Origin: a virus
Virus record (IMG/VR): IMGVR_UViG_3300036814_000177
Location: 1 to 59,332 of that record
DNA: 59,332 bases
Direction: 5' to 3' (one strand)
Part shown: in pieces, positions 1 to 59,332 of the stretch
Numbering within the stretch: position 1 is the stretch's first letter
Layout: each line of letters opens with the position of its first letter
Program-made: the position numbers and the translations under genes
Notes under the pieces: model-generated
What the model was told of the DNA's origin: nothing
The model's database searches: none
What the model saw: only the letters and a program-made list of their open reading frames with translations

Positions 1-150
1 ATTGAGGTACGCCTGACGGAACACTAGGTCTTGCCAGCCCTCATGCGGCCTGTTCCATTTGAACCGCACCGTCTCGTAGCCTAGGCTCTCATCAAGCCCA
101 TAACCTACAGGGTAGATGGCGAAGGGCGCAATCTCTACGTCCGTGCCGTC
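1..150. repeat. Terminal direct repeat, left copy (circular genome overlap)
   Basis: Bases 1-150 are repeated at 59183-59332 in the same orientation. I find one difference: C at 127 against T at 59309. Both copies lie inside the primase gene and keep its frame, so the overlap is what an assembler leaves when it closes a circular or circularly permuted molecule. The unit length is therefore about 59,182 bp. A true fixed terminal repeat is less likely because it would cut an essential gene. Confidence 0.9.
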
Positions 151-1275
151 GATGGTCTGTACGATCTGGTTGCCTGTCCACTTGAAGGGATGCGGTGGCT
201 CTATCCTCTCCGCGTCAGTCTGGTCAGTGACCATCTCAACGGCTGCGTACTGCCGACCACACTGGGCGGGGGAGGTGATCTTCCCCTTGAGGGCGCACTT
301 GTCGCAGCCCTTAGCCCTGTGATCCTCAAACTTCTTGCAGGTGGTTGGACCCGTAGTCCGTGCTTGCCACTGGTGCAGCTTGCTAAGGGTGTTAGCCTCG
401 TTGTAGTCGGGGTGGCCCTTGCTCCAGTTCTTGGCTACATCGTCGGGGTTCCCGCAGTGCGCGGCGACACCGATCAGGCCATACCACAGTGGCTCCTCCA
501 CCTTGTCTTGATGGTCCACAGCCCAGCGTACCTGCTGGCACTGGTTATAAATAGTGTCGGCGTTGGCTGGCTGGTAGTCCTGTTTAATCTCCAACGCCTT
601 GCCTAACGCCGACACTGGCGCGACCATGCTCGGTACTTGTGTGACCGATCCTGTCACCCCCACAGGTGTCGCGCTCCCCAATATGTTCTGGAGCGTTTGC
701 TTATCATATGAGGGGGCGTCCATAAGGACGCGTACCTCTTTACCGTTCTTCGGATTGTGTGTACCTACTGGGCGCAGCACCCTTGCGCTGTCTGCCGTGA
801 CACTGGGGTCGAAGTCGAAGCGGTTTACTTTGAAGGTGGCCTTGAGTGCATCGGCCAGCGGTTGCCACTCAGCCTTGGGTAGAGCCTCGCTCAATACCCA
901 GTACACATGGAGGCCACGCCCGGATGATACGACCATCGGCTTCGGCATCCCTGTGAGTTCAAGGAATTTCAGTAGGGCAGCAAGCCCGTCTTGCTGGTTC
1001 TTATACTCATGCTTCTCATCATCAACACAGTCAATGTCGAGGAACAGAACCTTGGTCAGCTTGGTGTTGGATTGAGTACGGTTGAACCGTGTATTGAAGG
1101 TGGAGGTGGCGTAGTATGTGTTGTTCCCTGCCTGATCGAAGCGTTGGCAATTCTCTGCGAGTTCTTCCACCGTACCGAAGAACACTTGCTGCAGTGCTGA
1201 TCCACTGTTGATTACTATTGCACTGTAGAAGCCTTCGGATGGGAGAACACGCTGCAAAAACTCTAGCGTATTCAT
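1..1275 (-). CDS. AEP primase (prim-pol) with C-terminal ATPase, N-terminal part
   Basis: This is the N-terminal 425 codons of a 954-residue protein that continues at 59182-57593 once the circle is closed; the frame is conserved across the junction. It would synthesise primers and help open the replication fork. The archaeo-eukaryotic primase signature is visible: LFLDIDCV with the metal-binding D80 and D82, SSGRGLHVYW with the SGxGxH motif (residues 118-123), and the SARVLRPVGTHNPK segment near 163-176. A PriCT-like helical segment follows around 275-340, then a Cys cluster at about 345-360. The start is ATG at 1273-1275, preceded by GGCAGGGA, 62 bases after the HTH gene. It is the last gene of the minus-strand operon. 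The continuation at the right end carries the Walker A ATPase. Confidence 0.85.
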   Translation of the reverse strand, partial: MNTLEFLQRVLPSEGFYSAIVINSGSALQQVFFGTVEELAENCQRFDQAGNNTYYATSTFNTRFNRTQSNTKLTKVLFLDIDCVDDEKHEYKNQQDGLAALLKFLELTGMPKPMVVSSGRGLHVYWVLSEALPKAEWQPLADALKATFKVNRFDFDPSVTADSARVLRPVGTHNPKNGKEVRVLMDAPSYDKQTLQNILGSATPVGVTGSVTQVPSMVAPVSALGKALEIKQDYQPANADTIYNQCQQVRWAVDHQDKVEEPLWYGLIGVAAHCGNPDDVAKNWSKGHPDYNEANTLSKLHQWQARTTGPTTCKKFEDHRAKGCDKCALKGKITSPAQCGRQYAAVEMVTDQTDAERIEPPHPFKWTGNQIVQTIDGTDVEIAPFAIYPVGYGLDESLGYETVRFKWNRPHEGWQDLVFRQAYLN

Positions 1276-1303
1276 TCTATTCCCTGCCTTTTTGTGTGTA
1301 TCA

Positions 1304-1325
1304 GGGGGGTGGGACACCACCCCCC
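1304..1325 (-). other. GC-rich hairpin upstream of primase RBS
   Basis: A perfect 9-bp stem (GGGGGGTGG / CCACCCCCC) with a 4-base loop lies in the 62-base gap between the HTH gene and the primase. It ends about 25 bases before the primase ribosome site. On the minus transcript it is followed by an A-rich stretch and not a U-tract, so it is more likely a processing or stability element than an intrinsic terminator. Confidence 0.6.
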
Positions 1326-1337
1326 GAACACAAGATA

Positions 1338-1622
1338 CTACTCTTCTTCTTTTGTCATTTCAAGTAGCGTATCAAACCTGTCCTTGGGGACCATACCGAT
1401 CACTTCCGGCATGGGCCATTGGTGGCTCTCGATCACCACGAACATCTTACGGAGCGCGATCCTAACCTTGGCATCGTTCCCCTTGCGGATGGGCTTACCT
1501 TTAGTCCAGCCCGAATATGTTACCCGCGACACACCCAGAAATTTAGACATCTGGGTTGTGTTGAGCAGCATATGTTTCCGCAGTGCCTCCACCTTGGTGA
1601 AGTCGAGTGCGGGATTAGGCAT
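1338..1622 (-). CDS. Helix-turn-helix DNA-binding protein (Cro/CI-like)
   Basis: A 94-residue protein with a helix-turn-helix segment around residues 20-45 (TTQMSKFLGVSRVTYSGWTK), the pattern of XRE-type regulators that pick a major-groove site through the second helix. No dimerisation domain is recognisable after it, only a mixed C-terminal half with a conserved-looking WPMPEVIGMVP stretch. The ATG at 1622 overlaps the stop of the upstream gene by 8 bases, so it is co-translated within the replication operon. It is the only free-standing HTH protein of this type in the window, so it is the natural candidate for a phage regulator acting on the 15-17 kb promoters. That link is an inference; it could equally regulate host genes. 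Confidence 0.7.
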   Translation of the reverse strand: MPNPALDFTKVEALRKHMLLNTTQMSKFLGVSRVTYSGWTKGKPIRKGNDAKVRIALRKMFVVIESHQWPMPEVIGMVPKDRFDTLLEMTKEEE

Positions 1623-2577
1623 CGTCAGCTACCTCCGCCATCAGTGCAGTGATCTCATCGGCAAGGCCAGCGGTGCTGGCATCAGCGACGGGAGCAGGTT
1701 TAGGTTCTTCTGCAACAGGTTGTGCAGCGGGTGTCGCCACTGGCTCCGGAGCCGGGGCAGGAACCTCGACAGGTTTACCGAATGTGGAAACTGGGGCAGC
1801 GGGTTCCTCAACAGGAACTGCAACAGGTTCTGCTACGGGGGCAGCAATCGCAGGGGCAGGTGCTGGCGCACCAACCGTGATCTCACCCGTGATCTCCTTA
1901 ACCTTCTGCGTACCATGCAGCTTGTCCACCGCAACTTGGGTAGCCTCATCAATGAAGCCACCGAAGCCGAACTGCAACTTGGGGAAGGAGGCAGCGGTAT
2001 CAAAGGAGATCACAGTCTTGACAATCTCCGGCGCGATGCCACGCATCTGTAGTTCCCGGTTGTACTTGTTCAGCCCAGTCAACGCAGCCGGGGTAACTTC
2101 CAGCAGGTAGATGGGGCCAGTCGGGTCAGTGGCAGCAACAACAGCCAGCCGCTTCTTATCGGCACAGGCTTTGATGTCTTTGCCTTGGGCAGTTTTCTTA
2201 CTACCCCATGCGTTCTGAGGGCACGATGCACAGAGGTCGTTCTGTGGTTGAGTGCTGTCAGCAGCAGGACGAGTACCCTCAAGGGTGTAGCAGTCGGGAG
2301 CCTTGGCCTCTGCATCAGGGTTCCACGCCGTAGCATAGAACGCCTTCGAGATGCCGGGGTTAGCACCGACCACAACAACTTCCAGAGTGGGGTCTTCCAG
2401 CACAGTCTCGGCACCATCGGCTACAATGCGGAAGCGCGATGCCTTGATGGAGATACGGGGGAAGTCTGTCCCCGTGCTTAACCCGCCGCTAAGATCAGCA
2501 GCGAGGGCAGATGGTACACCGACACGCTCCGCAAGGTGGGCGGGTACGTCGATGTTAATCGGCACGATATTACTCAT
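1615..2577 (-). CDS. Putative ssDNA-binding protein with Cys cluster and acidic tail
   Basis: A 320-residue protein. Residues 40-235 look like a folded beta-rich domain with four cysteines (C96, C116, C119, C138) that could hold a zinc ion. A long Pro/Ala/Val/Glu linker (about 238-305) follows and the protein ends in an acidic tail (TALMAEVADDA). A compact N-terminal domain, a disordered linker and an acidic tip are the layout of phage and bacterial single-strand DNA-binding proteins, and its neighbours are primase, helicase and nucleases, so an SSB-like role at the fork is a reasonable guess. No OB-fold signature can be proven by eye. Start ATG at 2577; it overlaps the HTH gene by 8 bases. 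Confidence 0.45.
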   Translation of the reverse strand: MSNIVPINIDVPAHLAERVGVPSALAADLSGGLSTGTDFPRISIKASRFRIVADGAETVLEDPTLEVVVVGANPGISKAFYATAWNPDAEAKAPDCYTLEGTRPAADSTQPQNDLCASCPQNAWGSKKTAQGKDIKACADKKRLAVVAATDPTGPIYLLEVTPAALTGLNKYNRELQMRGIAPEIVKTVISFDTAASFPKLQFGFGGFIDEATQVAVDKLHGTQKVKEITGEITVGAPAPAPAIAAPVAEPVAVPVEEPAAPVSTFGKPVEVPAPAPEPVATPAAQPVAEEPKPAPVADASTAGLADEITALMAEVADDA

Positions 2578-2579
2578 AG

Positions 2580-2795
2580 CTATTTCTTCCTTCTGGTTTC
2601 GCCCATCTCTTGGGCAGTGAACATCTCTTGCTGAGTACCAATACCCAGCTTCTCTTTGGCGGCAGCAGCTATAATAAGTTCTGCTATACCTGTCGCATCA
2701 GCAGCGTACGAGACGGAGCGTATGCTACCCGCTGGTCGGGTTAGCTCCACTAAGAACCCGTTCTCAATCTTGAAAACTTGTACGATGGGTTCCAT
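2580..2795 (-). CDS. Small conserved hypothetical protein
   Basis: A 71-residue protein beginning MEPIVQVFKIENGFLVEL. The longer reading from 2882 would overlap the upstream gene by 83 bases. The ATG at 2795 sits 4 bases after that gene's stop, and AAGAAGG lies about 10 bases upstream, so I prefer it. A short beta-strand pair at the N-terminus is followed by an alpha helix (GIAELIIAAAAKEKLG) and a basic end. No family is recognised. Its place between the SSB-like and helicase-linked genes suggests an accessory replication protein or simply an operon passenger. Confidence 0.6.
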   Translation of the reverse strand: MEPIVQVFKIENGFLVELTRPAGSIRSVSYAADATGIAELIIAAAAKEKLGIGTQQEMFTAQEMGETRRKK

Positions 2796-2799
2796 ACCC

Positions 2800-3204
2800 C
2801 TAAGCCTTCTTTGTTGGTCGTCGTACTGAGACGCTGATCTTTGTGCCGAAGTTAACTCCGGCGGGGATGGCTCCGTCTGCATCTAGGTACTCCCTTACTG
2901 CTTTCTTATTCACTGCCTTGTTCAGCAGGTCATAAGCATCGTTGGTCTTGATGAAGTTCAGCACGGCGTCCCAGTCGCCCACGCTAGCGAAGTCAGCGGT
3001 GGACATGAACGCTGTACCCTCGTCAGTCTTGAAAGACTTTACACCAGTCTCATCGGACTTGGCTTGTATCCAAGCCTCAAGTTTCTGCATCTTTTCTTTG
3101 ATGGCTGCAACTTGTTCCTTAACATCAGACTCAATGGCCTCCTTCTGACCACGGAGCGTGATGTACGTGCCGATAACTTTATCGACGGTTAATGCTTCGG
3201 ACAT
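2800..3204 (-). CDS. Conserved phage protein, coiled-coil N-terminus
   Basis: A 134-residue protein. Residues 20-50 form a charged heptad-like helix (SDVKEQVAAIKEKMQKLEAW), residues 58-85 a more globular part (SFKTDEGTAF), and the C-terminus ends in VSVRRPTKK. Proteins with this layout are widespread in tailed phages beside recombination or SSB genes, but I know no assigned function. It starts at ATG 3204, three bases after the helicase stop codon. The coiled coil suggests that it acts as an oligomer or binds a partner of the replication or recombination set. Confidence 0.6.
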   Translation of the reverse strand: MSEALTVDKVIGTYITLRGQKEAIESDVKEQVAAIKEKMQKLEAWIQAKSDETGVKSFKTDEGTAFMSTADFASVGDWDAVLNFIKTNDAYDLLNKAVNKKAVREYLDADGAIPAGVNFGTKISVSVRRPTKKA

Positions 3205-3207
3205 AAC

Positions 3208-4758
3208 TTACTCCTGTTCTTGTTGTATCAGGTCTAACAGCAATCCCTGTAACCGCTGCTTAGTTTCGAGACGCTTGTACATCTTGCGCTCTAATGTCGT
3301 GGCCTCTATGTGAACCACGTTGGTGACATGCCGCTTGCCAATTCTCTCGACCCTCCCGTTGGCTTGGACATACTGTTCGTTGCTTGTTATCGGGCCGTAC
3401 CAGATGATGGACTTGGCCGCTGTCAGTGTCAGCCCGTGTGCCATCGTGGCAGGGTGGGCTATGATAATCCGTGGCTCGGTGCGCTCTTGAAACCCTTGAA
3501 AGATTACGTTCCGTTTCTTTGCGCTGACCTCTCCGTTAACTATACCCACGGTGTAATGTTTTGCTAGCTCTTTATGTAGCATATGTAAAGTTCCTGTCAA
3601 GGGTACAAATACAATTACTTTACCACCGATCTCTTCGATGGTATCAAGAACCGCTTGAACCCTAGGCTTACAGTCAATCTCTACGTTCTCACCTCGGTCA
3701 TTATATGCCACGCCACAGGCTATTTGTATCAGCTTCTGCAACTTAACAGCCTCGTTAACTGCGGTGATCTGCTCCCCGTTGGCTACGTCAGTGATGAAGG
3801 ACTTCATCATCTTGTCGTAGTGCATCCGCTGATCCTTCGTAAGCTCTACCTTACGTGTCTGGAACACAGTGTCGGGGAGGTCGAAGCACTCGTCACGAGT
3901 GAAGCGCACCGCAGGTTGGAGAACATGTTGTACAGTAGTGAGCGCACCGGGACGAGGAACCCACGACCACTTGCCAAGTTTCTGCATGACCTGATCGCGG
4001 AAGCTGCCGAAGGTGCGGGGTGCGTATGGGCTATCAACCAGCTTGGCCAAGGCCCACGCATCGGTGGGATTGTTGGGGGTAGGTGTCCCGGTCATCATCC
4101 ATAACTTGACATCGGGGTTGTTGTCCATCCACTTGCGGAACAATCTGAAACGTGTTGTGCCGGGGGTGCGGTAGACAGCAGCCTCGTCCACGATTACCAA
4201 GTCGAACATACCGTGGCAGTCATCGGAGATGATACCGAACCCATCATGGTTGACGATGTAGAAGTCAACGTCCGTCTTGAGCAACTGCTTGCGCTTCTTG
4301 GCCGAGCCGTGGAGGACAGCGTGTTGCCTATGGATGAACCCCTTGAAGATTGCATCCCCCCAGACACGCTCCAGTGTGGACAGTGGAGAGACGATGAGTA
4401 CCTTGTTGATGACGCCCTGCTTCATGAGGTAGTCAGCCGCCCACAGTGCGCTCTGGGTCTTACCCGTACCTATCTCGTTGAGGACCAAGGCTTTGTGGTT
4501 CATGGTGAGGAAGGCAGACGTAGCCTTCTGGTGTTCGTAGGGGGTGAAGTCCCCGACCCAGTCGTAGTAGTGCATGATGGGAGCCGGGGCTTTGATGCCT
4601 AGGTTCCGTAGAACTCTGACCTCTGCGGGCTTATGCGGCACGACCACAAGGTCAGCACCATGTAAGGTTACGCGATGAGCAGAGGGTATACACTCTGTAA
4701 CACGTTGTGGATTGTCAAGTTTCAAGGCAATGGCTTGGGCCTCTTCGACTACAAGCAT
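3208..4758 (-). CDS. SNF2-family DNA helicase/translocase
   Basis: A 516-residue superfamily 2 ATPase. Motif I is EIGTGKT (95-101), motif Ia SPLSTLERVW, motif II DEAA (191-194), motif III MTGTP (222-226). The C-terminal RecA-like lobe has VIVFVPLTGTLHMLH and motif VI QANGRVERIGK. The spacing and the motif VI form match SNF2-like phage helicases, which move on double-stranded DNA and remodel forks or recombination intermediates; no separate DNA-specificity domain is attached. ATG at 4758 lies inside the end of the VRR-NUC gene (10-base overlap), so nuclease and helicase are translationally coupled and probably work together on branched DNA. Confidence 0.9.
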   Translation of the reverse strand: MLVVEEAQAIALKLDNPQRVTECIPSAHRVTLHGADLVVVPHKPAEVRVLRNLGIKAPAPIMHYYDWVGDFTPYEHQKATSAFLTMNHKALVLNEIGTGKTQSALWAADYLMKQGVINKVLIVSPLSTLERVWGDAIFKGFIHRQHAVLHGSAKKRKQLLKTDVDFYIVNHDGFGIISDDCHGMFDLVIVDEAAVYRTPGTTRFRLFRKWMDNNPDVKLWMMTGTPTPNNPTDAWALAKLVDSPYAPRTFGSFRDQVMQKLGKWSWVPRPGALTTVQHVLQPAVRFTRDECFDLPDTVFQTRKVELTKDQRMHYDKMMKSFITDVANGEQITAVNEAVKLQKLIQIACGVAYNDRGENVEIDCKPRVQAVLDTIEEIGGKVIVFVPLTGTLHMLHKELAKHYTVGIVNGEVSAKKRNVIFQGFQERTEPRIIIAHPATMAHGLTLTAAKSIIWYGPITSNEQYVQANGRVERIGKRHVTNVVHIEATTLERKMYKRLETKQRLQGLLLDLIQQEQE

Positions 4759-5054
4759 CTTAGGTACTCCGCTACTTCCTCAATAGTCTCATCGTCGTAG
4801 ACCACAAAGCATTTACCACCAGCCCGTTCGATGTCGCCCATACATTTTACCTGTAAGTCGGTGGGCTTCTTAGTCTTATCAGCCTTCGCCTCTATCCCTA
4901 TGAAATGCCCTCCTGCACAGACAATACGGTCAGGGATACCCGCCGACCCAAAGGGGCCAGACTGGGGAGGGAACGACCACAGCCCGTACTGAGTAAAGTC
5001 CCCCAGCATCTTGTTAAGTTTCTTCTTGATCTTACCTTCGGGTGTCATGCCCAT
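4749..5054 (-). CDS. VRR-NUC domain nuclease
   Basis: A stand-alone 101-residue VRR-NUC nuclease of the PD-(D/E)xK superfamily. The catalytic pattern is complete: GIPDRIV supplies D42, FIGIEAKAD supplies E55 and K57, and Q68 in DLQVKCM completes the signature. Phage VRR-NUC proteins are Holliday-junction resolvase-like or flap nucleases, and this one overlaps the SNF2 helicase gene, the usual pairing. It is likely to trim or resolve branched replication intermediates before packaging. Start ATG at 5054, with a second in-frame ATG two codons later. Confidence 0.88.
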   Translation of the reverse strand: MGMTPEGKIKKKLNKMLGDFTQYGLWSFPPQSGPFGSAGIPDRIVCAGGHFIGIEAKADKTKKPTDLQVKCMGDIERAGGKCFVVYDDETIEEVAEYLRCL

Positions 5055-5087
5055 AGTTCTATCCTTACTTTACATTAGTGTCAAGTT

Positions 5088-5744
5088 TTATCTGAACTCA
5101 CACTGGGATTGCGCCAACGGACACCAAGGGCATAGGCCGCTTGGCTTAGCGGGCCACTGGTCTTTCTCAAGGGAGTGTTCAATACGTTGCACCTTGGTCA
5201 TCAGGGCTTCCCATATAGCTGGCGCATCCTCTCGCTTGTACACCTCAGTGTCCATCACCATATCCTTGAGCCATATGAAGGTGGCCCTTACGGTCTGGAC
5301 TTCGGGGTACAGTTTGAACACAAGTATGGCGAACAGTTCTAACTGAAAGAAGTCGGGGCGATGCTTACCTGTTTTCCAATCCGCAACGACTGCGCTCTCG
5401 CCATTGATGATAAGGATGTCCAGCTTGGCGCGGAGCCATGCGTCTGCATCCCACCACCCAGTAGGCTCAAGCTCCTTGTTGAGCGTGAACTCCTGCTCTG
5501 CAACAAGTTGTCCGGGGAGTGACGCGAAGGCTTGGACCAGGGCTTCGTACTGTACGCTCTCGGCTGGCAGGGCAGTGTCACCCTTGAGACACAACTCCAA
5601 CTGCTCATGGATACGGTTGCCATAGATGCTGGCCTCCCCAAAGGAAGGCTTAACTTCGCGGGTGATCCGTTGCATCTGGTACTGCTTCGGACAGTTCTCG
5701 TACTGCTTGAGGGCAGAGTAGCTGTGAGCTAAGGGCTTGTTCAC
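5088..5744 (-). CDS. RecB/Cas4-like PD-(D/E)xK exonuclease with Fe-S cysteines
   Basis: A 218-residue PDDEXK_1 nuclease. Motif residues are H46 (NRIHEQLE), D109 (AKLDILI), D122 and K124 (VADWKTGK), and QLELFAI downstream. Four cysteines, C18, C205, C208 and C215 (CPWCPLAQSQC), are placed as in the iron-sulfur nucleases AddB and Cas4, where the cluster ties the two ends of the domain together. It probably acts as a single-strand exonuclease in phage recombination. No CRISPR array or cas1/cas2 is present, so a CRISPR role is not supported. Translation starts at GTG 5744, a 4-base GTGA overlap with the DNA polymerase stop. Confidence 0.85.
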   Translation of the reverse strand: MNKPLAHSYSALKQYENCPKQYQMQRITREVKPSFGEASIYGNRIHEQLELCLKGDTALPAESVQYEALVQAFASLPGQLVAEQEFTLNKELEPTGWWDADAWLRAKLDILIINGESAVVADWKTGKHRPDFFQLELFAILVFKLYPEVQTVRATFIWLKDMVMDTEVYKREDAPAIWEALMTKVQRIEHSLEKDQWPAKPSGLCPWCPLAQSQCEFR

Positions 5745-7906
5745 TTACACTCTCCGTAGTTATCACCCACTGCGCTCTCGCAAGCGATGGGTAGTGTGGT
5801 TGCCCATGATGGAGGGGTACTCATTATCTCCTCCACAACTTGTTGTGCAGCATCAGCACCCTCCGACGACGTGCTGATAATGATCTCATCATGCACTTGG
5901 AACACAACGTGGTAGTGCTGTCCCACCGCAGTCATCTGGTCTGTTATAACTATACGAGCGAGGGCTTGGATGAGGTTCTCAGTCACCTTCCCGCCGTATA
6001 TGTTTGCCCACGCAATAGTCTCCCGCTTGCCTGAAACCTTAGTCTCTATGAACTTGCGGAACGCCCTTGCGTCAGAGATGTATTCAAACCCATCCTCGTC
6101 AGAGCGCAGTGCATTATACTTCAAGAGCATACCATTAGGCAACTCAATACCCTCCGGGCCGTAGCCTATGAAGCCACCGATCACACCTTGCTGACCCGCA
6201 ATCATGTCACTCAGCACGTTGTCGCACCGTGTCCACAACGCCACGATCATGGGGTGCTTGTCGCGGTACAGATAGACAATACGCTTGGCCTCACCCTCAT
6301 GTATATCCACACCTCCCTGCTTGAGGGTGTCGGTGAACTTGATGAAGCCCATGCCATAGCCCAAGCCAAGGATGCAGGTCTTACCTACGAACCGTTGCTC
6401 CTTGGTAACCTGTGCCACGGCGATGCCGTAAACAAGGGCGGCGAACTCACTGTATACGTCACGCCCCTCACGGAACGCCTGCACCAAGTCATGCTGCCCT
6501 GCAACATGTGCTAGCATACGTGCCTCTATCTGGCTCGAGTCACAAGCGATCAGCTTCTGTCCATCGGGCGCAGCTAGGGCGGTGCGTATCACGTTGTTGG
6601 TACGGGCGGGGAGGTTTTGGAGGTTGAGTTTATCCCCACCGCTGAACCGTCCGGTGTGTGCGCCGTAGTATTTGAGCATGATGGGGAGGGGGCCACGCTT
6701 GGAGACAGCGATCAGACGCTCAGTGCGCTTCTCCTCAATGGTACTCTTGACCCCTAACCTGACCTCGGTAACAGCCGCGACCGCTGGGTTGGGGTGGTTC
6801 AGTAAGTCCTTCATCCCTTGGTCTGTCTTGGCAAACGCAAAGGTATCCTTACCTGTGGTGGGGCTGACCTTATAAGGTATCGCTGCCCCCATAGCTGTGA
6901 GTAGGGCGGCGAACTTCATGTTGCTGTTGAGTGCCTTCTTTGCAGCCTCTGGGTCACCGCTGCCCAACTTGTTGAGCAACGTCAGCTTGCGGTCTTGCTC
7001 CGACTTCAGGTGGGCTTCCAGCTTATGCCTGTCCAACTCAATGACAGGCTCAGTGTACATACGGATGGTCTGGTCAATAACCATCAACTCCGACACCGGG
7101 AAATCCTTCTTCAACTTCTTGAATAGCTTATACGTTAGCTCCGTGTCGTTGCAACAGTACCCACCGTAGGCGTTGATCTGTGCTTTAGTGAAGTCCTTGC
7201 GCCTCTTATCTAACGCATCTATGACCTCTGTGCCCTTCTCACCTAGGCCAAAGGCCAGCACCAAAGCCTTGAGGCTACCACCTACTGTGACACCACACGT
7301 AGGCTTAGCCATCGACAGTGTATCGAACCAGAACTTTGGCCTGATGTTGAAGTGTTCCGCTAGGATCAGCCCGTCGAAGGCTGTGTTGTGGCAGAGGATG
7401 GCCTTGTCGGTGTAGTCCAACGAGTTGAGGAACGTGTGCGGATCACTGCCGGTGTACCAGTCAGTCTCACCATCGTTGACCTTAACGCTGACACCGATCA
7501 CCTCAAAGCGATCATCCCTGACGTACTCCTCCGTTGTCATCTTACCAAGGCTGTAGTCCTTGGCGTAGTAAGTTTCAAAGTCGATTGTTACGATGTCCAT
7601 CTGCTTCCTCGCTGTTGTTGGTTGGGGTACGCGTAACTGGTACTCCCATAAACCTGTGATCCTGTTACCTCTTGGCCTCTTGTCTATTGTGTGGCTACCA
7701 AACCTACGCTTCCTTAGGTGGCGTAGCTGGGCCGACACAGACGCAGGGGGATCACCTGTTAACTTTGCTACTTCATCGAGTGTTCTCCATGAGCCACAGA
7801 TCATAGCCTTATGCACACGATGTAGCTGATTAGCTAACCGGGCGTAGTCGTAGGTTGGGTCATACACTGGGCCGTTGAAATGCGCACTCACGTCCGGTGC
7901 ATCCAT
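5741..7906 (-). CDS. polA: Family A DNA polymerase with fused N-terminal winged-helix domain
   Basis: A 721-residue replicative polymerase. The 3'-5' exonuclease has IDFETYY (D109, E111), CHNTAFDG (N174, D178) and a CCNDTEL segment (D254). The polymerase has motif A ACDSSQIEAR (D456), motif B KTCILGLGYGMG (K509, Y517) and motif C VHDE (HDE 672-674). Residues 1-102 are extra: a winged-helix segment (TLDEVAKLTGDPPASVSAQL, then LRKRRFG) joined in frame. The ATG at 7600 (residue 103) opens the usual phage polymerase N-terminus and has a GAGG site 6 bases upstream, so a 619-residue polymerase may also be made. The outer start ATG 7906 overlaps the DUF6378 gene stop (TGATG). Confidence 0.93.
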   Translation of the reverse strand: MDAPDVSAHFNGPVYDPTYDYARLANQLHRVHKAMICGSWRTLDEVAKLTGDPPASVSAQLRHLRKRRFGSHTIDKRPRGNRITGLWEYQLRVPQPTTARKQMDIVTIDFETYYAKDYSLGKMTTEEYVRDDRFEVIGVSVKVNDGETDWYTGSDPHTFLNSLDYTDKAILCHNTAFDGLILAEHFNIRPKFWFDTLSMAKPTCGVTVGGSLKALVLAFGLGEKGTEVIDALDKRRKDFTKAQINAYGGYCCNDTELTYKLFKKLKKDFPVSELMVIDQTIRMYTEPVIELDRHKLEAHLKSEQDRKLTLLNKLGSGDPEAAKKALNSNMKFAALLTAMGAAIPYKVSPTTGKDTFAFAKTDQGMKDLLNHPNPAVAAVTEVRLGVKSTIEEKRTERLIAVSKRGPLPIMLKYYGAHTGRFSGGDKLNLQNLPARTNNVIRTALAAPDGQKLIACDSSQIEARMLAHVAGQHDLVQAFREGRDVYSEFAALVYGIAVAQVTKEQRFVGKTCILGLGYGMGFIKFTDTLKQGGVDIHEGEAKRIVYLYRDKHPMIVALWTRCDNVLSDMIAGQQGVIGGFIGYGPEGIELPNGMLLKYNALRSDEDGFEYISDARAFRKFIETKVSGKRETIAWANIYGGKVTENLIQALARIVITDQMTAVGQHYHVVFQVHDEIIISTSSEGADAAQQVVEEIMSTPPSWATTLPIACESAVGDNYGECK

Positions 7907-8397
7907 CACCCCCTCCGCTTACGCTCAGCATGGATCATGTGGATAGTCTCAGCGTACCCAGCGATATCGTCGATGGTGTCCTTGTGATCAGGGGTGTGGA
8001 CGAGGCGGCATATCTTGAGCCATATCATCTCCAGTGCGAACCGTACCTCATCGTCCTTGCACTTGTCGGTGACAGCCTTACCCCACTGTGCATCGCGGAA
8101 GTTCTCAAGGGGTGAGCCGTATATCTCTCCCTTCTCTGCAACAAGTTGCTGAGTGTCACGCCTCGTATGCGACACGGGTGTCGCCGGACGTTCAACAGGC
8201 TCGGCGGGTATCGTAGCCACGCTCTCCTTCTCCTCCAGTGCTTTCAGCCACCGCTTGGCGTTGTAGATGGTGTACATTGACACACCTGTTATGTCAGCTA
8301 AATGCCTAACATCCATGTGCTTCTTCTTGGGGTGACGTTTGACAGCGGCTAATGCCTTCATGAACTTCTTACTCTTGTGTTTAATTTTCTCACTCAT
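7906..8397 (-). CDS. HTH plus DUF6378 (MazG-like) protein
   Basis: A 163-residue two-part protein. Residues 25-55 (DVRHLADITGVSMYTIYNAK) resemble a helix-turn-helix, and after a Pro-rich linker residues 85-160 match the phage DUF6378 pattern: GEIYGSPLENF, an acidic helix, LKICRLVHTPDHKDTIDDIAGYAE. The DxxxDIAGYAE end and the helical acidic composition resemble all-alpha NTP pyrophosphatases of the MazG type, so a role in nucleotide pool clean-up or alarmone breakdown is possible but unproven. It overlaps the upstream gene by ATGA and the polymerase by TGATG, and is therefore tightly coupled to replication. Confidence 0.7.
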   Translation of the reverse strand: MSEKIKHKSKKFMKALAAVKRHPKKKHMDVRHLADITGVSMYTIYNAKRWLKALEEKESVATIPAEPVERPATPVSHTRRDTQQLVAEKGEIYGSPLENFRDAQWGKAVTDKCKDDEVRFALEMIWLKICRLVHTPDHKDTIDDIAGYAETIHMIHAERKRRG

Positions 8398-8597
8398 GTG
8401 ATGTGTTCCTTTGCCTTAAATGCTATGAAAAGTTTGGCTAACTCAGGGTCAGCCTCGATTGCGTACTCCATGAACCTCAACATCTTGTTGAGTTGCTCAA
8501 CGTCTAGGGTATTCTGGTGGGTAGTGTGGCTCTCTATGCTAGACGCACCTATTAACCCGCCGACAGTCAATGTCTTATTCCCATACACCTCACTCAC
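8394..8597 (-). CDS. Small hypothetical protein
   Basis: A 67-residue protein, unrecognised. The N-terminal half is Thr/Gly-rich (KTLTVGGLIGASS) and the C-terminal half is an amphipathic acidic helix (MLRFMEYAIEADPELAKLF). It shares 4-base ATGA overlaps with both neighbours, which supports real translation as part of the operon. No motif gives a function. Confidence 0.6.
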   Translation of the reverse strand: MSEVYGNKTLTVGGLIGASSIESHTTHQNTLDVEQLNKMLRFMEYAIEADPELAKLFIAFKAKEHIT

Positions 8598-9031
8598 AGC
8601 TTGTACTCCGCTACACCTAAGTCACAGTGGGGGGAGTATTCGTTGGCTACTGCAACAGCTTGTGCAGCGTCAGCACCCATCGCAAGCGCACCATAAGCGA
8701 ACTCTCTGCCCTCACCAAAGGCACACTTATCCAGCCCATGTGTAATGGGTATTTGGGAGGACTCGTAACGATACAGTCCTTGGATGGGGGATACCACGAT
8801 GAAGTGGCAGGGGTGTGTGGTCTGTATAACAGGGAACTCACTGGGTTTATACCCTTCCTTGAACCACTCGCGCATGGCTAAGATAGAGTGTAGGGGGCCA
8901 GAACCTGTTAGGATAAGTCTGTCCTCCCCCTCCCCATAGTACCACGCCTTCTCTGTTTTCCACTGAGTCTTGCCATCACTGGCGGCACGATCAGTAGCAA
9001 GGATGTCTCCATCCCATACGATGATTGTCAT
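8594..9031 (-). CDS. HslV-like Ntn hydrolase (phage proteasome-like protein)
   Basis: A 145-residue protein that starts MTIIVWDG and continues ATDRAAS, the beta-strand start of N-terminal nucleophile hydrolases. After removal of Met, Thr2 would be the nucleophile, as in HslV and proteasome beta subunits. The LILTGSGPLHSILAM segment and the C-terminal GADAAQAVAVANEYSPHCDLGV stretch are typical of the phage HslV-like family, which is common in tailed phages but has no demonstrated substrate. No HslU-type unfoldase is encoded, unless the MoxR ATPase of the same operon serves. It overlaps neighbours by 4 bases on both sides. Confidence 0.7.
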   Translation of the reverse strand: MTIIVWDGDILATDRAASDGKTQWKTEKAWYYGEGEDRLILTGSGPLHSILAMREWFKEGYKPSEFPVIQTTHPCHFIVVSPIQGLYRYESSQIPITHGLDKCAFGEGREFAYGALAMGADAAQAVAVANEYSPHCDLGVAEYKL

Positions 9032-9237
9032 TTAGGGTACTCCTTCTTCTCGCATTTAGGATTGGTGAAATGGTATGAGCCTAGCCCCTCCCCTAGGTGG
9101 GTGATCCTGCGTCTTATGATGATGCTACGCACCACCCTACACGCTTCAAAGGTGGGGTAGGGGTTGCCCTTGACCGGGAGCATACCGTAGGCTTGCATGT
9201 CAATAAGCCACACCATCAGCACATATTTAATTATCAT
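9028..9237 (-). CDS. Small hypothetical protein with hydrophobic N-terminus
   Basis: A 69-residue protein with a short hydrophobic start (MIIKYVLMVWLIDMQ) and a basic middle and end. The hydrophobic run is too short and mixed to call a membrane segment with confidence. The pattern GNPYPTFEACRVVRSII resembles small phage or secreted proteins of the type 'F-x-x-x-E-A-C', but I assign no family. ATGA overlaps on both sides support its reality. Confidence 0.55.
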   Translation of the reverse strand: MIIKYVLMVWLIDMQAYGMLPVKGNPYPTFEACRVVRSIIIRRRITHLGEGLGSYHFTNPKCEKKEYPK

Positions 9238-9416
9238 TCTATATCCCCGTCATCGTCAGGCAGTTCGTCTACACCGGGGATAATCTCCTTGTCCTCTGGC
9301 CCTAGTACCACAGGCTCCCCGTATGTGTTAAGTTCTTCTTCTTTTGCGTAGAATTTTCTACGGATTTCCCTTGCTTTCTTTGTGAAATCTATGCTTCTAA
9401 ATATTCCTTGGATCAT
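9234..9416 (-). CDS. Small acidic-tailed hypothetical protein
   Basis: A 60-residue protein (from the second ATG, MIQGIFRSIDF). I chose 9416 over the ATG at 9422 because TAAGG is only two bases from the first but about seven from the second. The N-terminal half is basic and helical (KKAREIRRKFYAKEEEL); the C-terminal half is acidic (PGVDELPDDDGDIE). No family is recognised. It lies in the row of coupled small genes between the Ntn hydrolase and the HicA-like protein. Confidence 0.5.
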   Translation of the reverse strand: MIQGIFRSIDFTKKAREIRRKFYAKEEELNTYGEPVVLGPEDKEIIPGVDELPDDDGDIE

Positions 9417-9421
9417 TACCA

Positions 9422-9628
9422 TTACCTTACATCCTTGTCAACTTGTTTCTCCACACGCCGCAGATCAGCGGCGCAATTCTTAACAGCATGAGAGTCGCTG
9501 GGTGTAGCGGATGCTCTAACGATAGTACCATCTGTCCATTCCAGAACATGATGTACAGAGCCTCGCTTCTTATCGAGTGTCGCGTCCCGCCATCCTCTCT
9601 TGACAGCGGAACGCACCAGCTTCTTCAT
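9422..9628 (-). CDS. HicA-like small protein (dsRBD-like fold)
   Basis: A 68-residue protein starting MKKLVRSAVKRGW. The pattern of a helix ending in GW, then a beta strand with HHVLEWTDG, then VRASATPSDSHAVKNCAADL, is that of HicA/YcfA-like proteins, where the His in the strand is catalytic in mRNA-cleaving toxins. Here H42-H43 fall in that strand. No HicB-type antitoxin follows or precedes, as is common for solitary phage members, so a toxin role is uncertain. The ATG at 9628 has AAGGAG just upstream and leaves 14 bases after the upstream gene; a longer frame from 9706 would overlap it by 64 bases and is disfavoured. Confidence 0.6.
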   Translation of the reverse strand: MKKLVRSAVKRGWRDATLDKKRGSVHHVLEWTDGTIVRASATPSDSHAVKNCAADLRRVEKQVDKDVR

Positions 9629-9642
9629 GTCTCCTTTGGCAC

Positions 9643-10497
9643 TCACGCCTTCTTGTGCAGGGTTTCCCCAAACACACCGTATAGTTTGCGGTACTGCAAA
9701 CTGCACTTGTCGAACACAGCATCCACGTTGGCGAGCATCATCTGGTCGGTGATTGTATCATTGCCCCACCCCAACTGGGTAGTTTGCGCTATCAGTTTGA
9801 GTATATCTTGGGGATAATCCTCGGTACGCATACACTCCACAACATGTTGTGCAATGTCAGGTGCTTCCCACTTAGGCACAGTCCGCCGATACCTCCATCC
9901 TCCACCAGCGTCTGCTTCCTCCTTTGCTATTGCAGGAAGGAAACCTTGGAGCGCACCTAACTTGGCTCTTACTTTAAGCCCCTTCTTATAACGCTTCACA
10001 TCGCGTAGCCATTGCTTGCGCTTCTCAGGTATCACGGTGTCCATCATGTGGGGTTGCTTGTTGAGGCACTGACCTGTGATGAGGTCAAACTGTAGGCCAC
10101 AGAAGTATTCAGCCCCTTGGCTCTTAACTTTACCCCAGCCTATCCTGCCTTCCTCTTGGAAAGCCTCATCATTCATACCAGCCAAGGCGTAGATACCCTT
10201 CCTCTTACGCTCAATCGTGATAGGGACCACACGGTACAGGCTACTCACTACCGTCTGGGTGTGGTGCAACAGGTTCTCAAGCGGCATGACGAAGGTGAGG
10301 GTGTTGTCAGGTGACACCTTAAACAGCGGGACGTTAGCCCCCCTCCACCCAACCTGTTTCACAACGTAGTCCTTACCGTCCTTATACAGCCGACACCAAT
10401 TCTTAATAGGCCGACCTATACTGACGTTGCGGCAACGCTGGAAGTCAAGGGCAAAGTCTTGGTAAGTTTTGAACTTAGCTCTGTCTATGCTGTACAT
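9643..10497 (-). CDS. Conserved phage hypothetical protein
   Basis: A 284-residue protein. Residues 40-110 form a beta-rich block (GKDYVVKQVGWRGANVPLF), residues 160-185 a strongly basic stretch (EKRKQWLRDVKRYKKGLKV), and 215-284 a helical acidic block. Large proteins of this kind occur in the replication half of many phages without a known role. Its start ATG at 10497 is two bases from the stop of the Nmad5-like gene. The basic middle part suggests nucleic-acid contact, which is inference only. Confidence 0.5.
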   Translation of the reverse strand: MYSIDRAKFKTYQDFALDFQRCRNVSIGRPIKNWCRLYKDGKDYVVKQVGWRGANVPLFKVSPDNTLTFVMPLENLLHHTQTVVSSLYRVVPITIERKRKGIYALAGMNDEAFQEEGRIGWGKVKSQGAEYFCGLQFDLITGQCLNKQPHMMDTVIPEKRKQWLRDVKRYKKGLKVRAKLGALQGFLPAIAKEEADAGGGWRYRRTVPKWEAPDIAQHVVECMRTEDYPQDILKLIAQTTQLGWGNDTITDQMMLANVDAVFDKCSLQYRKLYGVFGETLHKKA

Positions 10498-10498
10498 A

Positions 10499-11173
10499 TC
10501 AGCTACCTCCCGTCAGCTTAGCCATAGTAGAGATCGCGGTCATATCGTCAAGGTTTACACCCTCAATCTCTGGCTTATCCCCTCTCTTCCTACGTTCCAC
10601 GATCTCCTTGTGCTTCTCCTGCTTATCGCTCGGCACTAAGTCCCACAGCGGAGGCCATGCCTTCAACGCTGGAGCCAGCGTACTGTAGGCGTTGATAACC
10701 TTATCCACACCGTCGATGAACACCGCTTGCTCCTGTTCCAGCTTGTGTACCTTCAAGCAGAACACCTTGTACTCAGCCTTGAGGGTATCCCACCGTGGAT
10801 CGTCGGCGTTGAGGGTGAAGCCGCCGTAGCTACCTGCACGGTGAACACCATGCGCTTCCTTATTCTCTGCCCAATCGTATGGAACCTTGCGCACCTCGTC
10901 ACCGGGGAAGGGCATATCCACACCCCCATTGATCGCGCTGTCCCAGTCCTTACCTTGGAACCCGCTAAGGTCCATATCATCCATGGTGTTGAAGTACCCA
11001 TCAGGGAGGGCATCCATCTGATCCTTGGTGTCCTTGAACATCAGGTCATAGATGTTACCAGCCCAGTTCTTAGGCGGGTTGTCCCTTTCCTTTTGGATGC
11101 GTTTGTCAAACACATCACTTGCCTTACGCCGGATGCGGGACCGAAGCTCGTCGCTAAATCTTACTGTCGCCAT
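10499..11173 (-). CDS. Nmad5-like protein (putative nucleotide-modification-associated)
   Basis: A 224-residue protein. The N-terminus (RFSDELRSRIRRKA), the DALPDGYFNTMDD segment near residue 55, and the C-terminal helical pair with VDKVINAYSTLAPALKAWP resemble the Nmad5 family, which was named from association with DNA base-modification genes in phages. No methyltransferase, deaminase or hypermodification enzyme is visible in this window, so the association would be unusual and the family call is from memory of the pattern only. ATG 11171-11173 follows the 55-residue membrane gene by 2 bases, with GGAGAA upstream. Confidence 0.35.
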   Translation of the reverse strand: MATVRFSDELRSRIRRKASDVFDKRIQKERDNPPKNWAGNIYDLMFKDTKDQMDALPDGYFNTMDDMDLSGFQGKDWDSAINGGVDMPFPGDEVRKVPYDWAENKEAHGVHRAGSYGGFTLNADDPRWDTLKAEYKVFCLKVHKLEQEQAVFIDGVDKVINAYSTLAPALKAWPPLWDLVPSDKQEKHKEIVERRKRGDKPEIEGVNLDDMTAISTMAKLTGGS

Positions 11174-11175
11174 GT

Positions 11176-11343
11176 CTATTCTCCTAGTTTTCTAACATGA
11201 ATGTCGTCACCGTCCACATGGACCTTAACTTTCCCTGTCGCAATATCTCCAACGGTCTGCTCCAACCGACGTATCCGAACATGTTGCCCTACGATGTACC
11301 CCGCCGCTACAGCAAGGGCCACCGCCGTTATCCAATCAATCAC
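11176..11343 (-). CDS. Small membrane protein (55 aa, GTG start)
   Basis: A short gene that fills the gap between the VWA gene and the Nmad5-like gene. It starts at GTG 11343 in a GTGA overlap with the VWA stop codon and ends two bases before the next ATG. The protein has one N-terminal hydrophobic helix (WITAVALAVAAGYIVG, residues 4-19), then a basic stretch (HVRIRRLEQT) and a mixed tail (VKVHVDGDDIHVRKLG). The positive charges after the helix suggest that the tail faces the cytoplasm. It is transcribed with the MoxR/VWA set, so it may anchor that complex at the membrane; this is inference. Confidence 0.65.
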   Translation of the reverse strand: MIDWITAVALAVAAGYIVGQHVRIRRLEQTVGDIATGKVKVHVDGDDIHVRKLGE

Positions 11344-12521
11344 ATCATCACCGTTTCACCGAAGGGAGTGTCCTCTCCGCCCTTACCGTTGCTTACCCAC
11401 AGCACAGGGTAGGGTGGTGTATCCCCGTAGTCGGAGCAGTACAGGTCAGTCAGTACGATGCAAGCCACTGGCTCAACGCCCAACTCCTCCACCTTCTTGA
11501 AGATGGGGCTGAACGCTGTCCCTCCACCACCATGCATCTTGATGTCCACCTCGTCGTCCCTTGTGTACTCATCCACATGGGACACGCTACTGTCGAAGTA
11601 TATCACCGTGAGGGTCTTGGGCTTGTGGTCCTCTTGCACCACCTTAACCTCAGCGGCAAACTGAGCCAGTTCCGCATCACCGACAGAGCCAGAGCAATCC
11701 ACCGCTACAACAAGCTCACCCATAGCCTCACCGTCACGGCTTGGCAGGTACAGCCCTTGGGATATGAAGCGGCGATTAGGTCTGGCCCAAGTACGGCGAT
11801 CATCTTTCAGCTTCACCACAAACTGTTGCAGAACGTCACGCCAGTTTACCTTGGGGTTCAGCACCTCATCGACTAGCCTCTCCATGTTAGCCGACAGTTT
11901 GCCCATCATCTTAGCCGCTTGAGCCGCTTGTGCTACCTGCACCTTCATCTCAGCGGCGGCTTGGTCCATCTCCTGCTGAGTACCCTCACCGTCGAAGCAC
12001 TCATCCATTCCAGAACCTGTTCCGGAGCCTCCGCTGGGACCGTCAGGGTCGTCGGGAAGTATGGCGTAGATACCATCACTGGTTCCACCGCCCTCGTCGT
12101 AGATAGCATCGGACAACAGCCCACACTCAGGCATCTTGCCAATGCCATCATCAACCAGCAACTTGTTGATAACATAATCACCAGCGTGGTTCCACCGCTT
12201 GGGGCTACGCTCATGCCGTCGCCAGTTATGCTCCAACATGGGGTGGAAGCACTCATGGGCCACAAGGAACATCGTCTCCTCGTCGGTCAGATCGTCAAGA
12301 AAGTATGGGTTAAACTTGATCCACTTCCCATTGGTCCCGGCTGTCGGTACATCCAGCGACAAGATGAACGGCATGTTCATAGCCACCGTACCAACGAAGG
12401 GGTGTTGTAGTATGAGGTTGGTCTTGGCCTTAGCCAACTTCTTGGTCAGCTTGGCAAGCGTAGCCTCATCCGGCATCTCCTTGGGGTACTCAGGTATTGC
12501 GTCTGGATTAAGACTTGTCAT
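11340..12521 (-). CDS. VWA-like metallopeptidase-domain protein (DUF2201 type)
   Basis: A 393-residue protein starting MTSLNPDAIP. The N-terminal half has a zinc-protease motif, LVAHECFHPMLEH (H89, E90, H93). A Gly/Ser/Asp-rich linker (about 155-180) leads to a C-terminal von Willebrand A-like domain with the MIDAS start VVAVDCSGSVGD (D275, S277, S279). This is the standard partner of MoxR AAA ATPases, which load or remodel targets bound by the VWA domain. I chose ATG 12521 because GGGAG lies seven bases upstream; the earlier ATG at 12542 has no clear site. The MoxR gene lies upstream in the same operon. Confidence 0.85.
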   Translation of the reverse strand: MTSLNPDAIPEYPKEMPDEATLAKLTKKLAKAKTNLILQHPFVGTVAMNMPFILSLDVPTAGTNGKWIKFNPYFLDDLTDEETMFLVAHECFHPMLEHNWRRHERSPKRWNHAGDYVINKLLVDDGIGKMPECGLLSDAIYDEGGGTSDGIYAILPDDPDGPSGGSGTGSGMDECFDGEGTQQEMDQAAAEMKVQVAQAAQAAKMMGKLSANMERLVDEVLNPKVNWRDVLQQFVVKLKDDRRTWARPNRRFISQGLYLPSRDGEAMGELVVAVDCSGSVGDAELAQFAAEVKVVQEDHKPKTLTVIYFDSSVSHVDEYTRDDEVDIKMHGGGGTAFSPIFKKVEELGVEPVACIVLTDLYCSDYGDTPPYPVLWVSNGKGGEDTPFGETVMM

Positions 12522-12711
12522 TATCGTTCTCCCTGCTTTCAATTATGTCGTCGTTGATACGAAGGATAAGGCCAGCGAAAAACTCTCTGTCCATGTGGAC
12601 AATGAGCGTCTCCAGTAGCTGGCCCTTGTCGAGGTCGTGCATCCGGTCAGTCCACACCTGTATAGCATCAGGGTTGGTCTTTTTAACGAAGTCAAATTCT
12701 TCTTGTGTCAT
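12508..12711 (-). CDS. Small hypothetical protein
   Basis: A 67-residue acidic protein (MTQEEFDFVKKTNPDAIQVW) with a predicted helical core and a hydrophilic end (SRENDNDKS). It is coupled to DUF3150 by an ATGA overlap and to the VWA gene by a 14-base overlap. Its fixed place inside the MoxR-VWA cassette suggests a small partner of that complex. No family is recognised. Confidence 0.55.
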   Translation of the reverse strand: MTQEEFDFVKKTNPDAIQVWTDRMHDLDKGQLLETLIVHMDREFFAGLILRINDDIIESRENDNDKS

Positions 12712-13571
12712 GTTAGTCCTCCCATAAATACAGCCATCTTATCCATGATGGCCTTGGCTTCATCAGCCGTGTCTTGCCTGAGAACAGGATCATTCCTTAA
12801 ACTCTCAGGGTGGTGGTTCACTAGCTTCTGTTGCATCTCACTACGCAACTGCTCAAGGTTGGGATCGTCGGTGAAGTTCAGCCTAGTCAGCAACTCACAA
12901 GTGTCTTGAGCATCCTTGTAAGTGCCATCGCGGAACTCGTTCTGAGGGTCGGCCAGTCTACCCTGCAACCAGCTAACCTTATCGTACAGCCGTTGCCAAA
13001 CATCTTGCACAGCGGCTTGGTTCGCCTCCTTGAGCCTGTCCTCCATGTCACTCTCAATGGAGGCCAACTCAGCATCGGCAAGCTCTACACGGAAGTCACC
13101 AGTGGTAGGCACAGGCAGTACCGCTATGTCCATCTTGAACAGCTTCCTAAGATGGGGTATGCCGGGGTATTCCTTGGGGTTGAACAGTTCATGCTCACCA
13201 CTGTTAAGGATACGCTCAGCATCCAGCTTGGCTTGTGGGTACACATCAATGAAGTTCTCAACCAGCCCCATCCATGTGTTCCGTCTGCTACGGAAGTCAT
13301 TCATGTACGTCAGGTAGTTGCTTGAGGGCAGGATAAACGTACCGTCAATACCCCACGGCAGGGTGTTCAGATAGAACCCCTTCCTCACGTCGGTGGTGTC
13401 CTTGTGGACGATCCCCAACTCGTTGCAGGTAGGCAACAGGGTCTTGTTGAAGTTCCCTTTGTTGCCTTCCCCGTTCTCAGACACGATGGCCGAAGCCCTC
13501 CTGTCCAGTTTCCTTGCTGTCCACTGGCTTACGCTAAAGTGGACAAGTAGTGCCTTGTCACTTAGGTGCAT
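12708..13571 (-). CDS. DUF3150-like protein of the MoxR-VWA cassette
   Basis: A 287-residue, mostly helical protein. The start (LSDKALLVHFSVSQWTARKLD) and the later RRNTWMGLVENFIDVYPQA region fit the DUF3150 family that commonly sits between a MoxR ATPase and a VWA-like protein in phages and integrated elements. The role is unknown; the conserved order ATPase - DUF3150 - VWA suggests a three-part chaperone-like machine. It is adjacent to the 87-residue gene (1-base overlap) and overlaps the 67-residue gene by 4 bases. Confidence 0.6.
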   Translation of the reverse strand: MHLSDKALLVHFSVSQWTARKLDRRASAIVSENGEGNKGNFNKTLLPTCNELGIVHKDTTDVRKGFYLNTLPWGIDGTFILPSSNYLTYMNDFRSRRNTWMGLVENFIDVYPQAKLDAERILNSGEHELFNPKEYPGIPHLRKLFKMDIAVLPVPTTGDFRVELADAELASIESDMEDRLKEANQAAVQDVWQRLYDKVSWLQGRLADPQNEFRDGTYKDAQDTCELLTRLNFTDDPNLEQLRSEMQQKLVNHHPESLRNDPVLRQDTADEAKAIMDKMAVFMGGLT

Positions 13572-13834
13572 TACATTTCTCCTAGAATTTTACGCTTGGT
13601 TTTCTCCACCACATTGTTGTCGTGGAGAACGTCATAAAACAAACTCATCCTCAGCTTCACTCTACACACAGCAACAAGTTGTGGATCACGCTTCTCAACC
13701 TGTTCCACAAACTTCTTACCGCTGTATGCATCGAGGTATCTGTCCTCCCCGTACCCTGCGGCATCCTTAACCGCACAGTACAGGTCGAACTCATCACCCG
13801 AACACTTGGACCAGCCTCTTGATCGCCCTACCAC
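13571..13834 (-). CDS. Small basic hypothetical protein
   Basis: An 87-residue protein with a GTG start that overlaps the MoxR stop by 7 bases. The central part is RDPQLVAVCRVKLRMSLFYD and the end is basic (VEKTKRKILGEM). No family is recognised. There is no convincing ribosome site, so translation probably depends on coupling with the upstream MoxR gene. Confidence 0.5.
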   Translation of the reverse strand: MVGRSRGWSKCSGDEFDLYCAVKDAAGYGEDRYLDAYSGKKFVEQVEKRDPQLVAVCRVKLRMSLFYDVLHDNNVVEKTKRKILGEM

Positions 13835-14811
13835 AGTACGTCTTGGTTGGCTAAGGCCCAGTCCTTGAACGCTTGTGTTGAGGCCAGTGACTCATCCCGG
13901 CGACAGGCATAGGACACCATCAATGCTCCAAACTCTTGAGGCATCCGGTTAGCAAACACGATGGCCTTGGCAAACGAGGCGTTCTTAACCCTGTGAGCAA
14001 TGGCTCCGGTGATGGCATACAGCGTGGCAGGGTCTTCCGGTACAGTCGCCTTCTCAGGGTTCATCAACAGGTTGTCAATATCCGGCAAGTTACGCTCAAT
14101 CTTGCGGAAGCCCACAAACTCAGCCGCCGCACCCTCACCAATGGCTCCCTTGAAGCACTCGTACTCAGCCTCAACGGACACAACGTCGATCAGGTCACTA
14201 ACACCCTCGACCCAGCTACGACAGGTCGGGTTAGCACTACGCTGAGGGTCGTAGTCCTGCATCAGACCGGGACGAAAGCGGCAAAAGGTTATCACACTGG
14301 GGTTAACATCAGTGTCCACCCAGTAGCGAGTGGTCACATCAAGGTTCACCTCATACTCAAGCTCGGTGTACCTGTTGCTGAGGTGTCCCAACATCCTGTT
14401 GACGCCAGCCCTGTCCTCCTGCCTGTTGCCAGTAGCTATGACTTGCACATTGGCAGGCAAGGCGTGTCCATGTAGCTCCCGCTGTTGGATGATGTTGGCA
14501 ATCACCTTCTGGATATCAGCAGGACACTGACCCAGATCATCGAAGCAGATGATGGCTCTGCTCTCAGGGTCGGTAGGCCACCAATGCGGCATCTTGTAGC
14601 CGAACTTGTCGTCGTCCACGGTAATCATCGGCATCCCGAAGTCCTCCGTCAGACAGGTTGCGGCATGGACATGGATGTACTCCCTGCCCTGCTGTTCTGC
14701 ACCCTGTTCCACAACGCTGGTCTTGCCGCAACCGGGCTGACCAGTGATGTACACGGCCCTGTTGATCGTACCAAGGTTGACGAGTTCTCTAAGTATCTGT
14801 TCACTATGCAT
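13828..14811 (-). CDS. MoxR-family AAA+ ATPase
   Basis: A 327-residue AAA+ protein. Walker A is GQPGCGKT (24-31), Walker B is IICFDDLGQ (D91, D92), sensor 1 is VQVIATGNRQED (about 123-134), followed by NRYTELEYEV and an HRVKNASFAKA sensor-2-like segment. MoxR ATPases form hexamers that work with VWA-domain proteins; here the VWA/metallopeptidase lies three genes downstream. Comparable phage cassettes are recurrent but their targets are unknown. It begins the coupled MoxR-DUF3150-VWA run; the 110 bases upstream hold only a small hairpin. Confidence 0.85.
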   Translation of the reverse strand: MHSEQILRELVNLGTINRAVYITGQPGCGKTSVVEQGAEQQGREYIHVHAATCLTEDFGMPMITVDDDKFGYKMPHWWPTDPESRAIICFDDLGQCPADIQKVIANIIQQRELHGHALPANVQVIATGNRQEDRAGVNRMLGHLSNRYTELEYEVNLDVTTRYWVDTDVNPSVITFCRFRPGLMQDYDPQRSANPTCRSWVEGVSDLIDVVSVEAEYECFKGAIGEGAAAEFVGFRKIERNLPDIDNLLMNPEKATVPEDPATLYAITGAIAHRVKNASFAKAIVFANRMPQEFGALMVSYACRRDESLASTQAFKDWALANQDVLW

Positions 14812-14867
14812 CGCAATCTCCTAGTAAGCTATCTGGCTCATCAGTGCAGGGTGATAATGCCCCACAG

Positions 14868-14886
14868 ACCGGACGGCTAATCCGGT
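14868..14886. other. Small hairpin upstream of MoxR gene
   Basis: ACCGGA and TCCGGT form a 6-bp stem with a 7-base loop in the 110-base gap between the 100-residue gene and the MoxR ATPase. No U-tract follows on either strand. It may be a weak attenuator or a processing site. No credible open reading frame is seen in the rest of this gap. Confidence 0.35.
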
Positions 14887-14921
14887 TTCGCCTTTCTCCT
14901 AGCCGCTTTAGGCTCTCTGCA

Positions 14922-15224
14922 TCACAGCGTCACCTTGCCGCTGACTAACAGCTTGTGTGCTTGGCTCCAGCCGTAGTCGGTGTCGGCTAACTGCTCAATC
15001 TCTTGGAACAGGCTCACTGTCTGGAACTTGACAGTGTATTTGCTGTCATGGTGTTCCTCTTGTGTGGCAATATCCATCTCAGTAACTCTCGAACCCTTAC
15101 GAAAGCAGGGTGCATCACTGGTAACAACCTTGAATGTGTATCCAAGGTCGTATTCACGTTTAGTGTCGTTCTCGACGGTGGCTCCGTCCTCTGGGATGAG
15201 TTTGATGTTATATCTATGGGTCAT
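14922..15224 (-). CDS. Hypothetical protein, first gene of the replication operon
   Basis: A 100-residue protein, MTHRYNIKLIPEDG at the start. It is mostly beta strands with acidic and basic charges mixed and a single Cys in SDAPCFRKG; the C-terminus is DYGWSQAHKLLVSGKVTL. No family is recognised. It lies immediately downstream of promoter P1 (15284-15312), with GGAG about 10 bases before the ATG, so it is the first product of the early operon. First early genes of lytic phages often act on the host, but nothing in the sequence shows that here. Confidence 0.65.
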   Translation of the reverse strand: MTHRYNIKLIPEDGATVENDTKREYDLGYTFKVVTSDAPCFRKGSRVTEMDIATQEEHHDSKYTVKFQTVSLFQEIEQLADTDYGWSQAHKLLVSGKVTL

Positions 15225-15283
15225 TTGGTAGCTCCTAGTTAGTTGGTGAAAAGTTTTGGGATTTGGTCGCTGGTCGAGCCGGG

Positions 15284-15312
15284 ACTATGCAATTTCCGGC
15301 GAAAATTGTCAA
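15284..15312 (-). promoter_or_regulatory. Minus-strand sigma70-like promoter P1 (replication operon)
   Basis: Read on the minus strand, a perfect -35 box TTGACA (15307-15312) and a -10 box CATAGT (15284-15289, four of six) are separated by 17 bases. Transcription would start near 15277 and leave a leader of about 50 bases before the ATG at 15224. The spacer carries TTTTCGCCGGA, which is shared with promoter P2 at 17127-17155, as is CAAACTTG at the upstream edge. Confidence 0.7.
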
Positions 15313-15368
15313 GTTTGCTGGGCTGGGTATGAGGGGTGTAAGTTTGAGGGTATTAATTATCTGTTCTT

Positions 15369-15707
15369 CTATCTGTACTATCTGTTGGGGTGCTTAACTT
15401 GACGCTTCAACAGCTAGTATACAATTGTTTAATACCAATGGGTTAGGGGGTGCAGTATATAGATTATATAGATTATCCGTGTTTTGAAACTAATCAGTGC
15501 CACAATTTCATACATGTTTGTTGATGCCAAATTCGTAAAGTTATGATTTGGTAAAATTTGTGTGTGACTTTATCTATTTGAACAGATAACTTAGATAATT
15601 GATATAAAAGATTACTACCTAAACCCAGTTAATCCATGGTCAGTACCAAACTTGACAGTTAAAGTGTTAAGTTAAAACACCCCCTCCCCAACAGATATTA
15701 CAGATAG
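15369..15707. other. Candidate replication origin: AT-rich segment between inverted repeats
   Basis: A gene-free, AT-rich stretch. It is bounded by a 22-base inverted repeat: 15369-15390 reads CTATCTGTACTATCTGTTGG followed by GG, and the reverse complement of 15686-15707 matches at 21 of 22 positions. Each arm holds two TATCTGT heptamers spaced 9 bases apart; single extra copies lie at 15358 (same strand) and 15582 (inverted). Inside are a tandem 9-base repeat TATAGATTA at 15458-15475 and a CCAAAT/ATTTGG dyad (15527-15551). Iterons around an easily melted core, next to the early operon, are what an origin or a regulator-bound control region looks like. I see no gene between 15225 and 15901. 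Confidence 0.5.
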
Positions 15708-15766
15708 TTGGCCGTAAAGTATCCTCCAACCTGTTGTAATATAACAAACTTATACATCTACTACTA

Positions 15767-15850
15767 CCTACCGATTAATGGTTCAGGTCTATTACCAATG
15801 CCTTATCGACCCTCTTTAATGGCGCACTCTGACCTACCGATGAATGGTTC
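15767..15850. repeat. Pair of 18-base direct repeats
   Basis: CCTACCGATTAATGGTTC at 15767-15784 recurs at 15833-15850 with one change (T to G). The copies are 66 bases apart, downstream of the minus-strand terminator of the leader mini-operon. They could be protein binding sites belonging to the same control region as the inverted repeats. Confidence 0.5.
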
Positions 15851-15851
15851 T

Positions 15852-15895
15852 ATAATAAAAAGAAAAGAAAGAAGAGGAGAGGCTTGCGCCCCTCC
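15852..15895 (-). terminator. Rho-independent terminator of the leader mini-operon
   Basis: On the minus strand, GGAGGGGC and GCCTCTCC pair over 8 bp (one G-U pair) with a GCAA tetraloop (15876-15895). A pyrimidine-rich tract follows (complement of 15852-15875) ending in runs of T. It lies seven bases after the last small gene (15902-15997), so transcripts from P2 should end here and not enter the replication operon, which has its own promoter. Confidence 0.75.
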
Positions 15896-15901
15896 AATCC
15901 T

Positions 15902-15997
15902 TCAGATGCGGTGCCAGTAGAACACCCAGTCTCCGTCTTTCCGGCACTTCCACAAGGTGTGGCCGGTGGGCAGCCTGCACACGAGGAGCCTACTCAC
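15902..15997 (-). CDS. Very small protein (31 aa), GTG start
   Basis: GTG at 15997 overlaps the stop of the 59-residue gene upstream (GTGA), and the frame encodes MSRLLVCRLPTGHTLWKCRK plus DGDWVFYWHRI. The composition (two Cys, three Trp, basic) is not random-looking, and the GTGA coupling is the same device used elsewhere in this genome. No function can be assigned. The terminator begins seven bases after the stop. Confidence 0.5.
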   Translation of the reverse strand: MSRLLVCRLPTGHTLWKCRKDGDWVFYWHRI

Positions 15998-16173
15998 TTG
16001 GCCACCTCGAGCTTGGTGCGGAGGGTGATGAGGGTGCTGATGTAAGCCTGCATCTCCCGTTTGAAGTCTTCGGAGCAATTCTCCTCAGCTTCGGTTTCTG
16101 CATCGGCGATCTCGCCGACAATGGTGTCGATGAGCAAGCAGCGCTCAATACTGTCTAGGTCTATGTGTGCCAT
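15994..16173 (-). CDS. Small acidic helical protein (59 aa)
   Basis: ATG at 16173 has a full Shine-Dalgarno sequence (TAGGAGGT) nine bases upstream. The protein (MAHIDLDSIERCLLIDTIVG ...) is acidic in its first half (EIADAETEAEENCSED) and ends in a regular helix (YISTLITLRTKLEVAK). No family is recognised. It belongs to the four-gene leader mini-operon from P2. Small acidic early proteins in phages often bind host enzymes or mimic DNA, but there is no motif to support that here. Confidence 0.75.
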   Translation of the reverse strand: MAHIDLDSIERCLLIDTIVGEIADAETEAEENCSEDFKREMQAYISTLITLRTKLEVAK

Positions 16174-16193
16174 GACGGCGCACCTCCTATGTA

Positions 16194-16215
16194 GGGGGGA
16201 GCCGAAGCTCCCCCC
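16194..16215 (-). other. UUCG-capped hairpin before RBS
   Basis: On the minus transcript GGGGGGAGC and GCTCCCCCC form a perfect 9-bp stem closed by a C(UUCG)G tetraloop, one of the most stable RNA hairpins. It lies 18 bases after the stop of the 59-residue gene at 16234 and about 7 bases before the next Shine-Dalgarno sequence. There is no U-tract, so it probably sets an RNA end or blocks nuclease rather than terminating. Confidence 0.65.
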
Positions 16216-16233
16216 AGTGTGATAGGTATGAAC

Positions 16234-16413
16234 CTACATCTGTTCGGGAGGCATTACACCATCGAACTGTAAGTCCATAATACGCTCGCCTGCACGGCGC
16301 AGGGACTCGAGCAGGTTGAAGCGTGTCCGTGCCTCAACCCAGTCGGGTCTATCGAACGTCTCAACGACGTCCTGTCGGGCGTCGAGGTCGTAGTATAAGA
16401 TACGAAATGCCAC
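16234..16413 (-). CDS. Small charged protein (59 aa), GTG start
   Basis: GTG at 16413 with AAAGGAG about nine bases upstream opens a frame encoding MAFRILYYDLDARQDVVETF, then DRPDWVEARTRFNLLESLRR and a short acidic end. The N-terminal beta strand (AFRILYYDLD), helix (DWVEARTRFNLLESLRRAGERI) and final strand look like a small folded alpha/beta protein. No family is recognised. An ATG four bases earlier opens a different frame with a less protein-like product and is rejected. Confidence 0.7.
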   Translation of the reverse strand: MAFRILYYDLDARQDVVETFDRPDWVEARTRFNLLESLRRAGERIMDLQFDGVMPPEQM

Positions 16414-16427
16414 TGCATTTCTCCTTT

Positions 16428-16461
16428 GAAAAAGGTTCCCCGGAGCGTTCTAGCTCCGGGG
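16428..16461 (-). terminator. GC-rich hairpin with short U-run between leader genes
   Basis: CCCCGGAGC (16438-16446) pairs with GCTCCGGGG (16453-16461), a 9-bp stem with a 6-base loop. On the minus strand it is followed by AACCTTTTTC, a short U-run, so it can act as a partial terminator between the 139-residue gene and the smaller genes downstream, lowering their expression. Confidence 0.55.
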
Positions 16462-16475
16462 TTCCAGTTTAGTCC

Positions 16476-16895
16476 CTAGCCGACTACCTTCATGAAGGCC
16501 GCGAGTGCCGCGTCTTCACCCTTGTTGACAGGCCTTGGAGCCGCCTTAGGCTTCGCGCCTTCAACCGGTCGAACACCGATTGAGACGTTGCCACGCTTCG
16601 ACAACCAGCACTCGAGGCCAGCCGCTTCCGCCGTGGTCACCATGGCCAAGACTTCAGCCGGTGTCCGAGACACGAACTCGTGTTCGTCACCAACGAAGCA
16701 AGGGCTTCCGGGGTAAACCGGCAGCTTCAATTTGGTGGCGTAGGCTACCAGCCCACGTACCGCTGCGAAGCCTTCCTCACTCGTCTCGATTGGGACGCCT
16801 TGCTTTGCGACAGTTAACCGGGCCGAGCTTGCTCCCATCAACGTACCAGTTTTTGAGGCCGGATTGTGGATGGTCGTGTGAGGTTTAATAAACAT
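16476..16895 (-). CDS. Hypothetical protein (139 aa) of the leader mini-operon
   Basis: A 139-residue basic protein, first gene after promoter P2. Residues 35-75 contain TSEEGFAAVRGLVAYATKLK and YPGSPCFVG, and residues 78-115 hold a helix-strand unit with SRTPAEVLAMVTTAEAAGLE and CWLSKRGNVSIGV. A Pro/Lys linker leads to a short terminal helix (GEDAALAAFMKVVG). No family is recognised. AAAGGAC lies about eight bases before the ATG, inside a small GTCC/GGAC stem. The long upstream leader suggests control at the RNA level. Confidence 0.65.
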   Translation of the reverse strand: MFIKPHTTIHNPASKTGTLMGASSARLTVAKQGVPIETSEEGFAAVRGLVAYATKLKLPVYPGSPCFVGDEHEFVSRTPAEVLAMVTTAEAAGLECWLSKRGNVSIGVRPVEGAKPKAAPRPVNKGEDAALAAFMKVVG

Positions 16896-17120
16896 ATTGA
16901 AATGTCCTTTCAGGGACTAAGGCCGTACCGCCGCCGCAATCGGAGGCGGCTTAGGCCTAATCTTTTCTTTCGCGCCCTAAACCAGTGTCTTGCGGGGCAA
17001 GGAAGTCTGCCGTTAGGCCTAGATTACTTCCGACCGTAGTTTTCTAAGGGTCAGCGTCTACCGGGGAAGGCTCGCCTTCTTGAAGTTCCCGTCTCTCCGC
17101 GGTGTGTGGTCCGTTTCGAT
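16896..17120 (-). other. Long structured 5' leader of the mini-operon
   Basis: About 225 bases lie between the expected P2 start and the ATG at 16895 and contain no credible reading frame on the minus strand. They hold the palindrome TTAGGCCTAA (16951-16960), a near copy TTAGGCCTAG (17013-17022), a GCCGCC/GGCGGC stem close to the ribosome site (about 16928-16950) and a weak GTCC/GGAC stem over the Shine-Dalgarno sequence. I recognise no known riboswitch class. Confidence 0.45.
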
Positions 17121-17126
17121 GATTGA

Positions 17127-17155
17127 ATTAAAGCATTATCCGGCGAAAAACACAA
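17127..17155 (-). promoter_or_regulatory. Minus-strand promoter P2 (leader mini-operon)
   Basis: On the minus strand a -10 box TTTAAT (17127-17132, five of six) lies 17 bases from TTGTGT (17150-17155). The -35 box is poor, but the spacer repeats TTTTCGCCGGA from P1 and CAAACTTG flanks both -35 boxes, so both promoters probably answer to the same factor. Between 17156 and 17353 I see no gene or other signal. Confidence 0.6.
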
Positions 17156-17353
17156 GTTTGGCTGGTTTCCGTGCGCTTGCCAAGCCATTGAAAGCATTGA
17201 AACATTCGCGCTGGCGGGGCGCGTCGAGGCTCGACGGGGGGCACTTGGCCAGTCAAAAACTTTGTACCCCCCATAATACTAAACCTCTCTCAACAAACCC
17301 CAAAAAATAGTATATGTAAAGTTACACGTTTTGTTCTTATTCCACCCCAACCC

Positions 17354-17383
17354 TTGACTTTTCACTGCGCATCCGCCTATCCT
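17354..17383 (+). promoter_or_regulatory. Plus-strand late-operon promoter candidate
   Basis: TTGACT (17354-17359) and TATCCT (17378-17383) with an 18-base spacer form a moderate sigma70-like promoter. It is the only one of this quality I see in the 70 bases before the first late gene. It points away from P1 and P2, as expected for the start of the structural operon. Confidence 0.5.
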
Positions 17384-17391
17384 TCGGTACT

Positions 17392-17428
17392 AAGATTTTG
17401 CAAAATCTTGTTTTGTCCGCGAGGACAA
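17392..17428 (+). other. Two stem-loops in the late leader
   Basis: AAGATTTTGCAAAATCTT (17392-17409) is an 18-base perfect palindrome. It is followed at once by TTGTCC-GCGA-GGACAA (17413-17428), a 6-bp stem with a GNRA loop. Both lie just after the expected transcription start and before the ATG at 17452. The palindrome could be an operator; the two together could also protect the 5' end of the late messenger. Confidence 0.55.
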
Positions 17429-17451
17429 TTCTTTAACTGGAGTATTTCACT

Positions 17452-17946
17452 ATGGGCGCTAATGCCACAAATGCAGAAATCGTTACCCTCGATGTAGTTG
17501 AGACCTTCAAGGTTGCTGGAACAGCCGTCAACGCCACTGCCGCTGAACTCAATATGGCGGCTGACAGCTCAGCCAATATGGAGGTTGTAACCACGACCAA
17601 TGTCATTACGGCGGCTGAGAGCGGTAAGACCTTTATCCTGACTAACACAAGTGCGTTCGTCTCGACTCTACCCGCTGCTGCCGCTGGTCTGCGCTATCGG
17701 TTCATTGCTGGTGTGGGCCAGGTCACAGGCGGTAACCATACCATCGTCTGCACAAACAATGACAACACCATGTTCGGCTCTGTTACTGTGGCTGGCGTTG
17801 TGGTTGCGGGAACTGTCGAGGGCAGCATAAACTTCGTTGCTGACACAATGCTCCCCGGTGATTGGTGTGAGGTGTTCAATGACGGAACTAATTGGTACAT
17901 CTCGGGGCAAGCCACCGCGAGTGGTGCGATTACGCTCACCACCTAA
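17452..17946 (+). CDS. Putative structural (decoration-type) protein
   Basis: A 164-residue Ala/Thr/Val-rich beta protein, first gene of the late operon. The VNATAAELNMAADSSANMEV segment and the later ITAAESGKTFILTNTSAFV and FIAGVGQVTGGNHTIV strands are typical of a family seen in marine phage virions, where members appear as capsid-surface or structural proteins. The DWCEVFNDGTNWYISGQATA end fits a small beta-sandwich. First position behind a strong leader suggests high expression. Start ATG 17452 with TGGAG eight bases upstream. The exact place in the particle is not known. Confidence 0.6.
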   Translation: MGANATNAEIVTLDVVETFKVAGTAVNATAAELNMAADSSANMEVVTTTNVITAAESGKTFILTNTSAFVSTLPAAAAGLRYRFIAGVGQVTGGNHTIVCTNNDNTMFGSVTVAGVVVAGTVEGSINFVADTMLPGDWCEVFNDGTNWYISGQATASGAITLTT

Positions 17947-17949
17947 CAC

Positions 17950-17981
17950 TTGACATGAGTGTCAACTAAGAGCTAGGCTCT
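17950..17981 (+). other. Two short stem-loops after the first late gene
   Basis: TTGACA-TGAG-TGTCAA (17950-17965) starts three bases after the stop codon and is followed by AGAGC-TAG-GCTCT (17969-17981). Neither has a U-tract. With the larger stem at 17981-18025 they make the whole 41-base gap structured, which could lower expression of the terminase genes relative to the first late gene. Confidence 0.5.
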
Positions 17982-18025
17982 CCGACCATGGACAACTTGC
18001 CTCTCAAGTACCATCCATGGTCGGA
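17981..18025 (+). promoter_or_regulatory. 12-bp stem enclosing the small terminase start codon
   Basis: TCCGACCATGGA (17981-17992) and TCCATGGTCGGA (18014-18025) are perfect complements. A second stem ACTTG/CAAGT (17995-18009) sits inside. The ATG at 17988-17990 lies within the left arm, so the folded messenger would hide the start codon. The right arm is within the coding sequence (residues 9-13), which means that it has been kept despite coding constraint. Confidence 0.65.
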
Positions 18026-18449
18026 CCGTCTGGCGATGGATATTGCCCTCACCCTTGAGGGTTCGGGGGAGACACTGCCGGAAATTATGAAGCGTCACTC
18101 CATAACTATGGATGACGTGGGGCGCTTCAACGCAGACAGCGTGTTCCTCAAAAAAGTTCACCACCTCCGCGACGAGATCAGAGAGAAGGGGATGACGTTC
18201 CGCCTGAAAGCGAAAGCGCAGGCGGAGGAACTCCTCACAACAAGTTGGACGCTGATCCACAGTGCGGATGTAAGTGCCTCCGTAAAGGCGGACCTCATTA
18301 AGTCCACCGTCAAGTGGGGTGGGCTTGAGCCACAGAAAGACTCCGTCATAGAGGGTGGTGTCGTGGGTGGCGTAACCATACAGATAAATCTGCCAACGGC
18401 GGAGGCAAAGGTGCCGCAGGTCAAGACCATTGACCATGAGAGTGTTTAA
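17988..18449 (+). CDS. Terminase small subunit (putative)
   Basis: A 153-residue mostly helical protein directly before the large terminase. Residues 28-50 (GETLPEIMKRHSITMDDVGR) look like a helix-turn-helix that would bind the packaging site, residues 52-100 form charged helices, and the Gly-rich GGVVGGVTIQINLP end resembles the C-terminal arm by which small terminases contact the large subunit. Size and place fit podovirus small terminases. No obvious ribosome site precedes ATG 17988, and the start is inside a 12-bp stem, so expression is probably held low. An internal ATG at residue 17 is a possible alternative start. Confidence 0.65.
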   Translation: MDNLPLKYHPWSDRLAMDIALTLEGSGETLPEIMKRHSITMDDVGRFNADSVFLKKVHHLRDEIREKGMTFRLKAKAQAEELLTTSWTLIHSADVSASVKADLIKSTVKWGGLEPQKDSVIEGGVVGGVTIQINLPTAEAKVPQVKTIDHESV

Positions 18450-18582
18450 GACATTCGCAGAGGCGCAGGTGTTCACTGCACAACTTGTTGAAGCGGGGGT
18501 TTCATTCACGACGAAGATTGTTACATTCCGCAAGCGGCTCAGAAAGCCGATGGAGATACAGGTGAAGATGTATGGCGTATGA
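18436..18582 (+). CDS. Small basic protein (48 aa) between terminase genes
   Basis: ATG at 18436 lies in the end of the small terminase gene and the stop overlaps the large terminase start by 11 bases. The product, MRVFKTFAEAQVFTAQLVEA followed by GVSFTTKIVTFRKRLRK, is a helix-strand unit with a strongly basic end. Small genes in this position are common in podovirus genomes. The close overlaps on both sides suggest that it couples translation of the two terminase genes. No function is known. Confidence 0.6.
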   Translation: MRVFKTFAEAQVFTAQLVEAGVSFTTKIVTFRKRLRKPMEIQVKMYGV

Positions 18583-19957
18583 GATAGACTACACCCCCAC
18601 CAAGGTGTGCGGGCAGTTCATGGCAGACGACGCTAAGATGCGTGTGCTGATGGGGCCGGTCGGTAGCGGCAAGAGTGTGACTTCAACCTTTGAAGTCATA
18701 CGCAGAGCAGGGGAGCAAGAGCCAAATGAGCAAGGCATCCGCAAGTCAAGGGCGGCGGTTGTCCGCGAAACTGCCCGACAACTCATGGATACTACAATCA
18801 AAACGTTCCTCGATTGGTTCCCACCGGGGGTATGCGGGCGTTACATGCGAACCACAAAGACCTACTTTTTTGAGGTGGGCGACATTGAATGTGAAATTAT
18901 GTTCCGCGCTCTTGATGATGCGGACGATGTGGCCAACCTTAATTCACTTGAGCTAACATTCGCGTGGTTCAACGAGTGTCAGGATATTCACCCCGACATC
19001 ATAGACGCCATGTCCAAGCGCGTTGGGCGTTATCCATCCAAGAAGGACGGTGGCCCGACGTGGTGGGGGATGTGGGGGGACACCAACCCGCCGACGATGG
19101 ATACTTGGTGGTATTACCAGATGGAACACCTTGATCCGGATGACGGGGTCAGCGCCAACGACAACGGGTGGGGGGTGTACAAGCAGCCCAGCGGGCGCAG
19201 TCCCCAAGCGGAGAACATAGAGAACTTAGTGGAGGGATATTATGATACCCAAGGGCGCTCCGAGGAATACATACGAACGTTCATTGATGGGGAGTACGGG
19301 CTTAGCAGTCACGGTCAGCCTGTTTATAAGTATTTTCGCCCTGATTATCATATGGCTACCGAGCGTATGGAGCCTATTGTTAACGGCGTTCGCCCCCTTG
19401 TCATCGGCATGGACTTGGGCCTCACGCCCGCTGCGGTCATTGGCCAGAGCGACCCACGGGGGCGGGCGCTGATATATGACGAAGCTGTGTCGTTTGACAT
19501 GGGGGTGCAACGTTTCGCCCGGACGGTGCTGAAGCCGCTGCTGTTCGAGAGGTTCTCCGGAGCGAACTCCATTATCATCGTTGACCCTGCTGGCGTTCAG
19601 CGGGCACAGACAGACGAGCGCAGCGCCATAGATATCCTCAAGGCCGAGGGGTTCAAGGTCATGGCGGCTAAGACCAACAACGTGTCGGCCCGCCTCAACT
19701 CAGTGGACGAGTACCTCATGCGCCATGCGGATGGGGACTCAGCATTTTTAGTTAACCCTAACTGTACGGCGCTCAAAAGTGCGATGATGGGTGGGTATCG
19801 CTTCCATCCCAAGACCGGGAACATCGAGAAGAACAATCACAGTCACGTTGCCGAGGCGCTACAATATCTTATGCTACACATTGCGAGCATCAGTGACGGG
19901 TCGGTTGTCTCCCAGAGGCGGGAGATAAAGCCGATGTCCGCCATGGGGTGGACGTAA
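18572..19957 (+). CDS. terL: Terminase large subunit
   Basis: A 461-residue packaging motor. The ATPase has Walker A GPVGSGKS (28-35) and Walker B LTFAWFNE with the catalytic E135. The nuclease domain starts with VIGMDLGLTP (D281), continues IIIVDPAG (D338) and ends near HSHVAEALQYL, the pattern of RNase H-like terminase nucleases. It would pump DNA through the portal and cut concatemers. It begins 10 bases before the end of the 48-residue gene, and a strong terminator follows about 100 bases after the stop. The packaging type (headful or fixed end) cannot be decided from the sequence. Confidence 0.93.
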   Translation: MAYEIDYTPTKVCGQFMADDAKMRVLMGPVGSGKSVTSTFEVIRRAGEQEPNEQGIRKSRAAVVRETARQLMDTTIKTFLDWFPPGVCGRYMRTTKTYFFEVGDIECEIMFRALDDADDVANLNSLELTFAWFNECQDIHPDIIDAMSKRVGRYPSKKDGGPTWWGMWGDTNPPTMDTWWYYQMEHLDPDDGVSANDNGWGVYKQPSGRSPQAENIENLVEGYYDTQGRSEEYIRTFIDGEYGLSSHGQPVYKYFRPDYHMATERMEPIVNGVRPLVIGMDLGLTPAAVIGQSDPRGRALIYDEAVSFDMGVQRFARTVLKPLLFERFSGANSIIIVDPAGVQRAQTDERSAIDILKAEGFKVMAAKTNNVSARLNSVDEYLMRHADGDSAFLVNPNCTALKSAMMGGYRFHPKTGNIEKNNHSHVAEALQYLMLHIASISDGSVVSQRREIKPMSAMGWT

Positions 19958-20059
19958 CTTTACTATTGCGTTGTCTCACCGTGTCCCATATAGTTCGCAT
20001 TGGTCGGACATGACCTCGGTTGAGTTTTCCTCCCTGTCAACTCGCCTCCTAGTAAACTT

Positions 20060-20095
20060 CCCCCAGCGGACTCCTAGCCGCTGGGGGGTTTTTTC
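20060..20095 (+). terminator. Strong rho-independent terminator after terL
   Basis: CCCCCAGCGG (20060-20069) and CCGCTGGGGG (20078-20087) make a perfect 10-bp stem with an 8-base loop, followed by G and six T. It ends the packaging transcript; readthrough or the promoter candidate at 20098 would supply the next genes. The rest of the 201-base gap (19958-20158) holds no gene. Confidence 0.88.
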
Positions 20096-20097
20096 TA

Positions 20098-20126
20098 TTG
20101 CTTCACATTCTCCAACAGGTTATAAG
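20098..20126 (+). promoter_or_regulatory. Promoter candidate after the terL terminator
   Basis: TTGCTT (20098-20103) and TATAAG (20121-20126) are 17 bases apart. The -10 box is good (five of six), the -35 weak. It follows the terminator directly and precedes the small basic genes and portal, so a restart of transcription here is plausible. Confidence 0.4.
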
Positions 20127-20158
20127 GAAGCTCCGATAATTTTTAGGGGGTTTTTGCT

Positions 20159-20377
20159 ATGGGTATTAAAGTCGTTAAGCGTAAGGTCAAGTTGACGCCG
20201 ACGCAGAGAGCTGTGATGCGTACGCCAGCAGAACGTGTTGCTGACGGCCTTGCCAAGTCAACGGCGAAGACGCAGCGTACTGGGGTTAGCTCCAGCGTTG
20301 GTAGCCGCGACGTTCTTTCCAAGCCCGGCTTCTTCAAAAAGAACTACCACCCCAATAGCAAAGGGAAGAACCAGTAA
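20159..20377 (+). CDS. Small basic protein 1 (72 aa)
   Basis: A very basic protein (MGIKVVKRKVKLTPTQRAVM) with no hydrophobic core; about one residue in five is Lys or Arg. AGGGGG lies nine bases before the ATG. It is the first of four basic genes that are coupled by TAATG overlaps before the portal. Such proteins may bind DNA or RNA during assembly, or be packaged. No family is recognised. Confidence 0.6.
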   Translation: MGIKVVKRKVKLTPTQRAVMRTPAERVADGLAKSTAKTQRTGVSSSVGSRDVLSKPGFFKKNYHPNSKGKNQ

Positions 20378-20508
20378 TGCCAGTCGTTGGTGGTAAACAC
20401 TATCCGTACACTTCCAAAGGTCGCAAGGCGGCTAAGAGAGCCCAGCGTAGCAAGGCTACTGCTAAGCCGCGAAAGGCCAACAAGATTAAGCAGAGCAGGA
20501 AAAAATAA
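20377..20508 (+). CDS. Small basic protein 2 (43 aa)
   Basis: The frame starts in a TAATG overlap with the previous stop and ends in the next TAATG. The product, MPVVGGKHYPYTSKGRKAAK, continues as an almost pure Lys/Arg/Ala sequence. Its last 12 residues (RKANKIKQSRKK) are identical to the end of the next protein, and the DNA shows that this is a duplication across the gene boundary. Similar short 'VVGGK-YPYT-KG' peptides occur before phage portal genes. Confidence 0.7.
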   Translation: MPVVGGKHYPYTSKGRKAAKRAQRSKATAKPRKANKIKQSRKK

Positions 20509-20551
20509 TGGCTGGTCGTGAGTATTCCAACAAGGATAATAAGAAGGGCAA
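20474..20551 (+). repeat. 78-base direct repeat spanning gene boundaries, copy 1
   Basis: This segment and 20731-20808 agree at 70 of 78 bases without gaps. Each copy covers the last codons of one basic gene, the TAATG junction and the first codons of the next. It marks a tandem duplication of about 257 bases that made an extra small gene. Confidence 0.8.
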
Positions 20552-20765
20552 CACACAGCGGTACTTACCGGTGAAGGTTGTCAGCCGCAAGACCGGCAAG
20601 AAGCAGGTGGGTAAGACTGCGGTTCTGGATATGAACAACAGAATATACGATGCGGCTATTAAGGATAGCACATTAGAAAAGCGTGGCCCCTACGGCAAAC
20701 ATTCAGACCGGATAATTAGGCAAACACGGAAGGCCAACAAGATTAAGCAGAGTAGGAAGAAATAA
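20508..20765 (+). CDS. Small basic protein 3 (85 aa)
   Basis: A basic, low-complexity protein starting MAGREYSNKDNKKGN, which is paralogous to the start of the next protein (MPGRKYSNADNKKGN), while its C-terminus copies that of the previous one. The middle (NNRIYDAAIKDSTLEKRGPY) is unique. It is coupled to both neighbours by TAATG. A structural or nucleic-acid-binding role is possible, but no family is known. Confidence 0.65.
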   Translation: MAGREYSNKDNKKGNTQRYLPVKVVSRKTGKKQVGKTAVLDMNNRIYDAAIKDSTLEKRGPYGKHSDRIIRQTRKANKIKQSRKK

Positions 20766-20808
20766 TGCCTGGTCGTAAGTATTCCAACGCTGACAATAAG
20801 AAGGGCAA
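20731..20808 (+). repeat. 78-base direct repeat spanning gene boundaries, copy 2
   Basis: Second copy of the repeat at 20474-20551, offset by 257 bases with eight substitutions and no gaps. The substitutions mostly keep the encoded residues at the C-terminal side of the junction, so both copies are under coding selection. Confidence 0.8.
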
Positions 20809-21010
20809 TATGAAACGCGCCCCTAAACCATTTGAGCGCGGCGGTAGTATGTACAATAGGTCTGCTCAGCGGGAGAGAGACCTTGAGTCAACGGATGGTG
20901 ACCGCTCTCGCGGCAGAGATGAGTATGGTCGGCTTAAGTATTACAAACCTAAGAAGGGTGCGAAGGCTTCCGAGGGTGATCTGGTCTTGAGGTTTAGGGG
21001 CGGAAAATAA
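20765..21010 (+). CDS. Small basic protein 4 (81 aa)
   Basis: Starts MPGRKYSNADNKKGNMKRAP, shares its first 15 residues in pattern with the previous protein, then diverges into an Arg/Asp/Gly-rich chain (STDGDRSRGRDEYGRLKYYK) and ends LVLRFRGGK. It ends in a TAATG overlap with the portal gene, so it is translated with it. No function is known. Confidence 0.65.
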   Translation: MPGRKYSNADNKKGNMKRAPKPFERGGSMYNRSAQRERDLESTDGDRSRGRDEYGRLKYYKPKKGAKASEGDLVLRFRGGK

Positions 21011-23079
21011 TGGCCGGACTTAGCTTCCTCAGAGTCGTGGACAACGAGACTCTTGTACAGCAAGAGTCTGAGGAGGAGACCCGACGCGCCATGCAGGAGC
21101 GACAGGCTGAGCCGTTGATGATCGGCCTAACGGGCTATCTCCGTACAGCGTTCGACGCAGCCAACCGAGCCAAAGACCCAATTGAGCGGGCGATGCTCAC
21201 AGCCCTTCGCCAGCGTAATGGCGAGTACGAGCCAAGTAAGCTGGTGCAAATCCAGAAGCAGGGTGGCTCAGAAATTTACATGATGCTTACCGAGGTGAAG
21301 TGCCGCGCAGCCGAGAGTTGGTTGCGCGATATCCTTATGGACACTGGCACACCCCCTTGGGATATTAAGCCAACCCCATTGCCCGACCTTCCCGAAGCGC
21401 GTGACGAGGTCATAGATCAAATACTTGGAGAGAAGGTCACTGGATTGATCGAGGAGATCGGGCAGGCTCCTAACCCCGCAGAGGTTTCCCAGCTTAAAGA
21501 GGTGATCGCACAGGAGCTACGGTTCTCTGTACTGCAAGACGCTCAGAACCGCGCAGAGGGTATGAAGCGTAAGATCGCTGACCAGTTTGCGGAAGGTGGG
21601 TTTGCGGAGGGCTTCAATGAGTTCCTCACTGACTTAGTAACTTTTCCCGCCGCCATTCTTAAAGGCCCATGTGTGCGCAGGCAGCGCAAGCTATCATGGG
21701 AGACCGACGAGGAAGGTAAGACTGTTGCGGTGGCTGACGAACAACTTGCTCCGGAGTTTGAGCGTGTTGACCCATTCCGGTTCTATCCGGAACCGGGCAT
21801 CGCTAAGGTTAGTGACGGCTACTGCTTCGAGCATCATCCCCTGACTCGAATGGCATTGTCTGAACTGCTTGGGGTGCCCGGTTATGATGACGACGCAATC
21901 CGTGAGCTACTTAAGATCGGTAACGGACAGAGTTGGATCAATAGTGACGTTGACCATGAGAAGGACGAGCTTGAGCGCAAGCACAGCACCGAGCAGCGCC
22001 CGACAGAAATTTACGATGCCCTTGAGTTCTGGGGCAAAGTCAGCGGAAAGATGCTGCTTGAATGGGGGCTTACAGAAGAGGAAGTCTCCGACTCTGCCAA
22101 AGAATATGACGCGAACGTGTGGATCGTGGGTAACTTCGTTATCAAGGCTATCCTCAACTACGATCCCCTTGGGGAGAAGCCATATGCTGTCACTTCATTT
22201 ATTAAAAGCCCCGGTGCGTTTTGGGGTAAAGGTATACCGGAGATTATCGAAGATGTGCAGAGCGTATGCAATGCGGCTGCGCGTTCGCTGGTTAATAACA
22301 TGGGCATCGCTTCTGGCCCTCAAGTTGAGGTTAACCTTGAGCGTATCCCCACTAATGAAGATATTACGCAGATGCACCCGTGGCGCATCTGGCAGGTACT
22401 CAATGACCCGCTCGGTGGTTCCGCCCCTGCTGTGCGTTTTAACCAGCCTAATGATAATTCTGCTGCGTTGATGGCGGTGTACAGCCAGTTCAGTCAACTG
22501 GCTGATGAACACTCCGGTGTACCCTCTTACTTGCACGGTGATCTCAATGTTTCCGGTGCGGGACGTACGGCCAGTGGCCTCTCCATGCTGATGGGTTCGG
22601 CGGGCAAGAGCATCCGCCAAGTCGTGATGCACATAGACGCAGACGTTATAAAACTTGTTGTGCATCGTATGTTTGTGTACAACATGCGGTACGATGAAGA
22701 CGAAGGCATTAAGGGTGACGCACAGATTATCCCCCGTGGCGCAATTAACTTGGCTGTTAAAGACACGGTTAACACACGCCGCGTTGAGTTCTTGCAAGCC
22801 ACCGCTAATGAGTTCGACATGGAGATCATCGGTACAGATGGTCGTGCAGCGATTCTTCGGGAAGTTGCTAAGGGGCTTCAGATGCCAGAAGACGAAGTCA
22901 TCCCATCCCGAGAGAAGGCTGCGTTCAATAAACGCGCCGCACAGAAGGAGTCACAAGCAGCCATTGCGCCGCCCGATGGAGGCCGCACTGGAGAACAGCC
23001 CAAGACACTTGACGTTGCTGGCAACCCTGCGGGTGGCATGAATGAAGTCGCAAACCAACAAACCGGGAGGGCAGTGTGA
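21010..23079 (+). CDS. Portal (head-tail connector) protein
   Basis: A 689-residue acidic protein, close to the size of the P22-type portal. The N-terminal part is helical (EEETRRAMQERQAEPLMIGL), the middle carries DRFRFYPEPG-like strands near 245-260, and residues 480-520 hold SYLHGDLNVSGAGRTASGLS and MLMGSAGKSIRQVV, a stretch I associate with portals of podovirus-like phages. The C-terminal 60 residues are disordered and Gly/Pro-rich. It lies between terminase and scaffold/capsid genes, the usual portal slot. Twelve copies would form the DNA entry ring. No alternative protein in the window could fill this role. Confidence 0.85.
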   Translation: MAGLSFLRVVDNETLVQQESEEETRRAMQERQAEPLMIGLTGYLRTAFDAANRAKDPIERAMLTALRQRNGEYEPSKLVQIQKQGGSEIYMMLTEVKCRAAESWLRDILMDTGTPPWDIKPTPLPDLPEARDEVIDQILGEKVTGLIEEIGQAPNPAEVSQLKEVIAQELRFSVLQDAQNRAEGMKRKIADQFAEGGFAEGFNEFLTDLVTFPAAILKGPCVRRQRKLSWETDEEGKTVAVADEQLAPEFERVDPFRFYPEPGIAKVSDGYCFEHHPLTRMALSELLGVPGYDDDAIRELLKIGNGQSWINSDVDHEKDELERKHSTEQRPTEIYDALEFWGKVSGKMLLEWGLTEEEVSDSAKEYDANVWIVGNFVIKAILNYDPLGEKPYAVTSFIKSPGAFWGKGIPEIIEDVQSVCNAAARSLVNNMGIASGPQVEVNLERIPTNEDITQMHPWRIWQVLNDPLGGSAPAVRFNQPNDNSAALMAVYSQFSQLADEHSGVPSYLHGDLNVSGAGRTASGLSMLMGSAGKSIRQVVMHIDADVIKLVVHRMFVYNMRYDEDEGIKGDAQIIPRGAINLAVKDTVNTRRVEFLQATANEFDMEIIGTDGRAAILREVAKGLQMPEDEVIPSREKAAFNKRAAQKESQAAIAPPDGGRTGEQPKTLDVAGNPAGGMNEVANQQTGRAV

Positions 23080-23282
23080 TACAGCCTGACCCCGACACAG
23101 TTAAAGCGTTCGCCCATGTGGCGCTGAACGTACCGCGAGTGGCTAGGTTCCTTGAGGTTCAGTATCATGCTGAACTCGAGCGTCTACCGCAGACGGCATC
23201 AGACAAGCAGGGCATTGCCTCCGGGCGGTGTCAAGTTTTAGGTGAGTTGTGTAAACTTCTCACTGAAGCAACGGAGGCATAG
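23076..23282 (+). CDS. Small hypothetical protein (68 aa), GTG start
   Basis: GTG at 23076 overlaps the portal stop (GTGA) with GGGAGG upstream. The protein (MIQPDPDTVKAFAHVALNVP) is helical; RVARFLEVQYHAELERL and CQVLGELCKLLTEA are amphipathic. No family is recognised, though short helical proteins between portal and scaffold genes occur in several phage groups. Confidence 0.6.
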   Translation: MIQPDPDTVKAFAHVALNVPRVARFLEVQYHAELERLPQTASDKQGIASGRCQVLGELCKLLTEATEA

Positions 23283-23332
23283 CCCAATGGGTAGCTTCTT
23301 TATTAACCAACGCATACCGATAGGAGCGTAAG

Positions 23333-24334
23333 ATGGCAGTACCAGAGCAAGTTCAAAAGCAGACTGAGGCCGTGAAAGCCTTGTATGACGATCTTAATGC
23401 AGAGAACGCGTCGTCTGAGACAGATGAAGCGCCTGTAGCTGAGCCGGTTCTACAAGAGGTTCCACCCGCCGACAGTGCTGAAGAGCTTGCACCGGAGTCC
23501 CCACCTGCTGAGCAGGGTGGTGACAACCGAGATGATGAAACGTGGCAACAGAAGTACCAGACCCTTCAGGGCATGTACAACGCCGAAGTCCCCCGTATGA
23601 ACGCACATATACAGGACTTGACGCAACGCGGCCAGCAGATGGAGCAGTTACTCGCTTCCATGCAGGCCGCACCAGCACCTGCCCCCGAGCCTGCCCCAGC
23701 GCCAGTCAGTGCTTTGACTAGCGACGAGGTGGAGGAGTATGGAGAGTCTATCGACATTATGCGCAAGGTTAGCCAAGAGATCGCTGGTCAGTACGAGCAG
23801 CGGCTTACAGCTATGCAGACTAAGCTCGATGAGTTACAGGGGACGGTTGTCCCCCGTGTTGAGCAGATTGCTAGTCAGCAAGCGCATAACGCTGAGCAGG
23901 GCTTCTGGGCCAGTCTACAGAGTACCGTTCCGAACTGGCGTGAGATCAACGACAATCAGGATTTCCAGTCTTGGCTGTTAGAGACCGATCCCCTTTCCGG
24001 ACTTACTCGGCAGACCTACCTTGACGATGCCCAGCGTAATCAGGACATCACACGGGTGGCGAGCTTCTTCGAGTCTTGGCAGTCGGCAACTGGTGCCGCA
24101 GTGGCTCAACCTAATCGGACCGCATCCGAACTAGAAAAACAAGTCGCACCGGGTAAAGGTCGCAGCAGCGGCGCTCCCCAAAGTGGTGAGACTAAAACCT
24201 ACGCTCCGGACGACATCACTAAATTCTTTGAGAAGGTCCGGACGGGTGGGTTTAAAGGTAAGGAGAAAGAGCGGGACGCCATTGAACGCGACATTTTCGC
24301 AGCGCAAAGCGAGGGTCGTATCACTTATGCGTAA
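23333..24334 (+). CDS. Capsid scaffolding protein
   Basis: A 333-residue, acidic, Pro/Glu/Ala-rich protein. A disordered N-terminus (20-70) is followed by a coiled coil (YNAEVPRMNAHIQDLTQRGQ, 82-115), a Pro/Ala linker, a second coiled coil (RKVSQEIAGQYEQRLTAMQT, about 140-185), and a basic C-terminus (GKEKERDAIERDI). Coiled coils, low hydrophobicity and the place directly before the major capsid gene are the classic features of scaffolds. The basic end would bind the coat protein. It is separated from the capsid gene by 18 bases with an AAAGGAG site. Confidence 0.8.
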   Translation: MAVPEQVQKQTEAVKALYDDLNAENASSETDEAPVAEPVLQEVPPADSAEELAPESPPAEQGGDNRDDETWQQKYQTLQGMYNAEVPRMNAHIQDLTQRGQQMEQLLASMQAAPAPAPEPAPAPVSALTSDEVEEYGESIDIMRKVSQEIAGQYEQRLTAMQTKLDELQGTVVPRVEQIASQQAHNAEQGFWASLQSTVPNWREINDNQDFQSWLLETDPLSGLTRQTYLDDAQRNQDITRVASFFESWQSATGAAVAQPNRTASELEKQVAPGKGRSSGAPQSGETKTYAPDDITKFFEKVRTGGFKGKEKERDAIERDIFAAQSEGRITYA

Positions 24335-24352
24335 CCTATAAAGGAGCCAATT

Positions 24353-25273
24353 ATGGCATATCCAATCGCCGCTGGCCATCCGGCCTATACTGGGAATTTC
24401 ATTCCCGAGATTTGGTCAGGTAAGCTGATCGAAAACTTCTACGACGCCACTGTGTTGTCGGCTATCGCCAACACTGACTACGAGGGCGAAATCAAAGCCC
24501 ATGGTGATACGGTGAACATCCGTACGACCCCGGACATCACGATCCGTGATTACGTCAAGGGTCAGACGCTGAACACTGAAAACCCCGACAAGGCCAAAAT
24601 TCAGTTGCTCATCGACAAAGGCAAGTATTTTGCCTGTGTTGAAGATGATGTGGATCAGGTCCAGTCGGATATTGCCCTGATGGACACTTGGTCAAAAGAT
24701 GCTTCCGAGCAGATGAAGATCAAGATCGACGTTGACGTTCTGGGTAACATCGCCACTGACGTCGTCGCTGCTAACAAGGGTCTCACCGCTGGTGAACAGA
24801 CTCTCTCCATTGACCTTGGTGTGACGGGCACTCCTAATGCCATCACGACTTCCAATGTCTTGGCTGAAATCATCAACCACGGTACGGTTCTTGATGAGGC
24901 TAACGTTTCGGAGCAAGATCGCTGGATGGTCATCCCCGCCAAGATGGCTGGCTTGATCAAACAGTCCGATCTTAAGGACGCTTCCATTACCGGTGACGGC
25001 TCTTCGCCGCTGCGTAATGGTCGCCTTGGTATGATTGATCGCTTCATGCTCTATGTGTCGCACAATCTTCCGCTGTCCGCGACTGGCGCTGCTGGTGAGT
25101 TCACCATCTTCTCCGGTCACAAGAAGGGTCTTACCTTCGCTTCGCAGATGACCAACATGGAAACTCTGCGTTCCGAGTCTACCTTCGGGGACATCATTCG
25201 TGGCTTGCAGGTTTACGGCTATAAAGTCGTTAAGGGCGAAGCCCTTACTGCTGGCATCATCACAATCGCATAA
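24353..25273 (+). CDS. Major capsid protein
   Basis: A 306-residue coat protein. Features are the N-terminal IPEIWSGKLIENFYDATVLS segment, HGDTVNIRTTPDITIRDYVK (an E-loop-like region near 45-70), VEDDVDQVQSDI (spine helix), RWMVIPAKMAGLIKQ, and the C-terminal FASQMTNMETLRSESTFGDI strand. This matches the HK97-fold coat proteins of podovirus-like phages in which an N-terminal helix precedes the spine. No insertion domain is obvious. It is preceded by AAAGGAGCC eight bases before the ATG, and codon use is even, as in an abundantly made protein. Confidence 0.9.
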   Translation: MAYPIAAGHPAYTGNFIPEIWSGKLIENFYDATVLSAIANTDYEGEIKAHGDTVNIRTTPDITIRDYVKGQTLNTENPDKAKIQLLIDKGKYFACVEDDVDQVQSDIALMDTWSKDASEQMKIKIDVDVLGNIATDVVAANKGLTAGEQTLSIDLGVTGTPNAITTSNVLAEIINHGTVLDEANVSEQDRWMVIPAKMAGLIKQSDLKDASITGDGSSPLRNGRLGMIDRFMLYVSHNLPLSATGAAGEFTIFSGHKKGLTFASQMTNMETLRSESTFGDIIRGLQVYGYKVVKGEALTAGIITIA

Positions 25274-25292
25274 GCGGAAGGAAAAATTTATT

Positions 25293-25754
25293 ATGGCTGC
25301 TTATACTGACACGGTTGGTTTTAACAAGGGGTCTGCCGCTAGCACGGCCTCCACCAACAACCGGGTCTACCTCCAGCAGGTGGACCTTGACTTCCCGGCT
25401 ATCGTCGCTGCTCGGTTGGCTGCGGGCTTAACGGCTCTTGCTGCTACCGACTCATTGGCGGTGCTGCACATCCCGGCCAAGACGCTTATCTTGGCGGCGG
25501 GTATCGACGTCACGACTGCCGAGACCACGTCAAGCACCCTTGATCTTGGCTACACCGGTGGTGATGTTGACGCTTGGGTTGACGGGCTTGATCCTACGTC
25601 TATCACCAGTGCGGTTGGGCTTGGTACGCTTATGACCACTGCGGTCTCTACCAACTACCACCACACTGCCGATACGCTTGATCTGCTGTTCTTGACGGCA
25701 CTTCAGGATACGTCGGTGATGCGTGTTTGGGCTGTCATGGTTGACTGCTCGTAA
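25293..25754 (+). CDS. Structural (decoration-like) protein
   Basis: A 153-residue Ala/Thr/Leu-rich beta protein starting MAAYTDTVGFNKGSAASTAS. I chose ATG 25293 since GGAAGGA lies 12 bases upstream and it lies after the capsid stop; the longer frame from 25200 overlaps the capsid gene and reads its antipattern. The VYLQQVDLDFPAIVAARLAA and LAVLHIPAKTLILAAGIDVT segments are typical of phage head proteins encoded directly after the coat gene. It is probably a decoration or head-stabilising protein. Confidence 0.65.
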   Translation: MAAYTDTVGFNKGSAASTASTNNRVYLQQVDLDFPAIVAARLAAGLTALAATDSLAVLHIPAKTLILAAGIDVTTAETTSSTLDLGYTGGDVDAWVDGLDPTSITSAVGLGTLMTTAVSTNYHHTADTLDLLFLTALQDTSVMRVWAVMVDCS

Positions 25755-25756
25755 AC

Positions 25757-25795
25757 AAGTTGGTTGGGGGGCTTCGGCCCCCCTCCCTCCAACTT
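25757..25795 (+). other. UUCG-capped two-part hairpin
   Basis: An inner 7-bp stem GGGGGGC/GCCCCCC closed by UUCG (25766-25783) sits inside an outer stem AAGTTGG/CCAACTT (25757-25763 and 25789-25795). It begins two bases after a stop codon and ends just before the next Shine-Dalgarno sequence (AGGAGGT). There is no U-tract. It would give the highly expressed capsid message a nuclease-resistant 3' end, as in the leader hairpin at 16194-16215. Confidence 0.7.
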
Positions 25796-25806
25796 AGGAG
25801 GTCACC

Positions 25807-26070
25807 ATGGCTATTATGGGTGTACCGGGTCGTTGGCTGCGCCATAAGACGGACGGCACGATTTATAATTATAATGAGGTTCTATGTAAGAACCCCGCTG
25901 TGGAGGAAGTCTCTGAGGAACTTGCGTTTCCTGAGAAGCACATCCCCAAGAAGCAGCAGGGGCGCAAGGTCAAAGTTGATCTATCCACCGACGAAGGCGC
26001 TATCAAGAAGGCCAAACCCAAGAAGGGTACGGGCCTGAAAATCAGCGCCACAGGCGGCAATAAGAAATGA
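25807..26070 (+). CDS. Small basic hypothetical protein (87 aa)
   Basis: A protein with a short folded start (MGVPGRWLRHKTDGTIYNYN) and a long Lys-rich tail (KKQQGRKVKVDLS, KKAKPKKGTGLK). AGGAGGT is placed eight bases before ATG 25807. The N-terminal 'GRWLRHKTDGTIY' pattern resembles small SH3-like domains of phage head completion proteins, but I do not assign a family. It overlaps the next gene by 4 bases. Confidence 0.6.
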   Translation: MAIMGVPGRWLRHKTDGTIYNYNEVLCKNPAVEEVSEELAFPEKHIPKKQQGRKVKVDLSTDEGAIKKAKPKKGTGLKISATGGNKK

Positions 26071-26714
26071 TCTTGAATGCCATAATCACAACAGTCCGGC
26101 GGATCATCCAAGATGAGACGGCCACTTATCGGTACAGCGACGCGTTCCTCCTTGACCTCTGTAATCAAGGGCTGAAGCGGATACAGTTGCTGCGTCCGGA
26201 CCTGTTTTCTTATGTCAGCACCGTGGCGTGTACAGCAGGGGAGGTTATTCAAGCTGCCCCCAGCGACTCGCTGCGTATCATTGAGGTCTATTCCATTGTT
26301 GGGGGCACGGGGCTAGTCGAGGCGGACCGCGAAGTTCTCGATCAGACCATACCTACGTGGCCCAACGATACTGCAGGGGCTGCGATTAACTGGATGCGCC
26401 ATGTCCGGAACCCCAATAAGTTCTTCATATATCCGCAGGCTCCTGTTGCACAGAGCCTAGATATCGAGTATTCCCAAGTCCCAACCACCTATGATGGGAC
26501 GACTACAGTTACGCTTTTACCAGATGCGTATATACCTGCGCTAGTAGATGTTGTAGTATTTCTAGCAGAGTCAATTGATAATGAACACGTTACAAACGGG
26601 CGGGCTAAGATGTATAAAGACCTCTTCATGGCGGAGCTTGGTGCGACTACCGCTTCGCTTCCTGTCACAGATACTGAGAACGCTGGCCAACCCATTCAGG
26701 TTGAGGTGGTCTAA
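26067..26714 (+). CDS. Head-tail adaptor-like protein (DUF6682 type)
   Basis: A 215-residue protein starting ILNAIITTVRRIIQDETATY, followed by RYSDAFLLDLCNQGLKRI. The 'RIIQDE...YS-FLLDLCNQG' pattern is the same as in phage DUF6682 / P22 gp4-like connector proteins, which sit under the portal and close the head. The C-terminal half (SQVPTTYDGTTTVTLLPDAY, IPALVDVVVFLAESID) supports this. ATGA overlap with the preceding gene; TAATG overlap with the next. Confidence 0.65.
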   Translation: MILNAIITTVRRIIQDETATYRYSDAFLLDLCNQGLKRIQLLRPDLFSYVSTVACTAGEVIQAAPSDSLRIIEVYSIVGGTGLVEADREVLDQTIPTWPNDTAGAAINWMRHVRNPNKFFIYPQAPVAQSLDIEYSQVPTTYDGTTTVTLLPDAYIPALVDVVVFLAESIDNEHVTNGRAKMYKDLFMAELGATTASLPVTDTENAGQPIQVEVV

Positions 26715-27364
26715 TGGCAACACGATTATTCTCTGATCTAGTCAACCGCATCGCTCCAAGTGCGCCGGGTTGCCCGCAGCCTGTCGTACTCACGTATGTT
26801 CGCGCAGCGGCCATTGATGTGTGTGAGCGTACCAATGCGTGGAAATATGAACACGCCACGGTGACGATGACTGCTGGGACGTATGAGTATGCCTTTGTGC
26901 CGGAGTCCGGAGCCGAGGTGTATTCCATCCTCACGGCGAACATCAATGGTAATGCTATGTCGTCTGTCACTCTTGAGCATATGCACGATATGTACCCTAA
27001 GTATCCATCTAGTGTAGCGGCTGAGCGGGCAACACCTCGGTTTATAACCCAGATTAGCCCGATTACGTTTCATGTCGGGCTAGTACCTGATAACAGCACC
27101 GACACGATTAAGATGTTCGTCAGTGAGCGGCCTACCAAGGCCGCTACTGGTATGAACGAGGCCGTGATGGACGATCTGGAAGACGCCATAGTGCATGGCG
27201 CTCTACAACATCTTCTGACGCTTCCTGAACGGACATGGAGTGATACTGAGTTGGCTGCTTACCATGCGAAGCAGTTCATATTTAAAGTCACAGAGCGGCG
27301 GGCACGGGCTAACATCGGTGCGCAGCGGGCTGCGCCGACTGTACGTATGCAGTCGTGGGCTTAG
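26714..27364 (+). CDS. Connector/tail tubular-like structural protein
   Basis: A 216-residue protein (ATRLFSDLVNRIAPSAPGCP, PQPVVLTYVRAAAIDVCERT). The pattern of an N-terminal 'P-L-V-YVR-AAI-CERT-W' helix, a central beta block (YEYAFVPESGAEVYSILTAN) and a C-terminal helical part (AIVHGALQHLLTLPERTWSD) is typical of phage proteins that follow the adaptor and build the short tail tube. It is translated in TAATG overlap with the adaptor. The family name cannot be fixed by eye. Confidence 0.55.
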   Translation: MATRLFSDLVNRIAPSAPGCPQPVVLTYVRAAAIDVCERTNAWKYEHATVTMTAGTYEYAFVPESGAEVYSILTANINGNAMSSVTLEHMHDMYPKYPSSVAAERATPRFITQISPITFHVGLVPDNSTDTIKMFVSERPTKAATGMNEAVMDDLEDAIVHGALQHLLTLPERTWSDTELAAYHAKQFIFKVTERRARANIGAQRAAPTVRMQSWA

Positions 27365-27375
27365 GGAGTTAACTT

Positions 27376-29607
27376 ATGGCACAAGCACTATTCGCAAATA
27401 ACGCCTTTAGCCTGCTGGCTAGTGGGATCACTGACGCAGCGACCTCAATGACGGTTACGTCTTCTGATGGCGCACTGTTCCCCGCCGTTACAGGGTCGGA
27501 TTATTTTTACGTGACGTTGATCGACACCTCCAATAACTTGGAGATTGTTAAATGCACAGCGCGTTCAACTGACACGCTTACCATTGTTCGTGAGCAAGAG
27601 GGTACTACAGGCCGGGTTTACAGCGCTGGTGACCGGGTCGAACTACGTCTCACCGCAGCGGGCATCACTGAGGCAGACGGCTACGTTGGGCCTACGGATG
27701 AGAGCAGTGATACCACTACATTCCCGCTCTTTGTGAACGCCGCTACTGGGTCTCAGCTACCCCACACGGGGACCAACCTAACATTTAATTCCAATACGGG
27801 CGCGTTGGTGTCCACGAATTACGATGGTATTATTGGCGCTAGTAGTGCCGCTGCCGGATCATTTACTACGATTACAGGTAGCGGCGTTGCCTCTATCGAC
27901 GACACCACGGATACCACTAGCGGTACGTCTGGTTCTGTTCATACGGACGGCGGTGTCGGTATAGCCAAAAAACTCTATGTCGGCGGGACTGCGAAGGTTG
28001 TTGGTGTTCTTACAGCGGGTGATGATATTGTCTCCGATACTGACAGTACCGACGACCTCGGTACGACGGGAGTACGCTGGGCGAACCTATGGGTTGATGC
28101 CATTGCTGTGACAGACAACATTACCATCGGCGGTAATCTTACGGTTAATGGGACGACCACCACTGTTGATACCACCAACCTATTAGTGGAAGACCCGCTG
28201 ATCCTGCTGAACGATGGTTTAGTTAGTTCTGGCACTAACAATGCTGATCTCGGCCTTTATATGGCCCGAGGTGACGCTGACGCTGCGTTCGTTGGCTGGG
28301 ATGAGAGCGCTGATGTTATCGCGTTGGGCACTACCCCAACTGGTCATACGACGGCTGGAAATCTGGTAATCACCGACGCCCAGTTTACAGCGGCAGGTGC
28401 GACTTTCTCAGGAACATCTTCTAATCTCGGTACTGTTACGACGATAGATATCAATGGCGGAACGATTGATGGTACGGCTATCGGCGGCGCGGCCACGGCG
28501 GCTGGTGCGTTTACTACTGTTGACGGCACATTGGGCCATTTTACAACTAGTTTACAACTTGCTACGGGCGCGACAGTGACAGGTATCGAGGACAGTGACA
28601 CACTGAACGCCAATTCAGCCACTCTTCTCGCCACACAACAAAGTATTAAAGCCTATGTTGATAATCTAACTCCCGCCGCCGGTATCCAGATGACGTGGGC
28701 TACGGACGTGATTGACAATGATGAAGGTGTAGGGACCGTAAAGGCTGATAATGGTACGTTCGAGAGCATTGGGTTCCTCTACATCGACGATGTGGATGCT
28801 AACAGTTCTAGCATTAATACGTTTATCGATACTCTAGATGACCCTACTGCGGCTAACTCCGCGATTATTTACCTGACTAAAGCGGGTGCCACTACCACGG
28901 CCATGAAGGTATTCCGCGTTGACGGGGGAGTTGAGAGCAAAACTACCTATTCCAAAGTCGAAGTCACCGGACTTGTCGAAGTCGGTAGCTTCTCCGATGG
29001 CGATACGGTTGGGATGATAATTGCCTATTCGGGCGATAACGGTGCTGGGGATGGGACGGTTACTCAGATCAACGCTGGCGATGGTTTCTCGTTCTCCGCA
29101 ATAACCGGCACGGGCACCATTGCGGTAGACGGCAACCTCCAAGACCTCGACGCTTTAGGGGTAGTGGCCTCAGACGGCAAAATGATCGTTGGGACAGGTT
29201 CCGGGGCATACGCTTATGAGAGCGGCGCTACCCTACGGACTTCAATCGGTTGTCCAGCTTTAGCAGCGGTAAATACATTCACTAAGGCACAATCCGGTTC
29301 GATAACGGCCTTGTCAGATGGATCGACTATTGCTGTAGATTTAAGCCTGAATAATCATTTCAGCGTGACGTTGGGTGGCAATAGGGCGCTAGGTAATCCC
29401 AGCAATATTGTCGCTGGGACAAGCGGCAGTATTTTTATTACGCAAGATGGCACCGGTAGCCGTACACTTTCTTATAGCAGCTATTATGATTTTGCTGGGG
29501 GCACGGCTCCGACTCTAACGACTACCGCATCAAAGATAGACCGTATAGATTATATTGCCAGAACAACCACTTCACTTCATTGTGTGTTTACGGGAGATTT
29601 ATCGTGA
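27376..29607 (+). CDS. Tail fibre-like structural protein (743 aa)
   Basis: A Thr/Gly/Ala/Asp-rich beta protein with few charged or large residues. The N-terminal 100 residues (FSLLASGITDAATSMTVTSS, TDTLTIVREQEGTTGRVYSA) form the adaptor module that many phage fibres use to bind the tail. The central part has NITIGGNLTVNGTTTTVDTT and EDPLILLNDG, the common trimeric fibre repeat, and the C-terminus is a small beta domain. It follows the connector genes and precedes a second, larger fibre, so it is likely part of the tail periphery. No peptidase or chaperone motif is seen at its end. Confidence 0.75.
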   Translation: MAQALFANNAFSLLASGITDAATSMTVTSSDGALFPAVTGSDYFYVTLIDTSNNLEIVKCTARSTDTLTIVREQEGTTGRVYSAGDRVELRLTAAGITEADGYVGPTDESSDTTTFPLFVNAATGSQLPHTGTNLTFNSNTGALVSTNYDGIIGASSAAAGSFTTITGSGVASIDDTTDTTSGTSGSVHTDGGVGIAKKLYVGGTAKVVGVLTAGDDIVSDTDSTDDLGTTGVRWANLWVDAIAVTDNITIGGNLTVNGTTTTVDTTNLLVEDPLILLNDGLVSSGTNNADLGLYMARGDADAAFVGWDESADVIALGTTPTGHTTAGNLVITDAQFTAAGATFSGTSSNLGTVTTIDINGGTIDGTAIGGAATAAGAFTTVDGTLGHFTTSLQLATGATVTGIEDSDTLNANSATLLATQQSIKAYVDNLTPAAGIQMTWATDVIDNDEGVGTVKADNGTFESIGFLYIDDVDANSSSINTFIDTLDDPTAANSAIIYLTKAGATTTAMKVFRVDGGVESKTTYSKVEVTGLVEVGSFSDGDTVGMIIAYSGDNGAGDGTVTQINAGDGFSFSAITGTGTIAVDGNLQDLDALGVVASDGKMIVGTGSGAYAYESGATLRTSIGCPALAAVNTFTKAQSGSITALSDGSTIAVDLSLNNHFSVTLGGNRALGNPSNIVAGTSGSIFITQDGTGSRTLSYSSYYDFAGGTAPTLTTTASKIDRIDYIARTTTSLHCVFTGDLS

Positions 29608-30209
29608 GCAAAGTAGCCAAGATCAATGATGATGGCGCTGTAATCGCTGTTCACAATCCTCGCCCTGTAACAGACGATAACGGCATCCAGCATCCTCGCA
29701 ATATCTTTCAGCTTTGGACGGATGAGGAATTGAACGCTATCGGATATGCAAGGTTCGATGAAGAGAACGTCCCGTCCGACAAGCGGTCAACTGGTACTAC
29801 AGATACGTTTGAGGGGGGTAAAGTATTCCGAAGCCACACCACTAAGGATTATGTCCCGCCTCCTCCCCCACCTGATCCAGAACCCACTATAGAAGACCCC
29901 GACAACCCAGCGTACACAGAAGACGTTCCAGCGGTGATGGAAGACGTTCCAGCAGTTATGTCTGAAGATGGTGAGGAAGTTATTACTCCAGCCACTACGC
30001 GAGAAGCCACTCCAGCCACGACTATAGATCACCCTGCCGGAACATTGCCTAATCCAGACTACGATTATGTCGCACTAAGACTTCGCGACTATCCCGCCTT
30101 GGACGATCTGAGCGTTGCAATCTGGGAGAAAGTAGTCGAGGACAGGCCAGAGGCAGCGGCTGAATTGCAGACAGCCAGAGAAATCGTGAAGGTACGCTTT
30201 CCGAAATGA
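29604..30209 (+). CDS. Pro/Glu-rich tail-associated protein (201 aa)
   Basis: GTG at 29604 overlaps the fibre stop (GTGA) with GGGAG eight bases upstream; I prefer it to the upstream ATG inside the fibre gene. Residues 1-75 are folded (SKVAKINDDGAVIAVHNPRP, then DEELNAIGYARFDEENVPSD), residues 85-150 are disordered and Pro/Glu-rich with a perfect run of six prolines and a tandem EDVPAVM repeat, and the C-terminus is helical (AIWEKVVEDRPEAAAEL). Its place between two fibre genes suggests an adaptor or fibre-assembly protein. Confidence 0.55.
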   Translation: MSKVAKINDDGAVIAVHNPRPVTDDNGIQHPRNIFQLWTDEELNAIGYARFDEENVPSDKRSTGTTDTFEGGKVFRSHTTKDYVPPPPPPDPEPTIEDPDNPAYTEDVPAVMEDVPAVMSEDGEEVITPATTREATPATTIDHPAGTLPNPDYDYVALRLRDYPALDDLSVAIWEKVVEDRPEAAAELQTAREIVKVRFPK

Positions 30210-33200
30210 GCGTAATCAATTCAGATAGTGTCAGGGCTGGTGCGTCTGGAGTCGTTTCCGGCTACACCATCGAACAATCGTGCCGTTCCAATTACGATGA
30301 CAGCGCATACTTGTCACGGACGCCACGGGTTGCGGGGAACCGTAGGACTTGGACATACTCTGTATGGTTCAAGCGGGGTAATACCACCTCTGTTCAAAAC
30401 CTGTTCAACGCCGGGGCTAGTGAAGATATCGCTATCAACGCCGCTGACCAACTCATAATGAACATGGGAACTTGTAACTATATTTCTACACAGTTATTTC
30501 GTGACCCTTCGGCTTGGTTTCACTTGATAGTTGCGGTGGACACCACCCAATCTACGGCGGCTAGTCGTGTACGGTTCTATGGTAATGGTACGGAGATTAC
30601 CGCTTTCGGCACTGAAACCAACCCTGCACAGAATGAAGAATTAGCTGTTAACTCGGCAACCCTCCACACTGTAGGAGCCAATGAGGGTGGAACTGAAGAG
30701 TGGGACGGCTACATGGCCGATGTCCACTTCATCGACGGCCAGCAACTAGCCGCCAGCGATTTCGGTGAGAGCGATGCGAATGGGAATTGGATTCCGAAAG
30801 AATACTCGGCTGGTATCGTTGGAAGTGCTGCTACTGCTACTTTTGCTGGCGGCACTACCGATGCAACAGATGGGTCGGCAGGGACATATACTTTCTCTAA
30901 TCACGCGATAGGAACCGATACTGGCACACGAAAAGTCTTAGTAGCCATAAGCCTTGATGGTAAACAAGGTGATGAGCAAATCACTGGGGTTACGATTGAC
31001 GGAGACACCGCTACTCAAGTTATAAATAGCGACGGTGCGTCGGCGGGCCGACCTACTGATATGTGGATCGCTGATGTTCTATCAGGGGGAACCACAGGCG
31101 ACATTGTTATTACATTTACTTCCGGCGGGTTGGGAACCTATGGCGTAGGAATTGGTGTTTGGGCTTTGGAGGGTGTTTCTAGTTCTCCTTATGACGTTAT
31201 TGTTAATAATAGTACTAACCCCGGTACAGGTACTATAGATTGCCCCGCTGGTGGTGTTATAATAGCTTCTGAAATGAAGGCCAATGCATCTGGCTCACCT
31301 ACTACGGTGTGGACGGGTCTTACTGAAAGATATGATGCCGAGGTAGACAGCGGCAGAATGTCGGTTTCCGGTGCTTCAGATGCCTTCTCGGCCAAGCAAA
31401 CAGGCTTAACTGTAACAGCCACTAGAACCGCGACAGGAGATAGCCAGTGGGCCTTTAATGTTGTTTCCTTCGGCCCTGTCGATGAAACCTACGGCACAAA
31501 CGGCTTCCACCTCGACTACGCGGATAGTTCGCACTTTGGGTATGACATTCAGACAAACCTTCGTAGTTCAACGGAGCAAGACTTCCTGCAAGATATTACC
31601 GATGCCAGTCTGACCACTGATCTAAAACTCTGCTTGGATGCTGGAGATAGCGCGTCTTACACTAGCGGTACAAGCTGGCTGGATCAGTCTGGTGGTGGGT
31701 ATGACTTCTTCTTTGGTGCAGACGCCGGGGCTTCTACGGATGACCCAACATTTAACGGCGCGGCTGGTGGGTTAAGCCTTTCTGAATATATGTCGTTTGA
31801 TGGTGGAGATTTATTTAAATACGACACCACCACAGAAGGGTGGATGGACAACCTCCACCAAGATAACGCGCTATTCACTATAGCAGCATGGGTGTGGATA
31901 CCTGCATCAGCAGCCGAGCAGTATTATGTTTCAACAACGGGTTCTGGGTTCTTTACTGGTATTTACTTCTATAGCAACGGCACGGAGAACCCCGTCTTTG
32001 CCGCAAGACATGGGTCGGGGAACGCTCTTACTGTTACAGCAGACACGGCCTTAACTACCGGAGCGTGGAATTTTATAGCCATTTCGATAGACGAAGCAAC
32101 AGGTGCAGGTGGCGGTTTCTTCTATGTAAACGGAGACTACTCGCAAGTCAGTTCCGCAGACACGTTTACCGCTACTTACTCGACCCCATCTTCTAGTGCT
32201 GCCGCAAGCCCGATGATACTTGGGGCTAGGACAGGTGGCGGGTTTTTACAGAGTACGGCTAAGATGGCAGGGATGATGATTTGGGAGGGGGGAACTGCTA
32301 TAACCAAAGCCAACCTCGACACCCTTTACGCAAGCACCAAGGAACGCTTCGAGGAATTTGAAGACAGCGGCCTCGCCACCAACGACCAAGTAACCGACAG
32401 CCCCACGGATGATGCTGATAATGGGGTGGGGAATTACTGTACCCTTAATCCCTTGGATTTTGCCGGAGGAATTACCCTTTCAAACGGAAATCTACAAGTG
32501 GTACTCGGCAACGATGACGGCATACGAGGGACACAGTTTTTTGATGCCAACGATGCTGATGGGTATTATTGGGAGGTCATACCCAGCGCCGTTAGTACGA
32601 GTAATACCAGATGCGGAGTGGCTACTGCTGATGCCGATATAAGCACAGATAGCCCACTCACAGGTTTATACGTGTATATTCATAACGGAGATAAGATTGC
32701 CGCCGCCGCGCAAACAACTTATGGCGATGCTTGGACAACGAGCGAAGTCATTGGCGTCTTTCTCAAAGCTGGAACGCTTGAAATGTTTAATCAAGGCATT
32801 TCTCAAGGGAACCTTGCCACAGGAATTACAGGGCTAGTTGCCCCCGTGCTACAGGATAGAAACACAGGGTCTACTTTGGCTATTAATTTTGGTCAACAAC
32901 CCTTTGTGCGTACTCCCCCAACAGGCGCAAAGCGCCTTTACACCGCAAGTATGGCTGCACCTGACGTACCTGACCCAAGCAAATATTACCAAGAGGAAAA
33001 CTTCACCGGTACAGGTGCGGAGTTGGCAAGGACGCTGACGGATGGTGGTGGCGCGGCTTTCTCTCCTGACCTTGTTATTTGTCGGGAAACTGAAACCTCT
33101 TCTATGGATCACAACATGATCGACACCACCAGAGGGGCAACAAAGGAATTTGCCTTTGGTGAGGATGAGGCGGCGTCCACTGTGGCCCAAGGACTTAAAT

Positions 33201-33967
33201 CATTTGATAGTTCTGGCGTAACTCTTGGGACAGCGGTGGATTACAACCGGTTGTCTACCCTATGTAGTCTAAACGCTTGGGTGGAAGGAACACTCCCCGG
33301 CTTTGAGATTATAACGTGGACAGGAACAGCCGCAGAAAAGACCATCACACATAACCTCGGTGTAGCCCCTGCTTGCATCTGGGCTAGGAATGTCACCGAC
33401 AGCGTTAATACCACAATGTACCATCAGAGCTTAAATGGTGGTACAACTCCAGAGAACTTCCGTTTGGAGTTAGGTGCTACGGGAGAAGCGGATGACGATA
33501 CCGTGTGGTTCGATTATGCTCCTACAAGTGCCAACTTTAAAGTCGGGGCCAGTAACCTGACCAACGGCGACGGCGACACGATAATCGCTTACGTCTTTGC
33601 GGAAGTCCCCGGCTTCAGTTCCTTCGGGAGTTATGTCGGCAACGGCAACCCCGTTGGCCCCTTCGTATTTACAAATTACCGTCCTCGTTTTGTATTAACT
33701 AAGAGGCGGGACGGTTCTGCTCACCAACCTGTCATTACGCCGAGTGAGTGGTCAGGCCACAGCGGAGGAGGTAACACTACAAGTGGTTCGGACCTTGTAG
33801 ACGGCCAACTCTTGGACACCGCAAGGGAGATGGATTATCTCGCCAACGGGTTCAAGATCAGGGATGCTGATAATACAATCAACGGCTCTGGTTTTAACAT
33901 GGTGTACTGTTCCTTCGCTCACTGGCCATTCGGCGGCGACGGTGTTAGCCAAGCACGGGCGAGGTAG
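30206..33967 (+). CDS. Large tail fibre / receptor-binding protein with lectin-like and SPRY domains
   Basis: A 1253-residue modular fibre. Residues 30-180 are a LamG/concanavalin-like domain (RTWTYSVWFKRGNTTS; DPSAWFHLIVAVDTTQ). Residues 204-427 are an extra beta domain. Residues 470-710 form a second lectin-like domain (LCLDAGDSASYT; FTIAAWVWIPASAAEQYY). Residues 755-900 are SPRY-like (YYWEVIPSAVSTSNTRCGVA). The end (about 927-1250) carries YYQEENFTGTGAELARTL and HNLGVAPACIWARN, as in marine phage fibres with repeat C-terminal domains. It would bind host surface sugars. Starts in an ATGA overlap with the preceding gene. Both the 204-427 and 450-718 blocks appear inserted in a common fibre frame. 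Confidence 0.8.
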   Translation: MSVINSDSVRAGASGVVSGYTIEQSCRSNYDDSAYLSRTPRVAGNRRTWTYSVWFKRGNTTSVQNLFNAGASEDIAINAADQLIMNMGTCNYISTQLFRDPSAWFHLIVAVDTTQSTAASRVRFYGNGTEITAFGTETNPAQNEELAVNSATLHTVGANEGGTEEWDGYMADVHFIDGQQLAASDFGESDANGNWIPKEYSAGIVGSAATATFAGGTTDATDGSAGTYTFSNHAIGTDTGTRKVLVAISLDGKQGDEQITGVTIDGDTATQVINSDGASAGRPTDMWIADVLSGGTTGDIVITFTSGGLGTYGVGIGVWALEGVSSSPYDVIVNNSTNPGTGTIDCPAGGVIIASEMKANASGSPTTVWTGLTERYDAEVDSGRMSVSGASDAFSAKQTGLTVTATRTATGDSQWAFNVVSFGPVDETYGTNGFHLDYADSSHFGYDIQTNLRSSTEQDFLQDITDASLTTDLKLCLDAGDSASYTSGTSWLDQSGGGYDFFFGADAGASTDDPTFNGAAGGLSLSEYMSFDGGDLFKYDTTTEGWMDNLHQDNALFTIAAWVWIPASAAEQYYVSTTGSGFFTGIYFYSNGTENPVFAARHGSGNALTVTADTALTTGAWNFIAISIDEATGAGGGFFYVNGDYSQVSSADTFTATYSTPSSSAAASPMILGARTGGGFLQSTAKMAGMMIWEGGTAITKANLDTLYASTKERFEEFEDSGLATNDQVTDSPTDDADNGVGNYCTLNPLDFAGGITLSNGNLQVVLGNDDGIRGTQFFDANDADGYYWEVIPSAVSTSNTRCGVATADADISTDSPLTGLYVYIHNGDKIAAAAQTTYGDAWTTSEVIGVFLKAGTLEMFNQGISQGNLATGITGLVAPVLQDRNTGSTLAINFGQQPFVRTPPTGAKRLYTASMAAPDVPDPSKYYQEENFTGTGAELARTLTDGGGAAFSPDLVICRETETSSMDHNMIDTTRGATKEFAFGEDEAASTVAQGLKSFDSSGVTLGTAVDYNRLSTLCSLNAWVEGTLPGFEIITWTGTAAEKTITHNLGVAPACIWARNVTDSVNTTMYHQSLNGGTTPENFRLELGATGEADDDTVWFDYAPTSANFKVGASNLTNGDGDTIIAYVFAEVPGFSSFGSYVGNGNPVGPFVFTNYRPRFVLTKRRDGSAHQPVITPSEWSGHSGGGNTTSGSDLVDGQLLDTAREMDYLANGFKIRDADNTINGSGFNMVYCSFAHWPFGGDGVSQARAR

Positions 33968-33974
33968 AACTGTC

Positions 33975-34181
33975 ATGAATAAAGTTACAGACATCGTGCA
34001 AGAAATGTCGGCTGAAACCGCCGGGAAAATTAGTATTGGCATAGGCGGCGGTGGCGTGACTTTGCAGCTCATAACTGAGTATACCAGCCTGTTCATTCTG
34101 TTCGGAAATGGTCTGTTGGTGGCGGCTGGCCTGTTTCTCGTGAGTTATAAAATCCGTGAGCAATGGAACAAAAATGGATGA
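33975..34181 (+). CDS. Small membrane protein, holin-like (68 aa)
   Basis: ATG 33975, seven bases after the fibre stop. Residues 1-35 are soluble with a Gly-rich turn (ISIGIGGGGVTLQLITEY) and residues 37-60 a clear membrane helix (SLFILFGNGLLVAAGLFLVS), followed by a basic tail (YKIREQWNKNG). One helix with a basic C-terminus and its place at the head of the lysis cluster fit a class III-like holin or pinholin. A longer frame from 33864 reads inside the fibre gene and is rejected. Confidence 0.6.
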   Translation: MNKVTDIVQEMSAETAGKISIGIGGGGVTLQLITEYTSLFILFGNGLLVAAGLFLVSYKIREQWNKNG

Positions 34182-34326
34182 GATACTGAAATGGTGGCCG
34201 ATTATTACGTTTGCGATCCTAGTGGTACTGGCGATTGGCGCACATCATGAGAAAATTAAGACGATGGAGCTTAAACTTATCGAGTTATTTAAGCTTTGGA
34301 ACACAGATCGTACAGATAAGAAGTGA
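34174..34326 (+). CDS. Small membrane protein (50 aa) of the lysis cluster
   Basis: ATG 34174 overlaps the previous gene by 8 bases and the stop lies just before the lipoprotein gene. One N-terminal membrane helix (WWPIITFAILVVLAIGAHH) is followed by a charged amphipathic segment (EKIKTMELKLIELFKLWN). The layout, a membrane helix with a short helical periplasmic part, is that of a small inner-membrane spanin or holin partner. The frame is too short for most gene finders. Confidence 0.6.
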   Translation: MDEILKWWPIITFAILVVLAIGAHHEKIKTMELKLIELFKLWNTDRTDKK

Positions 34327-34328
34327 TA

Positions 34329-34664
34329 ATGTTCAAACTGATTCCGGTTCTTATGTTACTGATAACAGGTTGCGCAGCGGCTGATGCCGATTTGCCCACA
34401 CCTGTTATCGGCAATATTATAACGCTAAAGCCAAATCAATGTATGCCGACCAGAATTCTGGGGCCGTTGCTATCTCAGGAATACGGCGAAAAATTAACGG
34501 CGTCAGGTGTTCTTCAAGCCGCAAACATTCCGCTTATAATGATGCTGTTCACTTCTAAAGCTGGCTCATGGACGGTGACTACGACTTCACAAGAAGGACT
34601 TACTTGCGTCTTGATTTGGGGCGAAAACTACAAGGTTAATGCACCACCGGGGGAGAAGATCTAA
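34329..34664 (+). CDS. Lipoprotein of the lysis cluster (111 aa)
   Basis: Starts MFKLIPVLMLLITGCAAADA; the signal peptide ends in the lipobox ITGC, with Cys at residue 15. After the signal, a folded domain contains CMPTRILGPLLSQEYGEK, a hydrophobic helix (IPLIMMLFTSKAGSWTV) and a strand with GLTCVLIWGENY. The single motif 'W-V-TT-G-TC' is recurrent in small exported phage proteins. I chose the ATG at 34329; a GTG at 34323 is also possible. Lipidation would place it in the outer membrane near the spanin-type lysis step. Which lysis role it has is not clear. Confidence 0.6.
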   Translation: MFKLIPVLMLLITGCAAADADLPTPVIGNIITLKPNQCMPTRILGPLLSQEYGEKLTASGVLQAANIPLIMMLFTSKAGSWTVTTTSQEGLTCVLIWGENYKVNAPPGEKI

Positions 34665-34897
34665 TGACAGAAAAATTATTGCTGATGATGGTTGTCTTAT
34701 TAATCTCTGGCTGTGCCTTTCTGCCAACCCCGCTGGCGTGGCTAAATTACGCACGGTTGGGCTATGACGTGAACCAAATGGCTGTAGGTGACTCTACTAC
34801 GTCAGACGTTATACTTTCGTCGTCCGTGGACATGGACTGCAAACTCTTGAATGCTCTGGACGGTGAGGCCATTTGCGTAAAGGGGCCGAAGGGGTGA
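34664..34897 (+). CDS. Second small lipoprotein (77 aa)
   Basis: MTEKLLLMMVVLLISGCAFL shows a signal peptide and lipobox ISGC (Cys 17). The mature part is about 60 residues with two further Cys (MDCKLL and AICVKG) that may form a disulfide. Its size and position two genes before the endolysin make it a candidate outer-membrane spanin or lysis regulator. TAATG coupling with the preceding gene. Confidence 0.6.
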   Translation: MTEKLLLMMVVLLISGCAFLPTPLAWLNYARLGYDVNQMAVGDSTTSDVILSSSVDMDCKLLNALDGEAICVKGPKG

Positions 34898-34899
34898 AA

Positions 34900-34971
34900 A
34901 TGATCACTTTTATTTTAACCGTGACGGGTGTCGGCCATGCTCTCTTTTTTGGCCTTACATTTCCACTATGA
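34900..34971 (+). CDS. Tiny hydrophobic peptide (23 aa)
   Basis: ATG at 34900 and stop overlapping the endolysin start (ATGA). The product MITFILTVTGVGHALFFGLT plus three residues is one hydrophobic segment. AAGGGG lies about nine bases upstream. It may be a leader that couples endolysin translation or a real micro-membrane protein. Evidence is limited to the coupling and the hydrophobic pattern. Confidence 0.4.
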   Translation: MITFILTVTGVGHALFFGLTFPL

Positions 34972-35366
34972 CGCTGGTGATTTATGACCATTGGACACAG
35001 GTTCCACGCACACACACAGCATGGCCTTGGGAGCATTTCAAGCCTAAAGAGATGGCGTGTCGTGGTACGGGAAAACTTACAGTTGAACCTCGATTGCTTG
35101 GTTACCTTGATCTTTTGCGCGGGCGTTTTGGCAGTCCTCTTACTGTACTCAGTGCTTATCGTTCTCCCTACCACAATGCTAAAGTGGGCGGCGCACCGTT
35201 TAGCTCTCATCTCAAAGCTGTAGCAGTAGATTTATCGATAGTTGGACAGGACAAAAAACAGATGGAACGGCTTGCAAAAGAAGTAGGGTTTACAGGGTTT
35301 GGTTACTATCGAACCTTCCTACATATCGACCTTGGACGGCCTCGTTTTTGGGGAAGGAGAAATTAG
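34968..35366 (+). CDS. Endolysin: peptidase M15 (D-Ala-D-Ala type)
   Basis: A 132-residue zinc peptidase. The conserved ligands are visible: SSHLKAVAVDLS gives H81 and D88 and FLHIDLG gives H119 with D121. The N-terminal FKPKEMACRGTGKL and the LSAYRSPYHN segment agree with the M15 'peptidase_M15_3' type. It has no signal peptide, so it needs a holin to reach the wall, which fits the membrane genes on both sides. It cuts the peptide bridges of peptidoglycan. Start ATG 34968 overlaps the tiny peptide gene. Confidence 0.88.
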   Translation: MTLVIYDHWTQVPRTHTAWPWEHFKPKEMACRGTGKLTVEPRLLGYLDLLRGRFGSPLTVLSAYRSPYHNAKVGGAPFSSHLKAVAVDLSIVGQDKKQMERLAKEVGFTGFGYYRTFLHIDLGRPRFWGRRN

Positions 35367-35822
35367 ATGTTTGATCTTTTAGGGACCGTTATGACTGGCG
35401 GTTTAACTGGTGTTATCGGTAGCGTCATTGGCAAAGCCTTCAGTTTCCTTGATGCGTGGCAAAAGGAAAAGGCTGCGGATAGTGAACATGGAAGAACACT
35501 TGAACTCCTTGAGCTACAGAATAAAATCGGCGCAGAGGAGAGCGAAAGGGAGATGGAAATCGCCCAAGCAAAGATTGATGCCGATTCTCGTGTGGCGTCC
35601 TACAGCCACGACTCTATGGGTGGTACAAGTTCTGGCTGGGTCACTGACTGTTTACGCTTGGTGCGCCCTGTGCTTACATTTTCTCTCATTGTTTTAGTAG
35701 GCATCTTGTATTTTAAGGCCATCCCAGCCGGTAGAGCGACGATTGAGGCATCTGTGATATACATGTGTTCGTCATCCGTGCTATGGTGGTTCGGGGATAG
35801 GGCCATGAGGTCTAAGAAATAA
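35367..35822 (+). CDS. GTA-type 3TM holin-like protein
   Basis: A 151-residue protein with an N-terminal helix (LLGTVMTGGLTGVIGSVIGK), a long charged coiled coil (KEKAADSEHGRTLELLELQN), then DCLRLVRPVLTFSLIVLVGI and SVIYMCSSSVLWWFGDRAM. The 'RP-L-F...WWFGDRA' ending is the pattern of the family named for holins of gene transfer agents. It would permeabilise the inner membrane for the M15 endolysin. It starts one base after the endolysin stop, with AAGGAG upstream. Confidence 0.72.
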   Translation: MFDLLGTVMTGGLTGVIGSVIGKAFSFLDAWQKEKAADSEHGRTLELLELQNKIGAEESEREMEIAQAKIDADSRVASYSHDSMGGTSSGWVTDCLRLVRPVLTFSLIVLVGILYFKAIPAGRATIEASVIYMCSSSVLWWFGDRAMRSKK

Positions 35823-35834
35823 AAGGAGATTGCT

Positions 35835-35960
35835 GTGACTTGGAAAACACTAAAATCTAATATTAAATTCGTTGCGAAATCGAAGCCTTTTGCGGCTAGT
35901 TTTGTGTTCGGAACCGGCGTCCTTATAGGATACTGTGTTAAGTTACTAACTAGTTTCTAG
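35835..35960 (+). CDS. Small membrane protein (41 aa), GTG start
   Basis: GTG 35835 has AAGGAG six bases upstream. The product MTWKTLKSNIKFVAKSKPFA has a basic start and a single membrane helix (FAASFVFGTGVLIGYCVKLL). It closes the lysis cluster, 24 bases before the nozzle gene. It may be a holin partner or antiholin; no sequence motif decides this. Confidence 0.6.
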   Translation: MTWKTLKSNIKFVAKSKPFAASFVFGTGVLIGYCVKLLTSF

Positions 35961-35984
35961 GGTTTACGGGGTCGGAGTAACACC

Positions 35985-38825
35985 ATGGCCGCTATTAAAC
36001 TAAAGAAGTTTTTAGGCACCGCCCCGAAAGTATCATCGGAGCTACTCCCCGATGGTGCAGGGCAGACCGCCTATAACCTACAGCTATATTCTGGTGATCT
36101 TATCCCGTATAGTGAGCCTGCGGTTATCGACAGCGTTCCTAGGCTAGGTACGCTGAAGACCCTATATGCCCTACGGGCCACCCCCGCTAGCTCCCTCGAA
36201 TGGCTCACATGGTTGACCGATGTGGACATTATTACTGTGTCTGACTCGTCCGATGACGAGCAGCGGTTTTACTATACAGGCGACGGTGTGCCCAAGGTAT
36301 CAAACTACGCACTGGCTACAACAGGTTCTGAACCATATCCCGGCACATCCAACACATTTTACAACCTTGGCCTCCCCCTGCCCACAGTAACTCCCACAAC
36401 GTCCGCCGCATCATTCTCCGCGTTGACGACGGCCTCGTACGAGCGAGACCCAGGCAACACAGCTATTCTAACTTTCAGTAGTGCCCATGGCCTGCGTGAT
36501 GGCAACATCGTTACAGTCCGTGCGTTCACCGGTGACCCCGCCGTGGACTTCAACGTGATTAATACACGGATCACTGTCACCAGTGACACCACGTTTGAGT
36601 ATTATAACGCCGGGGATACAGAGGCTTTGGCGGCTGACACCAACGGGCGGGTCGATCTCGCAGGTGGCACCATCACTCGTGACTACACCTACACTTGGTA
36701 CACTCCGTGGGATGAGGAGAGTGTAGGTGCTGTTCCATCTACCACGCTCTTCATCAAGGAGGGGCAGCAGGTTACTGTAAGTGGGCTACCTACTGCTGCG
36801 CCAGCAGGTGATAACTTTATTAGTGGTATGAAGCTCTACCGAACACTAAGCTCGGCGTCAGGCACTGAGTTCTACCACCTGTCCACGCTATGGTTCCCCG
36901 TTTTAGGCTCAACTGGTGCGCTTGCGAGCAATGTTGTTACCATGGTCTTCGCTAGTCACCACAACCTCATCGTGGATGATAAGTTCAAAATTGCTAAGAG
37001 TGCCGACTCGACGTTTGACATCATTGATGGTGTGGTCCTCTCAGTACCCGATGATCTGACTATTACCTATGCCCAGACGGCGGGCGACATTACCGAGAAG
37101 GCTGAAGCTACGGCTACCATGTACCATAATGTTGCTGAGCTTCCGGCTGATACCGCCCGCTATTACGGCGATGATAGCATCGAGCCAACCTTAGTTGAAC
37201 GTAACACCAGCGTAGTCCAGTTAACCACAGCGGCAGTACACGGGCTGCTGGTTAACCAGAAGATCACTGTATCTGGTATGGCTGACGCTACATACGACGA
37301 GTCTACAGCGGTAAGTATCGCTACGGTGCCTAGCACGACGACGCTCACCTATACTTCGCTTGGCGGGGTAGCTGTGTCTACGGTTGCGCGTACCTCCAAC
37401 GTGGTGACTGTAACCACAGCGGCTGTGCATGGTTTCTCTACCAGTGACGTAGTCACGATGAAACTTATGACGGACTCGACCTTTGACAGTGAAGATGAGT
37501 CGATAACTGTCACCGACACCACCCACTTCACCTATGCCCAGACTGCTGACGACGTAGGCACTAAAGCCGATACCACTGGTCGTTGCCAACGCGACGACAC
37601 CAGCGCGGCTGATACGACAGGCATTATCACCAACGACAGCTACTTGGACGACTTTGACTTCCTTAATCTGGTGGATATTCTGCTCTCAGACGATTACGAT
37701 GAGCCTCACGCTGACATGATTGGCCTTACGCTGGCGCAGAACAATATGGTTGCCGGGTTCTTCGACAACCAGTTGTGCTTCGCTGAGCCAGCCAAGCCTT
37801 GGGCTTGGCCCTTGGCGTACCGCATTACGTTTGAGTACGACATCGTAGACATCGAGACTGTCGGCGGCTTTCTGATCGTTTTAACTAGCAAATACGCTTA
37901 CCGCGTAGCAGGTAATGACCCACTGACGTTAAGTATCTCCCGTATTGACACCCCGTATCCGTGCCTCTCTAAGCGGTCAGTGGTTAACATGGGGTATGGC
38001 GTTATCTTCGCTACGTACGGTGGCCTAGCTTTGTGGAACCTAAAGGGGCTGTCCCTTGCGACTGAGTATATCCATGACTGGGATACGTGGGACGACGACA
38101 TTGACCCCACCACCATTGTTGGGCATTTCTTCGATGATAAGTATTTTGGGTCTTACACAGGTGGGTCGTTCCTCTTTGAGCGTGACGAGAAGGTAGGCGG
38201 GTACTACACAACCGCCGGGCACCAGTTCAACAGTGCATGGACTGACGTATCCACCAATGCGCTCTACACAGCCAGTGACACACTTGGTAACGTTACCCAG
38301 TGGGGAAGCTCCACTTGGCCCCTACGCCCCATGGAGTGGAAGTCAAAGACCATCGTTACCAAAGACTATATCAACGTGGGCGCTGCCCGCGTGGTCGCTG
38401 ATTACACCGCAACCGCTGAAGATATTACAGCGTACACCACGTACAACGATGGCATCGTTGCATATAACACCCTTGTATGGGCTGACAGTGAGCAGCTTGG
38501 CGGCATTAACGGCCCTACTGACTACGTCGATACTGGTGGGGTGGACGTTAATAACTTTGGCTCGTTTAATACTGGGCTGGTGAATGGCCCGAGTGGGCTT
38601 AATGCAATGGTCAGATCCACGCGCACCGCGCCGTCCACGTACTCTCTTGTGTTTAAATTGTGGCAGAATAAGACGCTGGTTTACACTGAGGTAATCACCA
38701 GTGATAGCATCTTCCGTTGCCCAGCGGGGTATAAGTCAGATACTTTTGAAGTGTCTGTCTCTAGCTCCGCGAGAGTAAGGGCGATCCACATTGGGGAAAC
38801 TCCAGATGGGTTGAGGAAAGCATAA
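35985..38825 (+). CDS. Tail nozzle-like structural protein (946 aa)
   Basis: A large beta-rich protein starting IKLKKFLGTAPKVSSELLPD with GAGQTAYNLQLYSGDLIPYS, the N-terminal signature of podovirus tail tube/nozzle proteins that follow 'AQN-L-SG-L-P'. Four related segments of the 'VVT-TTAAVHG-V' type occur in the first half (about residues 155-220, 315-380, 400-460, 465-530), each with a final TLTY or FTYA strand. The C-terminal half is propeller-like (WAWPLAYRITFEYDIVDIET, GYGVIFATYGGLALWN). It would close and elongate the short tail. ATG 35985 is preceded by GGGGTCGGAGT. Confidence 0.7.
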   Translation: MAAIKLKKFLGTAPKVSSELLPDGAGQTAYNLQLYSGDLIPYSEPAVIDSVPRLGTLKTLYALRATPASSLEWLTWLTDVDIITVSDSSDDEQRFYYTGDGVPKVSNYALATTGSEPYPGTSNTFYNLGLPLPTVTPTTSAASFSALTTASYERDPGNTAILTFSSAHGLRDGNIVTVRAFTGDPAVDFNVINTRITVTSDTTFEYYNAGDTEALAADTNGRVDLAGGTITRDYTYTWYTPWDEESVGAVPSTTLFIKEGQQVTVSGLPTAAPAGDNFISGMKLYRTLSSASGTEFYHLSTLWFPVLGSTGALASNVVTMVFASHHNLIVDDKFKIAKSADSTFDIIDGVVLSVPDDLTITYAQTAGDITEKAEATATMYHNVAELPADTARYYGDDSIEPTLVERNTSVVQLTTAAVHGLLVNQKITVSGMADATYDESTAVSIATVPSTTTLTYTSLGGVAVSTVARTSNVVTVTTAAVHGFSTSDVVTMKLMTDSTFDSEDESITVTDTTHFTYAQTADDVGTKADTTGRCQRDDTSAADTTGIITNDSYLDDFDFLNLVDILLSDDYDEPHADMIGLTLAQNNMVAGFFDNQLCFAEPAKPWAWPLAYRITFEYDIVDIETVGGFLIVLTSKYAYRVAGNDPLTLSISRIDTPYPCLSKRSVVNMGYGVIFATYGGLALWNLKGLSLATEYIHDWDTWDDDIDPTTIVGHFFDDKYFGSYTGGSFLFERDEKVGGYYTTAGHQFNSAWTDVSTNALYTASDTLGNVTQWGSSTWPLRPMEWKSKTIVTKDYINVGAARVVADYTATAEDITAYTTYNDGIVAYNTLVWADSEQLGGINGPTDYVDTGGVDVNNFGSFNTGLVNGPSGLNAMVRSTRTAPSTYSLVFKLWQNKTLVYTEVITSDSIFRCPAGYKSDTFEVSVSSSARVRAIHIGETPDGLRKA

Positions 38826-39175
38826 TGGTACGTAGGCATGTAGCAACTCCCGAGATTCCGGATACACTTCTTGACTGGCAAGCTATCCTGTTTAGTGCTA
38901 TTAAGGAGAACGTAGAGCTTCTTACGGGGACTCGAGGGGAGGCCGATTTTGCAAGTATGGCAATCGTGAGGGGCGATATTAGCGTTAATCAGGTTGGGAA
39001 CCAGCTTATGGGCAGCGTAAACACTAGCCATAACACTACTCCGGCTTCGCTAGCCACAGCCGCGCCCCTCAACGCCTTCATTGATCTCCGTAATGATGTG
39101 CAGCTGTTAGCCAATGATTTGTTTCGGACTCGGCAGTCTCTCGACCTACTTATCCGAAACATGACGGGGGTGTAG
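38825..39175 (+). CDS. Hypothetical virion-associated protein (116 aa)
   Basis: A 116-residue, mostly helical protein starting MVRRHVATPEIPDTLLDWQA. The C-terminus is an amphipathic helix pair (FIDLRNDVQLLANDLFRTRQ). It is coupled to the nozzle gene by a TAATG overlap. No family is recognised, though proteins of this size follow the nozzle gene in related podovirus layouts. The 69 bases after it contain no confident gene. Confidence 0.55.
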   Translation: MVRRHVATPEIPDTLLDWQAILFSAIKENVELLTGTRGEADFASMAIVRGDISVNQVGNQLMGSVNTSHNTTPASLATAAPLNAFIDLRNDVQLLANDLFRTRQSLDLLIRNMTGV

Positions 39176-39244
39176 AGTATGGCGTCTAATGGCGCTGGCG
39201 ATGACGATGATGGGCCGTAAGAAGAACCACAAGAGGAAGAAGTA

Positions 39245-40867
39245 ATGGCTGTTGCCCCCAACACGTTTAAGCGTACCCCCAAGAGGGTAACGACTAAGGC
39301 TGGAGGCCCCGAGGAAGTATTAATACTTAAGTCGGGAGCCAAGATAGCTGTGACCAAGAGTGAGTTAAAGACTCTTACGACTAACGCCCTGACAGAGAAC
39401 ACAGTTAATGATGTCCGCAAGGCTCTAGGCATTGAAGGTAAGAGGAACTTCCTCAAGGGTGAGGGTAATAAGAATATCATATCCTTCTATGACCCCGGGG
39501 ATGATGCAGGTGATCCAGATGGGGACTCTGCTAGCGCGGATGCTGATGCTGGAACTAGCGGCGAAGACGATGCAGGCTCTGCAATGGACATGGAAACGCA
39601 GATAGCTTATTTCGCTGGGATGCCGACCTCAGCACCGGCGGATGACTACGGCCTACTCAATGCCCTCTCCTCTTTAGCTGAGACTGCTGTTAGCTTTATG
39701 ACGACGGGTGTTGTTAACCCTGATTTCGACGGTAAGTCTATGATTGGCCCGAATTCTAATGCGCCCGGTGTGTCCTTTGGCTTACCGGGTATAGGCCCTT
39801 TCGGCCCCACTGTGGGGGTCAACACAGGTGGCCTCACTGCTGACCCTGGGTTAGTCGCTAATTTCGCGGAGGACGTGGTTGATAAGGGCTTGGCAGATAC
39901 AATCAGTAGCCAAACCACCGATATAGGGGACAAACTATCTGGGCTAGCCGATGAAGCTGGACTGGACACTACCACAGGCGGCCTATCCACAGGCGGCCTA
40001 TCCACAGGTGGGCTTGATGATGGCGTTGGGGATAGTGGCCCATACGTACCGCCTGTCGGTGCGCAGCAGTACGCATCTATGTCACCCCCAGCCTCTTACG
40101 CAAAAGGCGGATTAGTTACCGCACAAGGAGATAACACCATGTCAAAAGTTGAAGAGCTTCTTCGGATCGCTACTGATCCCTCGTTCGACACCGTCGATCC
40201 CGGTGTCTTACAGCAGGGCGCACCCGGCAATACATCCGGCCCCACGATGGATTATAGGATGAACCCTTCCTACGCTGACGGCGGGGTCGTATCGGCAGGC
40301 GGTCCACAACAAGTTGCAGGGCTTGCACCTCAAGGTGCGCAACAGCAGGGTCCGATGCCAATGCCTCAGATGGAGGCAGAGATGCAGCGCATGGCGCAGA
40401 ATAACCCTGAGAAGGTTATGCAGATGAAAAAGGCCATTCAACAGCTTATGCAGGCAGGGGAAGTTACCCCCCAAGAGATTAACATGGCTGTACAGCTTGC
40501 CACTGCTGCCGCGCAGAACCCCTCACTCTGGCCTCAGCTACGTCAGTTCGCTATTCAGCAGGGGCTAGCCGACGAGCAAGACTTACCCCAAGAGTACGAT
40601 CAGGGGCTTGTGTTCACCATTCTGATGGCAGCGAAGGTCGTCCTGTCCGGGCAGGCCGGGGCAGCTTCTGCTCCGCAGTCTCAGAGTCAACCTCCACAAA
40701 CCACTATGCGTACAGGCGGGGAAGTTCCTAAGAGCAACAACGCTGACGGCAGTGTCGCTATCAACGCGCACAAAGGCGAGTATGTCATTCCAGAGGGTGT
40801 TGTGCTAAAGAAGGGCACCGACTTTTTTGATAAGATGATCGGGCAAGATGAAAAAGCCAGCGCTTAA
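39245..40867 (+). CDS. Putative internal virion protein with Gly-rich repeats (540 aa)
   Basis: An acidic, Gly/Asp-rich protein. Residues 1-75 are folded and basic (NTFKRTPKRVTTKAGGPEEV), 80-115 very acidic, 230-260 carry a tandem STGGL repeat encoded by a 15-base tandem repeat (39974-40003), and 370-440 form helices (EKVMQMKKAIQQLMQAGEVT). The end (NAHKGEYVIPEGVVLKKGTD) is a motif I know from several phage virion proteins of unknown role. An isolated 'YAKGGLV' segment repeats a Gly-rich phage motif. Place and composition suggest an inner or ejected virion protein. No enzyme motif. Confidence 0.55.
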   Translation: MAVAPNTFKRTPKRVTTKAGGPEEVLILKSGAKIAVTKSELKTLTTNALTENTVNDVRKALGIEGKRNFLKGEGNKNIISFYDPGDDAGDPDGDSASADADAGTSGEDDAGSAMDMETQIAYFAGMPTSAPADDYGLLNALSSLAETAVSFMTTGVVNPDFDGKSMIGPNSNAPGVSFGLPGIGPFGPTVGVNTGGLTADPGLVANFAEDVVDKGLADTISSQTTDIGDKLSGLADEAGLDTTTGGLSTGGLSTGGLDDGVGDSGPYVPPVGAQQYASMSPPASYAKGGLVTAQGDNTMSKVEELLRIATDPSFDTVDPGVLQQGAPGNTSGPTMDYRMNPSYADGGVVSAGGPQQVAGLAPQGAQQQGPMPMPQMEAEMQRMAQNNPEKVMQMKKAIQQLMQAGEVTPQEINMAVQLATAAAQNPSLWPQLRQFAIQQGLADEQDLPQEYDQGLVFTILMAAKVVLSGQAGAASAPQSQSQPPQTTMRTGGEVPKSNNADGSVAINAHKGEYVIPEGVVLKKGTDFFDKMIGQDEKASA

Positions 40868-41345
40868 ACTCGTGGAGCCTACCGTAGAGGTTGATACCCT
40901 TGAGGGGTACGAGCCGCTGCTGCTCTCCACTGTAGAGATACTGGACGTCTATTGGCCGCAGACTGCTGCGGTTCTTCAGCGTTGTGTGGACAAGGCTATG
41001 CACGGCGAGATGACAATGGACGACATCTACGAAGGCATCAAGGCTGGGCGTATGTACGCCCTTATTGCTAAGAATGACGAGGGGGAGCTACCTGATGTAG
41101 CTTTGGCCCTTATATTAGAGACGCAAGCATACCCACAGTTCACAGTGCTAAACATCGCTGCACTTGGCGGGCGGGAGCTTGATCTACTCAAGAGTAGGTT
41201 CTGGAAGCACGTATGTAGCTGGGCATTTATGAATGGTGTCCGGACTATGCAGGCTTCTGTTTCCCCCGCAATGGCCCGTATCCTTAAGCGGTACGGCTTT
41301 AACAAGATTTATGAAACGGTCCGACTGGACCTGACGGAGATGTGA
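40848..41345 (+). CDS. GNAT-like acyltransferase fold protein (165 aa)
   Basis: A protein starting MKKPALKLVEPTVEVDTLEG whose ATG overlaps the previous gene by 20 bases. Residues 70-110 (RMYALIAKNDEGELPDVALA, LILETQAYPQFTVLNIAALG) and 125-165 (VCSWAFMNGVRTMQASVSPA, RILKRYGFNKIYETV) follow the strand-helix order of GNAT folds, with RYGF near the end as in GNAT motif B. The central acetyl-CoA loop Q/RxxGxG/A is not evident, so catalysis is uncertain. Similar proteins are found between internal virion genes in podoviruses and may be structural. Confidence 0.6.
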   Translation: MKKPALKLVEPTVEVDTLEGYEPLLLSTVEILDVYWPQTAAVLQRCVDKAMHGEMTMDDIYEGIKAGRMYALIAKNDEGELPDVALALILETQAYPQFTVLNIAALGGRELDLLKSRFWKHVCSWAFMNGVRTMQASVSPAMARILKRYGFNKIYETVRLDLTEM

Positions 41346-41346
41346 T

Positions 41347-42651
41347 ATGAACATTGTGTACGTCCCACCCCTACGGTCCCAGTTGATGGCGTCCACTGCC
41401 CTCACCCCCACGCAACACAAAGGTGGTATTGGTGCTATTATCGGTATCGTGGCCGCCATTGCTATACCCTTCGCAGCCCCCATAATTGCTAGTTCCATGA
41501 TGGTATCGATGGGTATCGCCGCATCTGCTACAGCCCTCTCCGCTACGGCCATGACCATCGGCTCCGCGATTGTGGGGGGTGCATTGGGCGCTGGCCTCGC
41601 TGCTATCACTGGCGGCAACGTCGCCATGGGTGCTATCGGCGGTGCTATCAGTGGTGGTATCAGCGGGTTCGCGGAGGCAGGGACTGCTGGTGGCGCTATT
41701 TCTGGCGCTGAGGCTAATGCGTTTATGGGTCCGGGCGGTGGCGGTTCTGTAGGGTTGCCTTCCACCCTACCGGTGACGTCGCCGGTGTCTCCCGCAGGTC
41801 TGGGGCCGCCAAAACTTGTAACCGATTCGGCTGGTAACACCTTCATCCAGCCAGCCACAAGCGTAGGATCAGACGCAGGATCTACTCTTTCAGGTGGCGC
41901 TATTTCTGGCGCTGAGGCTAATGCGTTTATGGGTCCGGGCAACCCTATGGGGGTCGGTTCTGTAGGGTTGCCTTCCACCATATCGCCCACCTTCATTGAT
42001 AAGGCTGCCAACTTTATCGGTGACCTCCCCAATAAGTTAATGTCCTCTGAGGCTCTCCAGCAGGTAGCAGGGCAGGCTATCACGACGGGCGTTGGCAACG
42101 CGATGGTTGGCGAACCCAACATGACCAACGAGGAGAAAGCCCGGATGGCTGACCTTGAGCAGGCACGGGCCTTCCAGAAGGGGCAGCTTGCGAAGAAGCA
42201 GGCAGTCTCTGACTCCTACTTGCAGCAAGCCGCCAGCACTAACCCGGAATATTACGGTCAGCAGGCTCTTACCGAGGAGCAGAACAGGCTCAACCGCGCA
42301 CAACAAGCTGGGCTACGTAACATCCGCCCGAGTGCTACCGGCCAACGAGCAGCGCAGGTGCAGCGTAATGCCCTACAGAAGTCTCGTTTGAGCGGGTTTG
42401 ATCGTGGTCGTCAGGAAGCAGAATCTAAACGCTTACATTATATGCAAGCTGCGCAGTCCTCCGCCCCCACTGGTGCGGGGTATGCAGGTAACATAGCGGG
42501 TGACCTGAAGGCCGCTGACCTCCGCTATAAACGCAGTGAGAAAGAATATAACGACTACGCTGGTATCCTTGAGCCACTGGCAGCAGACATCTTCTCTGTG
42601 GATAGTGCCGCGGAACGTGAGAAAAAACGTAAAGAGGCAACAGGAGAGTAG
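41347..42651 (+). CDS. Gly/Ala-rich membrane-active internal virion protein (434 aa)
   Basis: Residues 25-110 are a long hydrophobic Gly/Ala/Ile block (GIGAIIGIVAAIAIPFAAPI; AISGGISGFAEAGTAGGAIS) that could enter a membrane. An internal duplication follows: GGAISGAEANAFMGPG occurs twice (near residues 115 and 183) and is encoded by an exact 48-base repeat. Residues 255-434 are hydrophilic and Gln/Ala/Arg-rich with coiled-coil character. Podovirus ejection proteins of this type form the conduit across the cell envelope. It is followed by a lytic transglycosylase, which fits. Start ATG 41347, one base after the GNAT gene's stop. Confidence 0.6.
   Translation: MNIVYVPPLRSQLMASTALTPTQHKGGIGAIIGIVAAIAIPFAAPIIASSMMVSMGIAASATALSATAMTIGSAIVGGALGAGLAAITGGNVAMGAIGGAISGGISGFAEAGTAGGAISGAEANAFMGPGGGGSVGLPSTLPVTSPVSPAGLGPPKLVTDSAGNTFIQPATSVGSDAGSTLSGGAISGAEANAFMGPGNPMGVGSVGLPSTISPTFIDKAANFIGDLPNKLMSSEALQQVAGQAITTGVGNAMVGEPNMTNEEKARMADLEQARAFQKGQLAKKQAVSDSYLQQAASTNPEYYGQQALTEEQNRLNRAQQAGLRNIRPSATGQRAAQVQRNALQKSRLSGFDRGRQEAESKRLHYMQAAQSSAPTGAGYAGNIAGDLKAADLRYKRSEKEYNDYAGILEPLAADIFSVDSAAEREKKRKEATGE
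41689..41736 (+). repeat. 48-base exact direct repeat, copy 1
   Basis: Bases 41689-41736 are identical to 41893-41940 (offset 204, a multiple of three). Both encode the same 16 residues in the Gly-rich virion protein. A further shared 24-base segment follows each copy after spacers of 6 and 15 bases. Full identity at wobble positions indicates a recent duplication or continuing gene conversion. Confidence 0.9.
41893..41940 (+). repeat. 48-base exact direct repeat, copy 2
   Basis: Second copy of the repeat at 41689-41736, in the same frame of the same gene. Confidence 0.9.
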
Positions 42652-42653
42652 TA

Positions 42654-44591
42654 ATGGCCTTCACAACTAGCCCAGCACAGCGGAGCGCTGCTCTTCAAGG
42701 ATCGTTAGACTACCAGCGATACGTGAATTTGCAGAACCAGCGTAACAATCAACGTGATGTCCTCAGCCAAGGGCTTCGTACTCAACAAGCCCCGTCCGGT
42801 AATGGCGCTCCCGCCCCCGGTTTGGGTGAGCAGTCCAATGCACAGAGGCTAGCCGCTCAGCAGCAGGCACAGGCAGAGGCGCAGAAGCGGTTAGAGGAGC
42901 AAAGGCAAGCAGAGGCGCAGAAACAATCCGCAGCCCTCCCACAGCCCGCAGCGCCGGGCCTTGATCTTGCGGGTACACAGCAGCCTAATGCAGCACAGCC
43001 TAATCTACCGCAGGTTAGCCAGAACCAATCGCCTATTTCACAGTGGTTTACGAAGAAGACTGCTGAGGGGGTAACAGGGGCTGCTCGCTTACAGTCTAGG
43101 TTTAACGGGTTCTTTGAGCCGTTGATGCGCCCCTTTACAGGAGACCCAGCGCAACGTGCCCTGTACGACAAGCGCGGGGAGATACGTGACTGGTTCGACT
43201 CTGATGAGGGCTTAGCTGCGGTGAACGCACACCCCGAAGACTGGACGTTAATGACTGACGACCCTGATGGGATCAGTAAGTTTTATACCAAGTACGCAAA
43301 TAAGAGGGCAGCGGCTCTTGCTGTGGCTGAGGATCAGGCTGTTACGGATTGGAAGCCTGTACCCCACACTACGATTGCGCCGGGCAGCGGGCAGATGCAT
43401 GACCTCTATTCGATTGTGATGGGTGCCGAGAGTGGGGGCAGCCCTAATGCAGTTAGCGCAAAAGGTGCTAATGGGCTGATGCAGATCATGCCCAAGACTG
43501 GTAAGAAGCCCGGCTTTGGTGTCACCCCGCTACGCAACACCACCCCCGAGGAGAACTTTCGGTTTGGCTCAGATTACCTAGACGCCATGATGAACCGGTA
43601 CAGTGGGGACTTGAACGCAGCCTTGGTCGCTTACAACTGGGGGCCAAAGAAGGCTGATGCGTGGATGAAGTACGGTGCTGACCCTGCTGCGCTACCCGAA
43701 GAAACGTTTAAGTACGTGAACAAGATCGCTAAGCAGATGGGCCAACCTGCACTCGCTATCACTAACCCCCCTACAGTGATAGGCGGTATAACCCCCGGTT
43801 CTGTCGAGACGACTATCAAAGACAATACTGGTGCTACCCGCAAGATTGCTCCCCGCCCCGGCTTAAAAGAAGGTGCGACAACTGCGGCAGAGCAGGTCGC
43901 CACTAAGCCCCTGAACAAGATTAAAGCTCCCGGCCCCATGCCCTTTGCAGTACGTCAGCAGGAGATGCGCGGGCTACAGCAGCAGAGGCTCATGTTGCGG
44001 GATCAGATCGCCGCCAATATATATGATACAGGCAAAGCGCTAGAGCTACGCGGCCAGTACCACGCGAACGAAGTGCTTATCACAAACCTCGCCACGCAAC
44101 AGGCCATTGACCGGTTCGAGATTAGCGATGACCCCCTTATGCTAAGCCAAATATTATCTACTCAGCAGGGTCGGGACATCCAGATTGGCCGAGCCTCTGA
44201 GGATACGTGGTATATGCGTGTGGATGGGAAGCTATTAGACCAGCGATGGACTAGGAAGCAGATAGTTTCAGAGCAGCGCAGGCGCTCTTCCAAACTCATC
44301 CACGATGGCCTTAAGCAAGCCGCTGCTGCTGGCAAGGCTAAGACAGATATGGAAATCCTCAAGGGTCACTTGAAGATGGCTAGTGATGAGGTTATTGGCA
44401 GGTATAAACTAATGGGTGAGAGGCTGAAGAAGATGGGCATCATCAAGGGGTTAGAGCAGATGTTCAAAGAGACCCCGCGAGGCACCTTCGTTCTTGAGAT
44501 TGAGGAGGGTAAGGACGGTGTAGAGCGTCCGGTATGGAAGCCTATCTCTCAAGGCGGTGGCAACGAAGCGTACTTACTGGATGTTCAATAG
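42654..44591 (+). CDS. Internal virion lytic transglycosylase (645 aa)
   Basis: Residues 1-130 are Gln/Ala-rich and coiled (AAQQQAQAEAQKRLEEQRQA). Residues 245-365 are an SLT-type lysozyme domain: LYSIVMGAESGGSPNAVSAK with catalytic E259, GANGLMQIMP (271-280), NLNAALVAYNWG-type segment DLNAALVAYNWGPKKADAW. The C-terminal 280 residues are helical with a long charged chain. This is the layout of podovirus ejected proteins such as T7 gp16, which locally open the peptidoglycan during DNA entry. It is translated four bases after the previous gene. No signal peptide, as expected for a virion-delivered enzyme. Confidence 0.85.
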   Translation: MAFTTSPAQRSAALQGSLDYQRYVNLQNQRNNQRDVLSQGLRTQQAPSGNGAPAPGLGEQSNAQRLAAQQQAQAEAQKRLEEQRQAEAQKQSAALPQPAAPGLDLAGTQQPNAAQPNLPQVSQNQSPISQWFTKKTAEGVTGAARLQSRFNGFFEPLMRPFTGDPAQRALYDKRGEIRDWFDSDEGLAAVNAHPEDWTLMTDDPDGISKFYTKYANKRAAALAVAEDQAVTDWKPVPHTTIAPGSGQMHDLYSIVMGAESGGSPNAVSAKGANGLMQIMPKTGKKPGFGVTPLRNTTPEENFRFGSDYLDAMMNRYSGDLNAALVAYNWGPKKADAWMKYGADPAALPEETFKYVNKIAKQMGQPALAITNPPTVIGGITPGSVETTIKDNTGATRKIAPRPGLKEGATTAAEQVATKPLNKIKAPGPMPFAVRQQEMRGLQQQRLMLRDQIAANIYDTGKALELRGQYHANEVLITNLATQQAIDRFEISDDPLMLSQILSTQQGRDIQIGRASEDTWYMRVDGKLLDQRWTRKQIVSEQRRRSSKLIHDGLKQAAAAGKAKTDMEILKGHLKMASDEVIGRYKLMGERLKKMGIIKGLEQMFKETPRGTFVLEIEEGKDGVERPVWKPISQGGGNEAYLLDVQ

Positions 44592-44600
44592 GATATTAGT

Positions 44601-46691
44601 ATGGCCCTAGGTTACAACACAGGTATACCGTTCGACGCCACATATGATCCTGATGCGGCGTACGATCATGATAGGCAGGGTGGTAATATAAACTTGCCCA
44701 ACCCTGCGGATTACGGTCCTGCTCCGCTAGCTCCGCCTACGGTTAATACTGTTGGCGTTAGTGGTGATATGTGGTGGGTCAACGGTAAGGAGTTTCATAC
44801 GGATGACCACCAATCTGCTGTCGAGTCTCAAGAGGCGCTGAAAGGCCCAGAGCGGGCAATGCCCGCTGGCTACCGTGTCGTGGGTCCGGATGAGTATAAG
44901 GGCTACCTCAAGCAGATCATGGACCCTACCCTTGGCCGTTTGGCCAAGAAGAATTTCGGTATCGGTGTCGATAACCTTCAGCTTCTGGGCGGCTACGGCC
45001 TGCAGTTGGCTGGCGCTGAGGAGACCGGGAAGGCAATCGTTGAGCAACAGGTTGAGGACTTACGGTTCAACCAGCCCTACCAACGCACGTTCACAGAGGA
45101 CGCAGCGTCTGATCCTATTGGCTGGTTCGTCGCTAACCTAGCACAGCAAGGGCCAAACCTCATCGAGTCTGCCCTCGCTGCTATCGCTGGCGCAGGTGTC
45201 GGTGCTATGGCTGGTGGTAACCCGTTCACCGCTATCGGCGGCATGATGATGACGCTCGGTTCCAAGGGTGCGGTTAAGAAGGCGCTGATTGAAACTGCTA
45301 GGAAGAAACTACGGGGTGAGCCGCTTGACCCCACGGAGATGAAAGCCCTGCGTGAGGCTGCATCCGGGGCGTATGCCTTTAACATGAAGGGCGCAGCCAA
45401 GGACATTGCTGGAGGTTTTGACAAGACTGCTGCCAAGGTGGGCGGTGCAGCCCTAGCCACAGGCGCAAGCAACTACGGTATAGGCGCAGCCGACATCTAC
45501 GGCGAGCAGCTTGATAGCGGTACACCCAACCGTGCAGCAGCCCTTGGGCTAGCTGTACCCTACGCCATTATGGAGTCCCTGCCTGAGTTGGTGGGCTTCG
45601 GCTACTTCGCTAAGGGAGCCAAGGTTCCTTGGAGGGGCAACAAGCTGCGCCGTGGTAAGCAGACCGCAGGCGCTATAGGTCTTGGTGCTGTAGGTGAGGG
45701 TCTTACTGAAGCGGGCCAAGAGAGCCTACTGCTTAGCCAGAACGATGAAGTCGATATCAACTCTAAGGAAGGCATCCACCGTCTGATTAACTCCTTCGCT
45801 GCGGGTGCAGGTGTCGGTGGTGCTGTGAGTGGTGGTGCGTCAGTCCTTCGCCGTGGCCCGAAAGAACGTGTGGCCCGTGACCTTGATGAAGAAGAGCATG
45901 ATCTACTTGGTATCGAGCAGGAAGAACGCTTAGGTATCACAGACCAGCGTGAGGCTGAGGATATGGGCAACCTTGGTAACACTATTGAACAGGAAGAACG
46001 CCTCGCTATTGAAGATCAGCGTGAGATGGGTGATCTCGGTAATGAGCTTGAGGGTCCGGGGCCAGTACCTTTGCTAGAAAGCCCAGACGATACCCGTGGA
46101 TACCAACTCCCCGTTGGTGTTGTACCTGATGTAGTGCAGGACGCTAACCAAGCTGCACAGATTACAAGTGACCCTGTTGTTACCCCCGAGGTAATAGATG
46201 TACCGCCTGTCGATAATACTCAGCGCGACCCCGGCCAAGTACCCATCGCACAGCCTGACCTTACAGCTACCCCCTTCGCACTGGACTCACTGGCGCTTGA
46301 CCCGAATACACCCCCGGCTGAGAACTTCGGCAACACTACCGTGCAAGACCAGCAGTTCGCTGAGGCTGACGCTGCGCTCGTTGACCAGCAGCAGGGTGAT
46401 ATACGCTTACAGGAACAACTTCCACTACCTCAGCCAGCGTGGGTTAAGCCGCAGCCCCTCCCCAGCGGTGGTAATAAGGGTCCACTGGTGTTGACGGAAG
46501 GTGCCGATGGTAAGCTCAAGCGCTCTACTAACGAGCCTATGATTATGGTGGGACACGATGTATTAGATGAGAATGGCAACTCAACTGGCCAAATAGTAGA
46601 CCGCCTCGCTCCTGTAGCTGAAGTGTACGAAGAGTCCCGTGTCGGGATCAGAGCGCTTAACCGGCTGGCTCACTGTCTGAAGGGTAAGTGA
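44601..46691 (+). CDS. Large internal virion protein (696 aa)
   Basis: A modular protein of unknown type. Residues 50-180 are folded, residues 185-345 contain several hydrophobic Gly/Ala segments (IESALAAIAGAGVGAMAGGN; ALATGASNYGIGAADIYGEQ; AAGAGVGGAVSGGASVLRRG) and 420-600 are acidic with a tandem EEERLxIxDQRE repeat (three copies in 430-480). The Gly/Ala stretches resemble those of ejected podovirus proteins, so it probably forms part of the internal core with the two previous products. It overlaps the next gene by one base (TGATG). No enzyme motif is found. Confidence 0.5.
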   Translation: MALGYNTGIPFDATYDPDAAYDHDRQGGNINLPNPADYGPAPLAPPTVNTVGVSGDMWWVNGKEFHTDDHQSAVESQEALKGPERAMPAGYRVVGPDEYKGYLKQIMDPTLGRLAKKNFGIGVDNLQLLGGYGLQLAGAEETGKAIVEQQVEDLRFNQPYQRTFTEDAASDPIGWFVANLAQQGPNLIESALAAIAGAGVGAMAGGNPFTAIGGMMMTLGSKGAVKKALIETARKKLRGEPLDPTEMKALREAASGAYAFNMKGAAKDIAGGFDKTAAKVGGAALATGASNYGIGAADIYGEQLDSGTPNRAAALGLAVPYAIMESLPELVGFGYFAKGAKVPWRGNKLRRGKQTAGAIGLGAVGEGLTEAGQESLLLSQNDEVDINSKEGIHRLINSFAAGAGVGGAVSGGASVLRRGPKERVARDLDEEEHDLLGIEQEERLGITDQREAEDMGNLGNTIEQEERLAIEDQREMGDLGNELEGPGPVPLLESPDDTRGYQLPVGVVPDVVQDANQAAQITSDPVVTPEVIDVPPVDNTQRDPGQVPIAQPDLTATPFALDSLALDPNTPPAENFGNTTVQDQQFAEADAALVDQQQGDIRLQEQLPLPQPAWVKPQPLPSGGNKGPLVLTEGADGKLKRSTNEPMIMVGHDVLDENGNSTGQIVDRLAPVAEVYEESRVGIRALNRLAHCLKGK

Positions 46692-46996
46692 TGCGTACTG
46701 TAAGTATTGAAGAGCTTCGCCCTAAGCCGAAGCCACAACTCAAGCGTCCGGGTACTGCCAAGCCTAAGCCCCAAGAGGTTAAGGTCGAGGTTAAGCAGGC
46801 TGAGGGCGTGGCTCCTGTGGTTAACATAGACATGAATAAATTTTCGGAAGATAATACCGCAGCGTTGAAGCTGTTGGTGGATGCGATTAAGGCTCAGCCC
46901 GGTAGTCCTACTGCTGAGTCTCCCAAGGAGTGGGAGTTTACGGTTAAGCGGGACGGCAACAACCTGATCCACACAATCACAGCAAAGGCAAAATAA
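46691..46996 (+). CDS. Lys/Pro-rich small protein (101 aa)
   Basis: ATG 46691 in a TGATG overlap (a GTG three bases earlier is also possible). Residues 8-35 are Lys/Pro repeats (RPKPKPQLKRPGTAKPKPQE), residues 55-68 a short helix, and the C-terminus (WEFTVKRDGNNLIHTITAKA) a beta hairpin with the 'F-V-RD-G-LI-I-AK' pattern common in phage proteins of unknown function. AAGGGTAAG lies upstream. Confidence 0.55.
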   Translation: MRTVSIEELRPKPKPQLKRPGTAKPKPQEVKVEVKQAEGVAPVVNIDMNKFSEDNTAALKLLVDAIKAQPGSPTAESPKEWEFTVKRDGNNLIHTITAKAK

Positions 46997-47006
46997 GGAA
47001 CGTATC

Positions 47007-47453
47007 ATGGCCTATATCCAACACCTTGTTAACTCCCATGCGATCACTGCTAACCAGGCTGTCGCTACACGCGGTAAAGTTCATAAGCTTCCCGACAGCA
47101 CGAGGGGGCTCACTGCTGAGTGCGTCTTCGTTGATGGCGGGGCTGGTGGCACGATTGATGTGTATATCCAGACCAGCATGGACTTCAGCGGCAGCACGAC
47201 TGTCGGCAGTAAACCTCAAGTTTGGTTCGACGTCATGGCTTTCCACTTCACCACTGCGGCGGCACGTAAAATCCTTAAGGTGCGTGAAGAGACAGCCATC
47301 GTGGCTGATTACGTCGAAACAGTTGATGCACTAACTGACGATACGGCTATCTCAGGTATCATCGGCTCCCATGTTAGGGCCCGCATCGTATCGGCAGGTA
47401 CAGCGTACTCCTCTGGAACCTCCATCGACGTATACGTACGCGTAGAAGACTGA
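47007..47453 (+). CDS. Small structural protein (148 aa)
   Basis: A 148-residue beta-rich protein (MAYIQHLVNSHAITANQAVA) with VFVDGGAGGTIDVYIQTSMD and a C-terminal SSGTSIDVYVRVED strand. The composition is like that of phage virion surface proteins. No family is recognised. AAGGAAC precedes ATG by about eight bases. It lies directly before the large tailspike-like gene and could be its adaptor. Confidence 0.5.
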   Translation: MAYIQHLVNSHAITANQAVATRGKVHKLPDSTRGLTAECVFVDGGAGGTIDVYIQTSMDFSGSTTVGSKPQVWFDVMAFHFTTAAARKILKVREETAIVADYVETVDALTDDTAISGIIGSHVRARIVSAGTAYSSGTSIDVYVRVED

Positions 47454-47464
47454 AGTAACTAACC

Positions 47465-50400
47465 ATGGCGACAATTTCAACAACGACTTCTGGCAACTCT
47501 AACGCTACAGGAACTTGGGCCGGTGGAGCCATCCCTGTTGACGGCGACAAGGTCAACATCCTCAATGGTCATACAGTGACCATGACCGGAACCCATGTTT
47601 GGGGCGACGATACTAGCACAGGTATTAATGTGAAGTCTGGCGGCATTATCAAGGCCAGCCACTCGGCCTCGTCAGAACTTACATGCAAAGGTGAGATGGT
47701 TATTGAAGCTGGCGGCGAACTGGATTACGGCAAAGCCGGTGACGTTATCTCAGCAAGCTACACTCACAAGATTAGACTTAACTTTTCTGCGTCTATGGCT
47801 GATGGGAAGTGGGGGTTCAAGACACTCATAAATGGTTCCAAGTTCCACATGTGGGGGACTGTCAAGACTACTAATACTGACTTAACTACAAGGCTAGCAG
47901 CGTCTGGCACGTCTTTTGATGTTACTAATGCCACAGGCTGGGCTGTTGGTGATATTGTCCTTCTCGGCACTACCTCTCCCGGTAATACAAAAGCCGAAAA
48001 TGAAGAGCGTGTAATTAGTTCAGTATCTACCAACACAATTGGAATTTCTGTGGGCGCGACTAACGACCATGAAATAGGTTGTCGCATTTCTAACTTTACT
48101 AAGAATGTAGGGTTTGAAGCTCACACAGACGCTAACGAAAGCTACACTTGGTTTGACGAAAGTGCGGGGGGAACCGCTGGTGATAAGACTATCTCACATG
48201 CTCAGTTTAGGTACATGGGTGATGACGGTTCTAGTAATGAATATGGGGGGTTTAGAATAGACGGGAACGGTACAAACCACGTCGAATGGACAACGATGAC
48301 AGATGTCGCGATTTACAAAGGTCAGTATGCTGGAGTTGATCTTTATAGCTTCTCTGCCTCATTAACAACTCCGAAGACACTGTCTAACTTTGCTATTTAT
48401 ACAACAGTGAATATGGGAGTTTACTGTCGATCAATCTCTGGTGGGAACTTCAACAATTGGCATGTTTTCAACACACAAAATTATTGTCTGTATTCGGCTT
48501 GGGGCAATGGCATGGTCAACGCCAACTGGAATGACTGCTGGTTCATGGGTGGTTACGGGTTTCTATGTGGTGAAGGTTGGAACATTACTTTCACTCGCTG
48601 TAAGTTCGTTAGTTGTTATCGAGCAATACAAACATATAATCATAAAGCGCTGAAGTTCGTTGACTGTGATATGGGTTATATTCTTAATTCGTTTGATGGC
48701 TCCAGCCAATACATTATCTACATGTATCTCTACGGATGCACAGATGCTTTATTCACCAATTGTAATTTTAACTATACCAGCAGTTTATTACTCCACGGTA
48801 CTACCGGGGTGGCACAAAAACTAAACAAGTTTTACATTGAGCGTAAGAACGGTGATTGGAACTCCCAAGAAATTCACACTAGTGAAGGCTCGTTCTTTAA
48901 AAACTCTGGTGGTCAGACAGCCGCTTACTCTCTAAGGGCCGAGCCTGTAGCGGCGGCGGCTGAAACCTTAGATTACGAATGGTATATCCCTGCGCCTTCT
49001 GGTGTGGCCGTGACTGTTACTGGCTATATGCAGAAGAACTCTTCTTATGGCTCTGCTACCCGTCCCGCGATGACTTTCAGCGGCATGGGTATTACACCTG
49101 TTGTCGCGACCATGACTGACATTACTGATACTTGGTATGCGTTCTCGGTTTCCGCCACTCAGTCAACTGGCGCAAGTGGGGTGCTAACTGTAACTTGGTC
49201 CACTCAATCAGCCAATAGCTCCGCGACTGCGACACTTTCCGATGTGACCCACTCCATGCCAGCCAGCGACATCGACACTGGCGATATGCTCTGGTGGCAC
49301 GATGGTCGGCCTATCCAAGCCATCATGCGGAACAACCAAGGGCCGGTTACAAATGCCAACATAGTCCAGATTTCAGGAGATGCTACAGCCGCTGATAACT
49401 GCGAATTGATGTTTGATGGCACCGGTTATCAAGGCGGGACTGAGAAGTTGTGGGTAGATACCAGAGAAATTAGTGGTGATAGCGGAGCCGCTGATAACAT
49501 GGAAGCTGACTACGATGGGACTGGCTACGCTGGCGGCACGATAGATAAAGGTGCGAATGTTACTGAGTGGCTGGGTACGGCGGTGACGGCTGCAACGGCT
49601 GGTATGCCTGATATTAATGTGGAGAAGATAGGTAATTACGGCACACCTCCGGGGGTGCTTGCCGAGATGTTTGACGGTAAGATCGGGACAGCCGACAGCG
49701 GCACGACAACGACAATGGTCGATGCTGCCATAACGTGGGCGCAGGATGATGCGGCTATTGGGGGGATTATTAAATTTACCGGAGGAACCAACAACGATTT
49801 AACTCGATTGATCACCGACTACGATCAGGGAACCGATACCGTTACATTCACCCCCGCCCTGCCAAATGCTGTGACTACGGAAACCTATGTTGTTTGTCAC
49901 GGCATGGGGCTTGCCAACGTTGAGGCTTGGAAGGGTACGGCTGTAGAAGCGGCAACGGCTGGTATTCCAGATGTTAATGCTGGGAAGGTTAGTAATAGCA
50001 GCACCGCCGCCGCTAATCTCAAGGCCATGTATGACGGCACAGGCTACGCTGGCGGGACGGAGAAATTGCAAGTTGATGCCGTCGAAATAAACAGTAGCGA
50101 TAAACCAGCCAAGGCACTTCAACAATGGTTGGATGAAGCATCTGTCGGTGGTACTGCCAGTAGCGGGTCAACAACAACGCTGCGAGACACGGGTGTTCTG
50201 ACACAAGCCGATGACTGTTGGAATGGCTCACTCCTACAGATTAGAGCCGGAAATAACGCCGGGTTTTCTGCTGTTGTCACCGACTTTGATGCGGGCACAG
50301 ACACGGTCACATTTGCACCTGCTATGCCTAGCTCGATAGATGGCACCTCCACTTATGTCCTCATCCCCGGCCTAGGCCTAGCCAACGTTGAGGCTTGGAA

Positions 50401-51244
50401 GGGTACGGCGGTCCCTGCACCTGATACAGCCGGTATTCCGAAAGTAAATATGCAAGAGATGAACGGCCAAGAAGGGGATGTAAATGTTCTACAAACTTGG
50501 CTTAATGCTGGTGTAGCGTCAACAGCCGATAGTGGAACTACTACAACGGCAGTAGATAGTGCATTAAGCGGCTTTGCAGATGGAGCGTTTGTTGGCGGGA
50601 TAATATCTTTTAACAGCGGCACTAATGATCGTAGATCAGCTATCATCACAACCTTTGACCAAGGCACAACTACTCTTACATTCCTCCCCGCTTTAGCAGA
50701 TGCAGTCACTACAGAGAAGTTCTCCATAGTAGCTGGTATGGGCCACGCCAACGTCGAGGCTTGGAAGGGTACGGCTGTATCTGACGCTGGCGGCGCTGGC
50801 TACCCAGATGTAAATGTTGCTCGTATTGGAACCAGCATTAACCCTGCAACAGTATTAAGCACTTGGCTCAATGAAGGGCTTTCGGGAGTATCAGATAGCG
50901 GAACTACTACCACTCTTGTCGATAGCGCAGTAACAGATGCAGATGATCGTTGGAACGGGGGGTTACTAGTAATATGCAATGGCACTAATAATGGGTATTC
51001 AGCCCTTATTACTGATTGGGATAACGGTACTAATACATTTACATTCACCCCTGCACTCCCCAACGCCATGACAACAGAAGGTTATGTAGTTGTACCGGGG
51101 ATAGGTCACGCCAACGTTGAGGCTTGGAGAGGCAACCAGCCTAACCTAACCTCCGGTGGCGACCTTCCGGCCAACGTTAATAAAGTCAACGCTGTTGATG
51201 TAGGCGGCTCCGGTACGCACGGTGATGAATGGGGGCCTGAGTAA
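47465..51244 (+). CDS. Tailspike/fibre with beta-helix and four C-terminal modules (1259 aa)
   Basis: Residues 1-150 (TAGTWAGGAIPVDGDKVNIL-like; ADSSASELTCKGEMVIEAGG-like segments) resemble a G8-type beta-helix cap. Residues 230-460 have the regular Asn/Gly/Phe pattern of a right-handed beta-helix (NFNNWHVFNTQNYCLYSAWG). Residues 490-610 form a beta-sandwich. From about 740 to the end there are four related modules of about 120 residues, each with DSGTTTTxVD, a TDxDxGT-TxTFxPALP unit and NVEAWKGTAV. Beta-helix tailspikes bind and often cut polysaccharides; catalytic residues cannot be named by eye. It shares a TAATG overlap with the next gene. Confidence 0.7.
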   Translation: MATISTTTSGNSNATGTWAGGAIPVDGDKVNILNGHTVTMTGTHVWGDDTSTGINVKSGGIIKASHSASSELTCKGEMVIEAGGELDYGKAGDVISASYTHKIRLNFSASMADGKWGFKTLINGSKFHMWGTVKTTNTDLTTRLAASGTSFDVTNATGWAVGDIVLLGTTSPGNTKAENEERVISSVSTNTIGISVGATNDHEIGCRISNFTKNVGFEAHTDANESYTWFDESAGGTAGDKTISHAQFRYMGDDGSSNEYGGFRIDGNGTNHVEWTTMTDVAIYKGQYAGVDLYSFSASLTTPKTLSNFAIYTTVNMGVYCRSISGGNFNNWHVFNTQNYCLYSAWGNGMVNANWNDCWFMGGYGFLCGEGWNITFTRCKFVSCYRAIQTYNHKALKFVDCDMGYILNSFDGSSQYIIYMYLYGCTDALFTNCNFNYTSSLLLHGTTGVAQKLNKFYIERKNGDWNSQEIHTSEGSFFKNSGGQTAAYSLRAEPVAAAAETLDYEWYIPAPSGVAVTVTGYMQKNSSYGSATRPAMTFSGMGITPVVATMTDITDTWYAFSVSATQSTGASGVLTVTWSTQSANSSATATLSDVTHSMPASDIDTGDMLWWHDGRPIQAIMRNNQGPVTNANIVQISGDATAADNCELMFDGTGYQGGTEKLWVDTREISGDSGAADNMEADYDGTGYAGGTIDKGANVTEWLGTAVTAATAGMPDINVEKIGNYGTPPGVLAEMFDGKIGTADSGTTTTMVDAAITWAQDDAAIGGIIKFTGGTNNDLTRLITDYDQGTDTVTFTPALPNAVTTETYVVCHGMGLANVEAWKGTAVEAATAGIPDVNAGKVSNSSTAAANLKAMYDGTGYAGGTEKLQVDAVEINSSDKPAKALQQWLDEASVGGTASSGSTTTLRDTGVLTQADDCWNGSLLQIRAGNNAGFSAVVTDFDAGTDTVTFAPAMPSSIDGTSTYVLIPGLGLANVEAWKGTAVPAPDTAGIPKVNMQEMNGQEGDVNVLQTWLNAGVASTADSGTTTTAVDSALSGFADGAFVGGIISFNSGTNDRRSAIITTFDQGTTTLTFLPALADAVTTEKFSIVAGMGHANVEAWKGTAVSDAGGAGYPDVNVARIGTSINPATVLSTWLNEGLSGVSDSGTTTTLVDSAVTDADDRWNGGLLVICNGTNNGYSALITDWDNGTNTFTFTPALPNAMTTEGYVVVPGIGHANVEAWRGNQPNLTSGGDLPANVNKVNAVDVGGSGTHGDEWGPE

Positions 51245-51456
51245 TGCTGCTTAACGCGTGGGGCGACTCTTGGGCCGCACTGTGGGGTAGGGCATGGGAG
51301 TTCTTAGAAGGTACTCCCGGCGTAGACCAGCCTCGGTCCGGTGGCTTCCTCCGGGGGCAAGCGAAACGTGGTAGACTACTCAAGGAAGATGAAGATATAC
51401 TGGCGTTCGTGACCACTGTTGTCACACAAGGAGTTTTAGATGGCCAAAGCATGTAG
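51244..51456 (+). CDS. Small Trp-rich protein (70 aa)
   Basis: MLLNAWGDSWAALWGRAWEF has four Trp in 20 residues, then a basic Gly-rich link (GGFLRGQAKRGRLLKED) and a helical end. The start lies in a TAATG overlap and the stop overlaps the giant protein gene by 17 bases. 'WGDSWG-SWG' starts are common in short phage proteins next to tail genes, but the role is unknown. Confidence 0.6.
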   Translation: MLLNAWGDSWAALWGRAWEFLEGTPGVDQPRSGGFLRGQAKRGRLLKEDEDILAFVTTVVTQGVLDGQSM

Positions 51457-54400
51457 CATAGCAGGCGTACCAGATGATGTTGTCGCCGTCTATCGCACCA
51501 AGGACACCGCCCGTAAGAAGCTGAGCTACGTCAAGAAGCAGCTTGACGGTAACACCCCGAACACAGCGCAGTGGAAGCACGACCAGCTTGTTGCACAGAT
51601 CAATGAGCAGTTCCCCGGCTATGTGGATATGGAGGATGAGCGCCAAGGTGACCTGTTTGTTAGCGAGGAAGAGGCTGATGCAGCCGCCGCTGGTAAGGAG
51701 CAGGCCAAGGCGAAGGCGAAGGCTGCGGCGCAGGCCCAGAAGTTAGTGAGGGAGCCTGTCACTGTAGCCTCTAGTAAACACAACCGGGAAACTAACGAGC
51801 ATACAGTCACGTTCTCTGATGGGAAGACCACGAATATATACCGCGACACTGAGCAGTTCGGCACAGCCTATTGGTACGAGGTTACTCCCAAGGGAGAAGA
51901 TAGGTGGCTGGGTTTCACAAAGGCTGAGGCTATTGACCGCTTACTGGAGGTAACGAATGAAGAACAAACCGAAAGCAAAGCCCGGAGTAAGGAGCCAAGC
52001 CCAGCAAAAGTTCTTAAAAAAGGAGAAACCAAAAGTCCTAGCGCAGCTTCAAAAGGAAAGGCCAAGCTCACAGCCGCAGTTGCCGAAAAGAGTGAGAGGC
52101 AGCAAGACACAAACCCAAAAGCCGAAAGCCCAAAGGTCGAAAGTAAGCCCGCTAGAAAATCGGAGTCGCAACAGACTAAGCGGGAAAAACAACAGCAAGC
52201 TCGTCTAGTTAAAGAGACGGCGAGGCGTCATGCTGAGGACGCAGCGCAGGTTGTACAGGCTGCGAAGGAAAATCTCCCACTGCCCGAGCGGGTAGCTGAT
52301 GCTATCCGAGACTTGGAAGGCCCGAGCAACACGCAGGTCTGGAAGGATGCTGCGTCCACGATCTTTGAGATCGCACTAATCAACCCCAAGGAAGGCTTGA
52401 AGAACAAAGGCAAACCTAACGAGTCGAACCAGAAGGACGCCGAAGCCTACGACACCGCGCTTGAAATGGTGCAGGGTATTGGACCGCACAGTGAGTTGTT
52501 GTGGAGTGACAACAACACGATGCCGAGCAAGAAGATACTGCTTGGGTGGGTAGAAGATACTATCCTGACTAAGACTTCTAGAAAAGTATCTGACCCTAAT
52601 TTCCTAAGCCACATCCGCTTATGGCAGGCTACCATTGAGCAGGGTATGTTCCAAGCTGCGCTGCGTAGTGTTACACACCCACAGCAGAATGTGACACCTG
52701 TGTTCCCAAGGCTGACGGACTCCGTGTCGTATCTCCGAGAGCATATGCCCAACTCCTATGACTGGACGAAGCACGGCGGGGAGAACGTGCAGGCTGAGAT
52801 CACCCCTGAGACTAAGCCCAAGACTGCTGAGGAAATTGACAACCGTAAGGAGGAATACACCAGCCTTGGCAACGAAGGTGTCGAGGAAATGGAGAGCAAC
52901 TTCTACGAGGAGGACTTATTCGACGCAGGTGTATCCGAGGCTGATGTCTCCAGTGCCAACAATGATCGCTTCTTCGATGATGACGGCCACGCGAAAATCT
53001 TTGACCACCAGACAGGTAAGCCCATCACGAAGCCCATCTCTATGGGTGCCGCCAAGCTGCTGGTCAAGCGGTTCATGGCGAGGCTGTACGATAAGAGTAT
53101 CAAGGCCCGTGTGTATAAGAACGTTGCGGAGTTCAAGCGTAAAGCTCCGGAGCTATATGCTCAAGCTACTGCATCACGTTCTGATAAGAAGCCCATCCCT
53201 AACAACGCAGCAGGTTATGCGTTCAAGAAAGATGGTAAGGCGCACGTACTGATCTTCGCTGACAACATCGCTACCAAGGATCAACTCAACTTCACCATTG
53301 CTCACGAAGTAATCGGTCACTTCGGCCTTGGCTCCATCATGCCAACTGAGAAGTTCAATAAGCTACTCGATGATGTGTACGCCAACGATGGCAACATACG
53401 CAAAGAAGCTGACCTGATGATGGAGATGCGTGGCCTTGGCAAGCGTGAGGCTACTGAGGAAGCACTGGCTGACGCCGCAGCGCACATGGACAACTCCCTC
53501 GTCGCCCGCATAGCTGATGCTATCAAGCGGTTCTTCCATGCGCTGGGGGTTAAGTTCGACGATGACATGACCCGCTACTTCCTGCGCCACTCCCGTATCT
53601 ACCAGCGCACGGGCAGGACACCGGACTCTTCACCCTACGCGGTGATGCGTGAGTTCAAGCAGATGGACAACCTAGCAGGCCGCGCCCGCGCTACACAGTT
53701 CGACCACAACAACGAGCCTATCCGCAATACGGAGGGTAGCAGCTACCAGAATATGCCGGGCAGGGTTAAGCGGTTCTTGCGGGACATAAGTGGCAAAGAT
53801 AAGGCAGCGCTAGGCAAGACTGCGGCCAGCAGGTTGAAGAACGCAGGTAAGACTATGGGCAAACTACTGGAGAACATCCAGAGTTTTGATAACCTTGCGC
53901 TACGTAGCCGCCCACTGCGTGAACTGTTTAAGATTATGACCATGCAGAAGCAGAGGCTTGAGTCTCTCAAGAGTGACCTCAGTGACATCATGGCGTGGTC
54001 GAACAAGAGCCGTTACCTAGAGGATAAGATGCGGGCTGTGGGTATTGGCCGTGACATCAAGGAAGAGAACCGCGCACCCACTGACGAGGAACGTAGGCAA
54101 GCTGCCATCGCTTCTGTCTGGCGCAACCGTATGAAGGCTGATGCTGTTACGGAGGCGAAGCTATCAGGTGCCGCTGACCTTGGTGTTATGGTCAACGGTG
54201 AGATGAAGATCGACTATGAGGGCGGGTTCAAGTCCAACCGGAAGGCTGCGGAAATGTCCCGCGAGGAACTCAACAAGGGGTTCAGGGTCCAACGCATCGA
54301 CAACAACGGCAACCCCGCCTATGAGCAGAAGGACGGCAAGGATGTTTACTACGATGACAGTGGTAAGGTCACTACTGAGACGAAGAAAGACGCTAAGGGT

Positions 54401-57400
54401 AACAAAGTACCTGTTGGTCGCCGTAAGAAAGACATGCGCCACGAACCACTGGTGGACCACGAGGGTAAACCGTATAAAATTTCAAAGCGTGTGTTCCGGT
54501 TGATGGAACAGCAGCGGCTAGCCACTGATACCATCGCTGCCCATGTGTACGTTGATAAGGTCAACGGCATGATGGAGGAGCATAAGGCGTACTTCCAGCA
54601 GCTACAGGATGAGCAGAACCTAGCGGCCACCGAGACTGAAGTCCTGAAGGAAGTCTACAAGGTGTACACCAAGTTGTACAACGAGGGAGCCGTGGTCGAA
54701 GGCTCTGGTATGAAGTGGAACTCTGCCTCTATCGCACGGGCTAAAGCATTTTCTTACAACATCACTCGCCTGCTTGATGCAGGGCTGTCGAAAGAAAAGA
54801 TTAAGGACTGGGAACAGCATCGGGACAACGACACGATAGGTATGTTCCACCCTCCCGGCTCCGGTACGCATAAGGTCAAGGGGCAGAAGAAACCTGTAGA
54901 CAATGGCGAGTACCATGACCTTACGAAAGACGTTGTAGCTAAGATGCTGGCTGTCGCCAAGGTCAAGGACCATACAGGTAAGCGTAAGACAACCGCCTCG
55001 AAGATACACGTTGCCATCCAGAATATGTATCTGATGGACACGCAGGTTACTAACGCTGAACTCTACGCAAAGAACACTATCCAGTCTGCGTACGTCCCTC
55101 TCAGGCGGGACGGCAAGTACCAAGTCCAGATGAGTGGGTTCATCCGTAGTGTGGATGCACAGGGTAACGAGGTGCTTACCCCCGTAGAGTTACCGGAAGC
55201 GATCCAGCAGCAGATGTTCTACACCCGCATGGACAGCCCGAACGAGGCAGAGGCTAAGACCAATGAACTGCATGAGATATTAAAAGACCAGCCTGCCGTT
55301 GAGATGCACTTGCCGGGAGACCCAGCAGATAGTCCTTCCAAGGTTGTGTTCCGTGCAACGTGGTCTACAGCAGAGCAGGGGGCGTCCCTGTCTGGCTCCA
55401 TTAGCTATGATGATGTGGCTAACGTACTGGTCCGTGCTGGTGTCAACCTCAACCCAGCAGATCGGGAACGGCTGGTTCAGCTTACTGCCTCCGAGCATAG
55501 CACCGCACGTAATAACCTACGGAAGAACTGGTCGCCGGGCTATGACCCCAACATCCAGCATCGCGTAGCAGAACATCTTGAGCAGCAGGCGCACATCTCC
55601 GCCAAGAACCGCCACGTACACAAGGTATCTCGCCTGATGATTAACGAGCGGGGCAACTGGAAAGGCGACGAGGGTAGGCTCAACGAGTTGCAGAGAGAGT
55701 TCCTCCGAACTAAGAAGCTAGGCAATGAGGCCGCTACCGATATCGCCTACCAGAAGATGGCGGCGTTCCAGTGGCAGCACATCTCCTCTGCTCCGACTAT
55801 GGGTGGGGGTGAGAAGAACATTAAGATGATGGCGCGTGATGGCGAAGTTAAGATGGTGGCCGGGCATAACAAAGGGGAGCAGTACCACGATAAAGCGAAG
55901 GCCATCATTGAGGGATACCACAAGCACCAAGGTACGCCCGTCACTGGCGACGAAGCCTTTGCTAATCAGGGTAGCTGGGCCATGTCAGGTACTGCACTGT
56001 TCCACCTCGGTGGCTCCCTCGCCCCTGCACTGGTCAACATGACAGCTATCATCACGCACTCCGCTAACTACCTAGCCACCATGAACAGTAAGACAGGCTA
56101 TGGTGGGGGGCATGGGTACAACGCTGCGTTCATCGCCCTCACAAAAGCTGGTAAGGATATGTCCCTGTTCAGGGACGGCCTCACTGATATGACTGGCAGT
56201 GCAAAGAATATACAGAAGCTCATCGACAACGGAACTTGGAAGAAATACTTCGAGTCTGTTGAGGAAGCTGAGTTCATGCGTGACTTGACACGGGAGGGGG
56301 CGACCACACCTAACCTCTTCAACTCGTTGTCAGACGTTGCTGCATCCGGACACGCGGATAGCGCAGTCACCAAGGTGGCTGAGAAGTGGATGATTATGTT
56401 CGCCAAGTCTGAGCAGTACAACCGCCGTGTCACAGCACTGGCCTCGTACCGCCTAGACAAGCAGCGGCTACTCGCTTCTAAACCTGCTGGCTATAAGATG
56501 ACCAACGTGGATAAGCTGACCTTACATGATCGGGCGACTGATGCGGTGAACTTCTCGCAGGGGAATTACGACAGCTTCAACCGCCCATCGTGGGCGCAGG
56601 GCAACGTGTTCAAGTACCTGTGGATGTATAAACAGTTCCAAGTTATCACCGTCCAACTGATGCGGAATGTATCTCATGCTGATAGGCTCAAGATGGTGGG
56701 GATGCTTATCCTCCTCAGTGGCCTCAAGGGTGTGCCGTTCATGGATGACATCTGGGACTTGTTCGACACGCTAATGCAGAAGTTCGGCCTCAAGTGGGCA
56801 GGGGTAGAGGCAGAGATGACCATGCTCCTCAAGGACACGCCCATCTCCTCGGCCCTCGTTGCGCGGGGTGTACTGGATCACTCCTTCGGGTTCACTGGCT
56901 CAACACGTTTCAGCATGGGTGATCTTATCCCCGGCACTGGGATGCTCAAGGCTGGTGCAGACCTCGGCAGGGAAACGGAGTCGATCTTCGGACCTGTCTA
57001 CGGTGCATGGAAGGGTGCCCTAGTCTCGGGAGCAACCTTAGCACAATATGTTGCAGAGAGTGTGGGTTTGAAGGACGACGTCACATCTCTGTCGGACGTA
57101 CTCAAGACGGGCGCAGGTTTCTCGGCGTTGAAGAACTACGCTCGGGGTATCACCATGATGATGGATGGCACGATCACCAATAACCGTGGGCAAATCGTAG
57201 CCAAGGACGCAGGGATACTGGATGCCTTAACACAACTCGTTGGGTTCTATCCGGCGGCGGCAACGGACCAGTACGCTGTGATCCGAATGACAAACGATGC
57301 GCGGAATTATGCACAGGCCATTAAGTCTGCTTACGTTGACGCAGCGATCAAGGCTGACTCAGCCAAGGAGCGCAACGCGATCAATCAGATGGTCAGGGAA

Positions 57401-57592
57401 TGGAACAAGGACTCCAAGGGTACGCCGTTCTATATCAAGAACTTCCCCGGTGCAGTGAGTACAGCACGTAAGGCTGCTAGGATGAACTCGGTGGGACGTA
57501 ACCTTAAGTCTGTACCAACTGCGATGAAGAAGTTTGGTAAGGGCTTGGCGGAGTCGCGTGGCCTTGACGCTAAAGGTATTCCGTTAGAGTAG
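51440..57592 (+). CDS. Giant polyvalent-type protein with HExxxH motif and PLxRFG-like C-terminus (2050 aa)
   Basis: The largest gene, a predicted virion-delivered protein. Residues 110-170 are a small beta domain, 170-280 a Lys/Ser/Glu/Pro disordered region. A domain near 590-700 carries IAHEVIGHFGLG (H622, E623, H627), a zincin-like motif with three residues between the zinc-type E and H instead of two. Long helical parts follow (850-1000, 1100-1300). The last 500 residues (LWMYKQFQVITVQLMRN; SSALVARGVLDHSFGF; DLIPGTGML) resemble the PLxRFG domain found at the end of polyvalent phage and plasmid proteins. It may be injected with the DNA and act early in the host. GGAG before ATG 51440. Confidence 0.7.
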   Translation: MAKACSIAGVPDDVVAVYRTKDTARKKLSYVKKQLDGNTPNTAQWKHDQLVAQINEQFPGYVDMEDERQGDLFVSEEEADAAAAGKEQAKAKAKAAAQAQKLVREPVTVASSKHNRETNEHTVTFSDGKTTNIYRDTEQFGTAYWYEVTPKGEDRWLGFTKAEAIDRLLEVTNEEQTESKARSKEPSPAKVLKKGETKSPSAASKGKAKLTAAVAEKSERQQDTNPKAESPKVESKPARKSESQQTKREKQQQARLVKETARRHAEDAAQVVQAAKENLPLPERVADAIRDLEGPSNTQVWKDAASTIFEIALINPKEGLKNKGKPNESNQKDAEAYDTALEMVQGIGPHSELLWSDNNTMPSKKILLGWVEDTILTKTSRKVSDPNFLSHIRLWQATIEQGMFQAALRSVTHPQQNVTPVFPRLTDSVSYLREHMPNSYDWTKHGGENVQAEITPETKPKTAEEIDNRKEEYTSLGNEGVEEMESNFYEEDLFDAGVSEADVSSANNDRFFDDDGHAKIFDHQTGKPITKPISMGAAKLLVKRFMARLYDKSIKARVYKNVAEFKRKAPELYAQATASRSDKKPIPNNAAGYAFKKDGKAHVLIFADNIATKDQLNFTIAHEVIGHFGLGSIMPTEKFNKLLDDVYANDGNIRKEADLMMEMRGLGKREATEEALADAAAHMDNSLVARIADAIKRFFHALGVKFDDDMTRYFLRHSRIYQRTGRTPDSSPYAVMREFKQMDNLAGRARATQFDHNNEPIRNTEGSSYQNMPGRVKRFLRDISGKDKAALGKTAASRLKNAGKTMGKLLENIQSFDNLALRSRPLRELFKIMTMQKQRLESLKSDLSDIMAWSNKSRYLEDKMRAVGIGRDIKEENRAPTDEERRQAAIASVWRNRMKADAVTEAKLSGAADLGVMVNGEMKIDYEGGFKSNRKAAEMSREELNKGFRVQRIDNNGNPAYEQKDGKDVYYDDSGKVTTETKKDAKGNKVPVGRRKKDMRHEPLVDHEGKPYKISKRVFRLMEQQRLATDTIAAHVYVDKVNGMMEEHKAYFQQLQDEQNLAATETEVLKEVYKVYTKLYNEGAVVEGSGMKWNSASIARAKAFSYNITRLLDAGLSKEKIKDWEQHRDNDTIGMFHPPGSGTHKVKGQKKPVDNGEYHDLTKDVVAKMLAVAKVKDHTGKRKTTASKIHVAIQNMYLMDTQVTNAELYAKNTIQSAYVPLRRDGKYQVQMSGFIRSVDAQGNEVLTPVELPEAIQQQMFYTRMDSPNEAEAKTNELHEILKDQPAVEMHLPGDPADSPSKVVFRATWSTAEQGASLSGSISYDDVANVLVRAGVNLNPADRERLVQLTASEHSTARNNLRKNWSPGYDPNIQHRVAEHLEQQAHISAKNRHVHKVSRLMINERGNWKGDEGRLNELQREFLRTKKLGNEAATDIAYQKMAAFQWQHISSAPTMGGGEKNIKMMARDGEVKMVAGHNKGEQYHDKAKAIIEGYHKHQGTPVTGDEAFANQGSWAMSGTALFHLGGSLAPALVNMTAIITHSANYLATMNSKTGYGGGHGYNAAFIALTKAGKDMSLFRDGLTDMTGSAKNIQKLIDNGTWKKYFESVEEAEFMRDLTREGATTPNLFNSLSDVAASGHADSAVTKVAEKWMIMFAKSEQYNRRVTALASYRLDKQRLLASKPAGYKMTNVDKLTLHDRATDAVNFSQGNYDSFNRPSWAQGNVFKYLWMYKQFQVITVQLMRNVSHADRLKMVGMLILLSGLKGVPFMDDIWDLFDTLMQKFGLKWAGVEAEMTMLLKDTPISSALVARGVLDHSFGFTGSTRFSMGDLIPGTGMLKAGADLGRETESIFGPVYGAWKGALVSGATLAQYVAESVGLKDDVTSLSDVLKTGAGFSALKNYARGITMMMDGTITNNRGQIVAKDAGILDALTQLVGFYPAAATDQYAVIRMTNDARNYAQAIKSAYVDAAIKADSAKERNAINQMVREWNKDSKGTPFYIKNFPGAVSTARKAARMNSVGRNLKSVPTAMKKFGKGLAESRGLDAKGIPLE

Positions 57593-59332
57593 CTACTTCA
57601 CTACCCCCATCTGCCCCAGTGTAAGCTCATCTGACTGTTGCTGTGCCTCGTCAAGGTAGCCCAGCATTGCCATGTTGTTGAGGTTGACCCCGAACACGTA
57701 GTGCTGCCCTGCCTTGAGGCTGGTGTCTTTGCTGATCGTGAACTTCTTAGAGCGCGGGGTGGCATCAGCACCTACATCACCGACCTCCTTACGCAACTGA
57801 TTGAAGTCGTACCCACGGCTGGCGACATACTCTCTGAATGGTTTGACCACCAGCATCACCGTGCCCCTATCGAACTTATCCATGTTGCCCTTACGGTACA
57901 CATCGAACCGTGCTTTGATCTCGCCCTTCGGCTCACGCTTGATGTCATGGGTTGAGGGGAGGCTCCCATCAGTGGTGTGCATAATGGTCAGTGCTTTGTC
58001 TGCTTCCTCATTGAGGAAGTCTTTGATGATGTCGAACCCGTTGATACGGTTGTCCTCGACTGCACCACGCAGCGCATCAATCTGGTCGATGATGAAGCGG
58101 ATACCAATGGTGAAGTCGTAGCGGATGAGTCCCTCCTCCTTTGCAATGGTACATGCAACATGTTGTAGAATGAGTGCTGTCTCCCAGAAGCGCTCAACGC
58201 CAGCAAACTTAAACCCATACCAGTCAACGAACTTGAGTCGTGCCTCTGCGATACGCCGCTTGAGTTCTTTCTCCCCAAGCCGGAGGTACGCCTTCATCAG
58301 CTTATCACCAACCAAGCCGTGGTTCTCCATGAGGTGTTCCACGATCTTACGCCCTGCATCGCTGCTCTTTGCAAACAGTTTATGCCTTGGTATGTGAACC
58401 TCTAACAGCCGTGCCATCTGTGCATCAGTCTCTACCCCTGACGCTGCCATCTTGGAAGCGAAGGATATGTTGGTGGATACTGTGACACTCGTTGCCCACT
58501 CCTTGGCCTCGCGCTCTGAGGCTGAACGGTTGAGCCGCGCCTTGTCCCTACCCTGTGACACCCAGTAGCAGAAGTCGCCTACGTCCTCCATCAACGTAGC
58601 TTCGTCGATGGTCATGGGCAGGTGGCAGTACGTCCCCAACCTGTTGAACAGCGCGTTGTGTGTGAACTTGGCTGCGAAGTGCAGCTTGTCTGGCGCACCC
58701 CATACGCTCTGCATCCATAGCTGGATGATGGACTTGCCACCACCTGACTTGCCATGAAGGGAGATGGTCAGCCCTTTGAGTCCGGTCAGTGCCCACAGTG
58801 GGCCAGCGAAAGAATTGTTCAGCGCGAATATATGGTGGGGCATATCGGTTGTCTCAAGCACAGCCGTGGCACTAGCCCATTCCTCTATGGTGCCAGCCAT
58901 CCCGTACATCTTCTGACCTATGTTGGAGGCTGCCGAGGTGAGGGATATATCCTCTACAACAACTTCTCCAGCGTCTGATCTTTTGTAGAGGCGCTCGCCA
59001 ATGACAAATTGTTTGAAGCCGTTCTTCCACCCCATCGTCCCATGTATGTTAGACATGGACTGGGTCTCGCGTAGCTTGTTCATATATCCACGTAACATGT
59101 ACTGAAACCCTTTCGTCTGCTTCTCAGTCTGGAGGACGATACCTTGGTCTGCTATAGAGGTGGGGAACTCCCTGCTCTGGTCATTGAGGTACGCCTGACG
59201 GAACACTAGGTCTTGCCAGCCCTCATGCGGCCTGTTCCATTTGAACCGCACCGTCTCGTAGCCTAGGCTCTCATCAAGCCCATAACCTACAGGGTAGATG
59301 GCGAAGGGTGCAATCTCTACGTCCGTGCCGTC
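57593..59332 (-). CDS. AEP primase-ATPase, C-terminal part
   Basis: This is the C-terminal part of the 954-residue primase whose start is at 1275; the frame continues over 59183-59332 and 1-150. Numbering from the full start, residues 569-576 are the Walker A GKSGGGKS, and PMTIDEATLME (about 618-628) supplies Walker B. A YWVSQGRDKARLNRSAS arginine-rich helix follows. This P-loop domain is of the DUF927 type that is fused to primases in phages and plasmids and acts as the helicase partner. The stop codon TAG at 57593-57595 is back to back with the stop of the giant gene. A start at 59251 would give only the ATPase half and is an artefact of the window edge. Confidence 0.88.
   Translation of the reverse strand, partial: DGTDVEIAPFAIYPVGYGLDESLGYETVRFKWNRPHEGWQDLVFRQAYLNDQSREFPTSIADQGIVLQTEKQTKGFQYMLRGYMNKLRETQSMSNIHGTMGWKNGFKQFVIGERLYKRSDAGEVVVEDISLTSAASNIGQKMYGMAGTIEEWASATAVLETTDMPHHIFALNNSFAGPLWALTGLKGLTISLHGKSGGGKSIIQLWMQSVWGAPDKLHFAAKFTHNALFNRLGTYCHLPMTIDEATLMEDVGDFCYWVSQGRDKARLNRSASEREAKEWATSVTVSTNISFASKMAASGVETDAQMARLLEVHIPRHKLFAKSSDAGRKIVEHLMENHGLVGDKLMKAYLRLGEKELKRRIAEARLKFVDWYGFKFAGVERFWETALILQHVACTIAKEEGLIRYDFTIGIRFIIDQIDALRGAVEDNRINGFDIIKDFLNEEADKALTIMHTTDGSLPSTHDIKREPKGEIKARFDVYRKGNMDKFDRGTVMLVVKPFREYVASRGYDFNQLRKEVGDVGADATPRSKKFTISKDTSLKAGQHYVFGVNLNNMAMLGYLDEAQQQSDELTLGQMGVVK
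59183..59332. repeat. Terminal direct repeat, right copy (circular genome overlap)
   Basis: Same 150 bases as 1-150, with T at 59309 in place of C at 127. The change is at a wobble position in the primase gene (GCG to GCA on the coding strand, both Ala), which fits population variation in the sampled phage rather than an assembly error. Confidence 0.9.

Follow-up and report, generated by a model that had tools for sequence, protein, structure and literature searches.

Matched, lineage-specific spacers in two tandem promoters of an uncultivated phage group suggest a common regulator or repeated promoter copying

Introduction

The DNA between promoter boxes is usually regarded as free to vary. 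In lambdoid phages, the two early promoters PL and PR share an operator (OL/OR) that overlaps the boxes, and its sequence varies between immunities. Short phage-specific repressor sites at early promoters are also described in two reports on the cluster A mycobacteriophages, whose stoperators are distributed across the genome (PMC6550527, PMC9283540). The early promoters of T4 are host-polymerase promoters with consensus sequence beyond the standard boxes, a single consensus being common to all of them (PMC2988021). Here, we describe a large uncultivated phage group in which the inter-box DNA is the variable yet internally matched part of two conserved promoters. The matched spacer pair suggests either a common regulator or repeated copying of one promoter onto the other.

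Results

Genome layout and the two promoters

The window, the whole stretch of DNA that we analysed, comprises all 59,332 bases of a virus record. Its two ends share a 150-base repeat (99% identity), so it probably represents an entire phage genome assembled as a circle. A DNA search returned no named cultivated relatives, and the best TerL match was 43%. Leftward genes on the left side encode a primase/helicase-like protein, DNA polymerase A, a SNF2-type helicase, an exonuclease and an AAA ATPase, while the structural genes lie on the right side and run rightward. No RNA polymerase match was found among the proteins scanned, which were a subset of the ORFs. Promoters P1 and P2 lie where the leftward and rightward genome halves meet.

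P1 (15284..15312, minus strand) reads TTGACA-ATTTTCGCCGGAAATTG-CATAGT with a 17-bp spacer and is located about 60 nt upstream of its first gene, a 100-aa ORF (14922..15224, minus strand) without a credible family match. The P1 operon continues with the AAA ATPase gene (13828..14811, minus strand; phrog_1297) and a 400-aa gene (11340..12542, minus strand; phrog_1314), which may be of the VWA type according to our own reading of its sequence rather than a domain match. P2 (17127..17155, minus strand) reads TTGTGT-TTTTCGCCGGATAATGC-TTTAAT, also with a 17-bp spacer, and has an extended -10 (TGC). The first gene downstream of P2 is a 139-aa ORF (16476..16895, minus strand) without a family match, and a terminator-like hairpin is predicted from the sequence 3' of this short operon (15876..15895, minus strand).

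Several other elements were observed in the window. An Rfam Hammerhead_II ribozyme match (14827-14893, minus strand; 40.3 bits, above the gathering score) lies between the 100-aa ORF and the AAA gene, and thus inside the expected P1 transcript. Further matches occur at or near the same site upstream of the AAA gene in relatives L013 (two), L018, L023, L025, L036 (two), L041 and L048. G+C-rich hairpins at 16438-16461 and 16196-16218 directly precede the ribosome-binding sites of small P2-operon genes, and near-identical hairpins recur before successive genes in L014, L029 and L036. The interval from the TerS operon to P2 holds a noncoding element, CCCCCATATAAGTAAACCTCTCATAACAAGACCCAAAAAA...ACGTGTAAAG (17267-17321; about 50 bp), which is strongly conserved in about 45 relatives, far above the P1 and P2 spacers, and has diverged in the window; we can offer only guesses (a promoter or a packaging site) as to its role. 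An identical 48-nt direct repeat (41689-41736 and 41893-41940) lies inside a gene of the structural region.

Both promoters are conserved in relatives

Relatives were collected by protein searches, which yielded 26 loci via the AAA gene and 80 via TerL (TerL identity 77-100%). Their common layout has TerS and TerL on one side, separated by a few kilobases from the AAA operon on the other. At positions corresponding to P1 and P2, the relatives carry a pair of leftward promoters, each with a TTGACA-like box and a 17-bp spacer. The pattern TTGACA-17-NANNNT that is kept across these orthologous sites corresponds to hexamers at -35 and -10 that are 16-18 bp apart, and the -35 hexamer is retained in P1 as well as in the majority of P2 sites. 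The nearest relatives retain TTGACA and a T-rich spacer start in P1, and the extended -10 followed by TTCAATCATCGAAACG in P2. In the window, the conserved sequence 3' of the P2 -10 is TCAATCATCGAAACGG (17111..17126, minus strand), which is kept in relatives, unlike the spacer. The hexamers are conserved between phages, whereas the spacers are specific to each lineage. As orthologous sites, boxes and spacing are all kept, there is good sequence evidence that P1 and P2 are real, conserved sigma70-type promoters. They would act as tandem, same-strand promoters for the host sigma70-type RNA polymerase and together drive the leftward half of the genome, with P2 serving the short first operon and P1 the long replication operon.

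P1 and P2 of this phage share spacer and flank sequence

The original prediction was that P1 and P2 share sequence in the spacer and at the -35 edge, and this was borne out: TTTTCGCCGGA lies inside both 17-bp spacers, and CAAACTTG lies across the 5' edge of both -35 boxes. Its description of P1 as having a perfect -35 and a weak -10 (TTGACA/CATAGT) also holds, whereas P2 is not the clean reverse that it was said to be, with 5/6 positions in the -10 (TTTAAT) and 3/6 in a weak -35 (TTGTGT). The exact 11-mer TTTTCGCCGGA occurs at 15295-15305 and 17139-17149 only in the whole 59-kb genome. No third full copy of the motif was found in this genome; there are near matches at 34482 and 34617, but neither has a matching CAAACTTG arm. 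The best gapped alignment of P1 with P2, CCAG-CAAACTTG...TTTTCGCCGGA...TGC, covers about 34 columns with a score of 29 and is the top match of either promoter genome-wide; only 10 of 19,805 random 115-bp pairs scored as high. It pairs CCAGCAAACTTGACAATTTTCGCCGGAAATTGC at P1 (15289..15321, minus strand) with CCAGCCAAACTTGTGTTTTTCGCCGGATAATGC at P2 (17133..17165, minus strand). Relative to the hexamers, the shared block is offset by 1 bp, with ACAA in P1 and TGT in P2 between CAAACTTG and the block. The two spacers of this phage agree at 14 of 17 positions, and as none of 994 comparisons between P1 spacers and the P2 spacers of other lineages reached 13/17, chance is a very unlikely source of the match. 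Only the inner block of P2 resembles P1, the P2 flanks matching the P2 sites of relatives. The P1 spacer is also spanned by an imperfect 19-bp inverted repeat, CAATTTTCGCCGGAAATTG (15290..15308, minus strand), whose score is reached by about 1% of same-phage background windows. This repeat, a possible operator, is missing from P2.

Apart from same-phage contigs, a search of all viral contigs returned four contigs with one near-identical context and isolated single matches, which rules against a wide spread of this exact motif. Among the relatives, it is missing from P1 and P2 outside the near-identical same-phage contigs L002, L010 and L011. The original prediction had named such an absence as grounds for rejection; taken literally, this is what we found, but in several relatives these two sites hold matched motifs of another sequence. 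Strain variation is uninformative here, as three contigs (L010, L002 and L038) show no difference from the window over the compared stretch and the two differences in L011 are both outside the promoters.

Spacers are matched within phages across the group

Own-pair matching was quantified in a curated set of 33 loci in 18 groups. Sites were picked by position and box score; the choice was partly manual, a few loci taking the second-ranked site or one just beyond the scanned range, and the lineage grouping was manual and checked in two ways. Spacer identity within own pairs was 8.38/17, against 5.91/17 for cross-phage pairs, and none of 20,000 permutations was as high. This excess persisted when sites were chosen fully automatically, when this phage was left out, and when 12 tree clades were used. 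When compared with composition-matched shuffled spacers, own pairs had a mean z of 1.77 (t 3.7, n = 18) and cross-lineage pairs one of 0.06. The excess was present in the spacer, flank, -10 and downstream sequence, and there was none in the -35 hexamer.

Matching is strong in roughly a third of the lineages and weak or absent in more than half, including the nearest relatives (L041, L044, L045, L048 and L049). P1 and P2 are near copies of each other, and unlike those of other phages, in L029, L031 and L032 (TTCTGGCCTAG), in L070, L076, L084, L101, L102 and L111 (GAAAAAATTTTTTC type) and in L089, with weaker cases in L094, L095 and L107. An extra scan for members of the L070 group returned near-identical contigs only. 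Strong matching appears at about five separate places on the TerL tree, and this scatter indicates that it was gained or lost several times. Near tree neighbours can carry unrelated spacers, and the pair of L106 is unmatched though this locus falls inside the L070 group. The flank differs jointly in both promoters of L101, L102 and L111, which have AGAA where their sister phages have AAAC. Palindromes centred between the boxes are over-represented in P1 spacers (t 3.4 under one scoring scheme, with several offsets examined); the same test revealed no enrichment in P2 spacers.

Discussion

Host polymerase, promoter copying or a shared control site

One way in which both promoters might converge without any extra protein is optimisation of spacer and flank for the sigma factor or the polymerase alpha subunits of a particular host. 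The AAC directly 5' of TTGACA, conserved nearly as well as the hexamer itself in both promoters and across lineages, fits such tuning, and the extra consensus regions of T4 early promoters have been interpreted as RNA-polymerase optimisation (PMC2988021). However, an identical 11-mer exceeds what polymerase preference needs, near tree neighbours have unrelated spacers, and the spacer similarity remains after base composition is controlled for. We therefore regard this explanation as improbable.

The reading that we favour, to which we assign a probability of roughly 45%, is that P1 and P2 are a co-regulated sigma70-type pair and that their inter-box DNA holds a control site which they share and which evolves rapidly. 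A single DNA-binding factor, specific to the lineage, would read the matched spacer in both promoters; it would most likely be encoded by the phage and act as a repressor or modulator by occupying the inter-box gap, so that both operons would be controlled jointly. P2 would have been realigned to the P1 sequence several times. The binding of any factor at this site is inferred. Such a control site would account for sequence that is private to each phage yet matched within it, for the palindrome excess in P1, for the flank difference common to both promoters of L101, L102 and L111, and for the short P1-like block in the otherwise P2-type promoter of this phage. The 1-bp shift of the block relative to the boxes would be tolerable for a repressor. 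Several findings count against a control site: more than half of the lineages show weak matching or none, the P1 palindrome is not repeated in P2, the repeats in L074, L030, L082 and L109 extend over the bulk of a promoter, which is what plain duplication would produce, and there is no covariation between the spacer and the obvious helix-turn-helix (HTH) candidate.

Those same repeats lend weight to a close rival, which we consider quite possible: recurrent short-tract recombination or duplication could place one promoter onto or beside another, in which case the match would reflect recent copying without a shared regulator. L074 has two P2 copies matching at about 55/58 bp, L030 has three copies of a single promoter cassette, in L082 and L109 the AAA gene is immediately preceded by a copy of P1, and in the L070 group the match extends beyond the -10 into the transcribed region. 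In this phage, however, a short inner block has P2-type flanks on both sides, which is short for homologous exchange and hard to obtain by copying of long tracts. The palindrome enrichment in P1 spacers is likewise not foreseen by copying alone. The family-wide own-pair matching supports the general idea in the original prediction that the spacers carry information common to both promoters, but copying is a close alternative to the binding protein that it invoked. The two processes are compatible: a match created by copying could then be maintained by a regulator. A more specific version of the shared control site, a fast-evolving repressor-operator code located between the boxes of a tandem promoter pair, in which P2 would have been brought back to the P1 sequence repeatedly, seems doubtful; if true, it would be a same-strand counterpart of lambdoid immunity divergence.

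The conserved HTH protein and the gap upstream of P1

The HTH candidate is a 94-aa protein encoded at the far end of the P1 operon (1338..1622, minus strand), with a sub-threshold HTH_3 match (E 0.0026). It was found in all 10 relatives of at least 37 kb and in four shorter ones, and the absences are solely in records that may be fragments; its gene belongs to the conserved core. No protein in the named-phage collection matched it, and its likeness to the P22 C2 repressor is weak and not significant (E 0.4). According to the original prediction, this protein might bind the shared spacer and close a feedback loop. Its presence in the P1 operon, its HTH_3 similarity and its conservation speak for this idea. 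However, the recognition helix VSRMTYYGWVKG is identical in L058, L014, L106, L076, L070 and L107, while the P1 spacers of the first two share only 2-5 of 17 positions with those of the remaining four. As a constant helix would be expected to read a constant site, the protein is unlikely to be the reader of the spacer, and the feedback loop, left unsupported, is very improbable. A correlation between HTH and P1 spacer similarity was dropped as support, since shared ancestry explains it.

Constant repeats are present nearby. The noncoding gap upstream of P1 (15320..15830) contains inverted clusters of TATCTGT (15358, 15370, 15379) and ACAGATA (15582, 15691, 15700), and in relatives the same place holds ACTATCTA repeats, with 73 copies against 1.4 expected in 22 relatives and many copies in most of them. 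These repeats would fit a constant helix better than the spacers do, and our guess is that they are its more natural target. The gap is a possible replication origin or regulator-binding region. The same gap upstream of P1 has a 19-nt direct repeat, ACCTACCGATTAATGGTTC, at 15766-15784 and 15832-15850 (66 nt from start to start).

Comparison with known systems

If the spacers do hold a control site, these phages would offer a ready comparative set for regulator-site coevolution, and a way into the control of early genes in phages without a close named relative in the searched collection. P1 and P2 resemble the lambdoid PL/PR-OL/OR arrangement in that one sequence is found at two promoters within a phage and differs between phages. 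They differ from it in standing in tandem on one strand, in having a clear palindrome only in P1, in that no repressor gene was recognised beside them, and in that the helix of the 94-aa HTH protein does not covary with the site. In comparison with the cluster A phages, the short phage-specific sites at promoters are alike, although a repressor is only proposed here, and unlike the stoperators the full motif occurs twice in 59 kb rather than genome-wide. P1 and P2 share with T4 early promoters a host-type architecture with extra sequence features outside the boxes, which in our phages are private to each lineage. In T4-type middle promoters, the -35 is replaced by an activator box centred at -30, whereas here the -35 hexamer is conserved in all but a minority of P2 sites. 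Without claiming membership of the lambdoid or cluster A systems, we consider that P1 and P2 behave, at most, like a shared-operator pair.
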